DNA from: a virus
Reading direction: 5' to 3' (one strand)
DNA: 64,000 nt
IMG/VR virus record: IMGVR_UViG_3300036834_000231
Location: 1 to 64,000 of that record
Shown here: positions 1-64,000 of the stretch, piece after piece
Numbering within the stretch: the first letter of the stretch is position 1
How the letters are laid out: each line of letters opens with the position of its first letter
Program-made: the position numbers and the translations under genes
Notes under the pieces: generated by a model
Database searches by the model: none
Seen by the model: the letters and a program-made list of their open reading frames with translations, nothing else
What the model was told of the DNA's origin: nothing

Positions 1-1
1 G

Positions 2-43
2 GCGGCGATCGCCGATCTCAAGAAGAACAACAAGCCCAATTAA
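2..43 (+). CDS. 3' end of an upstream gene (partial)
   Basis: The reading frame is already open at the left edge and ends at TAA 41-43 with residues AAIADLKKNNKPN. Only the last 13 codons are visible. By position it should be a tail gene such as a major tail protein or tail assembly protein, but that is inferred from synteny alone. Confidence 0.5.
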   Translation, partial: AAIADLKKNNKPN

Positions 44-59
44 CCAAAGAAGGAGCGTA

Positions 60-92
60 TGAAACCGAATAGGATTCGCAAGTGCATCTGAA
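60..92 (+). CDS. 10-codon minigene overlapping the next start
   Basis: ATG 60 follows a good AAGGAG Shine-Dalgarno (50-56) and reads MKPNRIRKCI before TGA 90-92, overlapping the GTG start of the next gene at 82. Tail assembly genes before a tape measure gene often use translational coupling or frameshifting. This minigene could be the coupling device, or just the unused start of a frameshifted gene. Confidence 0.3.
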
Positions 93-369
93 CGGCAACG
101 TGTATCGCGTTGCGCCGCTCAAAATGTCGCAGATAGAAAGCTACGTCCACCAACAGACGATGAACCCGGCGCAGATGGAAGAAACGAGTTGGGCCTGCAT
201 TCAGGCTTCGCTACGCAATGCGGCCGGCCCGGACGGAGCGGTTCCGTCCATCGAGGAATTGAAGAACGCTCTCGACTTGCAGGATTTCATGGAGCTGAAC
301 CAGGCGGTGCTCGCGGTGAGCGGCCTGGACGGATCGATGACCCCAGGCGCAACGAAGATATCACAGTAA
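82..369 (+). CDS. Putative tail assembly chaperone-like protein
   Basis: Encodes 95 residues starting at GTG 82; an in-frame stop at 70-72 rules out a longer form. It lies directly before the tape measure gene, where lambda-like phages carry the tail assembly chaperone (gpG/gpGT) that coats the tape measure. Helical segments (MSQIESYVHQ, SIEELKNALDLQDFMELNQAV) fit such a role, but I see no diagnostic motif. Its last codons and stop overlap a degenerate copy of the start-associated dyad (358-372). The function is inferred from position. Confidence 0.55.
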   Translation: MHLNGNVYRVAPLKMSQIESYVHQQTMNPAQMEETSWACIQASLRNAAGPDGAVPSIEELKNALDLQDFMELNQAVLAVSGLDGSMTPGATKISQ

Positions 370-372
370 TTT
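358..372. promoter_or_regulatory. Degenerate start-associated dyad before the tape measure gene
   Basis: ATATC acagt AATTT, two mismatches to ATATC-N5-GATAT. It spans the stop codon of the upstream gene and ends 17 bases before ATG 390. The 15777 copy shares ATATCACAGT.ATTTCCTAG. Confidence 0.5.
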
Positions 373-389
373 CCTAGCGGTACCGTCCG

Positions 390-3300
390 ATGCCCGAAGA
401 CAACACCATATTCGTACAGATCGTCGCCGATGGCGAGCCTGTGCAAGCGGCGATGAAGCAGATGCTCGCCGATGTAAAGGGTGCGCTGCAGACGCTAGAA
501 GCGGAAGCCAAGAAAACGAGCGCCGTTTTGACGGCCATGGCGCCGGGTGAGCCGCAGAGGGCGGCGTTTCGGGACTATGCCAATGTCGTCAAAGTCCAGA
601 TCGCCGACATCGAGAAGCAGCTAGACGACTACAACAACAAATGGGATGAACTGCGCAGCCGCATCGGGAGTTCTTTAGACGCCTTTGCCAAATATGAGCG
701 GGCGGCGACGACGGGCCGCGGTCCCTATCAGACGGAGGAAAAGACCTATCGGCCGGGGCAAATTTTGCCCAGAAAGGTCGTGACGGAAGCGCGCGAGGGG
801 TTGGCGGAGGCCCGCCAAGACTTGGAAATCGCCAAGCCGGAAATGGAGGCCTTGGCGGCGAGCGGCTTCGCTTTTCGCGAGAAGGTTTTGGCGACGGCCC
901 AAGCGCCCGGCCGGGCAGATATTGGGATAGGTTTACCCAAGGCGCTGCTAGGTCCTTCGAAGGAGGATAGGGCCAAGGAGGCGGAGGAAAGGGCCAAAGC
1001 CGCAGCCGAAGCAGCCGCGAAGGAAGAGGAGGAAAGTGCCGCCCGGGCAAAACGAGACGCTGAATTTTTTGCGAGCTATAAAGCGGCCAAAGAGAAGGCA
1101 GCGAGCCTGGAGCCTGCTCCCGTCGCAGCCCCCAGCGAAGCGGCCGCGCCACCGATTCCTCCAGTCGCTCCCCCTCCCCCCATTGCCGCAGCTCCACCGC
1201 CCACTCCGCCCACTCCGCCCGTCGTGGCGGCGGCTCCTCCCCCGCCGCCGCCCGACGATCCTCTCACTCGTCAACGTGAGAAGGTGGAACTGCTCAAGCG
1301 GAGCTATGCGGAAAAGAATGCCGACGTCCTGCGCTATTCCCAAGAAGAGGTCATTGCACAAAAAGCTACCGGCCAGTCGGTTGAAGAGCTAAAGCTTAAA
1401 CAAGAGCAACTGAACTATCAGACGAAGGAACAAGAGACCGTCGTCAGAGACCACGTCGCGAGTTTAAACGAGTTCATCGAGACCAACAAAAAGAAGGCCA
1501 CCTTTGGAGAACAGGCCGCCGGGATTGCCGACAAAGAGCGGCAACTTCTTTCGCAGCAAATTGAAAAGCGCGATCAGTTAAAAGTCCGGCAAGAGCAAAA
1601 CGCGCAGGCTCTCGAACGTGAGTTAGCGCTGCTCGGCAAGGAAGCGCATAGCGATGAGTTTGCGCGCACCATCGATCAGCGGGCGCAAATCGGCGCGGAA
1701 CTCGAAAAAGAACAAGCGCACTTGGGGTTGCTTGAGCGCTCCTATGCCTTGGCAGCGGAAGAAGACGCGCGCGCGACTGGCGAGAAGGTCACAGGCGAGG
1801 GGCAGAAACAATCGGCGGTCCGTCAAACAGCGGCCGTCGAAGCGGAAGCCACGAAAGCCGCGACCTCATCCGTCAGCGATCTGCAGCTCAAGGGAGCGCA
1901 GCTCGCCGCAGAACAACGCCAAGTAGCCCAAGACATTACGGCGGCGCAGCGCCAACAGGCGGCGGCCAGCAAGGCCAACGCCGATTCGGCGGGAGAATTG
2001 GGTGCAAAGCAACACGAGCTTCGCACCAGGATCTCCGAAACCGGCGCCTCGATCAAGCAATTGACGAGCGACTCGGAGGCCTGGCGGGAACGCGCGGCGG
2101 CCGGCGATGCGGATGCGGAGGGCCATCAGGCCAGAATCCAGCAGCGATTAGGAGAGTTGCACACCGCGCGGGCGAACGATCTGACTCAGCTCGATGAAGT
2201 CAGGAAGCAACTCGTAGCGAACAAAGCGGCGGAAGTCGAAGCGAACAACCCGGCGCCGGTCGACGCATTAATCCGTAAATACAACGAACTGACCGAGAAG
2301 CTTCGCCAGAACAAAGCTGAACTGGCGACGGCGACCACGCTCGCGCATATAGCCGGCGGTGCGCCTCCTCCGCCAACCGGCGGCGGCGGGGCTCCTCCTA
2401 CCAGCGGGGGCGGCGGCGGGGAAGAAGATGCGCTCTTGCGCCAACGCCAGGAGCTGACGGCGCTGAGAAAGCTACGCGCCGAACTCGCGAGCGAAAGCAA
2501 CCGCTATGCGACCGACGAACAAGTGGCAACCCGCGCCACCGGTCAGGCGGTGAATGAACTCCGGACGCAGCGCGAAGTTTTGCTCGCCGGCTACCGCGAT
2601 GCGGAACATTCCGTCAGGCAGCTCGCGGACGCTGCCTTCCAGATGGGCGCAAACGAGAAAGGAGCGGCTTCGGCGACAGTTGCCGGTCTCGAAGTAGCCA
2701 CTGAGCGTAGCAACCTATACAAAATTGCCGTTCAGAACATCGACCAGGCTCTGGCTGAGGAGCAAGCGCGCGAAGACGCGGCGGCGCACAAAGATCGCTA
2801 CGCCGAAGTCACTACGCAATTAAAGCAAGTCGACGCAAAGATCAAGGAGTCGACGCAAAACCTCGAGTTGATGGAGCGCACCGTCGCGGCCTTGGGGCAA
2901 GACAGCAAAACGAGCGCCGATGCCGCCATAGCTGGTGAAGCGGCCAAGCAATCTGCGGTGCGCGACACAACCGCGGCGCAGACGGATGGAGCGGCTACGG
3001 CGGCGGATGCGCAAACGGCCGGCGCGGCGCGCACCATGAGCGCGCTCGATGAAGAGCAGCTCAAGCTGTTCCTGCTCAGCCGCGAACAAGCTCGCGTGGG
3101 ACAGGAAGCGCGCCGGGTCGAACAGGAGCAGACGACCGCCCGCTCCGCAAGCGGCGAGCAGATCGAGGCCTTGCGGGCGAAGCAAGAGATCCTCAAGGCG
3201 CAGCTCGGCTCCGTCAGCCAGGAGTATAAAAAGCTCGCGGCGGACACCGCCCTTTGGAAGCAGGCTTCCGACCAAGGCTCGGCGAGCGCTAAGCAGAATG

Positions 3301-6300
3301 TCGACCAGTTGACCAGCAAGATGGAGGCGCTCCTTGCTAAAGAGGCCGAGTATCAAGCGGAACTCAAGCGCACTAACGAACTGCTCAAGGCAGAGGAAGC
3401 CGCTTTTGCCCAAGCCAATAACCCCGCGCAAATAGAGCCGCTGATAGCCCGTATTTCCGAACTGAACGCGCAGATCACCAAGACCAAGGAGCGCATCGGC
3501 GAATTGCAGCCGGTGACTGAGCAGATCGGTAGTAGCGCTGGCGCGGGGATGGGCAAAGCGCGCGTGTTGATGGCGGCTCTGACCGACCAAACCAACGCGG
3601 CGATTTACGGGTTTACGCGACTGATCGCGTCGATACCCGGTCTTGCCGCAGCGGTAGAAGCGGCCTTCGCCTTCGCCGCTCCGATTGCGGCCTACGAGAT
3701 TATTTCGAGCCTAGTCAGCGGCGTCTATAAGCTATATGAAAACTACGTTCTTTTGAAGCACGCCGAAGAGGAGACGGCGGCGGTATCGGATCGTTTGCAA
3801 AAAGCTTTTCGCACCGAATGGGAGCGCACCGAGGAACTCCTCGCCGCGCAAGCCGAGTACCGGGGAAACCTGGTCGAGGCGGCCAAGATTCGCTCCAATA
3901 TCGCAGCCACCAAACCGATCGATCTGCGTGATTTCCTCAAGCCAGAGGAAATCGATGAAAAATTCAAGGACCTGCCGAGACGCTTCCAGGACCAACTCAA
4001 AGAGGCCTTCCGGGTAGGGCCGGAAAAATTTGATTTGGTCGGACCTAATGTCGTCACCAAACTGAACGACTTCAAGAAAAATCTGGCCGATGTTCAAGTA
4101 GAGATTAAAAAGGCCACCGATGCCCAGACGGCGCTGGTAGCCTCGCAAAAGGAATTGTTCAAAGGCCAGGGTTCGAGCCGCGGCGAAGCTGCGGCAGCCG
4201 TGGGGATCCAGATTTATGAGCAAGAGCGCCTGCAGCGCCTGTATGAATTGCTGGCAAAGATTTACACCCAGGCCATTCAGGAGATTGCGCAGAAACGCGA
4301 TACCGATGCGGCGCAAGCCGTGGACGCAGCAGACAAGTTAGAGCAGGCGACGCTTCGCGAGCTGATTCGTGGCACTACCGAGAAAGTCGATGCGCTGAAA
4401 ACCCGCCACCAATACACGGTTGCGGCGGAAATAGCGCTCTGGCAGGATGTGCTCGCGCAGGCGGAAAAGGGCGGCGGCCGGCACACCGCGCTGTACGAAC
4501 AGGTCTACGGCAAACTGGCCGCGCTCGCGAAACGCGGCACGCGCGAGATCCTCGACGAGATGAAGCAGGCAGACCAACAAGCGTTGGCCGATCTCGAAGA
4601 GCAGCAGGAGCTCACGCTCGAACAAAAGAAGAAGTTTTTGGAATCGCGCAAATCACCCGAACCGGCGCCCCCGGTATTGGGAGCACATCGTCAACCAGGC
4701 GAAGCCGCGCCTGCGCCTCTGCCGATTGGGCCCGCAGGGCCTCCCGCAGCCCCGCTGCCGCCGAAGGCCCTGCAGTATCAAGGCCTGGTTGGTGAAGCAA
4801 CCGCCAAGTACGGTCTGCCGCCGAACCTGCTCAATAATCTGATCGGCGCCGAGAGCGGTTGGGATGAACATGCGCTCTCCCTGAGGGGTGCGCAGGGCTT
4901 GACGCAGTTGATGCCCGGAACTGCCGCCGAGCTAGGCGTGAATCCGCTCGATCCGAAAGGCGCAATCGAGGGCGGAGCGAAGTACCTGCATGATCGCTTC
5001 GTGGAGTTCGGCGATTGGACGAAGGCGCTCCAGGCTTACAATGCCGGCGCTGGCGCGGTGCGGGCGGCGGAGGCCCACCATACGCCGCTGCGTCCCGAAA
5101 CGCAGGATTATGTTGCTAAGATCAGCACCGGCACGACGGCGCTCGCCGGCACCGCAGCAGCGGTCAGTGCATTGACCGAAGCCACTCGCAAGCATAACGC
5201 GGAGCTTAAGCACCAGATCGGACTCGTTGACCAGCAGATCTATCGCCAGGAGGCCGAAAAGACTCTCGCCGGGCATCGGGAGCGGATCGAGGGAATCACC
5301 ACCGAAGAAGGGCGCCCGGATTACACCAAACAGCTCGACGCTTGGAAGGAGGTCTTAGCCCAGGCGCGCGCTTTGCGCGCTACCCAACCGGGTCTTGCCG
5401 AGCATCTCGAAACCGGCGCGGAGAAAGAGGTCGGCCGCCTCGCGCCCGAAGCCGACCGCCAACAGCAGCGGGAGAGGGTCGATGACGCGCGCCGAGCGTT
5501 CAAAGAGTACGACGCAGAAGAAAAGCGCTCGACCGCCAACGAACTGCTGTATTGGGAGACGATCGTCAAGCAGGCGAAGGCGGGCTCCCTCCTCTACAAC
5601 GTTGCGTTAGATGAAGTCGCCCAGTACACGAAGAAGTTGAATGACGAAAACTATCGGAACGGCCAGCAAGACCTCATCAATCAACACGAGATCGCGCAAG
5701 CAAAATTCGATATCCGCAGGGCCGAAATCGAGAGCGACTATGCCATGTCGGAGCAGACCTACCGCGATAAGGTTCACGAGCTTGAACGCATCAAGGCTCT
5801 CGACAAGGAACTCTTAAAAGAGGAGCAGGATTATTGGGACAAGCGCATTGCGTTCGCCCGATCACACGGGGAGGAGCGGGAAGAATCCAAGCTAGGGGCT
5901 GAAAAAACCGCTGCTGGGCGGCGCGCGAATGAAGTCCTTTTAAAGGACAACCTCAAGCTGACGGAGGAGATGGAGAAGCAGTGGCAAAAAGTTTTCAACT
6001 TTATCGACCAGCAATTTATCAGCGCCTTCAATAGTTGGCTCACCGGCCATCAGAAATTTTCGGCCGCCATGGTCAAGATGTGGAACCAGATTGTGCAGCA
6101 TGTCGAGGACGCTTTGTTGCAGTTGGTCCTGAAATTTGCCGAACACGAATTGAAAATCCTGCTGCAACACGTGTTAACGAACAAAGCCAAGACAGCGGAC
6201 GATGATATGACTGCGGCGACGTCCCTAGCGATTTCCAAAGAAAAGACTATAAAAGATATTTTCATGGACGCCAAAGGTGCGGCGGCTACGGCCTTTCGTC

Positions 6301-6662
6301 AAGCAATGAAATTGCCGCCCCCAATCAATTTCATCTTGGCTCCCATCTTGGCGGCCGCGGCTTTTGTGGGCGTCATGGCGTTTGCCGCCTTCGAAAAGGG
6401 CGGCATCGTCCCGAACACCGGCCTGGCGATGGTGCATGGCGGCGAAGGCGTGCTGCCGCAACCGCTGACGAGCATGCTCACGAGCGTCGCAACGAATTAC
6501 AACACGAACACGAGCACCGGCGGCAACTCGCATGTGCATGTGCACTATTCACCGACCATTCAAGGAGCGGGCGGCGGCGGGGATATGAGAATGATGTTGA
6601 GCCAGCACGCCGATCACATCGGGCGCATCGTGCAGCGGCAGTTGAAGACCTTCAATCGTTGA
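390..6662 (+). CDS. Tape measure protein with lytic transglycosylase domain
   Basis: A 2,090-residue protein that sets tail length and is ejected with the DNA. It is mostly Ala/Glu/Gln-rich coiled coil. Two proline/glycine linkers (about residues 254-290 and 655-681) each precede a similar block of about 360 residues (RQREKVELLKRSYAEKNADV against RQRQELTALRKLRAELASES), so it contains an internal duplication. Hydrophobic segments lie near 1073-1120 and near the C-terminus. An SLT transglycosylase domain lies at about residues 1465-1580: catalytic Glu in IGAESGW, then GLTQLMPGTA and LQAYNAGAG. This would cut peptidoglycan during DNA entry. The C-terminal EKGGIVPNTGLAMVHGGEGV is typical of tape measure proteins. 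Confidence 0.95.
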   Translation: MPEDNTIFVQIVADGEPVQAAMKQMLADVKGALQTLEAEAKKTSAVLTAMAPGEPQRAAFRDYANVVKVQIADIEKQLDDYNNKWDELRSRIGSSLDAFAKYERAATTGRGPYQTEEKTYRPGQILPRKVVTEAREGLAEARQDLEIAKPEMEALAASGFAFREKVLATAQAPGRADIGIGLPKALLGPSKEDRAKEAEERAKAAAEAAAKEEEESAARAKRDAEFFASYKAAKEKAASLEPAPVAAPSEAAAPPIPPVAPPPPIAAAPPPTPPTPPVVAAAPPPPPPDDPLTRQREKVELLKRSYAEKNADVLRYSQEEVIAQKATGQSVEELKLKQEQLNYQTKEQETVVRDHVASLNEFIETNKKKATFGEQAAGIADKERQLLSQQIEKRDQLKVRQEQNAQALERELALLGKEAHSDEFARTIDQRAQIGAELEKEQAHLGLLERSYALAAEEDARATGEKVTGEGQKQSAVRQTAAVEAEATKAATSSVSDLQLKGAQLAAEQRQVAQDITAAQRQQAAASKANADSAGELGAKQHELRTRISETGASIKQLTSDSEAWRERAAAGDADAEGHQARIQQRLGELHTARANDLTQLDEVRKQLVANKAAEVEANNPAPVDALIRKYNELTEKLRQNKAELATATTLAHIAGGAPPPPTGGGGAPPTSGGGGGEEDALLRQRQELTALRKLRAELASESNRYATDEQVATRATGQAVNELRTQREVLLAGYRDAEHSVRQLADAAFQMGANEKGAASATVAGLEVATERSNLYKIAVQNIDQALAEEQAREDAAAHKDRYAEVTTQLKQVDAKIKESTQNLELMERTVAALGQDSKTSADAAIAGEAAKQSAVRDTTAAQTDGAATAADAQTAGAARTMSALDEEQLKLFLLSREQARVGQEARRVEQEQTTARSASGEQIEALRAKQEILKAQLGSVSQEYKKLAADTALWKQASDQGSASAKQNVDQLTSKMEALLAKEAEYQAELKRTNELLKAEEAAFAQANNPAQIEPLIARISELNAQITKTKERIGELQPVTEQIGSSAGAGMGKARVLMAALTDQTNAAIYGFTRLIASIPGLAAAVEAAFAFAAPIAAYEIISSLVSGVYKLYENYVLLKHAEEETAAVSDRLQKAFRTEWERTEELLAAQAEYRGNLVEAAKIRSNIAATKPIDLRDFLKPEEIDEKFKDLPRRFQDQLKEAFRVGPEKFDLVGPNVVTKLNDFKKNLADVQVEIKKATDAQTALVASQKELFKGQGSSRGEAAAAVGIQIYEQERLQRLYELLAKIYTQAIQEIAQKRDTDAAQAVDAADKLEQATLRELIRGTTEKVDALKTRHQYTVAAEIALWQDVLAQAEKGGGRHTALYEQVYGKLAALAKRGTREILDEMKQADQQALADLEEQQELTLEQKKKFLESRKSPEPAPPVLGAHRQPGEAAPAPLPIGPAGPPAAPLPPKALQYQGLVGEATAKYGLPPNLLNNLIGAESGWDEHALSLRGAQGLTQLMPGTAAELGVNPLDPKGAIEGGAKYLHDRFVEFGDWTKALQAYNAGAGAVRAAEAHHTPLRPETQDYVAKISTGTTALAGTAAAVSALTEATRKHNAELKHQIGLVDQQIYRQEAEKTLAGHRERIEGITTEEGRPDYTKQLDAWKEVLAQARALRATQPGLAEHLETGAEKEVGRLAPEADRQQQRERVDDARRAFKEYDAEEKRSTANELLYWETIVKQAKAGSLLYNVALDEVAQYTKKLNDENYRNGQQDLINQHEIAQAKFDIRRAEIESDYAMSEQTYRDKVHELERIKALDKELLKEEQDYWDKRIAFARSHGEEREESKLGAEKTAAGRRANEVLLKDNLKLTEEMEKQWQKVFNFIDQQFISAFNSWLTGHQKFSAAMVKMWNQIVQHVEDALLQLVLKFAEHELKILLQHVLTNKAKTADDDMTAATSLAISKEKTIKDIFMDAKGAAATAFRQAMKLPPPINFILAPILAAAAFVGVMAFAAFEKGGIVPNTGLAMVHGGEGVLPQPLTSMLTSVATNYNTNTSTGGNSHVHVHYSPTIQGAGGGGDMRMMLSQHADHIGRIVQRQLKTFNR

Positions 6663-6665
6663 TTT

Positions 6666-7415
6666 ATGTCGAATGCGATCTATCCCAGCCTCATTCACGG
6701 CTTCACTTACACGTTCCTGAAGACGCCGGAATTCGCGACCATCGTGCAGAAGAGTCCGAACGGCTACGAGACGCGCATCGCGCAGATGCAGAATCCGCTC
6801 TGGCACTTTACGCTGGTGTATGACTATCTCTACGATCATTTCCCCTCGCAGAACAACACGATGCCGTATACGCCCTATACGGATTTGGCGACGCTCATGG
6901 GATTCTTTCTCGCGCGTCAAGGCCAGAACGATAGCTTCTTGTTTACCGATCCGACAGATTCTTCGGTTGGGCCCGCCATGCTCAGCGGCAGCCCGAATCT
7001 GCAAACCCAACTCCCGCTCGTCGCGGACTCCTCGGGCGTGTTCTATTCGCCGATCCAGCGCAATATAGGCGGGCTCTTCAAAGAAGACATCAGCGATTTG
7101 AACGGCCTGATCACCGTTTATGCGAATGGCGTCCTGCAGGCGATCACCACCAATTACACGATCGGCGGCCCGGGGCTCGCGCTGCCCGGCGCCTCCTATG
7201 CCGGCTTATATCTCAAATGGGTGGGGACTCCGACCGGGCCCATCACCGTGCAGTTCAATTTTTACTATCGAGTCCGGTTCGAAACCGATTCCCAAGATTT
7301 CGAGAACTGGATGGCGGGACTCTGGACCATCGGCGGCGGCGCGAGCAAAAGCGGCTCGGGCGTGGTCAAGCTAATGAGTTCCCGGCCAGGAGCGGCCCCG
7401 CTCATTCTTTTCTGA
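6666..7415 (+). CDS. Distal tail protein, DUF2460-like
   Basis: Encodes 249 residues, starting four bases after the tape measure stop. Sequence and position (tape measure, this gene, DUF2163-like, NlpC/P60, tail-tip protein) match the tail-tip cassette of gene transfer agents and related siphoviruses, whose first member is the DUF2460 protein. Visible features are an aromatic-rich N-terminus and a C-terminal beta-rich part with YRVRFETDSQDFENWM, similar to that family. It would form part of the baseplate hub. Confidence 0.8.
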   Translation: MSNAIYPSLIHGFTYTFLKTPEFATIVQKSPNGYETRIAQMQNPLWHFTLVYDYLYDHFPSQNNTMPYTPYTDLATLMGFFLARQGQNDSFLFTDPTDSSVGPAMLSGSPNLQTQLPLVADSSGVFYSPIQRNIGGLFKEDISDLNGLITVYANGVLQAITTNYTIGGPGLALPGASYAGLYLKWVGTPTGPITVQFNFYYRVRFETDSQDFENWMAGLWTIGGGASKSGSGVVKLMSSRPGAAPLILF

Positions 7416-7418
7416 TCC

Positions 7419-8342
7419 ATGCGCAAAGTGATAGGCGGCGACGGCTCGGACACGACGACGGCGACGGCCGCGTGGCTCGCGGGCGGCAACCAGTTTTTGA
7501 TGGCCAATCTGTACTTGATTGGCGAAGTCGGCGATCCGCTCGCGCTGTGGCTGACGGATTGGGAAGCGCCGCTGCTATGGTCCGCCTGGGGCACGTTCCA
7601 GCCGGCGGTTATCAAGCGAGGCTCGGTCGCGAGCAAGATCGGCCTAGCGGTCGATTCGCTCGACATCACCTGGTCGCCCAAGGCGGCTTCCCTGACCTCG
7701 AGCGTCAAGACGGCGAATCCTTATCAGCTCGGGCAGATGGGAATTTACGACAACTGGAAGGTGCGCATTTGGACGGTCTACATGCCGACCGCTGGGGACG
7801 CGAATACCTTCGGCGCGAGTGAGCTATTCGGCGGGAGAGTCGCGGACACGACCATCGAGCGGGGCGACATCCAATTCAAGGTCAACAGCTTTTTGGACGT
7901 GGTGAATCAGAATGTGCCGACCAATGTGATCGAACTGTTGAATACGGCTGCCTCGTATGCCGGGGCTACGCCGCCGCCTGGTTTCAACCATATCCCGCAG
8001 TTCAATGTAGTCACCGGCAACTCGACAACGACTATTGAAGGGGATTGCACCAATCTAGGCCCTCATCAGGTCTTTTCGACCAATGCGTTTCAGCATGGCT
8101 ACATGGTTTTCAACAACGGACCTTTTGCAACGCTCGCGGGCGTTTGGAGCGCCATTCAACAGAATGTGAGCGTAACCATCGGCGGGATAAACTACAACCA
8201 GTTCCTGCTCTATGCGCCGCTGCCCTGGGCGCCTACTCCCGGATCGGACACCTTTTACGTCAGCGGCGCTTCGCCGATCAATCAAGCGGACGGCACGTAT
8301 TTTGGCTTTCCCTACGTGCCGAATCCGGAGGCGGCTGTATGA
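7419..8342 (+). CDS. Tail-tip protein, DUF2163 / BR0599-like
   Basis: Encodes 307 residues, three bases after the DUF2460-like gene. In the conserved tail-tip cassette this slot is a DUF2163-family protein. The sequence is beta-rich with a repeated GDIQFKVNSFLDVVNQNVPTN-type block typical of the N-terminal half of that family. Its stop overlaps the next start by four bases (ATGA), which suggests translational coupling. Confidence 0.75.
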   Translation: MRKVIGGDGSDTTTATAAWLAGGNQFLMANLYLIGEVGDPLALWLTDWEAPLLWSAWGTFQPAVIKRGSVASKIGLAVDSLDITWSPKAASLTSSVKTANPYQLGQMGIYDNWKVRIWTVYMPTAGDANTFGASELFGGRVADTTIERGDIQFKVNSFLDVVNQNVPTNVIELLNTAASYAGATPPPGFNHIPQFNVVTGNSTTTIEGDCTNLGPHQVFSTNAFQHGYMVFNNGPFATLAGVWSAIQQNVSVTIGGINYNQFLLYAPLPWAPTPGSDTFYVSGASPINQADGTYFGFPYVPNPEAAV

Positions 8343-8788
8343 CGCGGCAAGAGTTGGTCGCCGAGGCGCGTAGCTGGATTGGGACCAAGTATGTGCACGG
8401 CGCGCGGGTAAAGGGAGGCGGCGTCGATTGCGCCTCTTTCATTGCCGAAGTCTTGATCGCCGCGGGTTTGGCCGATCGCGAGGACCTCGGGGTTTATTCG
8501 CATGATTGGTTCCATCACAGCCAGGACGAAAAATACATGCTGCGCCTGGTGCGTCATGCGCCGCTGACGCTCGAGGCGGTGGCCTATCGGTCGCTCGCGG
8601 TCAAGCCGGGGAATATCGTGCTCACCAAGGCCGCGCGGAGCAAGCTATACAACCACGGCGGGGTCATCACCGGCTGGCCGCTCGTGGTGCATGCCACGCT
8701 GCCCGAGGTCGCAGAAGTCGATGCGAGCCGTGATCCCATGTGGGCTTTTCAGCAAATCGCTATTTTTGATCCATTTGCAAAATCATGA
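8339..8788 (+). CDS. NlpC/P60 family tail peptidase
   Basis: Encodes 149 residues. ATG 8339 is chosen because it gives the ATGA overlap with the gene before and starts the domain correctly. The catalytic Cys is in GGGVDCASFIAEV and the His in NHGGVITG, as in NlpC/P60 cysteine peptidases that cut peptide cross-links in murein. In tail-tip cassettes this protein helps the tail pass the cell wall. The stop again overlaps the next gene's ATG. Confidence 0.85.
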   Translation: MTRQELVAEARSWIGTKYVHGARVKGGGVDCASFIAEVLIAAGLADREDLGVYSHDWFHHSQDEKYMLRLVRHAPLTLEAVAYRSLAVKPGNIVLTKAARSKLYNHGGVITGWPLVVHATLPEVAEVDASRDPMWAFQQIAIFDPFAKS

Positions 8789-11700
8789 TTGGTGGTAAAT
8801 CGCAATCCTCGGTCAAGCCGGTAGCTCTCGGCGCGACGCTGCAATCCTCCACGTACGGGCAGACCATACCCGTTTTGTTCGGGCGCACCAAGCAAAGTTT
8901 GTATGTCATTTGGGCGGCCAACATCCGGCAGAGCGGGGGCGGCAAGAAAAGCAAAAAGGGCGGCAAGAAGGGACCGCCGCCAGACTATTACGAGAACATC
9001 GACTTCCTCATCGGCCATAACCCCATCGTTACCCCGCTGCAGTTTTGGGCGAAGCAGGATGCCCGTTATCCGTTCAATTTTGTAAAGCACTCTGGCTCCA
9101 TGTCTGGCGGGGTGTCGGTGACGGTGCCGGATGGCCTGTTTTTCGCCGTCGTCGGCGTTACTCTCTCGGCAACCTATAGCGTGACCTTCGACGACTACGG
9201 CGGCCAGGGTTCGCAGACTCTTTCGGGAAGCTGGGAGATTCCTTTGTGGAATGCCGCCTATGCGGCGCCCGATCCAGGCCGCGCGGGCACGGACCGCTTC
9301 GGCAAATACTATTACTACTGGCAGCCTGGCAGCGGGCCCACCATTACCTTTCCGCAGAATGCCAATTCCCAGACGGGCATCTCGGGAACGGTGAATGTTT
9401 ACTATGCGCAATTGGACATAGCCGATATCCTGGTTTACACGAAATTCCTAAGCAGCGCGACGCCCATGGCCGCTTTGAATATGGTGTTTGAGCCGGTGCT
9501 CGGCGACGGTCCGGAATTTTCCGGCAACGACAACATTACGGGCGCGCCGCTGAATCTGCAGCAGATTCTCTATCCGCACTATGCCGGGATCGGTTCGGCC
9601 AATTACGACTTGGGCAGCGCGCAGGTCCTGCCCAATGTGCGGGTCGAGATACTCGGCGCGTATCCCCTGTACCCGACCGGCGACGCCGATTTTGCCGACA
9701 TGATCGAGGACATCTTCAAGATGGGTCTGGCGCAAGCGGCGTTAGGCAGCGCTTATGCGTATACGCAGATTCAGCACGGACTCAGTTGTTTCGATTTTCC
9801 GGGATCGGTGCAATGCACCACGATGAACACCGTGAACCCGTTCAGCGGGCCAATTTCTTATTACCGTCCGAACACCGCGAATAACATCTTGCTCGTGGCC
9901 GCGAACGCGGGCGGCATCATCGGCGGCTTGGCCACTTTCGGAGCCTCGCCCGTCAGCGACTCGGCCGGAAACACCTGGTCGCTCGCGCTGCCGACCGGCC
10001 TGAATGCCCAGATCTGTTATGCGAAGGCGGTCGCCGCCTCATCCAATGCCGTAACCATCACCGGACAGACTTACCATTGGCAGAGTTCCCTCCTCGAAAT
10101 CGGCGGCGTCGATACCTTCGATAATGCGGCTTATAGTACGACCAGCAGGAAGGTAACGATCCTCACCGGCAATGACGCGGGCACGCCGTGCTTTATTTTG
10201 GCGATGGCAAACTACACGCCGGACGCGATCATATCCGCGCTGCCGGAGGTAGTGCAGTGGAAGTTGCTCGTCGACCGGCCGAACGGCGCCAACGATTTTG
10301 CCCTCTACTACCAAGTGGTCTACCAACCCGGCTACTATAGCTTCACGGCGCCACTCGGCACCTTCGGCACTACCCCGAATGTCGTCGCTTTGGTTTCTTT
10401 TAAGTGCGCCGAACCGCCGGGCTATCCGCGGCCTCTCGGGGATATTCTTGACGCGGCGTCGCTCGATCTGTGCCGGCAGCAATGCCGCGCGAACGGTCTG
10501 TGGGGTTCGCTCTTAATGGACTCGCAACAGAAGGCCGGCGATTGGCTGGGGGATCTCTTCACAGCCATGAATGCCGCCCCGGTATGGAGCGGCTTTACGC
10601 TGAAGTGCATTCCTCTTTCGGAGGTGAGCGCGGTGGGCAATGGCGCGATCTATAACGCGCCGAGCGCGGCTGGACCCGTCGCCACGTTATACGAATCCGA
10701 TTTCATCGGAGGGGCCGATTCTCCGCTCATAACGGTGGAGCGCAAAGCCCAGGTGGATGTGCCGAACATCTTGCAATACCAGCATCCGAACCGGTCAAGC
10801 GACTACAATGACGTAACTGTCTCGCAGCCGGAGACCGCCTCGATCGCGCTCTTTGGGCCGCGCAAGGATTCCCCGAAGCAGATGCGAATGATCCAGGACA
10901 CGGGGATTGCCCGCATGATTCTCAGCATCGCGGTGCGCAAGCAGAACTTTTTGCGCAATGTCTATAAGTTCAAAATAAAGGCGAAGTGGAAACTGCTCGA
11001 ACCGCTGGATTTGATCCTCATCAATGAACCGCGGCTCGGCATCTCGCAATTGCCGGTGCGCCTCACCAGCGTAAGCGAGGATGCGGAATACGCGCTGGAT
11101 TGCGAAGCGGAGCCGTTTATCTATGGTTGTTATTCACCAGTCGCCGTGCCCACTACGGCAGTCGCGCCGCACCGCCCGCAGGTCGGCATCAGTCCGGGGC
11201 AGGTCAACCCACCGATTATTTTTGAACCCGTGCCGCGTCTTTATGGGGCGTTGAACCAAAACCAATTGTGGCTGGTCGTCAGCGCGTCGAACGTCAACTA
11301 CGGCGGCTGCCAGGTTTATATTTCGACCGATGGCGGGGTGAGTTACAACCTGATCGGTCAACTGCAAGGCAGCGCCACGACCGGCGTAAGCACCGCAGAT
11401 TGGCCGGCCGCCAGTGATCCGGATACGACAAATGACCTGCCGCTCGATTTGACCGAGAGCAATAGACCCCTCACGTCCTACCAGACGAGCGATGAGGACA
11501 ACTTTACTTACATCTCGTACATGGCGGGCGGGAATGCTTCGATTCCCTATGAGTTGTTGAGCTATGCCGTCGCCACTTTAACGTCCGCCGAACACTACAC
11601 TTTGAAAGCGACCGGAACAGGCAACAAGCTGCGGCGCGCGGTCTTCGGCGCGCCCGCCGTGGGCGCTGGGGTCGATCATCCAATCGGTACGCGGTTCGCC

Positions 11701-11931
11701 TTTCTAGGTCCGCCGGGCGCGCAAGCGCAGCAGGGCATCCTGAAATTGTCGATGGATCCGACGTGGATCGGGAAGACGCTTCACTTCAAGTTTTTGGCTT
11801 TCAATACCAATTTGGGCGCGCTCGAATCGCTATCCGATGCGGTGGACTATACCTACACTCCGACCGGAACGGTAGGGAGCGTGAACCCGGCCGGCGCGTC
11901 GACTCAGATCTTTCAAATCAATGGAGCGTAA
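8785..11931 (+). CDS. Tail-tip / host-specificity protein (central fibre-like)
   Basis: A 1,048-residue protein, last in the tail-tip cassette, in the position of lambda gpJ and the GTA tail-tip protein. The N-terminus (ALGATLQSSTYGQTIPVLFG) is the usual start of this family and fits the tail hub. The middle is beta-rich and the C-terminal third resembles carbohydrate-binding or fibronectin-like modules. Receptor contact is inferred. It overlaps the peptidase gene by four bases. Confidence 0.85.
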   Translation: MIGGKSQSSVKPVALGATLQSSTYGQTIPVLFGRTKQSLYVIWAANIRQSGGGKKSKKGGKKGPPPDYYENIDFLIGHNPIVTPLQFWAKQDARYPFNFVKHSGSMSGGVSVTVPDGLFFAVVGVTLSATYSVTFDDYGGQGSQTLSGSWEIPLWNAAYAAPDPGRAGTDRFGKYYYYWQPGSGPTITFPQNANSQTGISGTVNVYYAQLDIADILVYTKFLSSATPMAALNMVFEPVLGDGPEFSGNDNITGAPLNLQQILYPHYAGIGSANYDLGSAQVLPNVRVEILGAYPLYPTGDADFADMIEDIFKMGLAQAALGSAYAYTQIQHGLSCFDFPGSVQCTTMNTVNPFSGPISYYRPNTANNILLVAANAGGIIGGLATFGASPVSDSAGNTWSLALPTGLNAQICYAKAVAASSNAVTITGQTYHWQSSLLEIGGVDTFDNAAYSTTSRKVTILTGNDAGTPCFILAMANYTPDAIISALPEVVQWKLLVDRPNGANDFALYYQVVYQPGYYSFTAPLGTFGTTPNVVALVSFKCAEPPGYPRPLGDILDAASLDLCRQQCRANGLWGSLLMDSQQKAGDWLGDLFTAMNAAPVWSGFTLKCIPLSEVSAVGNGAIYNAPSAAGPVATLYESDFIGGADSPLITVERKAQVDVPNILQYQHPNRSSDYNDVTVSQPETASIALFGPRKDSPKQMRMIQDTGIARMILSIAVRKQNFLRNVYKFKIKAKWKLLEPLDLILINEPRLGISQLPVRLTSVSEDAEYALDCEAEPFIYGCYSPVAVPTTAVAPHRPQVGISPGQVNPPIIFEPVPRLYGALNQNQLWLVVSASNVNYGGCQVYISTDGGVSYNLIGQLQGSATTGVSTADWPAASDPDTTNDLPLDLTESNRPLTSYQTSDEDNFTYISYMAGGNASIPYELLSYAVATLTSAEHYTLKATGTGNKLRRAVFGAPAVGAGVDHPIGTRFAFLGPPGAQAQQGILKLSMDPTWIGKTLHFKFLAFNTNLGALESLSDAVDYTYTPTGTVGSVNPAGASTQIFQINGA

Positions 11932-12426
11932 GTGCCCACGCAAGCGCAGATCATCAATCTCAATGATTTGACGCCAGCGCCACCGGCGGGCGAGCAGAAC
12001 ATCCATTGGCAGAAAGGCGCGACTGTCGGGAACGATCCAGAGACGGGTTACCCGATCTACCCGGCCTCGGGGAACATGCCGCCCATGTTGGGCGATACGG
12101 GCTCGGGCGGGACGGGTGGCGCCGTGCCAGCGCCTGGCGCCGGGGACGCGGCGGCGGGCAAATTTCTGCGGGCGGACGGCTCCTGGGGCATTCCGAGCGC
12201 GACCTCGGGCGGTACGCCGGTGCGCGAAACGCCAAGCGGTACGCTCAACGGATCGAACAAGACGTTTACTTTGAGTTTTACACCGTCGCCAGCCGCAACG
12301 CTCTGGCTCGCGTTAAATGGCGTGGTGCAGGATCAGGGCGTAGATTTCTCGATCAGCGCCGCGGTCATCACGTATACGACGGCTCCCAAGGCGGACGATT
12401 GGCATTTGGCCTGGTACACCCACTAA
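11932..12426 (+). CDS. Tail fibre / appendage protein
   Basis: Encodes 164 residues from GTG 11932, directly after the tail-tip stop. It contains a collagen-like Gly-rich segment ending in GDAAAGKFLRADGSWG, a motif also present in the fibre gene at 13811 (GDAAAGKYLKADGTW) and common in phage fibres. The C-terminal part (TFTLSFTPSPAATLWLALNG) is a beta-sandwich-like repeat seen in fibres. Confidence 0.65.
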   Translation: MPTQAQIINLNDLTPAPPAGEQNIHWQKGATVGNDPETGYPIYPASGNMPPMLGDTGSGGTGGAVPAPGAGDAAAGKFLRADGSWGIPSATSGGTPVRETPSGTLNGSNKTFTLSFTPSPAATLWLALNGVVQDQGVDFSISAAVITYTTAPKADDWHLAWYTH

Positions 12427-12427
12427 C

Positions 12428-13168
12428 ATGTCTCTCCCGGTAACGTCGAGCTTGCAGTTGTGGTTTCCGGCCGATATCATCGGCGGCGCGGACGGGAGTT
12501 CGGTCACAAGCTGGGCCGATCAATCGGGCAATGCCAATAACGCCACCGTGACCGCCGGTACGTTGACGTATCACACGGCGCAGATTGAAGGCTTGCCGGC
12601 TGTGACGTTCGCAAGCGGCAAATTGTCGTTGGCGAATGCCATCAGTTCCACGGGCCAGCATACCGTGTTTGCCGTTTATAAACTCTCCAGCAGTTCGAAG
12701 GGCTGCATCATTGGCGGCGGGTTAGGCGCGTTCACCTATTGGTTCGGGGCCAGTTCAAAAGCGCAAGGCGTGGACGGCGCAGGCATTATCCAGGATTCGA
12801 CCGGCACGGCAGCGGTGGACACCACGCTCTGGCATCAATCGAATGTGGTCAACAGCGGCGCGGGTTCGAGCCCCGGCACGATTGGCCTCTTTCGTTTGGA
12901 TCGCGCGGACGACGCGACCATAGGTCTCATCACGAGCGGCAATAATTTCACGGAGCCGACCGTGCTCGGCTACAACAATTCGAACGGCAGCGAATTTTTT
13001 ACCGGCCAGCTCGCCGAGTTGATCTATTACAACCGCAATCTCACCACTACGGAAGTCTCGCAGGTCGAGACGTATTTGGCCGGGAGGTATTTTGCCGCAG
13101 GCCTGCTGGTCAACACGGGCACGGATGGCGGCATGCGGCCGCATCTGTTAGGAGGAACCAATGGCTAA
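12428..13168 (+). CDS. LamG/concanavalin-like fibre protein
   Basis: A 246-residue protein with the look of a LamG/concanavalin A-like lectin fold: LQLWFPADIIGGADGSSVTS, WADQSGNANNATV, then FTGQLAELIYYNRNLTTTEV. Such domains bind sugars on the host surface. It lies within the fibre block, two bases after the preceding stop, and overlaps the next gene by eight bases. Confidence 0.7.
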   Translation: MSLPVTSSLQLWFPADIIGGADGSSVTSWADQSGNANNATVTAGTLTYHTAQIEGLPAVTFASGKLSLANAISSTGQHTVFAVYKLSSSSKGCIIGGGLGAFTYWFGASSKAQGVDGAGIIQDSTGTAAVDTTLWHQSNVVNSGAGSSPGTIGLFRLDRADDATIGLITSGNNFTEPTVLGYNNSNGSEFFTGQLAELIYYNRNLTTTEVSQVETYLAGRYFAAGLLVNTGTDGGMRPHLLGGTNG

Positions 13169-13814
13169 GCTGAGCCGCCAGATCGGCACGACGAGCCAAA
13201 TCGTCGAGGTCTTCGTACAGGATTCGTCGAGCATCACCGGCGCAGGCAAGACGGGCATTCTCTTTAACGCGAGCGGGCTCGCTTGCTACTACAAGCGCAA
13301 TACCGCCTCCAGTTCAACGGCTGTGACGCTTGTGACCATCACCACGCTAGGGACCTACGCTTCGGGCGGCTGGAAAGAAGTGGATGCTACGAATATGCCC
13401 GGCGTTTACGAGGTGCATTTGCCGAATGCCGCGCTCGTCTCTGGCGCTGACTCGGTGGTCTTTTATGCGGGCGGCGCGGCCAACATGGCCCCCTTGCTGC
13501 TTGAAATCGAGTTGACGGCCACCACCAATCAGACCGACATCCAGGTCAAGAAGAATCAGGCGCTCTCGAATTTCGCCTTCCTGATGGTGTCCTCGACCGA
13601 TCACGTCACGCCGAAGACCGGGCTCACCATTACCGCGCAGCGCTCGATCGACGGGGCGGCGTTCGCCTCCTGCGCCAATGCCGCGACCGAATTGTCGAAC
13701 GGCATTTACCTCATCAACCTGGCGGCGGCCGATCTCAACGGCAATGTGATCACCCTGCTCTTTAGCGGCTCGGGAGCCGATTCCCGGTATGTCGGGATTG
13801 TGACCCAAGCGTGA
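13161..13814 (+). CDS. Phage structural protein, likely fibre or baseplate
   Basis: Encodes 217 residues. The N-terminal part (residues about 1-120) reads as a beta-sandwich, with GWKEVDATNMPGVYEVHLPN typical of proteins found beside phage fibres. The C-terminal half (TGLTITAQRSIDGAAFASCA) is a similar second domain. Overlaps on both sides (8 and 4 bases) show it is read with its neighbours. The exact structural role is not known to me. Confidence 0.6.
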   Translation: MAKLSRQIGTTSQIVEVFVQDSSSITGAGKTGILFNASGLACYYKRNTASSSTAVTLVTITTLGTYASGGWKEVDATNMPGVYEVHLPNAALVSGADSVVFYAGGAANMAPLLLEIELTATTNQTDIQVKKNQALSNFAFLMVSSTDHVTPKTGLTITAQRSIDGAAFASCANAATELSNGIYLINLAAADLNGNVITLLFSGSGADSRYVGIVTQA

Positions 13815-14962
13815 TTATCGAGTGGTCGAACGAAATCAATTATCTCGGCCTGCGGCCCTTGGTGCGCCCGTTGGTTACGGGCGTGGCGATTGCGCCTAGT
13901 GCGCGCGGCAATATCGATTACGATCAGCTCAAGGCGGCCGCGCGGCACGGCATCGGCGCGCAGATCCAGATGTTCGGCGGCGGCGCGATCACCGCCGGTC
14001 ATGCGGTCATTTTCGACGCCGCCGGGAACGTGGTGGACGGCGGGGCGAGCGTCTATGCGCCCACTTCCCGGCTGATCTCGACGACCGCGCCGCTCACCGG
14101 CGGCGGGGATCTGACGGCAGACCGGACGCTTGCGATCAATGCCTTCACCGGCGATTCCGGATCGGGCGGCCTCAAAGGGGCGGTCCCGGCGCCGGCGGCG
14201 GGCGATGCTGCCGCCGGTAAGTATCTGAAAGCAGACGGCACCTGGACCACTGCGGGCGGCGATGTCACCGCCGAATACATCATCGGCGCGACGGATGCCG
14301 CGCTGACCAATGCTTTGGTCTGGCCGGCGCTGTACAACCATGTCGATGCGCCGCCGGTCTCGGCCGGTTCGCTCGACGATGAGTTCGATGCGAGTACGCT
14401 CAATGGCGCCTGGAGCTGGGTGAACCAGGGCAGCGCAACTGCGACCTTTTCCCGCAGTTGGCTCAAGCTCGCGCTCGCGAGCTCAACCAGCAGCGATAAC
14501 ATCACTATGATCGTCAAGACCGCGCCTTCCACTCCTTGGGAAGTGACGGCGCGTATCTGCATGGTGACGCTGAACAACAATTGGCTCGGCGGCGGCATCG
14601 TCCTCCGCGAATCGTCGACCGGCAAGATTATGATGTTCGGGCCGGCTTTCTACCAGACTCGCGGCTTAGACGTTTCGCGCTGGAATTCAACGACTTCGAA
14701 TAGCAGCGACACGACGGGCGGCTCGGTTTGGGCGACGCTCGGTTGCAGTCCCGGCTACATGCGCGTGAAGGACGACGGTACGAATCTAACGTTCAGCGCC
14801 TCGGCCGATGGCATTTCGTTTGCCCAGTTCAACCAGCAGAGCCGCACGGCGTTTCTCTCAGGCGGGGCGAATCAAGTCGGCCTCGGCTATAACTGCCAAG
14901 TAGTGGGCGGCACGGGCACCGCCATCGCACTCGATTGCGATTACTTCCGGCGGACCGTATGA
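13811..14962 (+). CDS. Tail fibre protein
   Basis: Encodes 383 residues from GTG 13811, overlapping the previous stop. Residues about 50-85 (IFDAAGNVVDGGAS, then SRLISTTAPLTGGGDLTADR) and GDAAAGKYLKADGTW are typical trimeric fibre shaft sequences. The C-terminal 190 residues look like a concanavalin-like beta-sandwich (SLDDEFDASTLNGAWSWVNQ) and probably carry receptor binding. Last structural gene of the window. Confidence 0.75.
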   Translation: MIIEWSNEINYLGLRPLVRPLVTGVAIAPSARGNIDYDQLKAAARHGIGAQIQMFGGGAITAGHAVIFDAAGNVVDGGASVYAPTSRLISTTAPLTGGGDLTADRTLAINAFTGDSGSGGLKGAVPAPAAGDAAAGKYLKADGTWTTAGGDVTAEYIIGATDAALTNALVWPALYNHVDAPPVSAGSLDDEFDASTLNGAWSWVNQGSATATFSRSWLKLALASSTSSDNITMIVKTAPSTPWEVTARICMVTLNNNWLGGGIVLRESSTGKIMMFGPAFYQTRGLDVSRWNSTTSNSSDTTGGSVWATLGCSPGYMRVKDDGTNLTFSASADGISFAQFNQQSRTAFLSGGANQVGLGYNCQVVGGTGTAIALDCDYFRRTV

Positions 14963-14981
14963 ATTTTTTTGGAGCGTTATC

Positions 14982-15221
14982 ATGTCCACCCCTGCTCCTG
15001 CTCCCATGCCGTATGCCAGTGTTGTCGCCGCTTCTCGGGACAAAGAGCATCCGCAATTTCATTTGTCGCTAGGCAAGGTGCTCGCGACCATTCTTCTAGG
15101 CTCGTTCGATGCGCTAGCGGCGCAGCAAAATCCGACCAATAGCAACATCGACAGTTCCATCACCGCCTTTCTCGGCGGATTCTTGCAGATCTGGCTGCCG
15201 CCAACGCAGCCCCCGAGCTAG
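14982..15221 (+). CDS. Small holin-like protein before the lysozyme
   Basis: A 79-residue protein; a TTGGAG ribosome site lies 11 bases before ATG 14982. One moderately hydrophobic helix (VLATILLGSFDALAA) and a hydrophobic C-terminal part (ITAFLGGFLQIWLPP) suggest membrane contact. It sits directly before the lysozyme, whose GTG overlaps its stop, the usual place for a holin. Holin function is inferred from position. Confidence 0.5.
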   Translation: MSTPAPAPMPYASVVAASRDKEHPQFHLSLGKVLATILLGSFDALAAQQNPTNSNIDSSITAFLGGFLQIWLPPTQPPS

Positions 15222-15796
15222 TGAATAACCATTCGCAGGCCAAGCAGCTCCTCATCGATCACGAGGGCTGGTGCCGGCATTTCTATCTCGACCAAGCCAA
15301 AAATGTGACTGTGGGCGTCGGCCATCTGCTACGCACCAGTCTCGACGCCAGCCGTTTGCCCTTTGTCTGGCGCGCGAGCAAGTGGCCGACCACCGCAACG
15401 CAGATCAGCGCGGAGTATCTGAATGTTTTGAAGCAGAAGCCCGGACAGAAGGCCAGCTATTACCGGCAATTCACCCAATTGGAATTGCTCGATCCGGCGA
15501 TCGAGCAATTGCTCGATGAGGATATCGCGAGCGTTGAGGTGAGCGTCGAAGCGTATTTTCAGGGCTATGTGCAGTATCCGCCGCCCGCCCAGGACGGCCT
15601 CATCGATATGGACTTTAATCTGGGAACGCATCGCCTGGTCAGCGAATACTCAAAGCTCAAGGTGGCGGCCGAAGAACGCAATTGGCGCGCTTGCGCGGCT
15701 GAATGCTTTCGCCGGGGCGTCGCCGAAACGCGCAATGCCCAGACCCGGGACCTGTTTCTGCAAGCGGCGTCTATTGATATCACAGTGATTTCCTAG
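15221..15796 (+). CDS. Endolysin, T4-type lysozyme (glycoside hydrolase 24-like)
   Basis: Encodes 191 residues. The phage lysozyme triad is visible near the N-terminus: Glu in IDHEGW, Asp in FYLDQAKN and Thr in VTVGVGH. It would cut the glycan strands of murein at lysis. GTG 15221 shares bases with the stop of the holin-like gene. The last codons (SIDITVIS) are an in-frame reading of the start-associated dyad at 15777-15791, so the C-terminal tail is shaped by a regulatory site. Confidence 0.85.
   Translation: MNNHSQAKQLLIDHEGWCRHFYLDQAKNVTVGVGHLLRTSLDASRLPFVWRASKWPTTATQISAEYLNVLKQKPGQKASYYRQFTQLELLDPAIEQLLDEDIASVEVSVEAYFQGYVQYPPPAQDGLIDMDFNLGTHRLVSEYSKLKVAAEERNWRACAAECFRRGVAETRNAQTRDLFLQAASIDITVIS
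15777..15791. promoter_or_regulatory. Start-associated dyad before recT (one mismatch)
   Basis: ATATC acagt GATTT, preceded by TG (extended -10 form TGATATC). It lies inside the last codons of the lysozyme gene. If it is a -10 element, the transcript starts near 15790 and carries a leader with AAGGAGG before the TTG of recT. Confidence 0.65.
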
Positions 15797-15829
15797 TGAG
15801 ATAGGAGATAAGGAAAAAGGAGGGTTGTT

Positions 15830-16921
15830 TTGGCCAGTAATCGCAATCCGAGTCAAAATCCCACGGAGCGGGCGCAACGCGGAGTGGTGGCCGCGCTTTC
15901 GACGCGCGACTTCTCTAGCAAGGCCCTCAAGTTCGAGGAGCAGTTTGGCCGTTTGATTCCGAACACTATCCGCAAGACCGAGATTCTGACGGCCAGCCGG
16001 GTGGTTGGCTTGCTTGTCAATCTCTACGCCTCGAATGAGGATATCCGCAAGTGCAAGCCTTCGACGATCTTGAATTCGGCCGGCCTCGCCTGCGCGGTGG
16101 GTCTGGAGTTCAATAACGCGCTCGGCCAGTCAGCCATCATCCCGTACAAGGATGTGGCAAGCTGGCAGCCCATGTACCGCGGCCTGATTACCCTCGCTTC
16201 GCGTAGCGGCCGGGTGCACGACGTAACCGCGCACGTCGTCATGGAGCAGGATTACTTCGAGTACCGCTACGGCATCCAGCCCGAGCTGCACCACAAGCCC
16301 GCCTTCCGCTGGAATGAGGGTTTCGATCTGGAGCGCGATTGGCGCTATGCCTATTCGCTCGTGCGCTTCAAGGACGGTCCCGCCGCCTTTCTGGTGATGG
16401 ATCGCTCCGAGGTCGAGCGGGTGAAGACCACTTCCTCAAGAGCCACGAGCGAGTTCGCTCCCTGGAAAGTACATCTGGAGGAGATGATCCGCAAGACACC
16501 CATCAAGCGGCACCTCAAAATGCTGGACCTGACGGCGCACGCAAATATGGCGGTGGGCCTCGACGACGCAGCCCAAGAGGGCGAGAAGCAGGACGTGGTC
16601 CTCGACTGGAAGGACTACTCGACCGAGGATCTCGACGAACCGCTCAAAGGTTACACGGCTGGCGCGGGCGAGAAGGAAAAGCCGGCAGAACCTGATGACG
16701 CCATGCCGAAGCCGGGCGGCGCCGTCCGCAGTACCTTGGGCCCGTTCACCGAAGACGACTTTTCCGAGGAAGAATTCGACTGGCTGCTACGCCAATTCAA
16801 AGCCTACGGCCACGGCCAGACCAAGGCGCAATTGCTTGGCTTCGCCGGCACATGGCGCGAGACGAAAGACGCGTTGATGGAGTACCTCAGCCATGCCGAA
16901 GCTCAAACCGCCGGCCGATGA
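15830..16921 (+). CDS. recT: RecT-family single-strand annealing protein
   Basis: A 363-residue protein that anneals complementary single strands in phage recombination. Family signature: SAGLACAVGLEFNN, IIPYKDVASWQPMYRGLITL, SGRVHDVTAHVVMEQDYFEY. The start is TTG 15830 because AAGGAGG lies 7 bases upstream. The C-terminal 90 residues form a low-complexity linker plus a small acidic domain (FTEDDFSEEEFDWLLRQFKA). It overlaps the exonuclease gene by 29 bases, as expected for a RecT/exonuclease pair. Confidence 0.9.
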   Translation: MASNRNPSQNPTERAQRGVVAALSTRDFSSKALKFEEQFGRLIPNTIRKTEILTASRVVGLLVNLYASNEDIRKCKPSTILNSAGLACAVGLEFNNALGQSAIIPYKDVASWQPMYRGLITLASRSGRVHDVTAHVVMEQDYFEYRYGIQPELHHKPAFRWNEGFDLERDWRYAYSLVRFKDGPAAFLVMDRSEVERVKTTSSRATSEFAPWKVHLEEMIRKTPIKRHLKMLDLTAHANMAVGLDDAAQEGEKQDVVLDWKDYSTEDLDEPLKGYTAGAGEKEKPAEPDDAMPKPGGAVRSTLGPFTEDDFSEEEFDWLLRQFKAYGHGQTKAQLLGFAGTWRETKDALMEYLSHAEAQTAGR

Positions 16922-18242
16922 ACAAGCTCATTTCGAGATCGTGCCGCGCATCGAGGCGCCGCCTGGCATTTCGAAGTCGATGGGCCGCGCGCTCGGGTGC
17001 GCTACGTTCTTTGCCGGTCAGTATCTGCAGGGCCGGGGTGTCGGCCGGAACGAACACTTCCTGAGTCAAACCGGGCTCGAGTTTCATGCCTGGCGCAAGG
17101 CGTATGTCGAGCATCTGATCGCCGAGAATCAATGGAGCGACGAGGCTTTTCGCGATCAGTATGTCGCGACGCAGGCCTTGAGCGAGGACGGCGCTGCGCT
17201 GATCAGCCGGGATGCCTTCACCATCAATCCGGATTCGGTCTACGGTTGCGAGCTCTTCCTGTCGGTCGACCAGGACTTTCAACCGCTCGAAGCGATCCGG
17301 GACCGGACGCCCGGGCAGTTCAGCGATAACCCGCAGGCCTTGCTGGGGGGCACGCTCGATCTGCTGTTGCTCGAAGGCCGGATTGCCACGATTCTCGATC
17401 CGAAGAGCGGTTTCTCGACGACCGGGGTGACCGACGACGAGCCGGCGTTTTACGCGGCGCTGGTGTTCGCGCATTTCCCGACCGTCGAAGAGGTGCAGTT
17501 TCGCTGGGACTTCGTGCGGGTGGATAAGGTGCGGCGCACGAGCTATACGCGCGACGAACTCGGCTGGATTGTGGAGCGCGTGCGGGAGGTTAATCGCCAA
17601 AAGAATGAGTATGTTACGCGCTACAACGCGGGCCAGCCGCTCGAAGCGAATCCGTTCGCCGGGCTATGTCCCTACTGCCAGTTGGCCTGCCCGCTGCGGC
17701 CGCGCTGGGAGGAGGGCGAGCTTGCCATAGCCATGCCGCAGAAGCGCGAGGATGCCGTGCGCCTGGCGCAGTTGGTCAAGGTCTGCGAGGACGTCATTAC
17801 GCGCGCGCGCAAGCTGGTCGTCACCTGGCTCGATCAGGACCCAGAGCGCCGGCTGGAGCTCGGCGGCGGCTTCGAGGCGGCCTTGCGGGTAGACGAGCGC
17901 TGCGAGTATCCGCTCGTCCAGGCGCTGAATGTGCTAGGGCTGGATCTTATTGATTTACAGGCACTTCCGCCTGAGATGCGGCAGACGATTGCGGAGAACC
18001 GGCCAGACGGCTCGCCGGTCTTTGATGTGCCGCTACGGTCCTTGCATGTCTCCGGGTTGACGGGCTTCTTCAAAAGCCGGAAGTCGAAGCGTGGCGTGCC
18101 GCGGGAGGGGCTGAAGGATTTGATGCGGTCGATCGCGGTCCGCGGCGCCGCAACTCTGCTCGTCATCCGCAAGCCGCAGCCGATGGCGGCGGACGAGAAC
18201 ATCGCGGAGCTGCTCGAAGCCAGTGTGGAAAAGAGTCAGTGA
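16893..18242 (+). CDS. RecB/Cas4-like PD-(D/E)XK exonuclease
   Basis: Encodes 449 residues. The nuclease core reads GGTLDLLLLEGRIATILDPK (Asp, then Asp-Pro-Lys), followed by a Cys-rich cluster CPYCQLACPL as in iron-sulphur Cas4/AddB nucleases. It would resect DNA ends to feed RecT. The first Cys of a four-Cys iron-sulphur set is less clear, so metal binding is a guess. TGA 18240-18242 shares its final A with the next dyad. Confidence 0.8.
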   Translation: MPKLKPPADEQAHFEIVPRIEAPPGISKSMGRALGCATFFAGQYLQGRGVGRNEHFLSQTGLEFHAWRKAYVEHLIAENQWSDEAFRDQYVATQALSEDGAALISRDAFTINPDSVYGCELFLSVDQDFQPLEAIRDRTPGQFSDNPQALLGGTLDLLLLEGRIATILDPKSGFSTTGVTDDEPAFYAALVFAHFPTVEEVQFRWDFVRVDKVRRTSYTRDELGWIVERVREVNRQKNEYVTRYNAGQPLEANPFAGLCPYCQLACPLRPRWEEGELAIAMPQKREDAVRLAQLVKVCEDVITRARKLVVTWLDQDPERRLELGGGFEAALRVDERCEYPLVQALNVLGLDLIDLQALPPEMRQTIAENRPDGSPVFDVPLRSLHVSGLTGFFKSRKSKRGVPREGLKDLMRSIAVRGAATLLVIRKPQPMAADENIAELLEASVEKSQ

Positions 18243-18256
18243 TATCACTCGGCTAT
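18242..18256. promoter_or_regulatory. Start-associated dyad before the resolvase gene (one mismatch)
   Basis: ATATC actcg GCTAT, preceded by TG. It begins on the stop codon of the exonuclease gene and ends 17 bases before ATG 18274, the same spacing as at 358-390. Confidence 0.6.
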
Positions 18257-18273
18257 CCCGGTGAGATAAAAAA

Positions 18274-18768
18274 ATGAACTGGACGATCGGGGATCTGCGC
18301 AAGCTGGAGGGCAGGCGCAGGGGCGTGGCGGTCAGGCCTGTCGCCGCCGTACCGTTAGGCGCTTGGGTCGAGGCGACGTTCTTTCTGCCGGTTCCCGTCC
18401 CGACCAAGAAGAACGGCAAGGGCGCCTTTAACGAGCGCGTGGTGATCAGCCGGCGCAACCGGTTGCTGCTCGACGAGGTGACGAAGGCGGCGCGGGTGGC
18501 CTGGTCGGGCAGGCGGCCGGCGCTGAGCAATGCGACCATCAACTGTGTATTCCACACTACGAATCTGAGCCAGGATGACGATGGGGCGTTGACTTCCACG
18601 CTGGATTGCTTGGTCGCGGCCGGTGTGCTCGCCGACGACAGCCGCAAGCACCTGGTGGGCGGGACGTTCACGCATGAACTCGTGGGGCTCGGGCAGCCGG
18701 AGGGCGTGGTGATCCATATTCGTGGCCAGGAATATCACAGTGATAGCCTCATGAGATGTCCGAAGTAG
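18274..18768 (+). CDS. RusA-like Holliday junction resolvase
   Basis: A 164-residue protein. Family look: an N-terminal VPVPTKKNGKGAF strand, an Arg-rich helix, then SQDDDGALTSTLDCLVAAGV and LADDSRKH, which match the Asp-rich RusA active-site region (usually DxDN then DD). It would resolve branched recombination intermediates made by RecT and the exonuclease upstream. The DDDG in place of DxDN makes me less sure of activity. Confidence 0.7.
   Translation: MNWTIGDLRKLEGRRRGVAVRPVAAVPLGAWVEATFFLPVPVPTKKNGKGAFNERVVISRRNRLLLDEVTKAARVAWSGRRPALSNATINCVFHTTNLSQDDDGALTSTLDCLVAAGVLADDSRKHLVGGTFTHELVGLGQPEGVVIHIRGQEYHSDSLMRCPK
18732..18746. promoter_or_regulatory. Start-associated dyad (one mismatch)
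   Basis: ATATC acagt GATAG, inside the 3' end of the resolvase gene and ending 9 bases before ATG 18756. Confidence 0.6.
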
Positions 18769-19016
18769 TTTTGAGGGCCGGCGGCATGGTGCGTATCCGG
18801 CGCGTGGATGATCCGGAGTGGAGCTGGGCGCGGATTCAGCTTGTGAGCGACATTAGTGCGGCTGGGATGCAATCGGTGGCGGTCACATTGGAGAGTGCGG
18901 TGCGGGCCGGTGCGGGCGTCGTGATCGGCGTGCTGCCGCTATTCGTGGACTACCAGCGGGAACTCGTGACGGGTCTGCTCGGTAGCGACGAATACGAGAT
19001 CGACGTAGCGACGTGA
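18756..19016 (+). CDS. Small protein of unknown function
   Basis: Encodes 86 residues, overlapping the resolvase gene by 13 bases and preceded by a dyad. The sequence (GGMVRIRRVDDPEWSWARIQ) reads as a small beta-barrel-like domain. I do not recognise the family. Confidence 0.65.
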   Translation: MSEVVLRAGGMVRIRRVDDPEWSWARIQLVSDISAAGMQSVAVTLESAVRAGAGVVIGVLPLFVDYQRELVTGLLGSDEYEIDVAT

Positions 19017-19020
19017 GGGT

Positions 19021-19161
19021 ATGAACCAGAAGCAGAGCAAGCTGAGGGTTGTCAGCGAGATCCAGCATTCCCAGAAGCTCCTGTTGTGGCGGCGTTTGCT
19101 GAATCCGCCGGTCCCGTGGTGGCGCCGGTGGTTGCTGATGCATCGGCGTAGACCTGTTTAG
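19021..19161 (+). CDS. Very small basic protein
   Basis: A 46-residue frame from ATG 19021, four bases after the previous stop, with GTGAGGGT in front. It is rich in Arg, Trp and Leu (WWRRWLLMHRRRPV). The last gene before the origin region; coding status is uncertain. Confidence 0.4.
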   Translation: MNQKQSKLRVVSEIQHSQKLLLWRRLLNPPVPWWRRWLLMHRRRPV

Positions 19162-19665
19162 AAAGGTTTTAGTGACGGCGCGCGTCAGCGCTTTCCTTTG
19201 TTGGGATTGCGAGCCGAAAAGTACCGTTTCAGCATATGAGCGTGGACTGGTTTCTCACAGGTCGGGCTTATCAGGGAATGGGGGGGTAGATTCGCGCGAC
19301 CGAGTTCCGGCATTAGCGCGTTAATCGGAAAGGGGGGGGGCAGATTCGCGCGGGGGGACCGTTTCAGCGCGAAGAAATAACGAAAAGTACCGTTTCAGCA
19401 TACGTTTCCCACAGGCGCGGTGCGCCTACTACTGTTCTGGTACATGATCTAACTACATGTATGTGAGGGTGTTTCAGCGGAGGATGGTGAGGGTGTTTCA
19501 GCGGAGGCCCGCCGTAGTAATTGCCCGCTAAGCGCCTTTAAATATCTTTATAATCAGCTTGTTATGGTCCAACAATACCTTGCCTCAGGAGTGAGGGTGT
19601 TTCAGCGGGGAAAAATGCCGGTAATCCACTAGTTTTTCCACGGCCACTTTGTCACACCTCTAGGC
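19162..19665. other. Gene-free replication origin region
   Basis: These 504 bases hold no credible gene. They carry six copies of GTTTCAGC, poly-G runs at 19280-19287 and 19332-19340, and an AT-rich stretch at 19538-19567 that could be the unwinding element. They directly follow the 3' end of repA. This is the layout of an iteron-controlled plasmid origin. Confidence 0.75.
19226..19606 (+). repeat. Six iterons with core GTTTCAGC
   Basis: Cores at 19226, 19361, 19392, 19471, 19495 and 19599. The first three share ACCGTTTCAGC (two of them AAAAGTACCGTTTCAGCATA) and the last three share GTGAGGGTGTTTCAGCGG. Cores 19471 and 19495 are 24 bases apart, close to two helix turns. All lie in one orientation, as expected for Rep-binding iterons. 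Confidence 0.8.
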
Positions 19666-20640
19666 TCACCGGTCGATAGCTTTAGGATTGACAGATGGCG
19701 GACAAGGGCGGATTTCCAAGCAACCAGGTGGAGTGGCAATGTTGAGCGTCGGCCAGCAAAGCCTCAGCTTTTTTAGTTCCCTGATAACGTCCTTGCGAAA
19801 GTCGCGGACCGTGAATTTCTCTCCCGCCCTGGCAGGGTCGGCGCCGAATTGCATGTAGAGCTTTTCCCATGAGAGGCGCTCAGGCTTTTTCTTTAGGCTG
19901 TAAAGCGTGAAGGTTTTGTATGAAAGCCACATGTACAAGTCAAGCCCGAGGGAGGACCGTTTCATTTCCTTCAGGATTCGCATGTCGAGCGGGATGGGGT
20001 GAGCAATGATTTCGTTAAAGAAGGCCTCCCCCAGATGAATTTTGCTCTGCCATAGCGTGGACTGCTCTGGTTTTTTATAGTCCCACCAAAACTCCGTCCA
20101 ATCGGCAATTGATGACGATGCGGTGGCTTTGTGGCCGGGCGTTTCGTAGATAAGCTGCACATGGGAGTTGAACAGTCTGTCTATCTGGTGCCTGAGCCGA
20201 GTATGGTCGCCTCGGTCGCCGCCACTGTCGGAATACAGCCCTAATTGCCGCATGAAGACTGAAAGCGAACTGCCAAGGAATAGCTCGCGCTCCCTTGTCC
20301 GGACAGCTTCGGTTGATACCCATGCGAGCAAAAGGCGCGGTAGATTGCCATAGGGCAATTTGTTGTCGCCGCCGGCAATCATGACCAGCTTGTATGGCCC
20401 GTTTTGGCGTTTGTACTGGAGGCGGGTTCCAGGGTCGGTTCTCGGCAAGGAACAGAGCGTTAGCAAGCGGGTCATAAAGCCCATGTCGGTGTTGGGATCG
20501 TCACCAATGCTGGCTAGAGCGTCAATCTGCTTGATGCGAGTGAAATGATGTTTGCCCTGAAGCGTGAGCGCCTTGGTTTCCTGCGGTTCGAGGCGCTCGA
20601 AAACAGGTAGTTTGTCGATGATTTCGCCGGGCTTTTTCAT
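19666..20640 (-). CDS. repA: Plasmid replication initiator RepA
   Basis: A 324-residue protein matching the plasmid RepA family (PF04796 type): GPYKLVMIAGGDNKLPYGNL, PRLLLAWVSTEAVRTRERE, LGSSLSVFMRQLGL. These proteins bind iterons and open the plasmid origin, here the adjacent 19.2-19.6 kb region. Winged-helix-type segments follow. Its presence in a phage tail contig indicates a prophage kept as a plasmid. The start overlaps the stop of the small membrane gene at 20637 (ATGA), so the two are coupled. Confidence 0.9.
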   Translation of the reverse strand: MKKPGEIIDKLPVFERLEPQETKALTLQGKHHFTRIKQIDALASIGDDPNTDMGFMTRLLTLCSLPRTDPGTRLQYKRQNGPYKLVMIAGGDNKLPYGNLPRLLLAWVSTEAVRTRERELFLGSSLSVFMRQLGLYSDSGGDRGDHTRLRHQIDRLFNSHVQLIYETPGHKATASSSIADWTEFWWDYKKPEQSTLWQSKIHLGEAFFNEIIAHPIPLDMRILKEMKRSSLGLDLYMWLSYKTFTLYSLKKKPERLSWEKLYMQFGADPARAGEKFTVRDFRKDVIRELKKLRLCWPTLNIATPPGCLEIRPCPPSVNPKAIDR

Positions 20641-20924
20641 TGGTGATGATGCTCCAGCATGTGAATCTTTATGGCGGATTCGATGCGCTGAAAGCCAGCT
20701 TCCATATCCTTGCGGAGTAGAGCAATTTCCGAGTGCAGGGTTGCCATCTCGGCGCGAAGAGTGACCATTTCCGCCCTGATCTCGGCGCGAAGGGTGGCCG
20801 TTTCCGTTTTGATTTCGGCGCGAAGCGTCTCTTTCGCCTCGGTGATGCGGCTGTTCGAATAGATCAGTAGCGAAATCGGGATGACGATCGCCATCGCGAG
20901 GGTGAATACTTGTGCATCGGTCAA
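20637..20924 (-). CDS. Membrane-anchored coiled-coil protein
   Basis: A 95-residue protein: an N-terminal membrane helix (VFTLAMAIVIPISLLIYSNS), then heptads repeated as ETATLRAEIRAEMVTLRAEM. It starts with TTG at 20924, which touches a start-associated dyad, and overlaps repA by four bases. It is one of about nine such small proteins in the window. The function is unknown; one idea is membrane tethering of the replication complex. Confidence 0.7.
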   Translation of the reverse strand: MTDAQVFTLAMAIVIPISLLIYSNSRITEAKETLRAEIKTETATLRAEIRAEMVTLRAEMATLHSEIALLRKDMEAGFQRIESAIKIHMLEHHHQ

Positions 20925-20938
20925 TATCCCAACGGTAT
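20924..20938. promoter_or_regulatory. Start-associated dyad between divergent genes (one mismatch)
   Basis: ATATC ccaac GGTAT. On the minus strand it abuts the TTG start of the membrane/repA operon. On the plus strand TATCAC (20936-20941) faces the gene at 20984. A shared operator for both directions is likely. Confidence 0.55.
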
Positions 20939-20983
20939 CACCAGGGTGTTATTTTGAGCTGTCTGGGAGTACGGGTACGGGCG

Positions 20984-21277
20984 ATGGTCTACTTTAAAAA
21001 AATCTTTCCAAGCACACGTGCAGCGTGGGGCCTCGCAGCGGTCGAAAGCGGGCTCTACTTTTCGGACGAGTTTTCAGACAAGAGCTGGCTCGAGACCGGC
21101 CAGGCGGCGCTGCTTTACTTCGAACTCGGCGCCCTCGAGGACCGTCCGGAGTGGTTTCCGGACGGCAAGTCGGCCAGCTTGGAATACTTCCGCACACTGA
21201 TCGAGCAGGCAGTGCGCGAGGAACTAGCAAACCCCGCCTATCCGCCCACCCTCAAAAAAAGCCCTACGGCGCTCTAG
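20984..21277 (+). CDS. Small protein, WFPxGK family, copy 1
   Basis: Encodes 97 residues from ATG 20984. It is clearly related to the product at 26700-27038: RPEWFPDGKSASLEYFRTLI against REDWFPQGKWPSLQLFEGLI, with similar lines before (TGQAALLYFELGALE, TAAVLWFQLRSLD). Both copies are preceded by start-associated dyads. Two divergent paralogues within 6 kb suggest a useful but unknown function. Confidence 0.65.
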   Translation: MVYFKKIFPSTRAAWGLAAVESGLYFSDEFSDKSWLETGQAALLYFELGALEDRPEWFPDGKSASLEYFRTLIEQAVREELANPAYPPTLKKSPTAL

Positions 21278-21321
21278 GTTGCATCGAAGAGACCCTGGAG
21301 GATTCCATGGCAGGCAGGGTC

Positions 21322-22344
21322 TCAGCCGCGAGCAGCCAGCCCTGGAATCTCTCCAGCGCTGGGGGCATTAGCCTCTCTCCCTAGCGGCTTTCGTGTACCG
21401 GAGTCGGTCAAACCGAGCTCCGTCCAGAGCTTGTCGCGCTCTGCCCGCCACTGTTTCACTTGCGGGTGCAAGGGGTAATCTGCCAGCAAAAGTTCCGTAG
21501 TTTCAAGAAGATACAGCTTGGATTCGCGGGTCTCCAGACCAGGCGCCGGCATTACTGCCCGAGTGGGCGGGCGGTCTCGAAGCTCCTGGATGCGTTGCCG
21601 GATCTTCGTGACCACCCCTCCCCAAGTCTTCAGCCCGGCGAAGCCTGGACGATTACGCCTGATGCTCTCGAGGATGTCGCGCGCGAACCATTGGAGCGCC
21701 CCGGGCAGATCGGGCTCGCGCTCTAACTCAGCCGAAATCCTGCCTATCGTCAGGGACGTAGCTTCGTCTTGTAGACGTAACTTAGAAGAATCAATAACTT
21801 CCCGGACCTCTGCGCTAATGTCTACCCGTACAGTCTCTGGTATAGATACGTATTCACTCTGAAAAGAACCCTCCCTCGGGTAGGGAGTTAAAACCCCACT
21901 CTTATCCCCATTCTTACTTTCCTTATATGGGTTCGGCACTTCTGCCGTACTAGTTCGGCACTTCTGCCGTACTGCTGCAAACAAAGGACTTGTGATCTCT
22001 GCCAGAGCTTTGCGGAGCGCTTCCCAGCCGAAGCGCAGCTTGAGTTTGTTCGACGGCGCCCGCTCTTCGAGCAAGAGGCCGCGGCGGACCAAATAGCGCC
22101 TAGCGCTGCGAAGCATCTTCAGGCCATATTCGTGGCCGACGAGGTCGTGGATTTCCGCCTCGCTGGTTTCCAACCAGGTTCGATCTCCGCGGCCGCCATC
22201 GGTTGAGCGAAATTGCACCGCCCAAAGAAGGAGTGCCGCCGCGGAGTTGCCCTTGCACATGGCGAGGTAGTCGTAATTCAGTTGGGCGTGCAAGGAGTTG
22301 ACTTGGCAGCCGTAGGAGTTTTGCATTGTGGCGAAAGAAATCAT
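21322..22344 (-). CDS. Phage replication protein (initiator / helicase-loader-like)
   Basis: A 340-residue protein; CAGGAGG precedes ATG 22344. The N-terminal 110 residues look like a winged helix (LLLWAVQFRSTDGGRGDRTW, LRSARRYLVRRGLLLEER). The centre is low-complexity and the C-terminus helical. It lies three bases after dnaB in one operon, where lambda O or DnaD-like loaders sit. The gene carries an internal tandem repeat (21931-21974), as origins inside lambda-type O genes do. The role is inferred. Confidence 0.65.
   Translation of the reverse strand: MISFATMQNSYGCQVNSLHAQLNYDYLAMCKGNSAAALLLWAVQFRSTDGGRGDRTWLETSEAEIHDLVGHEYGLKMLRSARRYLVRRGLLLEERAPSNKLKLRFGWEALRKALAEITSPLFAAVRQKCRTSTAEVPNPYKESKNGDKSGVLTPYPREGSFQSEYVSIPETVRVDISAEVREVIDSSKLRLQDEATSLTIGRISAELEREPDLPGALQWFARDILESIRRNRPGFAGLKTWGGVVTKIRQRIQELRDRPPTRAVMPAPGLETRESKLYLLETTELLLADYPLHPQVKQWRAERDKLWTELGLTDSGTRKPLGREANAPSAGEIPGLAARG
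21931..21974. repeat. 22-bp tandem repeat inside the replication gene
   Basis: GTTCGGCACTTCTGCCGTAC plus two bases (TA, then TG), twice without a gap. Each unit contains the dyad CGGCA-CTTC-TGCCG. Because 22 is not a multiple of three, the protein reads it in two frames (RQKCRTS, then TAEVPNP). So the DNA repeat, not the peptide, seems to be selected. Confidence 0.7.
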
Positions 22345-22346
22345 GG

Positions 22347-23810
22347 CTACCTCCTGGCGTCTCCTTCTGCGTTCGGCCCGGGCAACATGGAGCCAACCTT
22401 CCAGAAGCCGGGCCGGTCAAAGACGGCCGGTTTCTCCCCTTCCCCCTCCTCCTCAATCGGCTCGATGCCGGTGTCATTGGCCAGGTTTTCGAACCGCGTA
22501 TAGCGGTTCACAAAGGCGAGTTTGATTCGCCCAATCGGGCCGTTGCGTTGTTTCGCCAAGATCAGCTCGGCGAAGCCTTTTAGGCTTTCCTTGTCTGGCC
22601 GGTAAAGTTCTTCGCGGAAGACGAAGGCGACGAGGTCGGCGTCTTGCTCGATAGAGCCCGAGTCGCGCAGGTCGCTCAGCATGGGCCGATGGTTGCCCAT
22701 GCGCAATTCGGGTGATCGGGAAAGTTGACTGAGAACCAAGAACGGAACGCTTAAGTCTTTCGCCAGCAGCTTCAGGCCTCGCGAGATATTGCTGATTTCG
22801 TTCTGCCGGTTTTCAAAATGGCCGTGCCCCTGCATCAGCTGCAGATAGTCCACGATGACCAGGCCTAGATCGCGTTCGATTTGCAGTTGCCGCAGCTTCG
22901 CGTGCATGTCCACTAAGCTGATAGCTGCGGTGTCGTCGAGATAGAATGGCGCCTCCGCGAGGATACCGAGGGCGCTCTGGAGCGCTTCACGTTCGAAGGA
23001 GTTCAGGTAGCCTAGCCGAAAACGCTGCATATCGAGGCGTCCAATGCCGCACAGCATGCGGGTGAGCAGAGATTCCTTCGACATTTCGAGCGAAAACATG
23101 GCGACGGCTTTTTCCGTGTGCGTCACTACGTGTTGGGCGATATTCATGGCGAGCGCCGTTTTGCCCATTGCCGGCCGAGCAGCGAGAATGAATAGTTCGC
23201 CCGGCCGGAGGCCGCCAGTCATTTCGTCGAGCTTCAAGAAGCCAGTGGAGAGTCCGTGGCGCTGCAGCGACGGGTCCAGAAAGGCGTTCATCCCTCCCTC
23301 ATAGGACTTGATGATCTCCGCCGGGTTCTGCAGGACGCCACGTCTATGGTTCCATTCAGACATACGGATCAGGTTCTCTGCCGTATCCATAAGAATCTTG
23401 TGCGGATCATCGTTCACCACGCAACGCGCGATGGTTTCCTTCGAAGTGGCGATCAGTCGGCGCTGCATCTCCTTCGCCTTGATCATTCCGATGTATCCCT
23501 CGACATTTGACAGGCGAGGCATCCCCTCATCGAGCGATGCGAGGTAGGTTAGGCCTCCAACGGACGGGAGCTGGTCGATCCGTCGCAGTTCTTCGGCGAC
23601 TGCCACGCGATTGATCTGTTCGCCACGCTCGGCGAGCACTCCCATGCAGGAGAAAATGCGTTGATGTCTATCAAAATAAAAGGCCCCCGGCTGAAGGTCG
23701 GAGGCGATTTTAAGATAGGAAGTAGGGTCGTTAAAAATGGCCCCAAGAATGAACCGCTCGGCGTCGCCGTTCGAGGGCGTTTCGTCCGAGCGGGTAATAC
23801 TACGTCTCAT
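22347..23810 (-). CDS. dnaB: Replicative DNA helicase DnaB
   Basis: Encodes 487 residues from ATG 23810; a TTG at 23828 is possible. The N-terminal domain (AERFILGAIFNDPTSYLKI) is followed by the RecA-like motor: Walker A AARPAMGKTALAMN, Walker B GLVIVDYLQLM, H4 region DLRDSGSIEQDADLV and the arginine-finger region KQRNGPIGRIKL. It unwinds DNA at the fork. It is the first gene of the operon with the replication protein at 21322. The C-terminal 45 residues are acidic and variable. Confidence 0.95.
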   Translation of the reverse strand: MRRSITRSDETPSNGDAERFILGAIFNDPTSYLKIASDLQPGAFYFDRHQRIFSCMGVLAERGEQINRVAVAEELRRIDQLPSVGGLTYLASLDEGMPRLSNVEGYIGMIKAKEMQRRLIATSKETIARCVVNDDPHKILMDTAENLIRMSEWNHRRGVLQNPAEIIKSYEGGMNAFLDPSLQRHGLSTGFLKLDEMTGGLRPGELFILAARPAMGKTALAMNIAQHVVTHTEKAVAMFSLEMSKESLLTRMLCGIGRLDMQRFRLGYLNSFEREALQSALGILAEAPFYLDDTAAISLVDMHAKLRQLQIERDLGLVIVDYLQLMQGHGHFENRQNEISNISRGLKLLAKDLSVPFLVLSQLSRSPELRMGNHRPMLSDLRDSGSIEQDADLVAFVFREELYRPDKESLKGFAELILAKQRNGPIGRIKLAFVNRYTRFENLANDTGIEPIEEEGEGEKPAVFDRPGFWKVGSMLPGPNAEGDARR

Positions 23811-24155
23811 TTTGGATGTTGCAGACAACTTTCTATCTGGTTACGAGCCGGTTATGGACCGACGAAGAAAATTGCTACACACCCAAGGCGAAAGCGCTGG
23901 AGGAGCAGCCTTCGTCGGGCCTTGCTTTGCCACACACGATCTACGCAGATGTGTGCGACAGTAGTATTTGCGTTTGGCTATTGGGGCTTAACGCATCCCG
24001 AGGGTCCAGGCGAAGGTTAACGCTCTGTCTGGACCCTTACAATCTCGTCACGGAAAGTGATTATACGCCCACGGGTTACGAAAGTGTGACTGACGCGGGT
24101 TTGGCCACTTGGCCGGGGTTCCGGCGTTTATATCACTAAGCTGTCTCTGTGATAT
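23811..24155. other. Mostly non-coding gap between dnaB and the next minus gene
   Basis: 345 bases that should hold the dnaB promoter. I see no clear promoter. At the right end, half-sites ATATCAC (24130) and GTGATATC (24149) face each other 21 bases apart. One plus-strand open frame (23816-24139) is listed separately with low confidence. Confidence 0.4.
23816..24139 (+). CDS. Doubtful ORF divergent from dnaB
   Basis: A 107-codon frame from ATG 23816, only five bases from the dnaB ATG on the other strand. Composition is fairly protein-like (MLQTTFYLVTSRLWTDEENC) but there is no ribosome site or known motif, and it would fill the dnaB promoter. I give it only as a possibility. Confidence 0.22.
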   Translation: MLQTTFYLVTSRLWTDEENCYTPKAKALEEQPSSGLALPHTIYADVCDSSICVWLLGLNASRGSRRRLTLCLDPYNLVTESDYTPTGYESVTDAGLATWPGFRRLYH

Positions 24156-24359
24156 CTAGGCCGGGACGACGACCGCCGCGTCCTTTAGCAAGGCGCGGTA
24201 GGAAGCGGTCACTTGCACATAAGGCCCGCTCATGGGCTCCGGGTCGGTATCGACGATGGTCACCTGAACCTGCGGGTGCGGATCGCCGTGTCCCATGCCG
24301 ATCGCCAGCAGCTCCCCATAGAGGCGGTTAATCAGGGCCGATTTCTCGGGATTGCTCAT
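24156..24359 (-). CDS. Small protein of unknown function
   Basis: A 67-residue protein; AAAGGA lies right before ATG 24359. N-terminal helix (EKSALINRLYGELLAIGMGH), then a beta-rich part. Family unknown. Its stop lies beside a half-site pair of the dyad family. Confidence 0.6.
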   Translation of the reverse strand: MSNPEKSALINRLYGELLAIGMGHGDPHPQVQVTIVDTDPEPMSGPYVQVTASYRALLKDAAVVVPA

Positions 24360-24442
24360 TCCTTTCGAATGATAGCGGGCTGAGAGTTTTCCTGCGAATC
24401 CATGCGAGACCGGGACGCAGATAGCTATGAGAAGATGGCTAT

Positions 24443-24682
24443 ATGGATTACGGCATCGCTTACGCGAAGAACAATCTGCCCAAGTTAATTAAGGCCGCCC
24501 TCCGGGGCGAGACTGTGCGCATTGTGAACCGGGGCGCCGACGCTGTGGAACTGGTCCGGATGGCGCCCAAAGGCGTGCCGAAAGGTTACGGCTCTATGCC
24601 TGGCCTGACGGCGGATCTGCCGCCTGGCTGGGACTCTCCTGCGGAAAAGGCCAAGATCACCGCTTTGTTCGAGGATGTATGA
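24443..24682 (+). CDS. Type II antitoxin, Phd/YefM family
   Basis: Encodes 79 residues. The N-terminal DNA-binding fold (YAKNNLPKLIKAALRGETVR, IVNRGADAVELVRM) is Phd/YefM-like and the C-terminal GWDSPAEKAKITALFEDV is the toxin-binding tail. It overlaps the PIN toxin by four bases. Such pairs stabilise plasmids by killing cells that lose them, and repress their own promoter. Confidence 0.85.
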   Translation: MDYGIAYAKNNLPKLIKAALRGETVRIVNRGADAVELVRMAPKGVPKGYGSMPGLTADLPPGWDSPAEKAKITALFEDV

Positions 24683-25068
24683 CCTATCTGCTCGATACCG
24701 TCGCTTTTTACCGAGCGTTGGACAAAACGCTTCCCGCAAAACTACTGCGCCGGTTGCAGCGGTCTGACAGTCAACTGTTCGTTAGCATCGTGACTCCCTG
24801 GGAGATTGCTTTGAAGCCCGCGCTGCAGGCTCACGGCATGAGTAACGAATTGGTGCAAGAGAAGATCCTCGAATTGGGCGCGCGCCTGCTTCCGATCACG
24901 ATGGAGCACACCGGGCTCTTGTACACATTGCCGTATTTCGAGGATCATCGCGATCCATTCGACCGCATGCTCATCGCGCAGGCGCTAGATGAGCGTTGTC
25001 CGCTTGTCTCCAATGATCAAAGGTTTGCTCGCTACCAAGCGAGAGGCCTCAGCGTGATTTGGGATTAA
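24679..25068 (+). CDS. Type II toxin, PIN-domain ribonuclease (VapC-like)
   Basis: A 129-residue protein with PIN acidic residues: Asp in YLLDTVAFYRAL, Glu in VTPWEIALK, Asp in HRDPFDRMLIAQAL and Asp in LVSNDQRFARY. It is expected to cut RNA unless held by the antitoxin directly upstream. The 3' end overlaps the convergent gene at 25049 by 20 bases. Confidence 0.88.
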   Translation: MTYLLDTVAFYRALDKTLPAKLLRRLQRSDSQLFVSIVTPWEIALKPALQAHGMSNELVQEKILELGARLLPITMEHTGLLYTLPYFEDHRDPFDRMLIAQALDERCPLVSNDQRFARYQARGLSVIWD

Positions 25069-25312
25069 GTTGCATCTCGGCGATTCGCGCGAGGACTCCC
25101 TCCAGCTCCTCGTCTTTGATCCCGTCTTCCGGGAGAATGCCGCCCGGCGCGTGATGGCGGCGTAAGAGTTCCTGGTAAGTTTCGGGAAAGGCTTGCCGCA
25201 ACCGATCGGTGTTGTAAGGATCGGCCTTGCGCATAGCGGACATGATGAGCGCATAGAACGGGGGATCTTGCGCCTCCAGCTTTTGGCTGATCACATATTC
25301 GTGCAAACCCAT
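25049..25312 (-). CDS. Small protein of unknown function
   Basis: An 87-residue, mainly helical protein (FYALIMSAMRKADPYNTDRL, FPETYQELLRRHHAPGGILP). It is similar in style to short phage accessory proteins. Divergent from the gene at 25380, with the palindrome 25332-25350 between them. Confidence 0.65.
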   Translation of the reverse strand: MGLHEYVISQKLEAQDPPFYALIMSAMRKADPYNTDRLRQAFPETYQELLRRHHAPGGILPEDGIKDEELEGVLARIAEMQLNPKSR

Positions 25313-25331
25313 TTGGGATATACTACCAACT

Positions 25332-25350
25332 TAGTATCGTGGTGATACTA
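25332..25350. promoter_or_regulatory. Palindromic operator between divergent genes
   Basis: TAGTATC gtggt GATACTA, perfect seven-base arms with a five-base centre, the same spacing as the ATATC-N5-GATAT dyads but with GTATC/GATAC arms. It lies 20 bases before the minus gene and 30 before the plus gene. Confidence 0.6.
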
Positions 25351-25379
25351 CGGAAGACACCCTAATAGACTACCGGCAC

Positions 25380-25598
25380 TTGCTCGAACCGTCGCCTCCG
25401 AGCAAGAGTTTGGTCATCGAAGAAGAACCGGAATTTGGCTGGACCGTGCGCACCAGTGATCGGTACGCCAAGGGTCTAACCCCGGATGAGGCGCTGTGGT
25501 GCGCCGTTCAATTCCTGAACGGCTCCACCTCTCATTACCTGAAGACCGCCGCCGAGCATGCGGCCTGGAAGGCCCAGTTCGGCCGGCGGGCGACGTAA
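25380..25598 (+). CDS. Small protein of unknown function
   Basis: Encodes 72 residues from TTG 25380. The motif GWTVRTSDRYAKGLTPDEAL, then AVQFLNG, is a compact alpha/beta design unknown to me. It lies seven bases before the Tlde1-like gene, probably in one operon. Confidence 0.5.
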   Translation: MLEPSPPSKSLVIEEEPEFGWTVRTSDRYAKGLTPDEALWCAVQFLNGSTSHYLKTAAEHAAWKAQFGRRAT

Positions 25599-25605
25599 AA
25601 AAAAC

Positions 25606-25995
25606 ATGTGGACGTATTTTCAATCGTCGGGCGAGCTACGCCACGACGGGGAAACAGTAGGCTTCGGCTACTCTGGCTATTCAACTGGCAGGAACAATCC
25701 GGATCTCGAAAGCGAGGCGGATATCGGGCCGATTCCGCGCGGGCATTATACGATCCTGCCGGCGTACAACGATCCGGGCAAAGGGCCGTGCGTGATGCGT
25801 TTGATGGCGCACGACCCGATCTACGACCGGTCCGGGTTCGAGATTCATGGGGATAGCGGGCAGCATCCCGGCGCGGCGAGCCATGGCTGCATCGTGCTGG
25901 GTCACAATGTGCGCGAGCGGGTAGCCCTGTCTTTGGACCGCGACCTGACGGTCGAGCGTTCGTTAATGGTCCTAGGTGGGGAGCTAAGTACTTGA
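25606..25995 (+). CDS. Tlde1-like L,D-transpeptidase-type murein enzyme (DUF2778)
   Basis: A 129-residue protein with the DUF2778/Tlde1 pattern: FGYSGYSTGRNNPDLE, GPIPRGHYTI, GFEIHGDSGQHPGAASHGCI. The His and Cys in IHGD and SHGCI are the catalytic pair of L,D-transpeptidase-like enzymes acting on murein peptides. Tlde1 is known as a type VI secretion toxin. In a phage it might act on the cell wall at lysis or on competitors. No signal peptide is seen. Confidence 0.75.
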   Translation: MWTYFQSSGELRHDGETVGFGYSGYSTGRNNPDLESEADIGPIPRGHYTILPAYNDPGKGPCVMRLMAHDPIYDRSGFEIHGDSGQHPGAASHGCIVLGHNVRERVALSLDRDLTVERSLMVLGGELST

Positions 25996-26065
25996 AACAA
26001 AACTAGTAAGCCGGTACGGCTAGAGCGTGCGCCAAACGGACGTTTATGGTACGCTCGGGCGAAAA

Positions 26066-26686
26066 ATGCGAGTGGCCCTTTATGCGCGCGTCTCCCTCCC
26101 GGGGAAGAGTCTAGACAAGAGCCAGAACCCTGAGAACCAGTTGGAGCAGCTCCGGGAATTCGTCCGGGGTTCGAAGTGGGAGCTGGTCCACGAGTACATC
26201 GACCGCATGTCGGGCAAGGGCTCGGACCGGCCGCAGTTCAAAAAGCTGTTCACCGACGCCTATCAGCGCAAGTTTGATCTGGTGGTGTTCTGGGCCCTCG
26301 ACCGGTTCTCGCGGGAAGGCGTGCTCGCGACGCTGAATCACCTGCAGAGGCTATCGAGCTACGGTGTGAATTGGCGCTCGTTTCAAGAGCCGTACTTTGA
26401 CTCGTGCGGGCCTTTCAAGGATGCTGTGATTTCGATCATGGCGAGCTTAGCGCGCATCGAGCGGGAGCGGATCAGCGAGCGAACCAAGGCGGGGCTCGAG
26501 CGGGCGCGGCGGGCCGGCAAGGTGCTGGGGCGCCCGGAGGCGCCGAAGGATCTCGCGGAACTACGGCGGTTGCGCGAGTCAGGCCTGTCTTTGCGGCAGA
26601 TCGCCGGGCAGACGGGGCATCCCTTGACGACGGTAGCCCAGGCTTTGAAAGCCAAGAAGGTTGATATCACCGTCATTTCGGCGTGA
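26066..26686 (+). CDS. Serine recombinase (resolvase/invertase)
   Basis: Encodes 206 residues from ATG 26066. The catalytic Ser is in MRVALYARVS. The resolvase core (FDLVVFWALDRFSREGVLAT, SLARIERERISERTKAGLER) and a C-terminal Hin-like helix-turn-helix (LRESGLSLRQIAGQTGHPLT) follow. It may resolve plasmid multimers or invert or integrate DNA. The last codons (VDITVISA) read through the dyad at 26664, as in the lysozyme gene. Confidence 0.9.
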   Translation: MRVALYARVSLPGKSLDKSQNPENQLEQLREFVRGSKWELVHEYIDRMSGKGSDRPQFKKLFTDAYQRKFDLVVFWALDRFSREGVLATLNHLQRLSSYGVNWRSFQEPYFDSCGPFKDAVISIMASLARIERERISERTKAGLERARRAGKVLGRPEAPKDLAELRRLRESGLSLRQIAGQTGHPLTTVAQALKAKKVDITVISA

Positions 26687-26689
26687 TAT
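26664..26689. promoter_or_regulatory. Two overlapping start-associated dyads
   Basis: 26664-26678 ATATC accgt CATTT and 26675-26689 ATTTC ggcgt GATAT (one mismatch) share four bases. They lie in the recombinase 3' end, ending 10 bases before ATG 26700. Confidence 0.6.
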
Positions 26690-26699
26690 TATTCGCGAA

Positions 26700-27038
26700 A
26701 TGAACGTTAGCGAAAAGCAAGAGCTTCGGCAGGCCCTTGACGAATATGGGTTCGGGCAAGACCGGCGGGCTAATGAGCCGCCTGGACAAGTTCGCTGGAG
26801 AGCGTTGCCGATCGAGACGCGCGAGGCGTGGCAAGCTCTGGCGGCGGCCAAGAAGATCATAGACATTCGCTCGTACAGCACGGAAATGCCGGTCGAGACG
26901 GCGGCCGTGCTATGGTTTCAGCTTCGTTCTCTCGACGCGCGCGAGGATTGGTTTCCCCAAGGCAAGTGGCCGAGCCTGCAATTGTTCGAGGGACTCATCA
27001 CCACAGCCGCGGCTGGTTTGGAGGGAGTATCACAATAG
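26700..27038 (+). CDS. Small protein, WFPxGK family, copy 2
   Basis: Encodes 112 residues from ATG 26700, 13 bases after the recombinase stop. Residues 40-105 align with the product at 20984. The N-terminal 35 residues (EKQELRQALDEYGFGQDRRA) are absent from the other copy. Unknown function. Confidence 0.7.
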   Translation: MNVSEKQELRQALDEYGFGQDRRANEPPGQVRWRALPIETREAWQALAAAKKIIDIRSYSTEMPVETAAVLWFQLRSLDAREDWFPQGKWPSLQLFEGLITTAAAGLEGVSQ

Positions 27039-27679
27039 TATGTCCCGCTTGCGAGATCGAGATGCGCATGACGCGGGCCGGCGTGCCGGTCGAGAGCATG
27101 ATGACCATCGGGGCTTATCAGTTTTTTGCTGCCGATCAATGGACCTGTCCGGAGTGCAACAAGACGATATTCGCCGGGATTCATAAGCCGATCGCCGAGC
27201 ACTTCCAATCCGATTACCGGCAGGTGGTCGATCAGTTTCGCATGAGCCGGCCAGTGCATCGCTACTGGCGAGACCCTAAAGAAAAAGCCGAGTTCCTCAG
27301 ACGCCAGGCGCTTCCGCCAGAGGAGAAGCCCGAGCCCGAACCCGAACGACAGAATGCGCCGGGAAAATTTCTTGCGGAGGATTGGACGCTATTCCTGCGA
27401 GCCATGTTCGCGAATATCACGATATTCACCGACCCCTTGATCCATGAGGTGCGGCGGCGGATGCTGGCGAACTGTGTGCGCAATCATCCGGGCGATGAGC
27501 CGCAGGAAGGCGAGAAGCCCGCGTCCGCAGAAATGACCGCCGAAGAGCGCGAGACGATGCGGTGTTTGCAAGGGCTCTATGCGCTCCAGGCTGAATCGCG
27601 GAATGCCGTCCGGCACTTCGTTTTGGACTACATGCCCGAGCTGGAGCCACAGGTAAAGACCTGGGTAGAGATAGGCTAA
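26966..27679 (+). CDS. Zinc-ribbon protein with uncertain start
   Basis: The frame carries a clear zinc ribbon, CPACEIEMRM and then WTCPECNK, followed by a helical C-terminal half (DWTLFLRAMFANITIF, SRNAVRHFVLDYMPELEPQV). To keep the first Cys pair the start must lie before 27041, but the nearest ATG/GTG/TTG is GTG 26966, deep in the gene before. A dyad variant puts an ATG at 27040 in the wrong frame. Either a rare start (ATA 27035), a sequence error or real overlap explains this. ATG 27065 would lose the CPAC pair. Confidence 0.6.
   Translation: MAEPAIVRGTHHHSRGWFGGSITIVCPACEIEMRMTRAGVPVESMMTIGAYQFFAADQWTCPECNKTIFAGIHKPIAEHFQSDYRQVVDQFRMSRPVHRYWRDPKEKAEFLRRQALPPEEKPEPEPERQNAPGKFLAEDWTLFLRAMFANITIFTDPLIHEVRRRMLANCVRNHPGDEPQEGEKPASAEMTAEERETMRCLQGLYALQAESRNAVRHFVLDYMPELEPQVKTWVEIG
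27027..27041. promoter_or_regulatory. Start-phased dyad variant
   Basis: GTATC acaat AGTAT with ATG at +13 (27040). Same layout as 44579-44593, where the right arm is also AGTAT. TATCAC lies six bases before the ATG. Confidence 0.4.
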
Positions 27680-27685
27680 CTCTTT

Positions 27686-27904
27686 ATGACCGATGAACAG
27701 ATCAAACAAACGTTCACCTACCATGCGCCGGTTGGGGATCAGCTAGGCCGGTATGAATCGCTACGCGAGGGCGCCAGGATATTCGCCGAGTTGATTCAGA
27801 AAAGTTGCCCTGAGTCGCGGGAGAAGTCGCTGGCTCTGACGAACGTGCAACAGGCTGTGATGTGGGCGAACGCCTCGATCGCGATCAACGGAACACCAGG
27901 TTAG
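27686..27904 (+). CDS. Acb2/Tad1-like cyclic nucleotide sponge (anti-defence)
   Basis: A 72-residue protein closely resembling the Acb2_Tad1 hairpin domain: TFTYHAPVGDQLGRYESLRE, then CPESREKSLALTNVQQAVMW and ANASIAIN. Known members bind the cyclic nucleotide or ADP-ribose signals made by CBASS or Thoeris and block abortive defence. Which signal this one binds cannot be told from sequence. Its stop region overlaps the convergent gene by four bases. Confidence 0.78.
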   Translation: MTDEQIKQTFTYHAPVGDQLGRYESLREGARIFAELIQKSCPESREKSLALTNVQQAVMWANASIAINGTPG

Positions 27905-28236
27905 TTCCGTTGTGGATAGGCGCCGTTCCGCACCCACGCAGCCGCCCTTTCTTGGCCTTCCTCGGCCTCGTCCCAGGTCGAGGAGCGCTCACACCAAACG
28001 ATAGGGCGCGATCCGTCCTCGTCCCGCTGATTGCGAAACACCATCGTCTCGAAGACTAGCGGCAGCCCGTCACCAAGGCGATGATCCAGCCCTAGAAAAA
28101 CCGTCGATATCCAGTATTCTCCAATGGTCTCCTGCTTGACGATGTAGTCTCCGGCCGCCATCCATTTGCACCACTCTAAAAGATCGTCGACCGGCACGAC
28201 CTCGTGACCATCCAGGCGATATTTCCTTGTCTGCAC
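27901..28236 (-). CDS. Conserved phage protein of unknown function
   Basis: A 111-residue protein with YWISTVFLGLDHRLGDGLPL, VFETMVF and a C-terminal TWDEAEEGQERAAAWV block, a pattern I associate with small accessory proteins of many phages. No catalytic motif seen. First of a minus-strand run up to parA. Confidence 0.65.
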   Translation of the reverse strand: MQTRKYRLDGHEVVPVDDLLEWCKWMAAGDYIVKQETIGEYWISTVFLGLDHRLGDGLPLVFETMVFRNQRDEDGSRPIVWCERSSTWDEAEEGQERAAAWVRNGAYPQRN

Positions 28237-28269
28237 CTCAGCCTCGTAATCTCCGTGGCTCAGCCATCG

Positions 28270-28605
28270 TCACACCAGCGGGCGCAAACGCTGCATGGCA
28301 TCGAGTGTGTCAATCTCTTCGTTCCAATAGGCGAGAATGACCGCCCGGTTCAGCTCGATCCACTTCGTCAGTAGCTCCAAATCGTGCGCAGCCATCGATG
28401 TCGTGCCGATCACATGCACCTCGGGACGAATCCCCACGCTGATCATCTCGTCAGGATTCGCTTTGCTATTCGCCGAAATCTTCACCCGCACATCGTGTCT
28501 AGCCCCGCCACGCACGGAAATCCAGACGACAAACGGGAGTCCCGTGTGCTTCGGAAATAAAAAGTCAGGCGCCTCCAGGACTTCTGCATGCTCCCGCTGG
28601 GTCAT
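28270..28605 (-). CDS. Conserved protein of unknown function
   Basis: A 111-residue protein: GLPFVVWISVRGGARHDVRV is followed by a helical end, WIELNRAVILAYWNEEIDTL. The type recurs in plasmids and phages, function unknown to me. The start overlaps the next gene's stop by four bases. Confidence 0.6.
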   Translation of the reverse strand: MTQREHAEVLEAPDFLFPKHTGLPFVVWISVRGGARHDVRVKISANSKANPDEMISVGIRPEVHVIGTTSMAAHDLELLTKWIELNRAVILAYWNEEIDTLDAMQRLRPLV

Positions 28606-28850
28606 TCGTGATAGCCGATTTTGAGTTTCGCGATGTCTATGGTCATTTCGTTCAGACGCGCGTCGATGCCTTCAAGTTTGGCGTCGATCCTGTCCAAGCG
28701 CTTGACGAAGCTCTCTTCGAGCCGATCCATGCGACGTTCGATTAGATCAAAACGCTTAGTGTTCAAGACCAGGGCTGTGATAGCAACGCCAACTGTGCTG
28801 GCAGCGCTTGTTACCGAAGTGATGATCGCGGTCAGAATGGTTGCGTCCAT
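28602..28850 (-). CDS. Membrane-anchored coiled-coil protein
   Basis: An 82-residue protein with an N-terminal membrane helix (AIITSVTSAASTVGVAITAL), then heptads with IERRMDRLEESFVKRLDRID and KLEGIDARLNEM. Same plan as the proteins at 20637, 57574, 58384 and 63651. Confidence 0.7.
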   Translation of the reverse strand: MDATILTAIITSVTSAASTVGVAITALVLNTKRFDLIERRMDRLEESFVKRLDRIDAKLEGIDARLNEMTIDIAKLKIGYHE

Positions 28851-28870
28851 TTAGGGGCCAACATATCCCG

Positions 28871-29053
28871 TCATGACCGTTTAGCCCGGTCTTCCAACAC
28901 CGCAACGCGCGTATCGATGTCGCTGCGCAAGCCCCGCACGTCCTCGCGCAATTCTTTCGCCTGCCAAAAGGCAATCAGAATCGTCGTCGTGAAGCCCAGG
29001 AGGTACACAATAATCGGTATGCCAATAGCAAAATACAACTGATGATTACTCAT
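28871..29053 (-). CDS. Small membrane protein with short coiled coil
   Basis: A 60-residue protein: membrane helix LYFAIGIPIIVYLLGFTTTI, then KELREDVRGLRSDIDTRVAV. It overlaps the next gene by four bases, so the pair at 28871 and 29050 is translated together. Confidence 0.65.
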   Translation of the reverse strand: MSNHQLYFAIGIPIIVYLLGFTTTILIAFWQAKELREDVRGLRSDIDTRVAVLEDRAKRS

Positions 29054-29232
29054 ACCGGCGCCCGCTCCGCGAATTTGCGGAGCGCAAGTAAGAGCTTGTG
29101 GTTATTCTCCTTGGAGGATTTCATCCCATCCGTGAGTGTATGCACTTGCTCCGCGAGGGTACGCACGATGCCTTCCAGTTGGGTGAGTCTAATGGCGAGC
29201 GATTCGAGGGAGTCGCCGTCTTGCTCGGCCAT
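29050..29232 (-). CDS. Small soluble coiled-coil protein
   Basis: A 60-residue protein, helical throughout (SLAIRLTQLEGIVRTLAEQV) with no membrane segment. Lies between the membrane protein and the ribbon-helix-helix gene, with overlaps or single-base contact on both sides. Confidence 0.6.
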   Translation of the reverse strand: MAEQDGDSLESLAIRLTQLEGIVRTLAEQVHTLTDGMKSSKENNHKLLLALRKFAERAPV

Positions 29233-29495
29233 TACACCTTATCCCGGCCAAGCTTCTCTTCGATCGCCTGGAGGATGTAGGTATTGCGGGAAATTCGGCC
29301 TAGGCGTTTTTGAATGCCCAGGTCCATGCGGGCATCGAGTTCAACGGGGAGCCGCAGCGAAATCATTTTCATGAGATGGCCGCGATGATCGAGCCGGCCG
29401 TTTTCCAAATTCGTCTTGTCCCCGTTGGCCTTAAGGCGGCGTCGAGAATGTAGGTTGGTGGCGGTTCGTGCGGCTGCTTTTTTAGCGATAGCCAT
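29232..29495 (-). CDS. Ribbon-helix-helix DNA-binding protein, possible centromere binder
   Basis: An 87-residue protein; ATG 29495 lies 13 bases past a dyad. The basic, flexible N-terminus (AIAKKAAARTATNLHSRRRL) is followed by a CopG/ParG-like fold: MKMISLRLPVELDARMDLGI, then SRNTYILQAIEEKLGRD. A small ribbon-helix-helix protein directly after parA is the layout of type Ib partition (ParF/ParG, delta/omega). Omega binds WATCACW, and the dyads here contain TATCAC. Binding to them is inferred. Confidence 0.7.
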   Translation of the reverse strand: MAIAKKAAARTATNLHSRRRLKANGDKTNLENGRLDHRGHLMKMISLRLPVELDARMDLGIQKRLGRISRNTYILQAIEEKLGRDKV

Positions 29496-29508
29496 GTGTC
29501 TGGACTCA

Positions 29509-29523
29509 GTATCACACAGATAT
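29509..29523. promoter_or_regulatory. Start-associated dyad before the ribbon-helix-helix gene (one mismatch)
   Basis: GTATC acaca GATAT, overlapping the 3' end of parA and lying 13 bases before ATG 29495 on the minus strand. Confidence 0.65.
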
Positions 29524-30237
29524 CGCCTGGCCACTAATGTCCCGCACTCGGTCCCGGTCCATTTTGACTGCGACGCCCATCACGGATCGGTACAAATCCT
29601 GCATTTCGTCGTTCGCCTTGGGATCGGCGGGCTTTAGTTCTATTACGGCTAGACCTTCGGCGGCGGCGTTGCTGAAAGCCTTGCGATCCCCTAATCTCGC
29701 GGTCAAAACTTCAAAGGGCGGTTTTTCGTGGCCGTTGCGGTTCTCGGCGAGCTTCTCAGTCAACATAGCCAAGGCATCATCGTTGTCGCTACCGCGCGGG
29801 AAGGCGCTATTGAGGAACACCTTCAGCTTCAAGTGATCGTTTGCAACCAGCATCTCCTCGACCATGGTGAGCACGTGATCCACGGTCCAGATGTCGAACG
29901 AACGGGGCTGGAACGGGACCAGCACCATGTCGGCGATGCTGAGCGCGGCGCGCTGGCTCACGGTGTCCCTAGCGCCGCAGTCGATGATGATGTGGTCGTA
30001 CTTGTCGCGCATGCGCAGGGTTTGCGACTTGACGGCCTGGCCGGCGAGAACGATGGAGGTGTAGCCCGCCTCTCCGTATTTTTCGGTCCGCAAATCAGTA
30101 AAATCGGTCGCGGTGGTTTGGATATCGGCATCCACCAGCAGTACGTCGTTGCCGTTGAGCGCGCCCATGATCGCGAAGTTCACGGCGACCGTCGTCTTTC
30201 CGACCCCGCCTTTGATGCCGCCGATGGCGAGGATCAT
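29512..30237 (-). CDS. parA: ParA-type partition ATPase
   Basis: Encodes 241 residues. ATG 30237 gives the standard start ILAIGGIKGGVGKTTVAVNF (deviant Walker A) and is phase-locked to the perfect dyad at 30236-30250; an ATG at 30261 is less likely. Walker B is HIIIDCGARD. Its short N-terminus without a helix-turn-helix marks the small type Ib class. It moves plasmid copies to daughter cells with a DNA-binding partner, likely the ribbon-helix-helix protein downstream. Confidence 0.9.
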   Translation of the reverse strand: MILAIGGIKGGVGKTTVAVNFAIMGALNGNDVLLVDADIQTTATDFTDLRTEKYGEAGYTSIVLAGQAVKSQTLRMRDKYDHIIIDCGARDTVSQRAALSIADMVLVPFQPRSFDIWTVDHVLTMVEEMLVANDHLKLKVFLNSAFPRGSDNDDALAMLTEKLAENRNGHEKPPFEVLTARLGDRKAFSNAAAEGLAVIELKPADPKANDEMQDLYRSVMGVAVKMDRDRVRDISGQAISV

Positions 30238-30250
30238 ATCAGAGTGATAT
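30236..30250. promoter_or_regulatory. Perfect start-associated dyad at parA
   Basis: ATATC agagt GATAT. On the minus strand the ATG of parA begins 13 bases into it and TATCAC lies six bases before the ATG. This would give a leaderless, probably autoregulated parA transcript. Confidence 0.75.
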
Positions 30251-30311
30251 CCCAGTGACATAAATTTGGGTGCATCTCATCAGGATATCAACGCAAAACC
30301 GCCGCCGCCAG

Positions 30312-30626
30312 CTAATCAAGTTTGCCGAGTACTGATTTGTGGGCGTAGCTCGGATAGTTGCGCCGCCTACACTCGGCGCAGCGGCATTGCCCGCCATTGC
30401 GGCGTGACCAGGAGGCTTTCTCTTTGGCGGACAAGGACTTCCAATTGCGGGGGCGCGGCGGGCTGGGCCGGTGCTCGACTGTCGGCGTGCGGCCGGGACC
30501 GGCGCCGTAGCGTTTGCGCAATCTTCCCATGGCGCGGCCGGCCTCCGTGACCGCGGGATTGTTGCGCATCTGACTCGGTTTTAGTCTCCTGAAATACTCC
30601 GCGACTTCCTCGTCGGTCGGCATCAT
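30312..30626 (-). CDS. Basic protein with a Cys pair, unknown function
   Basis: A 104-residue protein with an Arg-rich linker (MGRLRKRYGAGPGRTP) and CRCAECRRRNYPSYAHK near the end, possibly a metal site. The start pair ATGATG is at 30626. Divergent from the HNH gene with 30 bases between. Confidence 0.5.
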   Translation of the reverse strand: MMPTDEEVAEYFRRLKPSQMRNNPAVTEAGRAMGRLRKRYGAGPGRTPTVEHRPSPPRPRNWKSLSAKEKASWSRRNGGQCRCAECRRRNYPSYAHKSVLGKLD

Positions 30627-30656
30627 GCCGCGATCATAGCTTGTTTTTGTACTATT

Positions 30657-30977
30657 ATGTTACGGCGCAGTCCTCTCCATCGTGGGCGGCGCCGGTCGAA
30701 GTATGCCCGCAGAAAACGGGACTGGCTGTACATGGCCTGGATCGCGAGCTTGCGCTGCGTCGTGTGTGGGGCCTGGCCGGTCGAAGTGGCTCACGTGGGA
30801 GCCCGCGCTTACGGACAGAAGTGTTCGGATCGCGAGACGCTGCCCCTCTGCCCGTCCTGTCATCGAGAAGGACCGCAAGCCTTACATAAACTCGGACGTC
30901 GATTCTGGGAGACGCACGGCCTGGACTCAACTGAGCTGGTCGGGCAGTTCAATGCCGCCTATAACTCGTTAGCGTAA
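30657..30977 (+). CDS. HNH-like endonuclease (DUF968/NinG-type)
   Basis: A 106-residue protein: SLRCVVCGAWPVEVAHVGA supplies a Cys pair and the first His, and TLPLCPSCHREGPQALH supplies the second Cys pair and the metal His. The order fits small phage HNH nucleases of the DUF968/recombination type. Substrate unknown. Confidence 0.7.
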   Translation: MLRRSPLHRGRRRSKYARRKRDWLYMAWIASLRCVVCGAWPVEVAHVGARAYGQKCSDRETLPLCPSCHREGPQALHKLGRRFWETHGLDSTELVGQFNAAYNSLA

Positions 30978-30985
30978 AGGGAAAT

Positions 30986-31267
30986 ATGGGACGCGCCACG
31001 GAGAAAGAAAAGCAATACGCAGAGCGCCATATCTCTGCCGTCCACTCGCTATGGAAAGGAGTGCAGCCCGTCAATGATCGGCAGCTACACTTCGCTTTGC
31101 AAGTTGCGCTACGCGACCACGCTTCGTTGGTCGAGCTGCTCATCAATAAAAATCTCATCACGCGGGAAGAGTACCTGCAAGCGCTCGCGATCGGGATGGA
31201 AACCGAGGCCGCATCGAGGAATCACGTGCTTATGACAAAGTTGTTGTCCGATGGCGTCCAGGGTTAA
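30986..31267 (+). CDS. Small helical protein of unknown function
   Basis: A 93-residue protein. KNLITREEYLQALAIGMETE looks like a short helical repeat. It lies 8 bases after the HNH gene and overlaps the ParB-like gene by 17. Confidence 0.6.
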   Translation: MGRATEKEKQYAERHISAVHSLWKGVQPVNDRQLHFALQVALRDHASLVELLINKNLITREEYLQALAIGMETEAASRNHVLMTKLLSDGVQG

Positions 31268-31958
31268 TCGCACGCCCAAGCCAGTGGCTTGGCGCAACCG
31301 CATTGTGGGTCACGACGTTGTACCCGCGGAAGACCTGCTCGCGAATCCCAAGAACTGGCGCATTCATCCGCAGAATCAGCAGCAGACCCTCGAAGGGGTG
31401 CTCGACGAAGTGGGCTGGGTCGACGAAATCAAGGTGAATCAGCGGACCGGCTTCGTGGTTGATGGGCACATGCGCGCCTCGATGGCGATCGCGAAAGGCG
31501 AGACCGTGCCGGTAGCTTACCTCGATCTGTCGGATGAAGAAGAGAACCTGGTGCTCGCGAGTTTCAATCCCGTCGCTGGTATGGCGGTGGCGGACGAGGC
31601 AGTGCTGAATGAACTGATCGGGTCGATCTCCACGAACAATCCGGACATCGCGGTCTTTCTCGACGGGCTCTACTCGGAGGTCAATCAAAGTGCTCTAAAG
31701 AACGCGCAAAACGAGCACGGCGCGGGGGAGTCAGGGGAGTCAGGCGGCGGGGACGCCGGCCAGCCTAGCCAGGCTACCGTGCGGGTTTTGATACAAGTGC
31801 CGGACGTGGCGATTCTCGAACAAGCTTTGATCCGCACCGGTTTCGCCACGCGGGGCGAAGCTTTGATAGCGATTTGCAGGAGCTATCTCGATGGCAGCAG
31901 CAACGTCAAAAGACAACTCACCAAAAACGCAAACGCAAAAAACGCAACTGCGGTCTAA
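31251..31958 (+). CDS. ParB/Srx-fold protein, phage DNA-modification type
   Basis: A 235-residue protein. The N-terminal ParB-like domain is clear: VVPAEDLLANPKNWRIHPQN, GWVDEIKVNQRTGFVVDGHM, RASMAIAKGE. Phage proteins with only this domain usually sit with methyltransferases and are thought to act in modification, not partition. It overlaps the methyltransferase-like gene, so it is probably not the ParA partner. The C-terminal 60 residues (VRVLIQVPDVAILEQALIRT) form a separate small domain. Confidence 0.75.
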   Translation: MASRVNRTPKPVAWRNRIVGHDVVPAEDLLANPKNWRIHPQNQQQTLEGVLDEVGWVDEIKVNQRTGFVVDGHMRASMAIAKGETVPVAYLDLSDEEENLVLASFNPVAGMAVADEAVLNELIGSISTNNPDIAVFLDGLYSEVNQSALKNAQNEHGAGESGESGGGDAGQPSQATVRVLIQVPDVAILEQALIRTGFATRGEALIAICRSYLDGSSNVKRQLTKNANAKNATAV

Positions 31959-32535
31959 GGCGCTTCTCATCTTGGGGCGTCAGGCGGAGCCGGTTGTGAT
32001 GGAGACGCACGGCGGGTACGGGAAGCTATTCGCCTCCTGCTATGCCCACATCAAGCGCGGAATCGTCATCGAGAAAGATCCGGCCAAAGCCACGAAACTA
32101 TTGAATCAGCGCGGCCAGCATTGGGCGGTGTATCAGGCCGAGAACGAACTGGCGCTCAAAGCGGGACTCGGGAGCCATCTGCCCGTCAACTTTCTGGACG
32201 TCGCTCCGTGGGGCGACCCATGGCCGACGATCGGGGCCTTTCTCGCGAGCCGGCGCCCGAGGACCGAGCACTTGATGATCGTGGTCAATGACGGCCTACG
32301 GCATTTGTTGCAGCGGCAAGGCGGCTGGACGTGCGCCACCTTGGAGCCGATGGTGCGCAAGTATGGAAATGCCGATCTGTATGGCAGGTACTTAGAGGTC
32401 TGCCGCGAAATGATGGTCGAACGCGTCAAACCCCAGGGTTATCAACTGGCGGCCTGGACCGGTTACTATGCCGGTCAGCAGATGACCCATTACGCCGCGT
32501 ATTGCCGCCGGTCCACACCGGACCACAAGGAGTAG
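31891..32535 (+). CDS. Putative SAM-dependent methyltransferase-like protein
   Basis: A 214-residue protein. VMETHGGYGKLFASCYAHIK resembles a SAM-binding loop, followed by GIVIEKDPAKATKLL (acidic end of strand 2) and LPVNFLDVAPWGDPWPTIGA. Related proteins are frequent in phages beside ParB-like genes. No target-recognition motif is visible, so the substrate is unknown. Overlaps the ParB-like gene by 68 bases. Confidence 0.65.
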   Translation: MAAATSKDNSPKTQTQKTQLRSKALLILGRQAEPVVMETHGGYGKLFASCYAHIKRGIVIEKDPAKATKLLNQRGQHWAVYQAENELALKAGLGSHLPVNFLDVAPWGDPWPTIGAFLASRRPRTEHLMIVVNDGLRHLLQRQGGWTCATLEPMVRKYGNADLYGRYLEVCREMMVERVKPQGYQLAAWTGYYAGQQMTHYAAYCRRSTPDHKE

Positions 32536-32537
32536 CC

Positions 32538-32672
32538 ATGTTGCATTTGGGATTTTTGATCGCCGCCATGGTGATCTTCATTCTAGGTTGTTTTGTATCG
32601 CCGCCGAAGGCGAACATGACAAATATCGGCTTGGCGCTGTTATGCGCCTCGATACTATTCCAAGCCCGCTAG
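32538..32672 (+). CDS. Small membrane protein
   Basis: A 44-residue protein from ATG 32538, two bases after the methyltransferase-like stop; AAGGAG precedes it. Two hydrophobic stretches: LGFLIAAMVIFILGCFV and IGLALLCASILFQA. It ends convergently with the next gene. Confidence 0.55.
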   Translation: MLHLGFLIAAMVIFILGCFVSPPKANMTNIGLALLCASILFQAR

Positions 32673-32848
32673 GGCTCGCCGTTCTCGTACCCTGTGATCT
32701 TCGAGAACGCTAACAAGATAGCCATCCAGAAGAGAAGTCTGACGAGCATGAGCATGGCCGCCAATTTTTTCGGGATGGTCATTTCGCGCAGGTCTTCCGG
32801 CAAATTCCGGGTCACGAACAGCCAAAACCCGTGGATGCGATCTTTCAT
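32669..32848 (-). CDS. Small membrane protein
   Basis: A 59-residue protein on the minus strand from ATG 32848 to TAG 32669. A charged N-terminus (RNLPEDLREMTIPKKLAAML) leads into a membrane helix (MLVRLLFWMAILLAFSKI). A dyad half-site, ATATCACCGT, lies 18 bases upstream. Overlaps the convergent gene by four bases. Confidence 0.55.
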   Translation of the reverse strand: MKDRIHGFWLFVTRNLPEDLREMTIPKKLAAMLMLVRLLFWMAILLAFSKITGYENGEP

Positions 32849-32865
32849 GCCGATACCTTCCTACG

Positions 32866-32898
32866 GATATCACCGTAGTGGGCTGAATGATATCACAG
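32866..32898. promoter_or_regulatory. Two direct half-sites of the dyad family
   Basis: GATATCACCG (32866) and GATATCACAG (32889) in direct repeat, 23 bases apart, between a minus membrane gene and the plus radical SAM gene. They carry the TATCAC half-site but no matching right arms. Confidence 0.45.
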
Positions 32899-32930
32899 GC
32901 GTCAACGTCATCGCGCGATAAGGAAGTGAA

Positions 32931-33914
32931 GTGAGAGTGCTGTTGTGCCAGATCGACGGTAAGATTCCGAACCTCGCGCTCATGCGAATCGCGGCATACC
33001 ATCGGGCGAACGGTGACGAGGTGGAACTGCGCCACGGTGCGAACTTCATGCGTCTGTTGTGGGACGCGGCGCCAGACCTCGTTTACGCCTCGGCCATTTT
33101 CGTGAAGTCGCGTCCCACGGTAGAGCGGCTGCTATCGATGTTTCCTCTAGCAGTGATCGGCGGCACAGGATGGGACATTGCGCGCACGGTCGAGTCGGTC
33201 GGCATTGATTCAACCGCACTAGATTACACGTTGTACCCGCGCTTCCGGCAGTCCATCGGCTTTACGCAGCGCGGCTGCCGGCTGCGGTGTCCCTTTTGCG
33301 TGGTCCCGCAGAAGGAAGGCGCTATGCGGGAGCAGTCCTCGGTCTACGACATTTGGCGCGGCGATCCGTGGCCGCGGGAACTGCTACTGCTCGATAACGA
33401 TTTCTTTGGCCAGCCACATTGGCGGGAGCGAGCCCGCGAGATACGCGACGGCGGATTCAAGGTGTCCTTCAATCAAGGCATTAACGCGCGCTTTCTCACG
33501 GACGAGGCGGCCGAGGCGATAGCCTCGCTCGACTACCGCGATGACGGCATGAAGGACAAGCGGATCTATACCGCGTGGGACAACCTGAAGGACGAGCACC
33601 GCCTGTTCGCTGGCTTGAACCGACTCGTGCGGTACGGCGTGAAACCGGATCAGATCATGGTCTACATGCTCTGCGGCTATTGGCCGGGCGAGACGCAGGC
33701 AGACCGCGAGTATCGGCGTAAGCAGTTACGCGAGTTTGGGGCCAGACCGTTCCCCATGCCATATGTGCGGACCCTGGAGCTGGTCGGATTCCAGCGGTGG
33801 GTTATCGGCGCTTACGACAAGCGCATCCCGTGGGCAGAGTGGTTCGCGGCGCACTACCGGCCAGAGAAACTGCGACCGGAATCGGCGTCACTCTCACTGT
33901 TGGAGAGCGAGTGA
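32931..33914 (+). CDS. Radical SAM protein
   Basis: Encodes 327 residues from GTG 32931, with AAGGAAG before it. The cluster motif is CRLRCPFC (C-x3-C-x2-C) in TQRGCRLRCPFCVVPQ, preceded by a 100-residue domain resembling the cobalamin-binding half of B12-radical SAM enzymes (VIGGTGWD). It would carry an iron-sulphur cluster and make radicals from SAM. Its place before the C5 methyltransferase (three-base overlap) hints at nucleic acid modification, not proven. Confidence 0.85.
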   Translation: MRVLLCQIDGKIPNLALMRIAAYHRANGDEVELRHGANFMRLLWDAAPDLVYASAIFVKSRPTVERLLSMFPLAVIGGTGWDIARTVESVGIDSTALDYTLYPRFRQSIGFTQRGCRLRCPFCVVPQKEGAMREQSSVYDIWRGDPWPRELLLLDNDFFGQPHWRERAREIRDGGFKVSFNQGINARFLTDEAAEAIASLDYRDDGMKDKRIYTAWDNLKDEHRLFAGLNRLVRYGVKPDQIMVYMLCGYWPGETQADREYRRKQLREFGARPFPMPYVRTLELVGFQRWVIGAYDKRIPWAEWFAAHYRPEKLRPESASLSLLESE

Positions 33915-35179
33915 CTTTTGGCTCCCTCTTCTCAGGCATTGGGGGCCTGGATCTAGGGCTCGATCGCGCTGGCTGGGAGTGCCGCTGGCAGGTGGAGAAG
34001 GACGAGTTTTGCGGGCGCGTGCTGGAGTCGCACTGGCCGGGCTTGAAGCAGTATCGGGACATCGCGCATGTCGCGCAGTTCGATGAAGAAGGATGGAGGT
34101 TTCTTGACTTACCTGAATCAGTTGACTTACTCGCAGGGGGGTTCCCATGCACCGATCTCAGCGTCGCCGGCAAGCAAACCGGACTCACCAACGCAGACGG
34201 CACGCCGACTCGCAGCGGCCTTTGGTTTGAGTTCGCCCGCCTTATTGGGGAGCTTAGACCCGGCTACGTTCTCGTTGAAAACGTCAGCGGTGTCCTTGTT
34301 CACGACGCAATGCGACGAGTGGTCGGAGAGCTGGCCGGACTCGGGTATGTGGGATCTTGGCTCTGTCTACGAGCTGCGGACTTTGGCGCCAGTCACTTGC
34401 GTAAGCGGGTCTTCCTCGTCGCCGTCCGGTACGTGGCCGACAGCGAGCGCCTCGCTTGCGAACGACGGCGAGGATATCGAGAGTTGGAAGGCCCGCAAGG
34501 CGCGCATCTTAGCGAAGGGCTACAACGGCAACGGAATGGGGACGCCACTGACGATTGCGGCCACCACCTGGCCAACAGCGCGCTCGGAGGATGGCGAGAG
34601 TTGCGGGAATCACCCGGGGGCGGTGGACTCCTTAACGGGCGCGGCGCGCCTGTGGAACACGCCGCACGGGATGAGCAATCGGGACTCTCGGGGCAAGGTG
34701 GGGGGCTGCGGCGGGGGGCAATTTGCGTTGCAGGCGAATCACTGGGAGACGCCGCGAGCATCGACGGGAGGCCTGCGGGAGTACGACGGCAAGCGCGGGG
34801 TGGGAGTGAACACACAGGCGGCTCACTGGCAGACGCCGGCGACGGACAGCTTTCGGAGCCGGGGCGGGGAACGCAAGGAAGAAATGGGGCTGGACCAGGA
34901 AGCCCGGGCTTTCACTTCGCTCCCGGACCCAGCGACCCCAGATGGGTTGACATCCTGCGAGTACGACCAGACCTCGCTCCAGCCCTGCCCGTCGCCGCCG
35001 ACGAGGCGTCTCAATCCTCGTTTCGTCGAGTTTTTGATGGGTCTGCCGATAGGCTGGACCGAGCTATGAGTAATCGCACAAAGCGGTTATCCCGCCTCGG
35101 GAATGCCGTTGTGCCGGATGTGGCTGAGTGGTTAGGGCGCCGGTTAATGGAGTTCATACAATCGACGCCCACGCGATGA
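33911..35179 (+). CDS. DNA (cytosine-5) methyltransferase
   Basis: Encodes 422 residues from GTG 33911. C5 motifs in order: I FGSLFSGIGGLDLGLDRAGW, IV GGFPCTDLSVAG with catalytic Cys, VI VLVENVSGVL, VIII RKRVFLVA, and X RLGNAVVPDVAEWLG near the end. The long variable region (about residues 180-380) is rich in ADS/LANS/LADAG repeats and would be the target-recognition part. The same DNA in another frame encodes a long ORF (34068-35069). It probably protects phage DNA from restriction. Confidence 0.9.
   Translation: MTFGSLFSGIGGLDLGLDRAGWECRWQVEKDEFCGRVLESHWPGLKQYRDIAHVAQFDEEGWRFLDLPESVDLLAGGFPCTDLSVAGKQTGLTNADGTPTRSGLWFEFARLIGELRPGYVLVENVSGVLVHDAMRRVVGELAGLGYVGSWLCLRAADFGASHLRKRVFLVAVRYVADSERLACERRRGYRELEGPQGAHLSEGLQRQRNGDATDDCGHHLANSALGGWRELRESPGGGGLLNGRGAPVEHAARDEQSGLSGQGGGLRRGAICVAGESLGDAASIDGRPAGVRRQARGGSEHTGGSLADAGDGQLSEPGRGTQGRNGAGPGSPGFHFAPGPSDPRWVDILRVRPDLAPALPVAADEASQSSFRRVFDGSADRLDRAMSNRTKRLSRLGNAVVPDVAEWLGRRLMEFIQSTPTR
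34068..35069 (+). CDS. Overlapping alternate-frame ORF inside the methyltransferase gene
   Basis: An uninterrupted 333-codon frame, wholly inside the C5 methyltransferase gene. It reads like a known protein type: TWPTARSEDGESCGNHPGAV, HWQTPATDSFRSRGG, and the end RLNPRFVEFLMGLPIGWTEL. The W-x-TP repeats are the same DNA that gives LAD/LAN repeats in the methylase frame. Both frames keep family-like ends, which argues for dual coding, but I cannot exclude that only one is translated. ATG 34083 is another possible start. Confidence 0.55.
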   Translation: MSRSSMKKDGGFLTYLNQLTYSQGGSHAPISASPASKPDSPTQTARRLAAAFGLSSPALLGSLDPATFSLKTSAVSLFTTQCDEWSESWPDSGMWDLGSVYELRTLAPVTCVSGSSSSPSGTWPTASASLANDGEDIESWKARKARILAKGYNGNGMGTPLTIAATTWPTARSEDGESCGNHPGAVDSLTGAARLWNTPHGMSNRDSRGKVGGCGGGQFALQANHWETPRASTGGLREYDGKRGVGVNTQAAHWQTPATDSFRSRGGERKEEMGLDQEARAFTSLPDPATPDGLTSCEYDQTSLQPCPSPPTRRLNPRFVEFLMGLPIGWTEL

Positions 35180-35185
35180 GTCGCT

Positions 35186-35968
35186 TCAGGCGGACTTCCT
35201 CTTCGCGGGCTTCCCTTTGAGAGAGGCCTGCAAGGCGACCATCAGATCGTTGGTCTCGCTCTGCGGCGGGCGCTTGGCCAAGGTGTGCACCTTATTCCCT
35301 TGCCGTTTGGCCTGTAGCAGTTTTTCCACGGATTGCTGGTAGCCGTCCACGTATTGCGCGTGGTCGAATTTGTCCGAGGTGGCGCGTAGCAATTGTTTAG
35401 CCAGCGCTAGTTCCTTCGCTTCGATCGGAATGGCTTCCAGCCCGAGGTGGGGCGCTGCGTGCACCTCCCCCTGGTAGAACATGGTGTGGAAGACGAGCGT
35501 TCCGTTGTACGGCCGGATGACGATGACGTGTTCGCGCGAGTGCAGGGTAGCGCGCGCGATGGCGTACCGCTTCTCGGCGCGCAGGGCATCGTGCAATAGC
35601 TTGTAGCCCTTCATGCCGGCGGTGTCCGGTTCGAGGTAGTAGGACGACTCGAACAAGAGCGGATCGACTGCGTTCGCGGCGACGCACTGTTCGATCTCCA
35701 TGCTGTGCGAGCTGTCAGGCTGGCAATCCTTCAGCTCCTCATCGCTGACGGTCACGTATTGGTCCTTCGCCACTTCGTGGCCGCGGTGCGTATCCTTGCG
35801 GGTGATTTCCTTATTGCACTTGGGACACCACGTCTTGGTGTTGATGCGGCTGCCGCATTCGCTATGCAGCAAGTTGAATGAGATTGATTCAGCCCGGGCG
35901 GCGATCGTCACCTTCACCGGGATGTTCACGAGTCCAAAGGAAATAGTGCCCTTCCAAATGGCGGCCAT
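35186..35968 (-). CDS. ku: Ku, DNA end-binding protein for non-homologous end joining
   Basis: A 260-residue protein with the bacterial Ku core: AAIWKGTISFGLVNIPVKV, FNLLHSECGSRINTKTWCPK, SSYYLEPDTAGMKGYKLLHD. The dimeric ring threads onto broken DNA ends and recruits a ligase. Here an ATP-dependent ligase gene lies 333 bases upstream in the same direction. The C-terminus (LKGKPAKRKSA) is short and basic. Its ATG shares bases with the stop of a 17-codon leader ORF. Confidence 0.95.
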   Translation of the reverse strand: MAAIWKGTISFGLVNIPVKVTIAARAESISFNLLHSECGSRINTKTWCPKCNKEITRKDTHRGHEVAKDQYVTVSDEELKDCQPDSSHSMEIEQCVAANAVDPLLFESSYYLEPDTAGMKGYKLLHDALRAEKRYAIARATLHSREHVIVIRPYNGTLVFHTMFYQGEVHAAPHLGLEAIPIEAKELALAKQLLRATSDKFDHAQYVDGYQQSVEKLLQAKRQGNKVHTLAKRPPQSETNDLMVALQASLKGKPAKRKSA

Positions 35969-36021
35969 TAGCGTTCACCTCCGTGGGTGCGGGTCAGTTT
36001 AGGGGTATGTCTGCTCAGCAT
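35968..36021 (-). CDS. 17-residue leader ORF coupled to ku
   Basis: MLSRHTPKLTRTHGGER, from ATG 36021 after AGGAG, stopping at TAA 35970-35968, which overlaps the ku ATG (TAATG). The layout suggests translational coupling. An AT-rich stretch with TATATA and TATAAT-like words at 36030-36052 is the likely promoter. Confidence 0.5.
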   Translation of the reverse strand: MLSRHTPKLTRTHGGER

Positions 36022-36121
36022 TTGATCTCCTATATATTTTCTATTATAAATATAACAAGGTGAGGTGTTCTTTGTCCAAGAACAAGCTTGTTTCTGGATT
36101 TAAAAAAATAACCGCGACGGG

Positions 36122-36304
36122 TCATTCTTCTTCCACCTTGCAAGCTCTGTACGTAATCTCTATCTCTCGATACAACTCCATGTGCGTCTCGCACACATGG
36201 CACCACGCAAGACGATAAGAACACAGGAGGTCATTGCCGAAAAGCTCTGCGCCATTATCGAAGATGTGGCCGCAATTGGGGCAACGATAGGCAGTTGAGG
36301 TCAT
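36122..36304 (-). CDS. Zinc-ribbon protein
   Basis: A 60-residue protein from ATG 36304, coupled to the ligase stop (ATGA) and with AAAGGA in front. Two metal knuckles: YRCPNCGHIFDNG and WCHVCETHM. Lies between ligase and ku, so a part in end joining is possible but unproven. Confidence 0.7.
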   Translation of the reverse strand: MTSTAYRCPNCGHIFDNGAELFGNDLLCSYRLAWCHVCETHMELYREIEITYRACKVEEE

Positions 36305-37197
36305 TTCTTTCCTTTCGGCGCGACTATCTCTAGAGTCGGCTTCCCTTGGTTGGACGGCATTCTCATCGATCCTTTCGTGTGCAGTTGCGCGGCCGTGCAT
36401 TCGGCGCGGCGGATGTCCCGGCGGACTCCGCGGTAAACCGCTTGGATCAGATCCCCTCCGATATCATGGCGATACAAGTATTCCACCTCGATGATTTGCC
36501 CGGCTTTGGGAATTTCCTGGTTGGGCGGGATGGTCACGGAGCCGACCGGCGTATCGTCCGCAAGCTTGATCTCGACGCTACGCTTCGCGCCACGCTGTTG
36601 GGCGACGATCACCGAGCAGGTGTTGACGAACTTGAATTTCAGGGCGGGGCCTCCGCTGTTGGGGCGGCCGCCTGAGTAGGCAGCATCGCGGCGTTTGAAG
36701 ACTACGCCTTCCAACCCATTTTCGTGGATGGAGCGGTAGAGGGTTTGCTTGTCTTGGACGCCAAAGGCGGAAACCACGGGTAAGATACGCCTGGGAGGAT
36801 TCTTCCCGCCCCATATGGCTTCGATGTAGCTAATGCGAAACTCGCAGGCCAGCCGCCATATCGCGTTGTCGCCGTACTGAAGAAGGTCGAAGCAGATGTA
36901 GTCGTCGCCGATCAGTTCGCCGTCGAGCACCAGACGCGAGGGAAGCGATAGCGTGGCGTCTACCACGGTTTGCGGGAGGGTGATCGGCTTCCCGGTTCGG
37001 GAGATCCCCCGGGGCCTGGCGCCGGTGCGCGATTCGAGACGAACGCGCACTCCGTCGAATTTGGGTTGCAGGAGCCACGCCTCGTCTGCGAGAAGGCGTT
37101 CCATTTCCGCCCTGTCGATCGAGGTCAATAGCTGGTGGCCGGGGATCGGCTGTTCGTCTGCGGCGTGAGAGTCTCGATGGTGAAGGGGTTTTGGCAT
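36301..37197 (-). CDS. ATP-dependent DNA ligase (LigD-ligase-like)
   Basis: Encodes 298 residues from ATG 37197. Nucleotidyltransferase motifs: I LLQPKFDGVRVRL with the adenylated Lys (KxDG), III SRLVLDGELIG, IV GLEGVVFKRRD, V ALKFKFVNT. A C-terminal OB-like part follows. No polymerase or nuclease domain, so it is a stand-alone ligase. With the zinc-ribbon protein and Ku it forms a minus-strand end-joining operon. Confidence 0.88.
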   Translation of the reverse strand: MPKPLHHRDSHAADEQPIPGHQLLTSIDRAEMERLLADEAWLLQPKFDGVRVRLESRTGARPRGISRTGKPITLPQTVVDATLSLPSRLVLDGELIGDDYICFDLLQYGDNAIWRLACEFRISYIEAIWGGKNPPRRILPVVSAFGVQDKQTLYRSIHENGLEGVVFKRRDAAYSGGRPNSGGPALKFKFVNTCSVIVAQQRGAKRSVEIKLADDTPVGSVTIPPNQEIPKAGQIIEVEYLYRHDIGGDLIQAVYRGVRRDIRRAECTAAQLHTKGSMRMPSNQGKPTLEIVAPKGKK

Positions 37198-37207
37198 ATA
37201 TATACGA

Positions 37208-37225
37208 GTGCTAACAGTATAGCAC
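37208..37225. promoter_or_regulatory. Palindromic operator over the ligase promoter
   Basis: GTGCTA acagta TAGCAC, perfect six-base arms. On the minus strand TATACT, a good -10 word, lies across its centre, 11 bases before the ligase start region. A repressor bound here would control the whole end-joining operon. Confidence 0.6.
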
Positions 37226-37277
37226 ATAAATAATATACGGAAAAATTAGCCGGGTCGAGACCGGTTATGCTTTGGTC

Positions 37278-37787
37278 ATGGCTTCCGCCGCGCCGCCGGT
37301 CGATCGCTGCGAATTGATCGATGGGTGTGAGGTCGTGAAGCCGCTAGCCAAAAAGCTGCATTTTCTCGCCCAGTCTTATTTGGCATTCGCCCTGCGCCGC
37401 GATCTGCCGGCGCGTTTCGTGTGCGGCGCCGAATTGAGCATCCTTTGCGGCGCGAACCGGATTGCGCCGGACGTCGTCGTGACGACGCGCCAGGCGCGCT
37501 TCGTCGACGGGTGTCTGGCCGATCCGCCGCTGCTCGCGGTCGAAATTCTCTCGCCCGGCCTAACGATTCCCGGTTTGTTTCACAAAGCCCAGCGCCTCAT
37601 CGACAGCGGGGCGCCGCAGGTGTGGATCATTCTGCCCGAGCGGCGCCAGGCCTGGTCGATGAGGTCCCAGGAAATCGCGAAGATGGCGATCTATCTTTCG
37701 GCCGACTTCCCGAGTTGCGGCGAGGGTCGAATCGATCTGCGCCTCTACCTGCCGGATCTGTGGGAAGACATAGAGCAAATAAAGTAG
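37278..37787 (+). CDS. Uma2-family (DUF820) PD-(D/E)XK protein, copy 1
   Basis: A 169-residue protein with Uma2 pattern: VCGAELSILCGANRIAPDVV, LLAVEILSPG, QRLIDSGAPQVWIILPERRQ. The Asp in APDVV and the Glu in VEILSP are the nuclease-like acidic residues. Cell function of this family is unknown. TATGCT lies six bases before ATG 37278, similar to the leaderless layout elsewhere. Confidence 0.85.
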   Translation: MASAAPPVDRCELIDGCEVVKPLAKKLHFLAQSYLAFALRRDLPARFVCGAELSILCGANRIAPDVVVTTRQARFVDGCLADPPLLAVEILSPGLTIPGLFHKAQRLIDSGAPQVWIILPERRQAWSMRSQEIAKMAIYLSADFPSCGEGRIDLRLYLPDLWEDIEQIK

Positions 37788-37942
37788 CCATCGGTTTAAT
37801 CTGATCGCCGGCAGATTGCGAGCGTGCGCGCGAAACGGGCACTTTCTTGATGGATGAAGCTTCAACCGCCAAACAGGGGCGCGCGTTCGGCCGGCGTGAT
37901 CGGAGGAACCGCTGAAGGGCGAGCGCTCCAGTTGGTTGCCGC

Positions 37943-38542
37943 TTGATCGAGCCATTAAGCCTAGAGCAACAGCAATGGGTCGAGTCCATGTTGCCTTTGG
38001 CACGCAAGATCGCCGACTGGACGTACCACCGTTATTCGAGGGCTCTCGGCATGAGCCGCGACGACATTCACCAAGAGGCCTGCCTGCTGCTCTGTTATGC
38101 GGCGCGCCGCTACAATCCTGAGAAACTAGATTCCTTCCGCATCTACGCCTGGATGCGGCTACGCAGCCTACATGTCGATTTGCTACGCCAGCAGTATGGC
38201 CGCGATGACAATCCAGATCCCTCCCGGCGGATTCAGTTGTTGAGCCTGGACGCCCCCATGGACGGCGGCGACGGCGAAACCTATCTGGCCTTCTTTGAGA
38301 ATCACGGCGCCGAGGCGGGTTTTCGGCAGCGCGTCGAGAACAGCCTATACCTCGATCATTTAATGCAGCCGCTGAACCCGCGTTACCAGCAGATTTTCAT
38401 GGCGTTCCGCGAAGGCAAATTGAAAAGCGAGGTGGCGGCGGAACTCGGCGTCAACTTCAGCCGAGTCTCGCAAATCTACAGCGCCGGGCTTGAGACGATC
38501 CGCAAGGCGGCGGGCATCGAATCGTTGCCGGTAGCGGCGTAG
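37943..38542 (+). CDS. Phage-encoded sigma-70 family factor
   Basis: Encodes 199 residues from TTG 37943. Region 2: SRDDIHQEACLLLCYAARRY, SFRIYAWMRLRSLHVDLLRQ. Region 4: MQPLNPRYQQIFMAFREGKL, KSEVAAELGVNFSRVSQIYS. It would redirect RNA polymerase to phage promoters. The recurrent TATC-type boxes at gene starts are candidate targets (inference). A purine-rich GGAGG lies about 40 bases upstream, so a longer form is possible. Confidence 0.8.
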   Translation: MIEPLSLEQQQWVESMLPLARKIADWTYHRYSRALGMSRDDIHQEACLLLCYAARRYNPEKLDSFRIYAWMRLRSLHVDLLRQQYGRDDNPDPSRRIQLLSLDAPMDGGDGETYLAFFENHGAEAGFRQRVENSLYLDHLMQPLNPRYQQIFMAFREGKLKSEVAAELGVNFSRVSQIYSAGLETIRKAAGIESLPVAA

Positions 38543-38545
38543 ATA

Positions 38546-39052
38546 TCAAGCAGCTTTCTTTAAGGGAACGTTCAACCGTTGGCGGGTATCCGGCAGGCGC
38601 AGCGCAGTTGCCACCGCGCGGTTGGTTTCGCGCCGGAAGTAATCTTCGATCGGAAATAGCGCGTAGGGCTGCTGGCTGCAGAAGGCGTGCGCGAGCGCAT
38701 GCTCGATCCGGTAGAAGTCGCGGTGCGTTGAGCGCTCATCGCGCGGGCGGCCGAGCTGAACGTTGATCTGTTCGAGGGAGGCTTCGAGGATGTAGCGCGA
38801 GACGAACAGCCGGTGATCAGCCGACGCTAGACTACGGCGCGCGCAGGACAAAAAGTCGGCGGCGTATTCGTAGTTCCGATAGCCCGGCGCCACGCTGCGG
38901 AACTTCGCGAGGCAGATGCGAAAGATCGACCGCAGCACGCAGGGGCACGGCTCCCCGGCGACTCCTCCGATATCGCCGGTCAGACCGAGACCCCTGCAAC
39001 GGACACAGCGCCGGCTCGCGAGATGTACTACTTCGGCGTGCGTCCAGTCCAT
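38546..39052 (-). CDS. Zinc-finger plus helix-turn-helix-like regulator
   Basis: Encodes 168 residues from ATG 39052. The N-terminus has CVRCRGLGLTGD then CPCVL, a DnaJ-type zinc knuckle as in some antiterminators. The C-terminal half (VSRYILEASLEQINVQLGRP, FYRIEHALAHAFCSQQPYAL, FPIEDYF) looks like a sigma-4-like helical domain. Convergent with the sigma gene (4-base gap). A late regulator role is inferred. Confidence 0.6.
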   Translation of the reverse strand: MDWTHAEVVHLASRRCVRCRGLGLTGDIGGVAGEPCPCVLRSIFRICLAKFRSVAPGYRNYEYAADFLSCARRSLASADHRLFVSRYILEASLEQINVQLGRPRDERSTHRDFYRIEHALAHAFCSQQPYALFPIEDYFRRETNRAVATALRLPDTRQRLNVPLKKAA

Positions 39053-39101
39053 ACACAATAGCAGTGCCCGCAAATCGCGCGGAATCGCGCCAGATTAATC
39101 T

Positions 39102-39410
39102 TTAGGCCGCGGGTTTGCGGAGCAAGTTGCGGGCGTAGCGGTCTTCGTCTTCGAAGCGCGATTGGTGGCGTTCGACCATGGTGCGCAGGGCGTTCACAGC
39201 GATAGTAAGCGAAGTGCTGATCTCGGATTGCGTCGAGAGCATTTCGCTTTGTTTCTTCATCTGCTCGTTCAGTTCCTTCAAGTGCTCGGTGCACTCGTTG
39301 GCCTGATGCACCTTGGTGAACAGGTATTTGATGGCGGCCAGCACGAACGCAGCCGATTGAAGCCACGCGTGTAGCATGCGGGCGTCGAGGGCAGAGATAG
39401 GTTCCGACAT
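39102..39410 (-). CDS. Membrane-anchored coiled-coil protein
   Basis: A 102-residue protein: a hydrophobic N-terminal helix (LHAWLQSAAFVLAAIKYLFT), then a long amphipathic helix (CTEHLKELNEQMKKQSEMLS). A strong terminator hairpin lies just 12 bases before its ATG, so either the transcript starts in that gap or expression depends on read-through. Confidence 0.65.
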   Translation of the reverse strand: MSEPISALDARMLHAWLQSAAFVLAAIKYLFTKVHQANECTEHLKELNEQMKKQSEMLSTQSEISTSLTIAVNALRTMVERHQSRFEDEDRYARNLLRKPAA

Positions 39411-39421
39411 AAGTACCTTTC

Positions 39422-39457
39422 AAAAAAAAGCCCTGGTCCTCCGAAAAGGACCAGGGC
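39422..39457 (-). terminator. Rho-independent terminator / possible attenuator
   Basis: GCCCTGGTCCT ccgaaa AGGACCAGGGC, an 11-bp perfect stem, followed on the minus strand by seven or eight T residues. It stops minus-strand transcripts coming from the right and lies directly before the 39410 start codon. Confidence 0.85.
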
Positions 39458-39586
39458 CAAGAAGCATTGATCGAGAAGAGAGATTATGAATGCGACCGGA
39501 GCCAGAAAGAGGTGCTTAGCATGAGGGTCAGGGTTAATTTCTCCGGTCGATAGCATAGTGTCTCGCCGCCGCCGTTACTCTCACGA

Positions 39587-39769
39587 TCAGAACGGCAGCT
39601 CATCCTGTGGAACGTGTTTTCGTTGTCGTACTTCCACGGAAATCTTCGTCATCCAGCATGGTTTCTCCTCCTTCTGTCTAGATCTTTCGTATTGACAGCC
39701 ACCGGCGAGCCAAGCGAGCGCCGGAATCGAGACGGTCTCGTCTTCGTCCACTTCTTCTTCGGGAATCAT
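39587..39769 (-). CDS. Small acidic protein with SSB-like C-terminal tip
   Basis: A 60-residue protein; GGAGG lies 8 bases before ATG 39769. It ends HVPQDELPF, close to the acidic DDDIPF tip by which single-strand binding proteins recruit RecO, PriA and Exo I. The N-terminus is acidic (EEEVDEDETV). Binding to such partners is a guess from the tail. Confidence 0.5.
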   Translation of the reverse strand: MIPEEEVDEDETVSIPALAWLAGGCQYERSRQKEEKPCWMTKISVEVRQRKHVPQDELPF

Positions 39770-39810
39770 GCCGCATTACCTCCGCGAGCGCGAACACCCG
39801 TTTCTTGGAG

Positions 39811-40005
39811 TTAATTCTTACGAATCGTAATCCAGGCCTTCGGTGATATCATTCCCTGCAAGCAAGGTCCCCGCCTCGGGCCCGCTCTTCCTCCCGGCTG
39901 CCATGCCGGACCAAGGTCGCGCGGCACCTCTTCAAACGGATCACTGAACTGCTGTGGATAGACTACGTTCGAGGCGCCCTTGCTTTTCTCGAAGAAGATG
40001 AACAC
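39811..40005 (-). CDS. Doubtful small ORF
   Basis: A 64-codon minus frame from GTG 40005 (FIFFEKSKGASNVVYPQQFS then DPFEEVPRDLGPAW). It overlaps the start of the plus gene at 39998. No ribosome site. Kept as a low-confidence call. Confidence 0.25.
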   Translation of the reverse strand: MFIFFEKSKGASNVVYPQQFSDPFEEVPRDLGPAWQPGGRAGPRRGPCLQGMISPKAWITIRKN

Positions 40006-40711
40006 CGCCCCCGTTCTACGAGCTGACCTAACTGCGATCGCTATGCCCGACCGCGTCGCCCGTCTGCCGCTCGATCCGCGTGGCTATCCTATTCCCTGGT
40101 TCGTGAACATCGACAAAGAGGGCGTGGCAGATTTCCGGATCATTGGCCCGGGCAAAGTCGAGCGCGCGGTCAAGCAAGGCGTGTGCTGGATCTGCGGCGA
40201 GCGTTTGGGCGTTAACCGGGCGTTCGTCATCGGCCCGATGTGCGCGATCAACCGCATCTCGTCGGAGCCGCCCTCGCATCGCGACTGCGCGGAGTATGGG
40301 GCGCGCGCCTGTCCGTTTCTTACCCGGCCGCACATGCGCCGCCGCGAGAACGATCTGCCAGAGGTAATCGTCCCGGCGGCCGGCTTTGGCGTGGACCGCA
40401 ATCCGGGCGCTACGCTTGTGTGGATCACCAAGGATTACGAGATTCGGAATGCCGAGCACGGCGCTCCTGGTTTGCTGTTTCATCTGGGCGATCCGCTCGA
40501 AACGCTCTGGTATGCGGAAGGGCGCGCGGCGACCGCGACGGAAATTTGGACGTCCGTTCGGACTGGCCTGCCCATTCTGTTCGAGCAAGCCCGAGCGCAA
40601 GGCCCGGAAGCGGTCCAGGACCTCAACGAAGCGTGCCGGCGCGCTCTGCCGCTCTTGCCGCGGCTTAGCGCCGGTGAAGGCCTGGAGGCTTACACCGCCC
40701 AAAGCTCATGA
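39998..40711 (+). CDS. Conserved phage protein with Cys-rich centre
   Basis: A 237-residue protein. N-terminal RVARLPLDPRGYPIPWFVNI, central VCWICGERLGVNRAFVIGPM then CAINR and HRDCAEYGARACPF (Cys/His-rich, likely zinc binding), C-terminal helices. Similar proteins occur in many siphoviruses without a known role. Coupled by a four-base overlap to the next gene. Confidence 0.7.
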   Translation: MNTAPVLRADLTAIAMPDRVARLPLDPRGYPIPWFVNIDKEGVADFRIIGPGKVERAVKQGVCWICGERLGVNRAFVIGPMCAINRISSEPPSHRDCAEYGARACPFLTRPHMRRRENDLPEVIVPAAGFGVDRNPGATLVWITKDYEIRNAEHGAPGLLFHLGDPLETLWYAEGRAATATEIWTSVRTGLPILFEQARAQGPEAVQDLNEACRRALPLLPRLSAGEGLEAYTAQSS

Positions 40712-41265
40712 AGCCGCCGCCTGTCGTCGGGGCGCGCAATCACTTTCAGTCGACGCGCGAGATGGCGGAACTCGCGGTCGGGCGCCTGAAGCTCGAGGAG
40801 CCGTGGGTCTGGGACGACGCCATGCGGGCGCGTTTTCTCGAATGGCTCACCGGGTACTCGAATAGGCTGGTCGATTGGATAGCCGATAACTTTACGACCG
40901 GGGCGCAGCGTGGCATCGAGCAAACCGCCCATCTGCTGCAGAATCCCGATTACTACGAAACTCTCAAGAGGCGGCGCGAGCGGGGCCGCGAACGCATGAA
41001 AGCCGAGCAGGAGAGCCAGGAGCGCGAGCGGGAAGAACGCGCGCAGGGCGGCTACACGGCGGCAGAGATCCAGTCGGAGCGGGAGAGCTTAGAGGAGCAG
41101 ATTCGCTATCATGCCTCCTGCTCTGCCCAATTGCGCGCGCGCCTGGAAGCGCTGCCGACAAATCCCAAGCTCGTGCGGTTTACGGACCTCGCGAAACAAT
41201 CTAAAAACTGGACGGTTTCGGTGAACGGAGTGCGGCACCCGGCCGATCCGAACGATGCCAGCTAA
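40708..41265 (+). CDS. Helical protein with charged coiled coil, unknown function
   Basis: A 185-residue protein. A globular helical N-terminal half (MRARFLEWLTGYSNRLVDWI) is followed by a long Arg/Glu helix (RRRERGRERMKAEQESQERE). Second gene of the pair with 39998; a terminator-like hairpin follows it. Confidence 0.65.
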   Translation: MKPPPVVGARNHFQSTREMAELAVGRLKLEEPWVWDDAMRARFLEWLTGYSNRLVDWIADNFTTGAQRGIEQTAHLLQNPDYYETLKRRRERGRERMKAEQESQEREREERAQGGYTAAEIQSERESLEEQIRYHASCSAQLRARLEALPTNPKLVRFTDLAKQSKNWTVSVNGVRHPADPNDAS

Positions 41266-41271
41266 AAAGGG

Positions 41272-41298
41272 AAACCCGGCTGTTAGGATGCCGGGTTT
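41272..41298 (+). terminator. Terminator-like hairpin
   Basis: AAACCCGGC tgttaggat GCCGGGTTT, nine-base stem, then GTGTG with only a short T run. Directly after the gene ending at 41265. Confidence 0.6.
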
Positions 41299-41352
41299 GT
41301 GTGCTGATCTAAGTGTATTGGGGTAGGTTGATGTACCCAGGGCGATCTTATC

Positions 41353-41565
41353 ATGAATCCGCAGCAGCATCCAGACGAAGATCATGTGTGTTTGATCGTA
41401 AGCCGGGCGCAAATTCCCATGCCGCTCGGCGAGGCGCAGCGGCGCGTTTTAGACGAGAATCTGGAGATCGATTCGGGGGGCCTGGTGTTCTTCTTCCGGG
41501 ATTGCCCGGAGGTGCGCTCGGTGCTTGGCTTGAGCCCGGGCGGCCGGCTGCTGCTCGAGGCTTAA
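41353..41565 (+). CDS. Small protein of unknown function
   Basis: A 70-residue protein (HVCLIVSRAQIPMPLGEAQR, GLVFFFRDCPEV). TATCAT overlaps its ATG. I do not recognise it. Confidence 0.5.
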   Translation: MNPQQHPDEDHVCLIVSRAQIPMPLGEAQRRVLDENLEIDSGGLVFFFRDCPEVRSVLGLSPGGRLLLEA

Positions 41566-41655
41566 AAAGGAACCATCGGCTATTCTGAAGTTTCCGCCTA
41601 ACGCTGGCAGAAGCGCGGTTGCTCGAAGCCTCCTAGGAGCTTCACTAAAGGCAAA

Positions 41656-41676
41656 CCCCGCTATAAGAGAGCGGGG
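41656..41676 (+). other. GC hairpin of microprotein module 1
   Basis: CCCCGCT ataagag AGCGGGG, flanked by pairing GCA/TGC. It ends 35 bases before ATG 41712, close to the spacing in the three other modules. No T tract, so probably not a plain terminator. Confidence 0.55.
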
Positions 41677-41691
41677 CTGCCAATCCGGTGA

Positions 41692-41710
41692 GGCGGAAAG
41701 GAGTTCCGCC
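41692..41710 (+). promoter_or_regulatory. Shine-Dalgarno held in a hairpin loop
   Basis: GGCGGAA AGGAG TTCCGCC: a perfect seven-base stem with exactly AGGAG as its loop, one base before ATG 41712. It could control ribosome access, for instance by an antisense RNA or temperature. Confidence 0.65.
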
Positions 41711-41711
41711 G

Positions 41712-41789
41712 ATGGAACACCTGGTGCTGTTGCTGCTCCTGCTGTTTAGGAGACGCCGGCTCAAGATACGGCTCGAAATCGAGTTGTAG
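41712..41789 (+). CDS. Hydrophobic/basic microprotein 1
   Basis: A 25-residue peptide: MEHLVLLLLLLFRRRR then LKIRLEIEL. A short Leu-rich membrane segment precedes a basic tail, as in type I toxins (Ldr, Fst-like). Related in plan to the peptides at 44716, 46536 and 47109. Toxicity is only a hypothesis. Confidence 0.55.
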   Translation: MEHLVLLLLLLFRRRRLKIRLEIEL

Positions 41790-41872
41790 TTGATGCCGAA
41801 AGGGATTGGCGGGAGCGAACCGCTGATCCCTTCAGCACCGATGATATCAAAAGAGGCCCTTTAAAACAGCAA

Positions 41873-41895
41873 ACCCGCCTTCGCAAGAGGCGGGT
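41873..41895 (-). terminator. Terminator of the minus-strand gene cluster
   Basis: ACCCGCCT tcgcaag AGGCGGGT, an eight-base stem followed on the minus strand by TTTGCTGTTTT. It begins at the stop codon of the gene ending at 41895. Confidence 0.65.
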
Positions 41896-42005
41896 CAGCC
41901 TCCGGTTTCCGCCAGATTTTTGAAATGCTCGGCCAATTTACCAAAGGCATCATCCAGGTTGTCGGCTTCGAATTTACAATCTGCCTTCAAATGAAATGTC
42001 GGCAT
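41895..42005 (-). CDS. Small protein of unknown function
   Basis: A 36-residue protein: MPTFHLKADCKFEADNLDD then AFGKLAEHFKNLAETGG. ATG 42005, inside the end of the previous gene, in another frame. Protein-like composition and a terminator right after the stop support it. Confidence 0.55.
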   Translation of the reverse strand: MPTFHLKADCKFEADNLDDAFGKLAEHFKNLAETGG

Positions 42006-42138
42006 CGGTGCGCTTCTCCACTAGGTTCATCGCGGCCAACTGGCGGCGTTCCTGCGAATCCTTGGGATAGAGAAATTGGGCGAATTCGAGCAAGGTATCC
42101 GCCAAGGCACAGCGGATAAAATCCAACGTATTCTTCAT
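41974..42138 (-). CDS. Small protein of unknown function
   Basis: A 54-residue protein from ATG 42138, coupled to the membrane peptide before it (ATGA). FIRCALADTLLEFAQFLYPK is helical. No family recognised. Confidence 0.5.
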   Translation of the reverse strand: MKNTLDFIRCALADTLLEFAQFLYPKDSQERRQLAAMNLVEKRTDADISFEGRL

Positions 42139-42206
42139 ATGGATCGCAGCACGAAGAGAGCTATTCCCATTATCGCGAGCCACAGGAAGATGAGCAGCAG
42201 AAGCAT
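42135..42206 (-). CDS. 23-residue membrane peptide
   Basis: MLLLLIFLWLAIMGIALF then VLRSI, an almost purely hydrophobic single helix. AAGGAA lies 12 bases before ATG 42206, and the stop overlaps the next ATG. Unlike the four hairpin modules it has no basic tail. Confidence 0.5.
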   Translation of the reverse strand: MLLLLIFLWLAIMGIALFVLRSI

Positions 42207-42247
42207 GCTGACGTCTATTTCCTTCAACGAGCGAAGGAGTCTAGACC

Positions 42248-42595
42248 TCAATGCACGACCTCGCTCGTTAAATTGTCGTCCTTGAGCAAGACCTCGTAGA
42301 TGCGGAGATCCTGCCGGCCGATTTCGAGGTAGCGCACGCAATTGGGATAGAGCTCGGTGGCGCGTACGCTCTCGATCATGCCGTCGAGGACGGCCGAGAC
42401 GCAGCGGGCGGCGGCACCCTGGTTATCGGGGCTGGCGAGGGCTAATTGCAGATTAGAGGCGACGGCGAGCAGGGAGGCGATGTCCATGTCGACCGTGATG
42501 CGCGCGCGCGGATCGCGGCTGGGATCGACCTCTGCGGTGGCTTGCGCGATAATCTCTTCCCACTGCTTGACAACTGCGGGATCAGGAGGTTTCAT
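42248..42595 (-). CDS. Small protein of unknown function
   Basis: A 115-residue helical protein (VVKQWEEIIAQATAEVDPSR, ASLLAVASNLQLALASPDNQ). Its start overlaps the stop region of the next gene by 14 bases. Family unknown. Confidence 0.6.
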   Translation of the reverse strand: MKPPDPAVVKQWEEIIAQATAEVDPSRDPRARITVDMDIASLLAVASNLQLALASPDNQGAAARCVSAVLDGMIESVRATELYPNCVRYLEIGRQDLRIYEVLLKDDNLTSEVVH

Positions 42596-42941
42596 GACTC
42601 CTCCGTTTTACGTAGTCATCGACGACGCTATTCATTTTGCGCCTTCCCTCTTTGAGCACGGTGGCGGCGTCCGCGAGCGACAAGCCGGTATCGGCGGCGA
42701 GGGATTCAACAGTGTTGTCGGCGGTGCGCAGGGCTTCGCGCGAATCGGCATGCGAGAGCGCGCAAGCGAAGCATATGGTCCGGACGGACTCTGGATTGTT
42801 TCGGATCAGTTCGACGGACGATGGAGACATCCACGCATCGCCGTGACAAAGGAAGCAACTGAACCTGGTTTGCGAGGCGATCATATCCGCTTCTGGGATA
42901 TACTTGCCCATGCCCACGATGACGACTACTTCTTGAGGCAT
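42582..42941 (-). CDS. Cys-rich protein, possible metal binder
   Basis: Encodes 119 residues from ATG 42941. FSCFLCHGDAWM and TICFACALSHADSRE give two Cys pairs with His, suggesting one zinc site. The C-terminus is helical (SLADAATVLKEGRRKMNSVV). ATATCAC (42953) lies upstream. Confidence 0.6.
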   Translation of the reverse strand: MPQEVVVIVGMGKYIPEADMIASQTRFSCFLCHGDAWMSPSSVELIRNNPESVRTICFACALSHADSREALRTADNTVESLAADTGLSLADAATVLKEGRRKMNSVVDDYVKRRSHETS

Positions 42942-43027
42942 TTTCAGGAAGGATATCACGGCGCCATCATCGGTGGTATCGCGATGGTATGACCGCGTAA
43001 TATAAAGCGAGTGGCAGGTTTATAAGT

Positions 43028-43249
43028 ATGAACGATTTTGGATGGGCCTTAAGGCAACTCCACAATGGAGCTAAGGTATCGCGCTCGGGCTGGAACGGCA
43101 AAGGCATGTGGCTTCACCTGCAAGTGCCTGACGAGCACAGTAAGATGACCTTGCCCTACATTTACATGTTTACAGCCCAAGGCGATCTGGTGCCATGGCT
43201 CGCTAGTCAAACCGACGTATTGGCATTTGATTGGGCGTCCGCTGAATGA
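43028..43249 (+). CDS. Tad2-like anti-Thoeris protein (DUF2829)
   Basis: A 73-residue protein that fits DUF2829: FGWALRQLHNGAKVSRSGWN, GKGMWLHLQVP, PYIYMFTAQGDLVPWLASQT, DVLAFDW. Tad2 proteins sequester the signalling nucleotide of Thoeris and so block that defence. A weak dyad variant (42976-42990) lies upstream. Overlaps the next gene by four bases. Confidence 0.85.
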   Translation: MNDFGWALRQLHNGAKVSRSGWNGKGMWLHLQVPDEHSKMTLPYIYMFTAQGDLVPWLASQTDVLAFDWASAE

Positions 43250-43746
43250 ATCAGATCGTCGGCAAGCAAGCGAACGGGCGGGATTACGTGGCGCTGGTGC
43301 TCGAACCGGGCAATCTGCACCGGCTGCAGAAGAAGCAGCCTATCACGGTGCGCATCGAGGATTTGTTCCCGGCCGGCATCCCGCGCAAATTGACTGTGCT
43401 GATTTCGTTCAGCGCGACGCCGCAGGCCGATGCGAAGAGGCTGCGCGAGACAGCCGAAGTGACGTTCGACGAGCGCACGCCCGTCAGCGAGAAGAAGAGA
43501 CCGCATTGTCCAGAGTGCCGCTCGACGGTCGAGACGCTTGGCGTCTGGCGCAACGATTCGCCGCTGTGGCTGGTGTTTTGCCCGGTTTGCGGTTGCACAC
43601 TCGGCATCGTACCGAAAGAGAAGGAGCCGGCCTGGAAAGCGGAACTCAGCAAAGCAGAGCCCGTGCGCAGTGATGAATCAAAAGAAGTGCTTGACGAAGT
43701 AGTCGATCCACCACACGCACAGCGCGACGAGCAAAATCATAAGTAG
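43246..43746 (+). CDS. Zinc-ribbon protein of unknown function
   Basis: A 166-residue protein. The N-terminal 90 residues are beta-rich, then a ribbon: PHCPECRSTVETLGVWRND, VFCPVCGCTLGIV. The C-terminus is charged. Coupled to the Tad2-like gene, so perhaps an accessory anti-defence protein; this is only guilt by association. Confidence 0.65.
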   Translation: MNQIVGKQANGRDYVALVLEPGNLHRLQKKQPITVRIEDLFPAGIPRKLTVLISFSATPQADAKRLRETAEVTFDERTPVSEKKRPHCPECRSTVETLGVWRNDSPLWLVFCPVCGCTLGIVPKEKEPAWKAELSKAEPVRSDESKEVLDEVVDPPHAQRDEQNHK

Positions 43747-43785
43747 AGCAAAGAGCAGTATGTGAGCAACGTCATTCGAGAGCAT
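43678..43785 (-). CDS. Possible 35-residue membrane peptide
   Basis: Minus frame MLSNDVAHILLFALLMILL then VALCVWWIDYFVKHFF, a strong membrane helix. It overlaps the 3' end of the plus gene. No ribosome site seen; the hydrophobic pattern is its main support. Confidence 0.35.
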   Translation of the reverse strand: MLSNDVAHILLFALLMILLVALCVWWIDYFVKHFF

Positions 43786-43828
43786 CGAGACGCTCACGTG
43801 TTCGCTTGGCCGATTCGGAATGCGCAGC

Positions 43829-44041
43829 TCATGAGGATATCAGGCCCTTGGCTTTAGCTTCCGGGTAATCGACCCAGCGCCAACCGAGAAAGCAGCGCAC
43901 AAAGGCGCGGTGAATCCACCAGGGCCGCTTGGCCGCCACTACGTAAAAGTCGGGGAACAGCACGAACACGCCGGCCTGTGGCGGCGGCGTAAAAGGGCGG
44001 CACGCGGTCTTTCCAGATTCGTCTGGTTCGATGCGGGGCAT
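43829..44041 (-). CDS. Small protein of unknown function
   Basis: A 70-residue protein (FVLFPDFYVVAAKRPWWIHR, FLGWRWVDYPEAKAKGL). It diverges from the gene at 44080 with a perfect dyad between. Unknown family. Confidence 0.55.
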   Translation of the reverse strand: MPRIEPDESGKTACRPFTPPPQAGVFVLFPDFYVVAAKRPWWIHRAFVRCFLGWRWVDYPEAKAKGLISS

Positions 44042-44053
44042 GAGAGGAAAAGC

Positions 44054-44081
44054 ATATCACGCCTTGATATCCTAGCGATAT
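44054..44081. promoter_or_regulatory. Perfect start-phased dyad plus an adjacent half-site
   Basis: 44067-44081 ATATC ctagc GATAT, perfect, with the ATG of the plus gene at +13 (44080). TTGATATCCT is an extended -10 six bases before the ATG. A further ATATCAC (44054) may serve the divergent minus gene. Confidence 0.75.
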
Positions 44082-44406
44082 GTCTGTCGACAACTTCCAA
44101 GAGATCGCCCAGGAGATCGTCAACAAGGCCCAGCGGGCGGTGGACGATGTGATCGATCGACAGGGAAAAGCCGCCAAGGGCGCCTGGAAAGTGCAAGCCG
44201 GCGTGGTGCCGGGGAGTCGAATCGCAGAATACGATCGGGTATGGTTCTACACAGTCGAAGACTACGATCGGGACGGCGAGCACGCGAACGATCCGAAGTA
44301 CCTCACCAAATACAACGAGCTTCAGTGGGAAGCCATGCGCTACTACTTGCAGATCTCCGATCCACGGGTGAACAACTGGGCGGATCTGCAGTTCATCTGG
44401 TATTAG
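44080..44406 (+). CDS. Small protein of unknown function
   Basis: A 108-residue protein, apparently read from a leaderless mRNA since its ATG overlaps the dyad. N-terminal helix (FQEIAQEIVNKAQRAVDDVI), then an aromatic alpha/beta part (VWFYTVEDYDRDGEH). Family unknown. Confidence 0.7.
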   Translation: MSVDNFQEIAQEIVNKAQRAVDDVIDRQGKAAKGAWKVQAGVVPGSRIAEYDRVWFYTVEDYDRDGEHANDPKYLTKYNELQWEAMRYYLQISDPRVNNWADLQFIWY

Positions 44407-44487
44407 CCCCCAAACTTTCTTGATAGAGTGAATGGGTCAGGACTGCGATAACCTTCACGTCATAACTCTTCGTCTTTTGGTAATACA

Positions 44488-44525
44488 CAAGCCCGGCTCT
44501 TCCTCGGAGCCGGGTTTGTTTTTTT
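44488..44525 (+). terminator. Rho-independent terminator
   Basis: A 12-bp stem, CAAGCCCGGCTC paired with GAGCCGGGTTTG (one G-T pair), then seven T residues at 44519-44525. It ends the transcript from 44080. Confidence 0.85.
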
Positions 44526-44556
44526 GGGGCAACGCCATTTTCACACGCCAAGGCGC

Positions 44557-44594
44557 TTGCATTATTCAATCTAGTTTGATATCATACAAGTATG
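44557..44594 (+). promoter_or_regulatory. Sigma-70-like promoter with leaderless start
   Basis: TTGCAT (44557-44562), 17 bases, TATCAT (44580-44585), then ATG 44592 where transcription should begin. The -10 lies in a dyad variant, ATATC ataca AGTAT (44579-44593). This is the one site where a matching -35 is obvious. Confidence 0.65.
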
Positions 44595-44864
44595 GCGGGA
44601 AGCGGTTGGAACGAAGGATGGGCAATCGGCAACGATGCACCTAGGGCGTCGAGTCGATTGGCCGGAGTTACGAGCTCCGGCCTTTCAATCCTACTCGCCG
44701 TAGGAGGTGATCTGTATGCACCTCGTGCTGAAGGTGGTCTTGATTTTTGGGACCATAGTGCTGAAGTTGCGGTGGAAACGCCGTTAATCCAGGCACAGGA
44801 GGCGGCGGCCCACCCGTCGCCTTCCTTCTTCAGTATACCGCCAATTCAAACTAGTTCGATATGA
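44592..44864 (+). CDS. Possible leaderless ORF around microprotein 2
   Basis: A 90-codon frame from the phased ATG (MAGSGWNEGWAIGNDAPRAS). It runs over the hairpin and the microprotein gene in another frame, so it may be only a leader ORF. Sequence gives no domain. Confidence 0.3.
   Translation: MAGSGWNEGWAIGNDAPRASSRLAGVTSSGLSILLAVGGDLYAPRAEGGLDFWDHSAEVAVETPLIQAQEAAAHPSPSFFSIPPIQTSSI
44660..44682 (+). other. GC hairpin of microprotein module 2
   Basis: GGCCGGAG ttacgag CTCCGGCC, perfect eight-base stem, ending 33 bases before ATG 44716. Confidence 0.6.
44716..44787 (+). CDS. Hydrophobic/basic microprotein 2
   Basis: A 23-residue peptide: MHLVLKVVLIFGTIVLKL then RWKRR. TAGGAGGTGATC (44701-44712) is an almost full complement of the 16S rRNA tail, so translation should be very strong. 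Aligns loosely with modules 3 and 4 (hydrophobic, F-x-G, LK, basic end). Confidence 0.6.
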   Translation: MHLVLKVVLIFGTIVLKLRWKRR

Positions 44865-45067
44865 CAGACTACAAGGCGAGTTGGGATCTAGCCTCAATCC
44901 CAGACCAGGAGTTTTTTTCGGAACTTGGCCGCCGCAATGCTGCGAAGCGGAGCAAGCCGCTGGGCGGCGCCCGGCCCGGGGCTGGCCGCAAGGCAACTAT
45001 GGCGCCGTGTCCGCGCTGCGGTCAATTGGTGACGGCCACGCAAGCGCGCCGCGGTCACGGTTGCTGA
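44861..45067 (+). CDS. Small zinc-knuckle protein with GARPGAGRK motif
   Basis: A 68-residue protein. Its ATG lies in GATATG, a lone right half of the dyad. GGARPGAGRKATMAPCPRCG then ATQARRGHGC gives a CxxC...HxC site. A related double version is encoded at 51384. Likely DNA or RNA contact; function unknown. Confidence 0.65.
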   Translation: MTDYKASWDLASIPDQEFFSELGRRNAAKRSKPLGGARPGAGRKATMAPCPRCGQLVTATQARRGHGC

Positions 45068-45240
45068 GCCTCCAGAACGCCTTTACGCCGCAAACTCTCT
45101 TCGATCTCGTCTAAATCCAGACCCTCGAAGCCAGGATCAAAATTATCTTCGCACTCTGAGTCGGCAACGCAGGAGCGTAGGTATTGGAGCTCGTCACGAG
45201 TCAGAGTTACGGTGATCTCTTGCGTTTCTTCGGGGCTCAT
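45055..45240 (-). CDS. Small acidic protein
   Basis: A 61-residue protein from ATG 45240 (ITVTLTRDELQYLRSCVADS, LDLDEIEESLRRKGVLEAQ). Four-base overlap with the gene before it. Unknown family. Confidence 0.6.
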   Translation of the reverse strand: MSPEETQEITVTLTRDELQYLRSCVADSECEDNFDPGFEGLDLDEIEESLRRKGVLEAQQP

Positions 45241-45587
45241 GCAGTTCTTTCGGGGCCGAACTCGAACGCATGGTGCTCCGAGCCGTCCGGGAAGATGACC
45301 ACGATCGGCGATAGACGAAACAAGCCATAGCCCGCGTAATCGCAAGGTTGGCGCTTGGCGCCCGTCGGGTTCTCGCCGAAGGCCTTCGGCGAGTCAGGCA
45401 GATAGCGGCTGAGGCATTCGCACGTGGCGCTGTCCGGGGTCGCGCCCTGATCTTTGAATTGCCGGAAGTCCTCGATCGAGGCGACGTGGCCGCAGACGGG
45501 GCATCCAAAACGCCAGCAGAAAATGTCAGGTCCGAAGCGCCGCGTGCCCTCGTCGAGCCACTCCTGATGGGTCATTCGAGCGGGCAT
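45237..45587 (-). CDS. Conserved phage zinc-binding protein
   Basis: A 116-residue protein, start ATG 45587 in a GATATG context; ATG 45575 is also possible. MTHQEWLDEGTRRFGPDIFC, WRFGCPVCGHVASIEDFRQF, CDYAGYGLF: a pattern common in phages, with one CxxC zinc knuckle. Function unknown. Confidence 0.7.
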   Translation of the reverse strand: MPARMTHQEWLDEGTRRFGPDIFCWRFGCPVCGHVASIEDFRQFKDQGATPDSATCECLSRYLPDSPKAFGENPTGAKRQPCDYAGYGLFRLSPIVVIFPDGSEHHAFEFGPERTA

Positions 45588-45775
45588 ATCGCGCTGACCT
45601 CCTCGATGAAGCGGATCGCCCATTCGAGCGCAGATTGCTCAGACTTGTCAAAGTCGGGGTCGCCGCGGTGCGTGGCAATGCGATGAGTGAGCCAGTCACA
45701 CCGCCGGCGCAGCCGGTCGAGGCGGTCCAATTCCTTGGGCGTCAACGTGGTACGGATCGCGAGAGGTTTACTCAC
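45572..45775 (-). CDS. Small helical protein
   Basis: A 67-residue protein, TTLTPKELDRLDRLRRRCDW then LEWAIRFIEEVSAI. Overlaps the next gene by 16 bases. Unknown function. Confidence 0.6.
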   Translation of the reverse strand: MSKPLAIRTTLTPKELDRLDRLRRRCDWLTHRIATHRGDPDFDKSEQSALEWAIRFIEEVSAICPLE

Positions 45776-45868
45776 GATGACTTCTTCCGCAGGGAATTGC
45801 GAAAGGAAAATGGTATCACGGTAACCATCATGTTAAAGAGTCTCAGCTTTCTTAAGCTGCTGAGCAAG

Positions 45869-46039
45869 CTACGGTTTGTGCAACAGGCTCTCGCACTGCC
45901 GGGCCTCGGGCACTTTCTCTGCGATCTGTTCGCATAGCCCTTGCAGAAAACCGTGCAGCCACATGAGCTGCTCTTTGTCCTGCTCGCCGGCCACTTCATC
46001 TTGCAGGCCGTGCGCGAACTTGACGATCAAGTCGTTCAT
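45869..46039 (-). CDS. Small helical protein
   Basis: A 56-residue protein from ATG 46039: NDLIVKFAHGLQDEVAGEQD, KEQLMWLHGFLQGLCEQIAE. Good protein composition. The plus-strand frame on the same bases looks like a shadow. Confidence 0.6.
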   Translation of the reverse strand: MNDLIVKFAHGLQDEVAGEQDKEQLMWLHGFLQGLCEQIAEKVPEARQCESLLHKP

Positions 46040-46162
46040 GATTCGAAGACCGGAGAGCCCGTCTAGAGCCCTCCGGCGCTCCGCATATTTGCGAAGTTTC
46101 TGAGAACTCCTCTCAGTCTACCCGAAAGCCCGGTGGCCCAGAGCAGTTGTCGCCTTGCGCTT

Positions 46163-46333
46163 TCATGGTCGGCGCTGCAGAATGGCGCGCTCCATGGGCG
46201 AGTGCTTGGCGCAGGCCCAGTACCTGGTCGTTCGAATGAGGAACGCGCAGGTTCCCGGCTGGCCGGGACGGCAAACCGCCGCCACGTGTTCTTCCGTCAC
46301 CGGCGCCGGGTCGTCGCGTTCGGGAATCAGCAC
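46163..46333 (-). CDS. Small Cys-containing protein
   Basis: A 56-residue protein from GTG 46333: LIPERDDPAPVTEEHVAAVC, RPGQPGTCAFLIRTTRYWAC. The start lies 12 bases after a conserved leader word (CTGCCATGGCATCATG). Unknown function. Confidence 0.5.
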   Translation of the reverse strand: MLIPERDDPAPVTEEHVAAVCRPGQPGTCAFLIRTTRYWACAKHSPMERAILQRRP

Positions 46334-46475
46334 CTGCCCATGATGCCATGGCAGTTGTCCACTTTTTTTCGGGATACTAGGGCCCTTGCCGCTCTGCTGC
46401 TTAGGAGACGACAGAGCAAGGAATTTTAAGCACAGGATGCGTCCTTATGCTACAGTCCCGATTGACAGAAGGGAA

Positions 46476-46499
46476 AAGCCGGGAGTAAGGTCCCGGCTT
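46476..46499 (+). other. GC hairpin of microprotein module 3
   Basis: AAGCCGGGA gtaagg TCCCGGCTT, nine-base stem, ending 36 bases before the TTG at 46536. The same sequence type precedes module 4. Confidence 0.6.
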
Positions 46500-46535
46500 C
46501 TCCGATACCACTTCCAGCTAAGGAGGTGATCGTAC

Positions 46536-46613
46536 TTGGTCATCAGACTCAGACTGGCCCTATTTTTGGTAGGGTCGCTAAAATTCTACCTCTCCCTGCA
46601 AAGGGCGCGGTAG
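46536..46613 (+). CDS. Hydrophobic/basic microprotein 3
   Basis: A 25-residue peptide: MVIRLRLALFLVGSLKF then YLSLQRAR, from TTG 46536. TAAGGAGGTGATC (46519-46531) pairs with 13 bases of the 16S tail. Differences from module 4 are mostly third-position or conservative (V/I, L/I, K/E, Q/R), a sign of selection on the peptide. Confidence 0.65.
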   Translation: MVIRLRLALFLVGSLKFYLSLQRAR

Positions 46614-46653
46614 CGACCTCAGTTTACGACAGCAGCAAGCGCGCGAGAAAGCC

Positions 46654-46872
46654 ATGAAACGCCACGATCTGCCAGCCGAGTATTTCCCGTTCACGATCGA
46701 AGCCATCAACCCGGCGACCGGCCAGGTGGTTTGGTTCCGGCGCGTGGACAAACCGGATGGAGTTCTTAAGCTCGAGATTCCGCCGCTCGCGCGCCAGCTC
46801 GGGCATCCGGTTTCGATCCGCTTGGTCTTTGCTGACGGCTCAGTCGAAGAAGGCGGCGAGCTCTTAACATAG
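46654..46872 (+). CDS. Small beta-rich protein, unknown function
   Basis: A 72-residue protein: PFTIEAINPATGQVVWFRRV, KLEIPPLARQLGHPVSIRLV. It may be co-transcribed with microprotein 3, which ends 40 bases upstream. Confidence 0.6.
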   Translation: MKRHDLPAEYFPFTIEAINPATGQVVWFRRVDKPDGVLKLEIPPLARQLGHPVSIRLVFADGSVEEGGELLT

Positions 46873-47052
46873 GCCCAAGTCTTGCCACGGCAGTTGTCCG
46901 CCTTCCCCGGACGACTGGTTTCGCATTCTGGGAACTGCTAGTGCTGCTAGCTCTTCGAGCATAGCAAGCGTTTACAATGGAAATTCCTAGGCCGAAAGGT
47001 TGGAGAGGCGAGCGTTCTTTTGTCGGCTATTCAGTTCGGCCGAGAAGGGAAA

Positions 47053-47073
47053 AGCCGGGATAGCGTCCCGGCT
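47053..47073 (+). other. GC hairpin of microprotein module 4
   Basis: AGCCGGGA tagcg TCCCGGCT, eight-base stem, ending 35 bases before the TTG at 47109. Confidence 0.6.
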
Positions 47074-47108
47074 CTCCAATACCACTTCCGGTTAGGGAGG
47101 TGATCGTT

Positions 47109-47186
47109 TTGATCATCCGAATACGGCTGGCCCTATTCCTAATAGGGTCACTGGAGTTCTATCTCTCCCTGCGAAGGGCTAGATAA
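47109..47186 (+). CDS. Hydrophobic/basic microprotein 4
   Basis: A 25-residue peptide: MIIRIRLALFLIGSLEF then YLSLRRAR, from TTG 47109 after TAGGGAGGTGATC. A near copy of module 3 with hairpin and flanks, about 570 bases away. Confidence 0.65.
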   Translation: MIIRIRLALFLIGSLEFYLSLRRAR

Positions 47187-47256
47187 ATTCCGGTTGGGTC
47201 GTCAGCCTCGCACGCTGGCGGCCCACCGTATTCAGTTTACGACAACAGCAGGCCGC

Positions 47257-47793
47257 TCATTTCCGTTCGCGCAGCTCGCGCCAAACCTCGGCCAGGCTGA
47301 TCGTGGCGCCGTTCGTCAGCTTAAACTCCTCCAAGCGATCGAGTTGTCGACGCTCGCGGTTCCAAATCCAGGCGCTCTCGGCTTGCGGGTCGGCGAGGTA
47401 CACCTGCTCGATGCCGATACGGACGTACTCTTCGCACTTGGCCAGGACTCGCGTCATGGCGTCGTCCGGAGACAGAATCTCGATCACTATCTCGATCTGA
47501 CCGGGCTCGGTCGGGTAAGGCGTCGGGATGCTCTGCCGGCCGGCGGCGACATCCGGCCGCGGTGCGAACTCGGGATCCAGCCGCAGATCCAATTCCGTCG
47601 CCGCCTTGTAGCCCGCTCGCCTAAGTGCCTCGCTCAAAATCACTTGCAGTAGGGAATGCAGCCAGGTGGCCATGCTTTTTTCGACCAGCGCGCCGTGCCA
47701 GAATTCGTACGGTCGCTCGCTCGATTGATAGAGCAGCGCAAACTCTTGAAAAGTGAGCGGTCCGGCTACGGCGGCCATGTCTTCAGCCATCAT
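47257..47793 (-). CDS. Uma2-family protein, copy 2
   Basis: A 178-residue protein: FALLYQSSERPYEFWHGALV, DPEFAPRPDVAAG, IEIVIEILSPDDAMTRVLAK, YVRIGIEQVYLADPQAESAW. PDVA and EILSPDD hold the acidic residues, and the C-terminus is intact. ATG 47793 directly follows the leader word CTGCCGTGGC. Confidence 0.85.
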   Translation of the reverse strand: MMAEDMAAVAGPLTFQEFALLYQSSERPYEFWHGALVEKSMATWLHSLLQVILSEALRRAGYKAATELDLRLDPEFAPRPDVAAGRQSIPTPYPTEPGQIEIVIEILSPDDAMTRVLAKCEEYVRIGIEQVYLADPQAESAWIWNRERRQLDRLEEFKLTNGATISLAEVWRELRERK

Positions 47794-47855
47794 GCCACGG
47801 CAGGTAAACCACTACTTCTTTGAGTCTCGGTTCGGTCGAGCCACCGAGCAGTCTC

Positions 47856-48416
47856 CTACAAGTTCACGCCCGCGAAAATCTCAGGGAGGGCAACTTCGAA
47901 CGGCCATTCCATGCGGCCCGCCCGAATGATTTCCGGGGTCGGATCTTCGGGCCTGTAAACCAGTACAACCTGTTTGGTTAGTTCGACCTCTACGACTGCC
48001 CCGGCTCCTGCTTCGAGGTACAAGCCCACTTTCTGCAAACGTTTCGCCCGGCGCTCCGAGGGCGAAATCACCTCGACCACAAAGAGCGGCTTTCCCTCGA
48101 ACCAGCGGCCGCCACGCAGCGAATCCTCGTAATCGCCGGCTGAGAGCACCATCAAGTCCGGACCAGGCACGTTGTCGCGGCCGGTCGGCGATTGGAAATG
48201 CCAGCCGGCTTCCCGGACCACCCGGTGAAGCAGGAACTGCTTCTCTAACAACCGCTCCAGATTCTTGACCACGACCACATGGGGCGTCATCGGAAAGGGC
48301 GCCAAGACCTGCTCTCCTTCAATCAGCTCATCTCGGTACCAAATCCCGTCGATGACTCGCTCGTCGAGCTTCGCGTATTCTGCCGCGGTCCAGAGCGCAT
48401 CCGCTTTCGCAGCCAT
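47856..48416 (-). CDS. Uma2-family protein, copy 3
   Basis: A 186-residue protein from ATG 48416: YAKLDERVIDGIWYRDELIE, NVPGPDLMVLS, PLFVVEVISPSERRAKRLQK, YLEAGAGAVVEVEL. Full-length member. Follows copy 2 on the same strand with 62 bases between. The same leader word precedes it. Confidence 0.85.
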   Translation of the reverse strand: MAAKADALWTAAEYAKLDERVIDGIWYRDELIEGEQVLAPFPMTPHVVVVKNLERLLEKQFLLHRVVREAGWHFQSPTGRDNVPGPDLMVLSAGDYEDSLRGGRWFEGKPLFVVEVISPSERRAKRLQKVGLYLEAGAGAVVEVELTKQVVLVYRPEDPTPEIIRAGRMEWPFEVALPEIFAGVNL

Positions 48417-48792
48417 GCAGCCATGATGCCACGGCCCGCCGCGCCCATTTGCCACAACCCCGCGCTTTTTCCCCCCAACTTCAGCACTTTTCCCTCCGAC
48501 TTGGCCACTTTTCCTTCAACTTTCCTCCCTTTTTGCCCTTTTCCCGCCCCTTTTCTTATCCTGCTGCAAAACTAGCATGCGCCTTCTTATCAACACCTTA
48601 CCAACCGCCCCCCGCTGCTGGGTGCGTGGGGATCGGCGCCCCCGCGCCTCTGCGTTTTTTTTCAACGATTTTCCCGGCTGCGCGCCAATCCCAACGGCAT
48701 TCGAGCTTGGTGCCCATTTTGCAGCTAAGTCCATTGTAATGTTGGGGTTGATTGACAGCATACACAATTGTATGGCACAATAGTGAATGTAG
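48417..48792. other. Gene-free region with polypyrimidine tract
   Basis: 376 bases without a credible gene. 48466-48566 is almost pure pyrimidine on the plus strand, with repeated CACTTTTCC words. 48601-48665 is very GC-rich and ends in eight T residues. TTGACA (48752-48757) and two CACAAT words before BrnT are likely promoter and operator. Confidence 0.5.
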
Positions 48793-49071
48793 ATGCGCTT
48801 CACCTGGGACGCCGAAAAGAATCGAAGGAACATACTAAAACACGATGTTTCTTTCGAGGTGGCGGCAGAGGTGTTCGGCGACCCACAACACCTCGTTTCG
48901 CAGAACTACCTCATCGACGGCGAACAGCGCGAGCAAGTCATCGGGATGACTGAAGGCTTGGTCTTGCTGCTGGTCGTGTTCGTGGAGCACACCAGCGAGG
49001 GCGAGGACGTGATCCACATAATCTCAGCGAGGAAGGCCAACAAATACGAGGAAGGACTTTATGCCGAGTAA
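48793..49071 (+). CDS. brnT: BrnT-family toxin
   Basis: A 92-residue protein: MRFTWDAEKNRRNILKHDVS is the BrnT signature, followed by VSFEVAAEVFGDPQHL and VIHIISARKANKYEE. BrnT is a RelE-fold ribonuclease. Eleven-base overlap with the antitoxin gene, in the usual toxin-first order. Confidence 0.9.
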   Translation: MRFTWDAEKNRRNILKHDVSFEVAAEVFGDPQHLVSQNYLIDGEQREQVIGMTEGLVLLLVVFVEHTSEGEDVIHIISARKANKYEEGLYAE

Positions 49072-49330
49072 GATTTCAGACAAGACCCGTAAGCTGTACG
49101 AAGAGCGCGACAAGGCAATGGACAACGATCCAGATGCGCCGGTGCTGGCGCCCGAGATGTGGGCGAATGGCGTGAGGGGCAAGTACTACAAAGTAAGGAA
49201 ACAACCCGTTACCGTGCGTGTGGACATGGACGTATTGGAATGGCTCAAGTCACAGGGTGAAGGCCACCTGACGAAGATCAACCAGATCCTGCGCGAGCGG
49301 ATGCTGGCTGATCTGAAACGCGCCTCGTAG
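49061..49330 (+). CDS. brnA: BrnA-family antitoxin
   Basis: An 89-residue protein with a C-terminal ribbon-helix-helix: KQPVTVRVDMDVLEWLKSQG, then HLTKINQILRERMLADL, as in BrnA. It neutralises BrnT and represses the operon. The pair would stabilise the element. Confidence 0.85.
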   Translation: MPSKISDKTRKLYEERDKAMDNDPDAPVLAPEMWANGVRGKYYKVRKQPVTVRVDMDVLEWLKSQGEGHLTKINQILRERMLADLKRAS

Positions 49331-49491
49331 TGAGGCTCGGTGAAGTCGGGCCGGCCGGTGTGCCGAAAATGGCCGTTTGAGGTACGCGGAAAAGTGGGCG
49401 AGGCAGGGAAAATTAGCCCAATGTTTTCAGAGGCTTATGGGATAAGGAAGGCGCGAAAAACGGGACCCTTTTTGGTACGGCCGCCGGTGGG

Positions 49492-49740
49492 CTAGCTGCC
49501 GAAGTCGAAATTGGGATCGACCTGGCGGTCGAGCGTGGCGGCCAGGCGTGGCTCGGGCTGACGAGGGACCTCAGGAAGCGTGGAATGGCTTACTGTTTTT
49601 TCCCGAGCGATAGCGGCAACGGCAATCTTGTTTTTCCGGGGTCGGTTCCAATACGGGCTTTTGCACCTCGGGCAGTTCTTTGGAGCCTCTACCCGGTTGG
49701 CCCAGAGGTACTCGCAGCGGGCGCAGACCTGCTTTTCCAT
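49492..49740 (-). CDS. Zinc-ribbon protein
   Basis: An 82-residue protein: VCARCEYLWANRVEAPKNCP then RCKSPYWNRPRKNK, a CxxC...CxxC ribbon near the N-terminus, then a disordered tail. Such peptides are frequent small regulators in mobile elements. Confidence 0.65.
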   Translation of the reverse strand: MEKQVCARCEYLWANRVEAPKNCPRCKSPYWNRPRKNKIAVAAIAREKTVSHSTLPEVPRQPEPRLAATLDRQVDPNFDFGS

Positions 49741-49761
49741 GTGTAATCATCATAATAGAAA

Positions 49762-50004
49762 ATGGATACCCAACTCGCTACCGCGGTTGTCTCCTCGGGC
49801 GGATCTGTGCTCGTCGCTCTGGGCGCGCTCTGGTTCAATTCCTTCCACATCAGCAAGCGCATGGACGACATGCGCCAGGATATTCGGGACGTGCGCTCGG
49901 AGTTGCACGACCTGCGCTCGGAGTTGCACACGTTCAAGGAAGTCGTCAATTCAAAGTTCGCGGCGCTGGATCTGGAAATCGCGAAATTTCTGGACCGGCG
50001 GTAA
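49762..50004 (+). CDS. Membrane-anchored coiled-coil protein
   Basis: An 80-residue protein: membrane segment VVSSGGSVLVALGALWFNSF, then DMRQDIRDVRSELHDLRSEL heptads. TAATG overlap with the next gene, which has the same plan: a tandem pair. Confidence 0.7.
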   Translation: MDTQLATAVVSSGGSVLVALGALWFNSFHISKRMDDMRQDIRDVRSELHDLRSELHTFKEVVNSKFAALDLEIAKFLDRR

Positions 50005-50186
50005 TGCTGACCGAATGGGGGCCCGCGATCTTGATTTGTGCAGTCTTCTATGGCGCGTTGCTCTATGGGACTAGACGGCGACCGGACGATCTGGAGCGGA
50101 GCCTCAACCGACGCGTTGACGATCTGGACCGTAAGCTGAGTAGACGGATGGACGATCTGGAGCGCGACTTGAAGCGACATTACTGA
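50004..50186 (+). CDS. Membrane-anchored coiled-coil protein
   Basis: A 60-residue protein: WGPAILICAVFYGALLYGTR, then DDLERSLNRRVDDLDRKLSR. The N-terminus resembles the product at 57574 (WGPALIVCLTAFMGFLWG). Confidence 0.65.
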   Translation: MLTEWGPAILICAVFYGALLYGTRRRPDDLERSLNRRVDDLDRKLSRRMDDLERDLKRHY

Positions 50187-50193
50187 TCCGTCG

Positions 50194-50361
50194 CTACCTG
50201 CTCTCCCCGCTGGCCCAGATGTTCGTCGTCTGCGCCCGTTCGAAGTGAACGGAGAATTCGCCGTTCACCTCCTGCACGACTGCGATGTAGCCTTGGCTCG
50301 CCAGCTCGCGCATGCGGCGTCTCGCCTCGCTCTCGCTGTTGAATTGTTCCGTCTGTTTCAT
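50194..50361 (-). CDS. Small protein, last gene of the minus-strand run
   Basis: A 55-residue protein from ATG 50361, one base after the previous stop: FNSESEARRRMRELASQGYI, VQEVNGEFSVHFERAQTT. A small alpha/beta design. End of the operon that begins near 56.9 kb. Confidence 0.6.
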   Translation of the reverse strand: MKQTEQFNSESEARRRMRELASQGYIAVVQEVNGEFSVHFERAQTTNIWASGESR

Positions 50362-50362
50362 T

Positions 50363-50662
50363 TCAACGCCACCCCATTCTTAGCTGCTTTATGACATTGA
50401 TGCCGAGGAACCAGAAACCCTTCAGGGGTGCGCCATCTTCGCAAATCAGCGTCCAGCGCCTATCTTGCGTCCCGTGTGCGAGCAACGCTTCTTTGATCGT
50501 TTCCGGCGTAGCGCGATCAGCATAACGAACGCCATCCCGCCCAGTCCAGACGATCCACATACGATGACCGAAACGCGCCTTTCGCAGCGCCGTCTGATAC
50601 GAGTCTTTACCGCTGATACGCGTTGTAGTCATTCGCTCACCTCGCACACGTAGCGTAATCAT
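50363..50662 (-). CDS. Small protein of unknown function
   Basis: A 99-residue protein. ATG 50662 is chosen because it gives the ATGA overlap used throughout this run. ALRKARFGHRMWIVWTGRDG, ETIKEALLAHGTQDRRWTLI. Confidence 0.6.
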   Translation of the reverse strand: MITLRVRGERMTTTRISGKDSYQTALRKARFGHRMWIVWTGRDGVRYADRATPETIKEALLAHGTQDRRWTLICEDGAPLKGFWFLGINVIKQLRMGWR

Positions 50663-50925
50663 TGCCGGTACGCTTTCTGCAAAATCCGTTCGAGCTTCCA
50701 CATCGGCTCGCTGTCAGTGGCTCCGAGGTCTGCGTACTTCTTCCACGTTGGCCACGCCTTGGCTTGCGCCTCAGCCTCGGTGTCGCTGGTATTGATGGCA
50801 TCCTGGAGAGCGTCGCTCATCGCGCAGGCGGCCTCTTCGGCACCAGGCTCATGCGAGTACAGGTCCCATTCGTCCGCCGTCAGATTGATTGTGGCCTGTG
50901 GCTTCTTCGTAATTAGATATCCCAT
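50659..50925 (-). CDS. Small acidic protein of unknown function
   Basis: An 88-residue protein: ATINLTADEWDLYSHEPGAE, helical C-terminus. The ATG context is ATATGGGATATC. Confidence 0.6.
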   Translation of the reverse strand: MGYLITKKPQATINLTADEWDLYSHEPGAEEAACAMSDALQDAINTSDTEAEAQAKAWPTWKKYADLGATDSEPMWKLERILQKAYRQ

Positions 50926-50988
50926 ATTTCCCTTTTCCGAGCCAGTCGGCTCACGAGGCGTCCGGCCCGCAGCCAGGCGCCCTAGTGC

Positions 50989-51192
50989 CTACTCGCCAAC
51001 AACAGACATTGCTTCGCGGATCACCCGCTGCTTAATCCACTCTTCGCACTCCGCTTTTGATCCGTGGTACAGCCAGTCGTCGCCCACCCAAACGCCATGC
51101 GTCCCGCGCAGCTCCGCCGGCGCATCGGTGTCAAGATGCCGGCGCACTTCATACACCCGCCCGCCCTGCCATCTCTCCTCGTTCTTTGTCAT
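50989..51192 (-). CDS. Small protein of unknown function
   Basis: A 67-residue protein: GRVYEVRRHLDTDAPAELRG, HGSKAECEEWIKQRVIREAM, like small phage beta-alpha proteins. Coupled to the gene before by ATGA. Confidence 0.6.
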   Translation of the reverse strand: MTKNEERWQGGRVYEVRRHLDTDAPAELRGTHGVWVGDDWLYHGSKAECEEWIKQRVIREAMSVVGE

Positions 51193-51335
51193 CTAGATTT
51201 CCCCTTGTCCTGTGATGTCGCCGCGAGCTTCACCGCGGCCGCTGCTCTTCGGAAGGCAGCTTGCAACTGTTTCTCGTTGTACTTCGGGCGCAGCCATTTC
51301 TTGGCGCTCTTGTGAGCCGCGTTCTGTTCTGCCAT
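51189..51335 (-). CDS. Small basic protein
   Basis: A 48-residue protein from ATG 51335: AEQNAAHKSAKKWLRPKYNE, KQLQAAFRRAAAAVKLAATS. AT-rich DNA (ATTATATAAATTATAT) with a dyad half-site, GTGATATT, lies just upstream and is a likely internal promoter. Confidence 0.6.
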   Translation of the reverse strand: MAEQNAAHKSAKKWLRPKYNEKQLQAAFRRAAAAVKLAATSQDKGKSR

Positions 51336-51383
51336 GAATATCACCCATATAATTTATATAATACAATGGAACGAATATGCGCG

Positions 51384-51647
51384 CTATGCGCGTTGCGTTT
51401 TTGCCTTACTGCACTTGTGCGCGCGCATTTCACGCGCACTCAGCTCCAGCCCGCACTTAGGGCAGAGTCTTATCACTCGCGGTCGACCGCCCTGCGCACT
51501 GTCGCACTTGTGTGCGCGCATCTCACGCGCACTCAGTTCCAGCCCGCACTTAGGGCAGGGTCTTATCACGCGCGGTCGACCGCCGCCGTAGGTCTTACGC
51601 AGGGCGTTAAGCGCCCTCCCGAGAGCGGACTTCGCTGCGCGATTCAT
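51384..51647 (-). CDS. Duplicated zinc-knuckle protein
   Basis: An 87-residue protein with two near-identical units: GGRPRVIRPCPKCGLELSAR, EMRAHKC and GGRPRVIRLCPKCGLELSAR, EMRAHKC. The DNA is duplicated over about 75 bases. Each unit carries CxxC and HxC. Related to the single unit at 44861. Likely nucleic acid binding. Confidence 0.7.
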   Translation of the reverse strand: MNRAAKSALGRALNALRKTYGGGRPRVIRPCPKCGLELSAREMRAHKCDSAQGGRPRVIRLCPKCGLELSAREMRAHKCSKAKTQRA

Positions 51648-51838
51648 TTGCTCACCCCCTCGATCCGCTCGCGCACCTTGACGATCTTGAGCGGGTACTG
51701 CGGGCAGTTCTCGCGGTAGGCCTTTAGGTTCGCCAGCATTGCCGCGCGCGTCTCTTCAGTTATCTCGTGCTCCCACCCCTGCCCGTAGTTCAGATAGAAA
51801 CGCCACACGTCGCGAGTCTTTCGAACATAGCGCCTCAT
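51644..51838 (-). CDS. Small basic protein
   Basis: A 64-residue protein: RRYVRKTRDVWRFYLNYGQG, EITEETRAAMLANLKAYREN. ATGA overlaps on both sides. Unknown function. Confidence 0.6.
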   Translation of the reverse strand: MRRYVRKTRDVWRFYLNYGQGWEHEITEETRAAMLANLKAYRENCPQYPLKIVKVRERIEGVSK

Positions 51839-51996
51839 TGCGCAGTCCCCCCGTCCTTTAGGCGCGCTGTCCGCTGCAGCCGATCATGAAAGTACCGCGC
51901 GCGCGAGCCGTTGGCGTTCTTGGGTTTCCGGTACCTAACCCGGGCAAGATTGTGCAACGCGTCTTTCAGGACCACGGGATTTTTCAACCGTTTCAT
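51835..51996 (-). CDS. Small basic protein
   Basis: A 53-residue protein from ATG 51996: KRLKNPVVLKDALHNLARVR, SRARYFHDRLQRTARL. Its ATG and stop overlap both neighbours by four bases, which is strong support. Confidence 0.65.
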   Translation of the reverse strand: MKRLKNPVVLKDALHNLARVRYRKPKNANGSRARYFHDRLQRTARLKDGGTAQ

Positions 51997-52523
51997 TGTG
52001 CTGTTTCCTCCTCTATTCCTGTCGAATCCTCAGGCGCATTCAGATCTACTCCGAGTGCACCTAACTGCTCAATCACGTCGGCTTCGAACGCCGAGAACGC
52101 GAGCGCGCTCCAGTTGATGGCTCCATCGCTAACGGCGCCGTCACTGCCAAAGTCCTCGAGATACTGCCCATCGTGCTCGGAATAGAGCAAGCATTCTTGC
52201 GCCTGCGCGGTGTAGATGACGCGTTGTGAGCCGTCTATCGTCTCGCGAATGTGCTCTATGAGCCACTCGCGCAGGGTTTCGCCTCGTTCGCCGTCTTTGA
52301 TCCGGCGCGACAGTTCGTCTTTGATAGAGTCCGCAATGCTCCGCACGTCGGACCAGTAATCCGCGCGCGCCAATTGCTTGCCGAAGTCGGCGGGATCAGT
52401 TTTGATCCGTACGTAATCGTTCGCGTCCGTCGAGTGCAGAAACGTCGCTATTACTTCGCCGTCGAGTGTGACGGTTGTCAGTTCGCCCGAGGCTTTCGGC
52501 CAAACGGTCTCATATTTCGCCAT
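51993..52523 (-). CDS. Conserved phage protein of unknown function
   Basis: A 176-residue protein: ADYWSDVRSIADSIKDELSR, GQYLEDFGSDGAVSDGAINW, SALAFSAFEADVIEQLG. Similar proteins occur in actinophages and other siphoviruses. No catalytic motif. Confidence 0.65.
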   Translation of the reverse strand: MAKYETVWPKASGELTTVTLDGEVIATFLHSTDANDYVRIKTDPADFGKQLARADYWSDVRSIADSIKDELSRRIKDGERGETLREWLIEHIRETIDGSQRVIYTAQAQECLLYSEHDGQYLEDFGSDGAVSDGAINWSALAFSAFEADVIEQLGALGVDLNAPEDSTGIEEETAQ

Positions 52524-52595
52524 AAGTTAAAATTCATCCTCCCTACACGGGCAGCCCATCAGCCGACCGTGTTTCGTCGCCATTCGCGGTACTCG

Positions 52596-53057
52596 TCAGG
52601 AGAGGTCCTCCGTGCGAAATTGTTTTGCCTCCTCCTCTTCTGGCCGTAGTTCGTCGGCTAACTCCGCACGGACCACACGTTTGTAATTTCCGTCAGCGTT
52701 GACAATGCCCCAGAGACCAGCCCGTTCGCTCGTCTTACGAACCTCTCCGTCTTCATCCGGTAACCAGGCGATAATGCCGATTCGCTCTTTGATTTCGGAT
52801 GGTTCGATATCGCCATCCGCGCAATCGTCTGCGTCTGGCCGTTCTTCGAACTCCACCCCGTTTTCGGCCGCCCATGTCTCGGCGGCCGCCAGTTCGATTG
52901 CACAGCGTGTGCGCCCTTCGATCGAGGTCTCCGTTTTCGGGTCATAGGACCATCCAGCGTGCTCGAAGAAAAATGCCTGCTGGGTAGTCAGAGCTTGAGT
53001 AGGCTGCTCTTGCTTCGGCTGTTTGGTTTTAGGTTTAGGTTTAGTCATAGGTTTCAT
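52596..53057 (-). CDS. Conserved phage protein of unknown function
   Basis: A 153-residue protein, ATG 53057 (53048 also possible). A Lys/Gln/Pro-rich start is followed by FFFEHAGWSYDPKTETSIEG and RTRCAIELAAAETWA, a pattern recurrent in phages, then an acidic C-terminus. Confidence 0.65.
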   Translation of the reverse strand: MKPMTKPKPKTKQPKQEQPTQALTTQQAFFFEHAGWSYDPKTETSIEGRTRCAIELAAAETWAAENGVEFEERPDADDCADGDIEPSEIKERIGIIAWLPDEDGEVRKTSERAGLWGIVNADGNYKRVVRAELADELRPEEEEAKQFRTEDLS

Positions 53058-53122
53058 CCCGACTAGTGCGCCGAGCATGCGCGCGCTAGTTTCGTCCGAA
53101 TTCCACGGAGCTCGTCAGGGGA

Positions 53123-53563
53123 TTAGACTGCATCGGCGAACGGAAACACCTGCCCTTCTAGCGCTTTGCGCCCGTCTAATCCCGCGAAATACACCTTGCC
53201 ATTAGGCCAAACACGTACGCATGAGTCGCTCAATTCTGCTCCGCTAAGATCAGGATGAACGGAACGCCACTCGTCAAACGATCGGTACAGTTTGCCCTGG
53301 TACAGATGTGCGAAAACGAGCGTGCGTTCAAGTAGCGAATAGTGCGATCCGATGACACCTTCGCGATATCCCGATACGCGATGATGTACCCACGCTGGAC
53401 TCGTCCGATACCAAGGCGCATCCCATACGCGCGCCAGTGCAGTATCTAGCTCGGTATTCGTCTGCTGAAAGTGCAGACAGCTATCCAGCGAATCATTAAC
53501 GAGCGACTTAGCGCGCCGCTCATGCTCTAACGCTGCCTTAAAGTGCCGCGATGTTTTACTCAT
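53123..53563 (-). CDS. Protein of unknown function
   Basis: A 146-residue protein: helical N-terminus (HFKAALEHERRAKSLVNDSL), then a beta-rich end with DSCVRVWPNGKVYFAGLDGR. Eight-base overlap with the next gene. Confidence 0.6.
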   Translation of the reverse strand: MSKTSRHFKAALEHERRAKSLVNDSLDSCLHFQQTNTELDTALARVWDAPWYRTSPAWVHHRVSGYREGVIGSHYSLLERTLVFAHLYQGKLYRSFDEWRSVHPDLSGAELSDSCVRVWPNGKVYFAGLDGRKALEGQVFPFADAV

Positions 53564-53792
53564 GCGTGTGTTCCTCCCGAGTCCAGGGCCCATAGTTCCT
53601 TCGGCCACCATTCGATTCTGTTTCGCGCGTTGCGCCACAGGCGCAGGTATCCACGTACGTCACATTGCCGTGGGCGCATTGCCGCGCTGGATTGTGCGAG
53701 CACTCCGCCGGCGTTACACAGTGCAGCCATGCCCGCACTGTGCTCTTAGCCTGTACAGCCTTATGCGTGTGCGGGCGCCGTCTCGGTGTCAT
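53556..53792 (-). CDS. Small Cys/His-rich protein
   Basis: A 78-residue protein from ATG 53792 (ATGA overlap): LHCVTPAECSHNPARQCAHG, YVDTCACGATRETESNGGR. One likely zinc site. A family seen in mobile elements, role unknown. Confidence 0.6.
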   Translation of the reverse strand: MTPRRRPHTHKAVQAKSTVRAWLHCVTPAECSHNPARQCAHGNVTYVDTCACGATRETESNGGRRNYGPWTREEHTHE

Positions 53793-54139
53793 AGAATCAC
53801 CGCTGCTAACGCCATGCAATGGACTTGCTCCAAGCGATCCTTAACGAACTGTTCGATCCAGCGCTTGCCTGCATCGAATGTCGTAAACTCACGGGGTCCG
53901 GGCGCATCGGCAATCTGCCGCAACTGCCATGACAACGAGGCTTCATAGCGCGTTCCACGAAAACCGTAGGCGGCCTTGACTTGACCCAATGGAAACGGGT
54001 TTCCCGTGTTACCCGCTACAGGCAGATAGACAAGCGAGACCCAATAGGGTTCGCCCTTGACGTCTGTATGAATGGTGTTCCAGTAAACCCGAGCTTCGAT
54101 AAACTCTCGACTCAGTGGTGACAGTGTGGTTTCCGACAT
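53789..54139 (-). CDS. Protein of unknown function
   Basis: A 116-residue, mostly beta protein: HTDVKGEPYWVSLVYLPVAG, TTFDAGKRWIEQFVKDRLEQ. Three bases separate it from the next gene. Confidence 0.6.
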   Translation of the reverse strand: MSETTLSPLSREFIEARVYWNTIHTDVKGEPYWVSLVYLPVAGNTGNPFPLGQVKAAYGFRGTRYEASLSWQLRQIADAPGPREFTTFDAGKRWIEQFVKDRLEQVHCMALAAVIL

Positions 54140-54142
54140 GGC

Positions 54143-54691
54143 CTATGCGCCCCCCGTTTCCGGCAACACTTCAACGTCGTCCGCTACCCGCCATACCCGG
54201 TACGGCGCCCGATCGTCGTCGAACCACTCATGGCCCAACGCATAGCACTTGACTCCGACTTCTGGATCGAGTGGTGAATTCAGGCTGCATGCGCCGGGTA
54301 CACACGGACTACAGAATGCAGCATAGGTATAGAACGGACTACCGAGCACGAAGATATCGCTATCTAGACAATCCTTTAGTTCGTATCCGTGCTGCTCGTA
54401 AGACCAGCCAATGGGGTCATCCCCATAGACCGAGTCGGACCAATAGCACTTTTGACACTTTGTGCACGCGAAGTCCTTACCGTCATTCCATTCTTCGTCT
54501 GTTACGCTTTCATCGTCAGACGAGACCACTTCGCCATGTCCCGCGGGACACTGCGCGGGACCATAATTGTATTCAAAATCATCAGTCGATTCTGCTCGTA
54601 CCGCATGTTGCGAGATAACGCCATAGCGTATCCCAGTTTTCACGTCGATATTCGATTTACCTAAACCGTAGTCAATGCCCGCACTTCCCAT
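54143..54691 (-). CDS. Conserved Cys-rich phage protein
   Basis: A 182-residue protein: GIDYGLGKSNIDVKTGIRYG, VISQHAVRAESTDDF, then zinc-type pairs FACTKCQKCYW and CSPCVPGAC. I have seen this N-terminus in many siphovirus accessory proteins. A structured repeat (54726-54777) lies in its 5' leader. Confidence 0.65.
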   Translation of the reverse strand: MGSAGIDYGLGKSNIDVKTGIRYGVISQHAVRAESTDDFEYNYGPAQCPAGHGEVVSSDDESVTDEEWNDGKDFACTKCQKCYWSDSVYGDDPIGWSYEQHGYELKDCLDSDIFVLGSPFYTYAAFCSPCVPGACSLNSPLDPEVGVKCYALGHEWFDDDRAPYRVWRVADDVEVLPETGGA

Positions 54692-54725
54692 AGTTCCTCC
54701 CTTTGTCCCTATCTCTTTGCCGATT

Positions 54726-54777
54726 GATAGGCCAGACTCCGCTTGCTCGCTCGCGAGCGGAGTCTAGTCCGTCTATC
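54726..54777. repeat. Structured intergenic repeat, copy 1
   Basis: Outer stem GATAG/CTATC and inner stem AGACTCCGCT / AGCGGAGTCT (ten perfect pairs). Shares flanks TTGATAGGCCA and CTAGTCCGTCTAT with copy 2. No T tract, so not a simple terminator. Confidence 0.7.
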
Positions 54778-54784
54778 GGGCAAT

Positions 54785-55117
54785 CTACCTTTCCTTCCGT
54801 TCCTCGGCTTCTAACTCGGTTTGAGTCAACGTCTCGACAATGCGCCCTTTGAAGTTCCCTACCACAAACAGCAGTACAGGTACCCCTGGTTCGCCGGCCT
54901 TAGTCACACTGGCGTTATTACCGTCCAAACATCGGCAGTATTTGAGTGCATACGCTTTAGCATCCTCAATCGATCCGTGAAACGTGAATGCCCCAGTCGG
55001 TTTCCAGCGCGCGTTCCAGGCTAGTACACAATAGCTTGCGTCACCTTGAGTCGCTTTCGCCACTGCCTTTAGGAACGCGTTTGCCTTACGAGTTCCGTAT
55101 GTCATGTTGTTAGTCAT
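54785..55117 (-). CDS. Protein of unknown function
   Basis: A 110-residue protein from ATG 55117 with AAGGGA upstream: RKANAFLKAVAKATQGDASY, SIEDAKAYALKYCRCLDGNN, PVLLFVVGNFKGRIV. Lies between the two structured repeats. Confidence 0.6.
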   Translation of the reverse strand: MTNNMTYGTRKANAFLKAVAKATQGDASYCVLAWNARWKPTGAFTFHGSIEDAKAYALKYCRCLDGNNASVTKAGEPGVPVLLFVVGNFKGRIVETLTQTELEAEERKER

Positions 55118-55153
55118 AGTCTTATCCCTTAATCCGTCCTTTTTTGCTGAATT

Positions 55154-55203
55154 GATAGGCCATACTCCGCTTGCCACTAGCAAGCGGAGTCTAGTCCGTC
55201 TAT
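55154..55203. repeat. Structured intergenic repeat, copy 2
   Basis: ACTCCGCTTGC cacta GCAAGCGGAGT, 11-bp stem, within the same flanks as copy 1. The stem ends differ from copy 1 by paired changes, so the structure is conserved rather than just the sequence. Confidence 0.7.
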
Positions 55204-55841
55204 TAAGCAGCCCTATGCGTCCGTGGGCGATTCTCCCGAAGGAATCGCGCTAGCGCCGGCCGCCTACAACGATCCACTGCGTAGCGAACCATGGAATGGT
55301 TTTCCGTGCTAATTTCACCAGACGGAATGAGCGACTCAAACCATTCCCGCACTGTATCTTGGTCGATATCCCGCATAGCATCGGTAGTGTCGTACGAGAG
55401 CTTAAACTTATCCCGCAAGGTACTAATGAAGTCATGGCACTCATACTCAGACCAGCCCTTGAGGTAGGCTTCATACTCGCGCTCGCTGAAATCCGTTTCG
55501 TCTAGGACGGCGCAACCATGGCGCAAGGTATGGTACGTTTGCTCGGCTATTTCTACCCGCGCAGTATCGAGCGGAGAAATGATGATAATCTCGTACCAGC
55601 CTGGTCCCCAATGCCCAAAGCGATGTACCTCAACTGTGTCGCTTTCTCCGCCGAGACTAGAGAGCATTGCAGCGAAATTGCTTTCCTCTAGGCAGTCACT
55701 GTCCCGCGTTTGCGTTACGGGCGCTACTAGCCAGTTCTGTTGCTCGTCTAAAGCTAAACCGGGAACGTCAAACTGAGTCGGCGCATATGCGCCATATGTG
55801 CTCAATACACTGTCCATTGTTGTCTCCATTTCGGTAGTCAT
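55203..55841 (-). CDS. Conserved phage protein of unknown function
   Basis: A 212-residue protein; AAGGAAAC precedes ATG 55841. VEVHRFGHWGPGWYEIIIIS, VLDETDFSEREYEAYLKGWS: a conserved phage type without a known role. Confidence 0.65.
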   Translation of the reverse strand: MTTEMETTMDSVLSTYGAYAPTQFDVPGLALDEQQNWLVAPVTQTRDSDCLEESNFAAMLSSLGGESDTVEVHRFGHWGPGWYEIIIISPLDTARVEIAEQTYHTLRHGCAVLDETDFSEREYEAYLKGWSEYECHDFISTLRDKFKLSYDTTDAMRDIDQDTVREWFESLIPSGEISTENHSMVRYAVDRCRRPALARFLRENRPRTHRAA

Positions 55842-55876
55842 AGTTTCCTTTCTTAATCGTGACCTAGGCCGGCGGC

Positions 55877-56107
55877 CTATTTTGTCTCGCTATCCGCGTC
55901 AAATTGCAGCCAGCCCACTTCCGCTGCGTCCAGAATGATTTGTTTAGCTTGCTGCGCGTTGAATCCTAAAGCTAGTAGGGCATTTTTCGCCCTTGTTCGA
56001 GCACTAAGAATAACCTTACGAGCTACAACACTGCCCTTGCCATGCTTACGATTAGCGGCAAGCTCTGCCGCTATTTGTTTGTCCTGAATCCGAATGATAG
56101 TTTCCAT
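55877..56107 (-). CDS. Small helical protein
   Basis: A 76-residue protein: METIIRIQDKQIAAELAANR, RAKNALLALGFNAQQAKQII. TAATG junction with the gene upstream. Confidence 0.6.
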   Translation of the reverse strand: METIIRIQDKQIAAELAANRKHGKGSVVARKVILSARTRAKNALLALGFNAQQAKQIILDAAEVGWLQFDADSETK

Positions 56108-56391
56108 TACTTAAGCCTTCCTTTGGGCGGCCAGATTTTAGCTAATTTTGCGTCCCACTTGACGAGCAGTCTGGCCGCACGCTCGTCCAGAAGTGAGTCT
56201 AGATCCTCACTGACCACATTGATACGGAAAGGCAAGTTATGCAGTTCACAATCTAGGTCACAATGGTCGATATTCAAGTCGGCTTCGTCCAGAATCGCCT
56301 TGACTTCGTTGTAGCGCGCGTTCATTGCATCCAGTTCATTGTTTAGCTCTATGATTCTGGCCGCCAGCGCTTTGTTTGATTGCCGTTTCAT
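56107..56391 (-). CDS. Small coiled-coil protein
   Basis: A 94-residue protein: IELNNELDAMNARYNEVKAI, long helices. Overlaps on both sides show operon translation. Confidence 0.6.
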   Translation of the reverse strand: MKRQSNKALAARIIELNNELDAMNARYNEVKAILDEADLNIDHCDLDCELHNLPFRINVVSEDLDSLLDERAARLLVKWDAKLAKIWPPKGRLK

Positions 56392-56678
56392 TTGTTACTC
56401 GTCTCTCTCCGCGCCGGCCTATTCCATTCCTTATAAATCGTGATTGTCGGCTCATAGATCGGCAGAGCTTCAATCTTCGCTAGCGCTTTGTTAATCGCGG
56501 CCAGAGTTTTCGCTTTTTTGATTGCTTCGCGAAACCACTCGATATTTACTTCGTCCGTTTGAAGCCGATCAGCGAGTAATGCGATAACCGTCTCATTAGC
56601 ACGGTTCTTGGCCGGCCATAACTGGCATTCCGTTCTGTAAGATTTGTTGTACTTATACTCCCAAGCATGAATCGACAT
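56388..56678 (-). CDS. Small protein of unknown function
   Basis: A 96-residue protein: HAWEYKYNKSYRTECQLWPA, IKKAKTLAAINKALAKIEAL. Unknown family. Confidence 0.6.
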   Translation of the reverse strand: MSIHAWEYKYNKSYRTECQLWPAKNRANETVIALLADRLQTDEVNIEWFREAIKKAKTLAAINKALAKIEALPIYEPTITIYKEWNRPARRETSNK

Positions 56679-56706
56679 TTACCGTTCCGTTCCTCTCTCT
56701 GGCCGC

Positions 56707-56931
56707 CTAAGCTCTAATGCCATGGCCAGCCAACGCGTCTCGCATAGTCCGGAGCATGATAAGCAAGTTGGGCGCTAACTCAGTCACTTGCGCGTTAGTC
56801 GATTTAATGGCGTCTAACTCGCTAATCTCTCGTAACAAAAACGAGACGTCATTTCGAATTGCCAGAATCGTATTGTTTGCGCCGGCGTCATACTCTCTCT
56901 GTCTGACGTCGAATAACTCGCTGTCGCTCAT
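56707..56931 (-). CDS. Small protein, first gene of the minus-strand run
   Basis: A 74-residue protein; AGAGAGGAAC before ATG 56931. FLLREISELDAIKSTNAQVT. The operon promoter should lie at 56950-57115. Confidence 0.55.
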   Translation of the reverse strand: MSDSELFDVRQREYDAGANNTILAIRNDVSFLLREISELDAIKSTNAQVTELAPNLLIMLRTMRDALAGHGIRA

Positions 56932-57016
56932 TCCGTTCCTCTCTCAGTGGCCAGAAGTTTCGCTTTTGTAACTGCTTCGCGAAACTCTCGATTTGCACCG
57001 TCTGTAGCTCTCGCTA

Positions 57017-57058
57017 CTCTCGGCTGGCTCTCGTCTCTCTCTCGGCTGCTCTCGGCTG
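57017..57058. repeat. Three CTCTCGGCTG repeats in the operon leader
   Basis: Copies at 57017, 57039 and 57049, the last two in tandem. On the transcribed (minus) strand they read CAGCCGAGAG, in the likely 5' leader of the minus-strand run. Confidence 0.55.
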
Positions 57059-57127
57059 CCTATTCCAAGGTAGCGCAAACCGCGCAGTTTGTGTGGAAAA
57101 TGTGAAAGCAATTGATACTAGGCAGTA

Positions 57128-57325
57128 ATGGCTAAAAGGGAATACGAGGGCCCTATAGGCCTGGTCGGCGCGCCGGCCGGCGGCCAGGCGAAGAGACCCT
57201 ATCACCCTCCAAAAATAGGGCTAATGCGGCCAAAAGCGGCGCGGCCAATCCGCGGGTATGGAAATAAAAAGGGCAATTTTGGAAACTGTGGGCGGGTCGG
57301 GGTAGGGGAACGTGAGATAGGCTAA
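57128..57325 (+). CDS. Doubtful basic ORF
   Basis: A 65-codon frame (MAKREYEGPIGLVGAPAGGQ) rich in Gly, Pro and Lys. TGATACT lies before the ATG. Low-complexity composition and no motif make it uncertain. It runs into the repeat element at 57267. Confidence 0.3.
   Translation: MAKREYEGPIGLVGAPAGGQAKRPYHPPKIGLMRPKAARPIRGYGNKKGNFGNCGRVGVGEREIG
57267..57292 (+). repeat. GGAAACTGTGGG element, copy 1
   Basis: AAAAAGGGCAATTTTGGAAA then CTGTGG. The shared core is GGGCRATTT..GGAAACTGTGGG. Further copies at 59816-59861 and 61199-61246. Confidence 0.6.
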
Positions 57326-57335
57326 AGCGAAATAG

Positions 57336-57362
57336 ACCTGCTCAGTGGCGAAATGACTGAGA
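57336..57362. repeat. CTCAGT/ACTGAG repeat, copy 1 (copy 2 at 58690-58716)
   Basis: CCTGCTCAGTGGCGAAATGA then CTGAGAC. Copy 2 differs only at two or three bases in the loop. Each contains the pairing CTCAGT...ACTGAG. Both lie ahead of membrane coiled-coil genes. Confidence 0.65.
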
Positions 57363-57573
57363 CCTGTGCCAGGCATGACTATCGAGGCCGAAACGGAAGA
57401 AAAGGAGAAGGAGATAGGGATGGGTGGTAAGGGATAGGCGCATTACTTTGTGAGGTGGCGACCGCTGCCGGCCACGAGTGCGAAGACGATCCCGACGCCG
57501 CCGAAAACTTTGTGGAATGAGAGTTGCAAGCTATACGTGATTCACGTTATTACTGTGGTGTAAACTGATTATC

Positions 57574-57822
57574 GTGACCTGGGTGAATGTGTGGGGACCG
57601 GCGCTCATCGTGTGCTTGACCGCTTTTATGGGCTTTCTTTGGGGGAACGGGCGCGTCAAGGACTTGAAGGAAGACGTGATCCGGCACATCGACGGACTGG
57701 AAAAGCGTCTCACCGACAAAATCGACGCGGTGGAAAAGCGTCTCGACGACAAAATCGACGGCGTAGAGAAGCGTTTGACCGACCGCATGGAGCGGTTAGA
57801 GCATCCGATCTACCGGCCTTAA
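57574..57822 (+). CDS. Membrane-anchored coiled-coil protein
   Basis: An 82-residue protein: membrane helix WGPALIVCLTAFMGFLWGNG, then three repeats of 11 residues with the pattern EKRLTDKIDAV / EKRLDDKIDGV / EKRLTDRMERL. Same plan as 50004 and 58384. Confidence 0.7.
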   Translation: MTWVNVWGPALIVCLTAFMGFLWGNGRVKDLKEDVIRHIDGLEKRLTDKIDAVEKRLDDKIDGVEKRLTDRMERLEHPIYRP

Positions 57823-57840
57823 CATCTCCCCATCGCCCCT

Positions 57841-57980
57841 TTACTGCGTCACGCTTGGCATATCCACTCGCTCGGGCGGAAGTAATTGGTTTGATTGCTG
57901 CCTATTCGAAGAACCAAAAGGAGAACCTGACGGATGCCGACAAAAAAGCGCTCCACCGTATCGTCGAAAGCTTCCAGTAA
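57841..57980 (+). pseudogene. 3' remnant of a RelE/HigB-type toxin gene
   Basis: The frame ends ARAEVIGLIAAYSKNQKENL, TDADKKALHRIVESFQ, stop. This is the usual C-terminal part of RelE-family toxins (AYAKNE..LT...K..L..LVE). No matching N-terminal half precedes it. The end overlaps the antitoxin start as in complete operons. So the toxin seems truncated and the antitoxin kept. Confidence 0.65.
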
Positions 57981-58302
57981 GCGGGCTGATGGAAACAGCA
58001 AAAGGACGAGCCTCGGAAAGCACATTGAGGAAGGCTTGGAAGAATTTGCCGGGCACCTGCGCGGTGAAAAGAAACTGCGGACACGGGTGATTCACGTGCC
58101 GGATGCCGTCAATGTCCGGACGATTCGAGAACAGACGGGACTTTCACAGAGCGAGTTCGCGGACAACTACGGTTTTAACCCGAGAACGTTACAGGAGTGG
58201 GAACAGGGGAGAGCGAAACCGGATGGGGCGATTCGCGCTTATCTAACTGTAATCTCTAAGAATCCGGCCGCAGTAGAAAATGCTCTTAAGAAAGCGAGCT
58301 AG
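57934..58302 (+). CDS. Helix-turn-helix antitoxin (HigA/NadS-like), orphan
   Basis: A 122-residue protein: basic N-terminus (KKRSTVSSKASSKRADGNSK), then VRTIREQTGLSQSEFADNYG and FNPRTLQEWEQGRAKPDGAI, an XRE helix-turn-helix of the HigA2/NadS class. The cognate toxin upstream is only a remnant. Could now act as a plain repressor. Confidence 0.8.
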   Translation: MPTKKRSTVSSKASSKRADGNSKRTSLGKHIEEGLEEFAGHLRGEKKLRTRVIHVPDAVNVRTIREQTGLSQSEFADNYGFNPRTLQEWEQGRAKPDGAIRAYLTVISKNPAAVENALKKAS

Positions 58303-58370
58303 AGCGGAGGATGAGCGGGGGCGGCCGCTGGGGGAGTGCCGGCACGAGTGCGAGGATGGCGGGGAGTTGG

Positions 58371-58385
58371 ATATCGTGGGGATAT
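58371..58385. promoter_or_regulatory. Perfect start-phased dyad
   Basis: ATATC gtggg GATAT, ATG at +13 (58384). TATCGT lies six bases before the ATG. The GGGG of the spacer might also serve as a ribosome site. Confidence 0.75.
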
Positions 58386-58680
58386 GACGGGACCGAACTC
58401 AGAAGCTTTGCAGGTGTTTTACGGGACGTTGCCTTTGATAGGGGCGGCGGTATTGGCGGTATGGACGAACAATTACCGATTAGGGGAGTTGAGCAAGCGG
58501 CTGGACGATGGGTTGGCGGGGGTGAATAAGCGGCTGGATGATAGTTTGGGCGCGGTGAATAAGCGGCTGGATGACGGGCAGGGGGCGTTGCAGGCGTTTC
58601 GGGCGGACGTGCGGCAGGATTTTAAGGAGGTAAAGGAGCGGCTGACGGACCTGGAGAAGAGCGCGCGGTTGGTGAGGTAG
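58384..58680 (+). CDS. Membrane-anchored coiled-coil protein
   Basis: A 98-residue protein: membrane part VFYGTLPLIGAAVLAVWTNN, then LGELSKRLDDGLAGVNKRLD and repeats of NKRLDDSLGAV. The ATG is fixed by the dyad. Confidence 0.7.
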   Translation: MTGPNSEALQVFYGTLPLIGAAVLAVWTNNYRLGELSKRLDDGLAGVNKRLDDSLGAVNKRLDDGQGALQAFRADVRQDFKEVKERLTDLEKSARLVR

Positions 58681-58752
58681 GTTACAAGAGCCTGCTCAGT
58701 GGCAAGATGACTGAGACGGTCGGGATGTGCAGATGTTCCACCAGCTACATGA

Positions 58753-58776
58753 GGGCGAAAGTAATTGGTTTGATTG
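58753..58776. repeat. 24-bp copy of the toxin remnant
   Basis: GGGCGAAAGTAATTGGTTTG then ATTG, 23 of 24 bases as at 57874-57897. There it encodes RAEVIGLI of the toxin remnant. Here it lies upstream of the gene at 58795. Confidence 0.7.
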
Positions 58777-58794
58777 GGGACCGGCGGCGGAGGC

Positions 58795-59037
58795 ATGAGC
58801 GAGCTAAACGGCGGCGAGGGCGACAATCGGCGGCGGCTGGACCAGATGGAAGATGTAATTCAGAGCATGATTGCGCTGGTGCTTGAGCAGGGTAAGCTGT
58901 ACGACCGGCAGCACCAGCAGGCAATGGAGGAAATAAGCGAGGTGCGCGGCAGTATTCGGGAACTGTTGGAGTTGCAGAAGGAGCATCGCGTCGACATCAT
59001 GGCGCTGTTTCAGACGCGCAAGCGGGAGGGGCAATGA
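58795..59037 (+). CDS. Small coiled-coil protein without membrane helix
   Basis: An 80-residue protein: RRRLDQMEDVIQSMIALVLE, ISEVRGSIRELLELQKEHRV. ATG 58795 chosen after GGAGG. Overlaps the next start (ATGA). Confidence 0.65.
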   Translation: MSELNGGEGDNRRRLDQMEDVIQSMIALVLEQGKLYDRQHQQAMEEISEVRGSIRELLELQKEHRVDIMALFQTRKREGQ

Positions 59038-59177
59038 GCACGAGGAAGAACGCGGCGGCGGTCGCGTTGGGGCGGCGCGGAGGGAAGAACAGCCGGAAGA
59101 ACTTGAGTGAGGAGCAGAAGAGGGAGTTGGGGCAGCGGGCTGCGGCGGCCCGCTGGTCGAAGGAGAAGAAGGGATGA
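59034..59177 (+). CDS. Small basic protein, ALGRRGGK family
   Basis: A 47-residue protein: STRKNAAAVALGRRGGKNSR, QRAAAARWSKEKKG. This basic helical type (GRxGGKARA...AAxARW) is frequent in bacteria and plasmids; function unknown. ATGA overlaps at both ends. Confidence 0.65.
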   Translation: MSTRKNAAAVALGRRGGKNSRKNLSEEQKRELGQRAAAARWSKEKKG

Positions 59178-59680
59178 CTCACCTTGCGAAATACCACACG
59201 GAACTGATCGATCACCAGGAGATCCAAAAGCCATTGCCCAAGCGTTTACATGCCATCGTTCAGGCTCGCCTGATCTTTTTCCTTATGCAGTGGGGCGGCC
59301 CCCTGCAAACGCAGGTTCTGTCCGAGCAGAACGTCCTCTGCGGCGCGGATCGGCTGGTTCCGGATATCGCGGTGGTATCGACGGAGGCGCCAGATTACGG
59401 CGGGGATTTGAAAGCCCTAGACGTACTGTTGGCGATTGAGATTGCCTCGCCCGGGCAGAAGTATAACCAGCTCGTTGCGAAGTGCGATCGATTGCATAAG
59501 GGCGGGGCCCGACTGTGTTGGATAGTTCTTCCCGCTGAGCGCCAGGCGTTCATGTACTGGAGAGAGGAAGTGCCGGTCGAGGTCGAGGTGCTACGAATCT
59601 ACAACGGTCGAGCCGGCGATTGCACGATCACAACGGCTGACCTGTTCGCTGGCCTAGAACGCTACGAGGAGACGCTCTGA
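59174..59680 (+). CDS. Uma2-family protein, copy 4
   Basis: A 168-residue protein: VLSEQNVLCGADRLVPDIAV, LLAIEIASPGQKYNQLVAKC, GGARLCWIVLPAERQAFMYW. Closest in style to copy 1 (37278). The nuclease-like residues (PDIAV, IEIASP) are kept. Confidence 0.85.
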   Translation: MTHLAKYHTELIDHQEIQKPLPKRLHAIVQARLIFFLMQWGGPLQTQVLSEQNVLCGADRLVPDIAVVSTEAPDYGGDLKALDVLLAIEIASPGQKYNQLVAKCDRLHKGGARLCWIVLPAERQAFMYWREEVPVEVEVLRIYNGRAGDCTITTADLFAGLERYEETL

Positions 59681-59686
59681 AGCGGG

Positions 59687-59848
59687 ATGCACACATGCCC
59701 AGACTGCGGCCAGGCCTGCGACTGTGACGGCGAGGACATCTGGATGGAAGATGATCGCGGTATGCCCCTCGAACCGTGCCGGCACAGGTGCGAAGACGAC
59801 GACGAGGAAGGCCCGGAAAAAAATTTGGGGTTAGGGAGGGCGATTTAA
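59687..59848 (+). CDS. Small Cys-rich acidic protein
   Basis: A 53-residue protein: MHTCPDCGQACDCDGEDIWM, LEPCRHRCEDDDEEG. Likely one zinc ion. Pieces of its 3' part recur, non-coding, near 57464 and 58336, so this gene type was duplicated and decayed. Confidence 0.65.
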   Translation: MHTCPDCGQACDCDGEDIWMEDDRGMPLEPCRHRCEDDDEEGPEKNLGLGRAI

Positions 59849-59861
59849 GGAAACTGTGGGA
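59816..59861 (+). repeat. GGAAACTGTGGG element, copy 2
   Basis: AAAAAAATTTGGGGTTAGGG, then AGGGCGATTTAAGGAAACTG and TGGGAG. Lies before the methyltransferase gene. Confidence 0.65.
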
Positions 59862-59944
59862 GTGCTCTTCTTGCGGTCGTGACGACGCGGGAGAGTGAGA
59901 GCGCGCCGGTGGTGGACGCTGACGTCGACGACCGGGAGATATCA

Positions 59945-61186
59945 GTGAGTTTCGAGATTCTCTGTGGGGGCGCGCTTAAGGTATTGGGGACGCTGGCGGA
60001 GGGGATGGCGCAAACGTGCGTGACGAGCCCCCCGTATTGGGGGCTGCGGGATTACGGCACGGCGACATGGGCGGGCGGGGATGCCGCATGCGACCATGTG
60101 GCGGGCGAGATTCGGAGAGGATTGGGCTTGGCTGCCCTAGGCGAGCAGTATCGCGGTGGCGGTCACAAACAAGCTAAGGTTTCCAAGCTTCAATACGTCG
60201 GGACATGCGGCAAGTGCGGAGCGCGCCGCCTCGATCAGCAGCTCGGCCTCGAGCGGACGCCACAGGAATACATCGCCAACATCGTCGAGATCTTCCGCGA
60301 AGTGCGGCGCGTGCTGAAGGACGATGGCACGTTGTGGCTGGTCCTGGGGGATTGCTACGCGACGGGCGGCGGGAAAGTGGGGAATTGCCCGGGCGGTGGG
60401 GCGCAGGGGGATCGCTGGAAGGGCTTCCGGGGCAATCATCTAGTGGATAGCAAGCGAAACCCCGAGTCAATCCCGCTCGGGCCGATGACGCAGCCGAACC
60501 GCATGCCGCTGCCCGGATTCAAGCCGAAAGACCTCGTGGGCATCCCGTGGCGCGTGGCCCTTGCCCTGCAGGCGGATGGCTGGTGGTTGCGCTCCGACAT
60601 CATTTGGAGTAAGCCGAACCCGATGCCGGAGAGCGTCCGGGACCGGCCGACCAAGGCCCATGAGTACGTGTTTTTGATGGCCAAGCAGGAGCGCTACTAC
60701 TACGACGCGGATGCGATCAAAGAGCCGGGGGTCGCGGATAGCCTTGCCCGCTATGGGCGCGGGCGAAGCACAACGCATAAGTGGGCGAACGGCGGGCCGG
60801 GGAATCAGACGATCGCCAAGAGCTTTGCGCACATGGAGAAAGCCGGCTCGGGCATGCGTAACAAGCGCACCGTTTGGACCATCGCGACGTGTCCCACGCC
60901 CGAGGCGCACTTTGCCACTTATCCGATAGAGTTGGCCGAGCTGTGCATTCTCGCCGGCTGCCCGGCCGGGGGGGTGGTGCTCGATCCGTTCTCGGGCGTG
61001 GCGACCACGGGTCTCGCGGCGCTAAAGCATGGGCGCCGTTACCTCGGCATCGAACTGAATCCCAAGTACGTCGAGATGAGCCACCGACGCGCGCAGAAGT
61101 ATTATCCGCTGCTCGCGGAAGGCCCGGCGTTCGATGGGGAAGCGAGCGCCGTCCGCAAGTTTTTATCGACAGGCAAATTCTCGTAA
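59945..61186 (+). CDS. Beta-class DNA methyltransferase (N4-cytosine or N6-adenine)
   Basis: Encodes 413 residues from GTG 59945, with GGGAG six bases upstream; GTG 59879 would add 22 residues. Motif IV TSPPYWGLRDYG comes first and motif I LDPFSGVATTGLAALKHGRR last, the beta-class order. A zinc-like CGKCGARR lies between. SPPY fits N4-C or N6-A methylation. Stand-alone in the phage, probably anti-restriction. Confidence 0.88.
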   Translation: MSFEILCGGALKVLGTLAEGMAQTCVTSPPYWGLRDYGTATWAGGDAACDHVAGEIRRGLGLAALGEQYRGGGHKQAKVSKLQYVGTCGKCGARRLDQQLGLERTPQEYIANIVEIFREVRRVLKDDGTLWLVLGDCYATGGGKVGNCPGGGAQGDRWKGFRGNHLVDSKRNPESIPLGPMTQPNRMPLPGFKPKDLVGIPWRVALALQADGWWLRSDIIWSKPNPMPESVRDRPTKAHEYVFLMAKQERYYYDADAIKEPGVADSLARYGRGRSTTHKWANGGPGNQTIAKSFAHMEKAGSGMRNKRTVWTIATCPTPEAHFATYPIELAELCILAGCPAGGVVLDPFSGVATTGLAALKHGRRYLGIELNPKYVEMSHRRAQKYYPLLAEGPAFDGEASAVRKFLSTGKFS

Positions 61187-61198
61187 AAGACGCTCGCT

Positions 61199-61246
61199 CA
61201 AAAAAATTTGTGGGGGAAAAAGGGCGATTTTCGGAAACTGTGGGAA
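61199..61246 (+). repeat. GGAAACTGTGGG element, copy 3
   Basis: CAAAAAAATTTGTGGGGGAA, then AAAGGGCGATTTTCGGAAAC and TGTGGGAA. Ends directly before the perfect dyad of the next gene, so the two may form one promoter. Confidence 0.65.
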
Positions 61247-61248
61247 TG

Positions 61249-61263
61249 ATATCGTGAGGATAT
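61249..61263. promoter_or_regulatory. Perfect start-phased dyad
   Basis: ATATC gtgag GATAT, ATG at +13 (61262). TGATATCGT is an extended -10 word, six bases before the ATG. No -35 at 17 bases. Confidence 0.78.
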
Positions 61264-61519
61264 GGCGGCGTCGATTTGGCTGATTTACCGAGCGGCCGCG
61301 GGCGTCGATGGATACCTGGTGCGGCGTTATGACAGTTTGCCGGAGGAAGGGGTCATGCTGCGGCCGGAAGAAGAAGAGGCGGTGGCATATGGGTCGCTGT
61401 CGGAGGCGCGCGCGGCGCTAGAAGGAATGGCGGGGTTGGCGTGCCTGTACCGGCGATTAGAGATGACCGAGGCGGTGTTTCCGCTGCAGTTGATGGAAGC
61501 GTGGGCGCGGAAAGACTGA
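61262..61519 (+). CDS. Small protein of unknown function
   Basis: An 85-residue protein: IWLIYRAAAGVDGYLVRRYD, SEARAALEGMAGLACLYRRL. Start fixed by the dyad. Confidence 0.65.
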   Translation: MAASIWLIYRAAAGVDGYLVRRYDSLPEEGVMLRPEEEEAVAYGSLSEARAALEGMAGLACLYRRLEMTEAVFPLQLMEAWARKD

Positions 61520-61523
61520 AGAT

Positions 61524-61757
61524 ATGGGATACCGGCGGGTAGAGGACGTGGTGACGGTGGAACTCGCGGCGGCGGACTTCGCGAAGCTGATGGTGTTGTT
61601 GGGAGAGGCGCTCGCTTTGGGGCACCCGGAATGGACGAAAGAGGAGCGGCGGACGCGGCAGGACGAGATTTTGCGGCTGGTGAATCTGTTGAACGAGGGA
61701 AACGAGCACTGGAGGCCGTACGGGCGGCCCGAGAAGTTGGTTGAGCGAAATGCGTAA
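61524..61757 (+). CDS. Small helical protein
   Basis: A 77-residue protein: VELAAADFAKLMVLLGEALA, EERRTRQDEILRLVNLLNEG. ATG in GATATGG, four bases after the previous stop. Confidence 0.65.
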   Translation: MGYRRVEDVVTVELAAADFAKLMVLLGEALALGHPEWTKEERRTRQDEILRLVNLLNEGNEHWRPYGRPEKLVERNA

Positions 61758-61761
61758 CGTC

Positions 61762-61989
61762 TCAGACGTCTTCCTCCTCTCCGCATAGCATCTGGGCGAC
61801 GTCGAGGGCGAGTTCGGCGGCTTCGCGTTTCGTGAGGTGGGGCGGATCTTCGCGCTCCCCGCCGTAGCAGGAGCATTCGCCGAGCTGATGCGCGGCCGAA
61901 CCGACCACCATGCGGAAGAGACATTCCTGGTGAACGCCAGTTTCCGGCGCCGCTTCGCCGCACCACACGCAGAGGAGGTCCGTCGTCAT
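61762..61989 (-). CDS. Small zinc-knuckle protein
   Basis: A 75-residue protein. LLCVWCGEAAPETGVHQECL then GECSCYGGERED suggests one zinc site. C-terminal acidic helix. The ATG is phase-locked to the perfect dyad 61988-62002 on the minus strand. Confidence 0.65.
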   Translation of the reverse strand: MTTDLLCVWCGEAAPETGVHQECLFRMVVGSAAHQLGECSCYGGEREDPPHLTKREAAELALDVAQMLCGEEEDV

Positions 61990-62002
61990 ATCACTAGGAT
62001 AT
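61988..62002. promoter_or_regulatory. Perfect bidirectional start-phased dyad
   Basis: ATATC actag GATAT flanked by C and G, so CATATC...GATATG gives an ATG at +13 on both strands: 61989 (minus gene) and 62001 (plus; ATG GTG TGA, a two-codon ORF before ATG 62013). Confidence 0.8.
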
Positions 62003-62012
62003 GGTGTGAGAG

Positions 62013-62246
62013 ATGGCTGAGGAACAGACAGAGACGCGCCGCGCGATGAGACCGGGCTGGCCGTACGGGCGGGCGCGGCACATTGGCGGCGGGACGTTGA
62101 TTGTGTTTGCGTTTTACCGCACCCAGGCGGAGGCCGAGGAAGCCATCGCCGCGATCGCGCCAGACGCGCCACGTCAGTTCGTGGTGTTTCTGCCGCATTT
62201 GGCGGCAGAGCCAGCGGTATCACTAGGATATGGTGGTAAAGTTTAA
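62013..62246 (+). CDS. Small protein of unknown function
   Basis: A 77-residue protein: RHIGGGTLIVFAFYRTQAEA, EEAIAAIAPDAPRQF. The C-terminal VSLGYGGKV is again encoded by a dyad (62217-62231). Confidence 0.6.
   Translation: MAEEQTETRRAMRPGWPYGRARHIGGGTLIVFAFYRTQAEAEEAIAAIAPDAPRQFVVFLPHLAAEPAVSLGYGGKV
62217..62231. promoter_or_regulatory. Start-associated dyad (one mismatch)
   Basis: GTATC actag GATAT, nearly the same 17 bases as at 61988 (TATCACTAGGATATGGTG is shared). An ATG lies at +13 (62230) but the long frame starts at 62250. Confidence 0.65.
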
Positions 62247-62249
62247 CGG

Positions 62250-62591
62250 ATGGCGGTTTACCTCGCGCAGTTGCTCTGTCCGGCGCGCCATACCATCCTC
62301 GCGCTAGCCGAGGAGCGCGGGCCGTTGACCGAAGAGCAGATCAAACAGGAGAATGAGGGGCTCGCGGTATTGCTCTGGAAGATGAAAGGCAAGCTGCGGC
62401 TGTCGCTCAATCCCTGGTGCGCGCTGTGCGGGGCAAAGGAGGCAACGTGGCACGTCGAAGTCGGACGGACCAAATTCCAGACGAAACAGGAAGCCGATCG
62501 GGAGCTCAGCCGGCTGGAACAGGAGCAACTGGACACCCAGCGCACGCTTGTTCAGCGCGGACGGGCCTTCGACAGCCCGGAAAAGAACTGA
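62250..62591 (+). CDS. Small protein of unknown function
   Basis: A 113-residue protein: YLAQLLCPARHTILALAEER, NPWCALCGAKEATWHVEVGR (one CxxC), then a long helix. Family unknown. See the next gene for a possible frameshift at its end. Confidence 0.6.
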   Translation: MAVYLAQLLCPARHTILALAEERGPLTEEQIKQENEGLAVLLWKMKGKLRLSLNPWCALCGAKEATWHVEVGRTKFQTKQEADRELSRLEQEQLDTQRTLVQRGRAFDSPEKN

Positions 62592-62848
62592 GCGTCGAGG
62601 AACGGGACATCGAGCTGCGCCCGCCGCTCGAAATCCAGCGCGCCCACGATCTCTTGACAGGCATCCTCCTCGGCCATTGCCCTTGCCCCGAGCGCGTGCA
62701 GGCCGGCCGCCTGCGCGACGCCGCCGACGTCTTGTGCTGGGTCTTAGAGCATCGGCACAATCAAAGGTTCACGATGAATTTGGCAATGCTCGAGGATTTT
62801 CTAAAGGAGAGCGGGTTCGCGCTGGTCGAGGAGCAGGAGAACGGGTAA
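62588..62848 (+). CDS. Small helical protein, start unclear
   Basis: Clear protein sequence (ERDIELRPPLEIQRAHDLLT, AADVLCWVLEHRHNQRFTMN) but no ATG, GTG or TTG between 62417 and the first conserved-looking codons. CTG 62588, four bases before the previous stop, is the simplest start. Frameshifting from the previous gene is the alternative. Confidence 0.5.
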   Translation: MSVEERDIELRPPLEIQRAHDLLTGILLGHCPCPERVQAGRLRDAADVLCWVLEHRHNQRFTMNLAMLEDFLKESGFALVEEQENG

Positions 62849-62854
62849 CAGGCT

Positions 62855-63325
62855 ATGGATATCGAGGCCTTGAACGCCATGGGCGAGCGCGCCGTCGCGG
62901 CCGCGATCGAGCAACTCAAGCGTAACGGTAAGTTTCCGCCGCTCTTTCTGGTGGAATCGCCCGCCGGCTGCGATGCCGTGACGGGCCGATCCGAGACCGA
63001 GCAAGGATGGTCTGCGGCGCGCGATGACATGGCCGAGAAGATCCGCGAACTGGTGCGCACCAAAAATGCCTACGCCGTCATCGGTACGACCGATTCGTGG
63101 ATTACCGAACCGCTCAAAGGCGGCAGACGGAGGAGCGCCATCCTGATCCGCATCGAAACGCCGATCTATGAGCGCTCGATCCTCCAGTTCTACTACCGGA
63201 ACGCCGAAGGCGCGATTATCTTGCGCGAGCGCCAACAGACCGATACCCTGGCGAAGGACTTCCGGCCCGGCGTCGGGCGCTTTATGCGCTTCTTTTCGCC
63301 GGTCGAGACGAAGGCGGCGCAGTAA
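62855..63325 (+). CDS. Protein of unknown function
   Basis: A 156-residue protein: MGERAVAAAIEQLKRNGKFP, then a beta-rich core (SAILIRIETPIYERSILQFY). Looks like a compact single domain without catalytic motif. Confidence 0.65.
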   Translation: MDIEALNAMGERAVAAAIEQLKRNGKFPPLFLVESPAGCDAVTGRSETEQGWSAARDDMAEKIRELVRTKNAYAVIGTTDSWITEPLKGGRRRSAILIRIETPIYERSILQFYYRNAEGAIILRERQQTDTLAKDFRPGVGRFMRFFSPVETKAAQ

Positions 63326-63326
63326 T

Positions 63327-63644
63327 TTGCCCGCCAAACGCGAGTCCTGGCATGAATTGGTCCCCGCCACCCGGCGCGAAATGGGCATGCTTGAGGAAAA
63401 ATTGCTCACCCGCGCGTTGGCCTTGGAGACCGCGGTCGCCGGCTTGCGGCAGGAGTTTCAGGCCTTTTCGTCGGAGGAGCGCAAACTCTTGCACGCTTTG
63501 CTGCGCTACGCCGAGGGCGGCCCCGAACACCGCGCCGTTTTGCGTAGGATGCTCCAACTCCTCGATATCCCGGCCGCTTTGCTCGAAAACATCCTCACCC
63601 GTAAGAGGCTCAATGAACCGGAGGGTCTTCGAGAGCCTCAATGA
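63327..63644 (+). CDS. Helical protein of unknown function
   Basis: A 105-residue protein from TTG 63327, one base after the previous stop: MLEEKLLTRALALETAVAGL, ILTRKRLNEPEGL. Coiled-coil-like. Confidence 0.55.
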   Translation: MPAKRESWHELVPATRREMGMLEEKLLTRALALETAVAGLRQEFQAFSSEERKLLHALLRYAEGGPEHRAVLRRMLQLLDIPAALLENILTRKRLNEPEGLREPQ

Positions 63645-63650
63645 CGGATG

Positions 63651-63923
63651 TTAGTGGTGGGCCCGGTCCCATAAGAGGTCTACCCGCGCCGCCAGCTTGT
63701 CCATCTTGCTCTCCAGCCGGTTCGATAGCTCATCGATTTTGCGGTCGAGATTGTTCATCCGCTGTTCGAGCGCGTTGAAGCGCAGGTTCATTTCGTTGCG
63801 CAGCGTGTTCATTTCGTTGCGCAGCGTGTTGATCGCCGTTTCGTTGCGTAGCCAGGTCAATATCACCGCTAGCGTCGGTATGCCGCCGCTGAGCGCGCTC
63901 GTGATCCATTGGTCCGTCGTCAT
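63651..63923 (-). CDS. Membrane-anchored coiled-coil protein
   Basis: A 90-residue protein: hydrophobic N-terminus SALSGGIPTLAVILTWLRNE, then NTLRNEMNTLRNEMNLRFNA and NLDRKIDELSNRLESKMDKL. NTLRNEM is a seven-residue tandem repeat also visible in DNA (21 bases). Confidence 0.7.
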   Translation of the reverse strand: MTTDQWITSALSGGIPTLAVILTWLRNETAINTLRNEMNTLRNEMNLRFNALEQRMNNLDRKIDELSNRLESKMDKLAARVDLLWDRAHH

Positions 63924-63926
63924 CTG

Positions 63927-63941
63927 ATAGCCCTAGGATAT
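63927..63941. promoter_or_regulatory. Start-associated dyad between divergent genes (one mismatch)
   Basis: ATAGC cctag GATAT, 3 bases from the minus ATG (63923) and 9 from the plus ATG (63951). Confidence 0.65.
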
Positions 63942-63950
63942 CCTGGACGC

Positions 63951-64000
63951 ATGCCACGCTCGATTATCTGTCCTCGCTGCGGCCGCGAGAGCTTCAATGC
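63951..64000 (+). CDS. 5' end of a zinc-ribbon protein (partial)
   Basis: MPRSIICPRCGRESFN, open to the window edge. CPRCGR is a first zinc knuckle. The rest lies outside. Confidence 0.5.
   Translation, partial: MPRSIICPRCGRESFN

Follow-up and report, generated by a model that had tools for sequence, protein, structure and literature searches.

In phage lambda, the origin of replication lies inside gene O, where iterons of ~20 bp with internal dyads follow one another at frame-breaking spacings of 20 to 24 bp, just past the part of the gene that encodes the DNA-binding domain, and are flanked downstream by an AT-rich region. Lambda carries four iterons and uses the host DnaB together with the loader P, which is encoded downstream; its minimal unwinding unit consists of two iterons plus the AT-rich region (PMC7466680). 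In Geobacillus phage GBK2, five palindromic units occupy the linker of a winged-helix initiator encoded near dnaB. These are exact palindromes of 20 to 21 bp, 23 bp apart (AGTTGGTA-AAA-TACCAACT), and they fall in two frames. The phage-plasmid P1 has two origins, oriR, which works with RepA and iterons in the prophage, and the lytic oriL, which lies inside repL; P1 also encodes ParA and a DnaB of its own (Ban). The repL gene has no repeat array, and its origin depends on an AT-rich tract (PMC9948254). Finally, gene 43 of phages Sf6 and HK620, an initiator gene upstream of and beside a phage dnaB, is annotated as containing a putative repeat origin.

We examined a locus with a related layout in a window of 64,000 nt (bases 1 to 64000 of a 96,282-bp virus record). 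The original prediction described two exact units of an out-of-frame 22-bp tandem repeat within a gene beside dnaB. Both TRF and a repeat finder recovered this array as two 21-nt copies of GTTCGGCACTTCTGCCGTACT, 100% identical and with a period of 22, in the middle of a 340-codon gene. The array spans positions 21931 to 21973; the start had been predicted correctly, but the second unit stops at 21973 rather than at 21974. Since the host gene is on the minus strand (22344..21322), the unit reads AGTACGGCAGAAGTGCCGAAC in the direction of the gene. The features of the immediate locus are as follows.

22347 to 23828, minus strand: DnaB replicative helicase (TIGR00665, 460 bits; PF03796 and PF00772).
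21322 to 22344, minus strand: orphan 340-amino-acid protein P0001, proposed from a fold model and gene position to be an origin-binding initiator.
21953 to 21973, minus strand: proposed iteron 1 in the gene direction, an identical copy of iteron 2 at a distance of 22 bp, read in the other frame as VRQKCRT.
21931 to 21951, minus strand: proposed iteron 2 in the gene direction, a 20-bp imperfect palindrome read as STAEVPN.
21778 to 21927, no strand assigned: AT-rich region of low stability, a candidate DNA unwinding element by AT content and stability.
21894 to 21916, no strand assigned: two imperfect 12-mers, CCCCACTCTTAT and CCCCATTCTTA, inside the AT-rich region.

Each copy of the array contains the dyad GT(T/A)CGGCA-CTTC-TGCCG(T/A)AC, 20 bp long. 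The CGGCA-N4-TGCCG dyad noted earlier was thus present but had been drawn too short, as the arms have an 8-4-8 arrangement with one mismatch. A comparable dyad occurs in ~2.4% of random 22-bp tandem units. When repeats with spacings of 14 to 40 bp were scored, the array reached 21, far above chance, since four order-3 Markov copies of the 64,000 nt gave 11 at most. It is the sole frame-breaking tandem repeat in the 64,000 nt, the other strong near-tandem repeats having spacings of 21, 24, and 33, all multiples of three. No further match to the unit was found in the window at up to three mismatches (0.01 expected) or elsewhere in the 96,282-bp record at up to four, and an exact search of viral contigs with the 20-bp unit returned no match. 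Among other repeats of the window, 33-bp tandem repeats lie in small reading frames at 20746-20825, 57688-57783, and 58495-58578, where the frame-keeping spacing points to proteins with repetitive parts, for example coiled coils; a 93-bp tandem in two copies that are 93% alike lies at 51411-51584.

As predicted, the spacing of the units is not a multiple of three, and the frame is nonetheless intact: it remains open through the array, and the two copies are translated in two different frames (VRQKCRT and then STAEVPN), which indicates that the DNA, and not the protein, is what stays identical. Codon use, learned from the other genes of the window, favored the annotated frame both before and after the array. 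Over the 164 codons past the array, the annotated frame scored -2 bits, versus -97 and -112 bits for the other two; it is therefore the clear coding frame there, and the open reading frame is neither a chance occurrence nor a broken frame. Codon use was poor and GC3 was low in the repeat and in the linker behind it (linker GC3, 0.39 versus 0.72 and 0.63), as would be expected where a DNA function overrides coding. We also considered whether the array might be a recent neutral duplication that arose by slippage and has no function. The copies are identical and only two in number, as such an event would leave them, and we found no relatives that show retention of the array. However, a 22-bp duplication would have shifted the frame that we find intact, every unit is a dyad, and similar repeats turn up at the corresponding position of phage initiators that are not related (see below), so that we regard slippage as improbable.

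P0001 is predicted to comprise a winged helix at about residues 20 to 123, a linker at residues 124 to 176, and a helical C-terminal part. Modeled without an alignment, residues 18 to 123 formed two helices, a strand, two further helices, and a two-strand wing (mean pLDDT, 69). In this model of moderate confidence, the array encodes residues 124 to 138, directly behind the predicted winged helix. A structure search gave no match below an E value of 0.001; the weak matches were winged-helix regulators and several phage replication initiators. Taken with the gene position, the weak fold model suggests that P0001 is an initiator. By sequence comparison, it is outside every known initiator family: it had no match in Pfam at E values up to 0.01, including to PF04492 (Phage_rep_O), no match in NCBIfam, and no significant match in PHROG, and no credible relative was found in viral contigs, bacterial genomes, phage and plasmid records, PHROGs, NCBIfam, Pfam, or the PDB. 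Searches of viral contigs gave no useful relatives of RepA or DnaB, and neither DnaB nor P0001 was present in any of ten contigs with distant terminases. The large terminase of the record itself (955 amino acids; L003:12121-14988, record positions 76121-78988, outside the window) seemingly contains two inteins, of which the first would lie at the Walker A motif (HGK/LLAMETPTF...FIPTHN/SEM) and the second behind IVMM (CMTGDTRVL...LVSHN/T).

The DNA on one side of the array is unusually prone to melting. The 150-bp AT-rich region begins 4 bp downstream of the array in the gene direction; at 57% AT, versus a window mean of 41%, it ranks in the top 0.2% of the window for AT content, and nearest-neighbor energies make it the second least stable of all 150-bp stretches there. 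AT content was 0.56 in the 100 bp downstream of the array versus an ordinary 0.42 upstream. The region also contains TTATCCCCA at 21902, a weak match that differs from a DnaA box at one position; no good DnaA box was found. GC skew showed no switch at the array, but it is confounded by gene direction and so carries no weight either way. Two further explanations can be weighed against these observations. In the first, the palindromes are operators through which P0001 or another regulator controls the dnaB operon, and there is no origin. Tandem 20-bp dyads at 22-bp spacing would also suit a dimeric repressor, and the winged helix predicted for P0001 is of a kind common in regulators, but the dyads are located ~370 bp into the downstream member of the dnaB gene pair, no promoter is predicted next to them, and the melting-prone region directly adjoins them. 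We judge this explanation unlikely, if slightly less so than slippage. In the second, the repeats work as mRNA hairpins with a role in, for instance, attenuation or the control of translation. The mRNA strand does fold better than shuffled sequences (z = -3.4). However, this is expected from any DNA palindrome, the array is deep in the gene with no T run directly behind it, and hairpins leave the AT-rich neighbor unexplained; of the explanations considered here, we give this one very little credence.

To place the array in context, we turned to 19 phage loci in which an initiator gene could be identified, in nearly all cases next to dnaB, and gave each listed gene a score for near-tandem repeats, with a threshold of 12. 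Two loci without a clear initiator candidate contributed control genes only. Repeats that reached the threshold were present in 11 of the 19 initiator genes and in 1 of 65 neighboring genes (Fisher p = 4e-8), a comparison of loci that were not random picks, with the initiator label set by annotation or adjacency and the fixed gene list for the test drawn up after a first scan of those same genes. The single positive control gene, in Marinomonas phage P12026, lies beside that phage's initiator candidate, and the eight initiators below the threshold include P1 repL. Most of the initiator arrays lie at approximately residues 107 to 181. In six, the spacing is no multiple of three (lambda O, Sf6 gene 43, D3, GBK2, Synechococcus phage Yong-M4-211, and Marinomonas phage P12026). 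Some arrays (Vibrio phage 1.265.O, SPP1, and Javan275) consist of simple repeats, which may be a consequence of the protein's composition.

The same genome carries the components of a separate, plasmid-type replicon; the order on the minus strand is dnaB, the P0001 gene, and, further on, repA, which is followed by the iteron region.

19666 to 20640, minus strand: RepA, initiator of the separate plasmid-type replicon (PF04796).
19463 to 19611, plus strand: RepA-type iterons GTGAGGGTGTTTCAGCGG, with copies at 19463, 19487, and 19591; proposed plasmid origin.
29512 to 30261, minus strand: ParA-like partition ATPase (PF13614).

This RepA is ~40% identical to plasmid RepA proteins from many bacteria. 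Additional GTTTCAGC sites lie at 19215-19402, and the RepA iterons differ from the array units in the P0001 gene, which favors the earlier suggestion of a second origin distinct from that of RepA. The ParA-like ATPase supports a plasmid prophage. Elsewhere in the record, an intergenic array at L003:4440-4640 (record positions ~68440-68640) has TGGTRGCTTCGGT repeated five to seven times, in part within units of 28 bp, and may represent a partition site or a further set of iterons. Adjoining genes for Ku and an ATP-dependent DNA ligase, an end-joining pair, lie on the minus strand at window positions 35186-37227; a RecT recombinase is encoded at 15830-16921 and a resolvase-type serine recombinase at 26027-26686. 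The window contained no Rfam family and no tRNA.

Because RepA, a separate set of iterons, and ParA occur on the same genome, the proposed P0001 origin probably serves lytic replication and the RepA origin that of the prophage plasmid, and we lean toward a lytic role for the intragenic iteron origin. By this analysis, the virus would probably be a P1-like two-replicon phage-plasmid. A variant that overlaps with this reading has a real origin in the P0001 gene that is not lytic but serves the prophage or both states, with RepA as a backup or a relic. The sequence is silent on when either replicon is expressed; nevertheless, RepA and ParA make up the usual set for plasmid maintenance, and in P1 the initiator with an internal origin is the lytic one. 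We therefore hold the nonlytic variant to be a minority possibility, though a more serious one than operators, slippage, or hairpins.

We consider it likely that the array is the iteron pair of a lambda-like origin within the gene that encodes its initiator. The idea of such an origin gains support from the paired palindromic iterons, their near two-turn spacing, and the open frame, and further from the DNA-binding domain predicted just before the array, the melting-prone side placed as in lambda, and the adjoining dnaB. The neighboring gene is indeed dnaB, as the matches to TIGR00665, PF03796, and PF00772 indicate; it is directly upstream of the P0001 gene on the same strand, with a 2-bp gap. 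The function of P0001, its binding to the repeats, the opening of the strands, the loading of the helicase, and the use of the origin in lytic growth are inferred, as follows. Through its predicted winged-helix N-terminal domain, P0001 probably occupies each of the 20-bp palindromes as a dimer, and since the 22-bp spacing amounts to about two helical turns, both dimers would face roughly the same side of the helix. Bound P0001 would then open the adjoining 150-bp region of low stability, where the phage DnaB, encoded just upstream, would be loaded. The array would encode a flexible linker between two parts of the protein that tolerates whatever residues result, which is why the DNA can keep its sequence.

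If this interpretation is right, the origin that an uncultured phage-plasmid likely uses in lytic growth has been placed to within ~200 bp, and a role has been given to a protein that no database recognizes. It would also mean that the lambda layout, with the origin in the interdomain linker of the initiator, recurs in initiators unrelated in sequence, and that a tandem palindrome with a spacing that is not a multiple of three, in a gene beside dnaB, can serve to locate phage origins. A bolder proposal, which we put forward tentatively and at somewhat less than even chances, is that P0001 founds a new initiator family that arrived at the lambda design independently, on a phage-plasmid genome that combines a RepA replicon of the PF04796 type with a lytic replicon driven by iterons. 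Were this true, frame-breaking palindromic repeats in the linkers of winged-helix proteins encoded next to dnaB would mark phage lytic origins in general, with no need for annotation.

Among the known systems, lambda shares with this locus the size, dyads, and frame-breaking spacing of the iterons, their position in the initiator gene (here a proposed one), and the AT-rich region downstream. It differs in having four iterons instead of two, in the lack of sequence relationship between O and P0001, and in its use of a downstream loader with host DnaB, whereas here the phage's own dnaB is upstream. GBK2 is the closest in design: its palindromic array also lies near dnaB and falls in the linker of a winged-helix initiator, as is predicted for the array in P0001. 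Its five units are of another sequence, however, and its initiator, composed of Phage_rep_O (PF04492) and DnaB_2, is unrelated to P0001; both lambda O and the GBK2 initiator match PF04492, and P0001 does not. In Sf6 and HK620, the repeat differs, and the initiator gene precedes dnaB, whereas the P0001 gene follows it. The likeness to P1 is one of organization, as a phage-plasmid with RepA and iterons, ParA, its own DnaB, and, as proposed here, a second, intragenic origin; the RepA of this virus is of the PF04796 type, and P0001 has no meaningful similarity to RepL (best E value, 0.02, not collinear). Most likely, then, the locus represents a known kind of origin, here set in an unrelated initiator.
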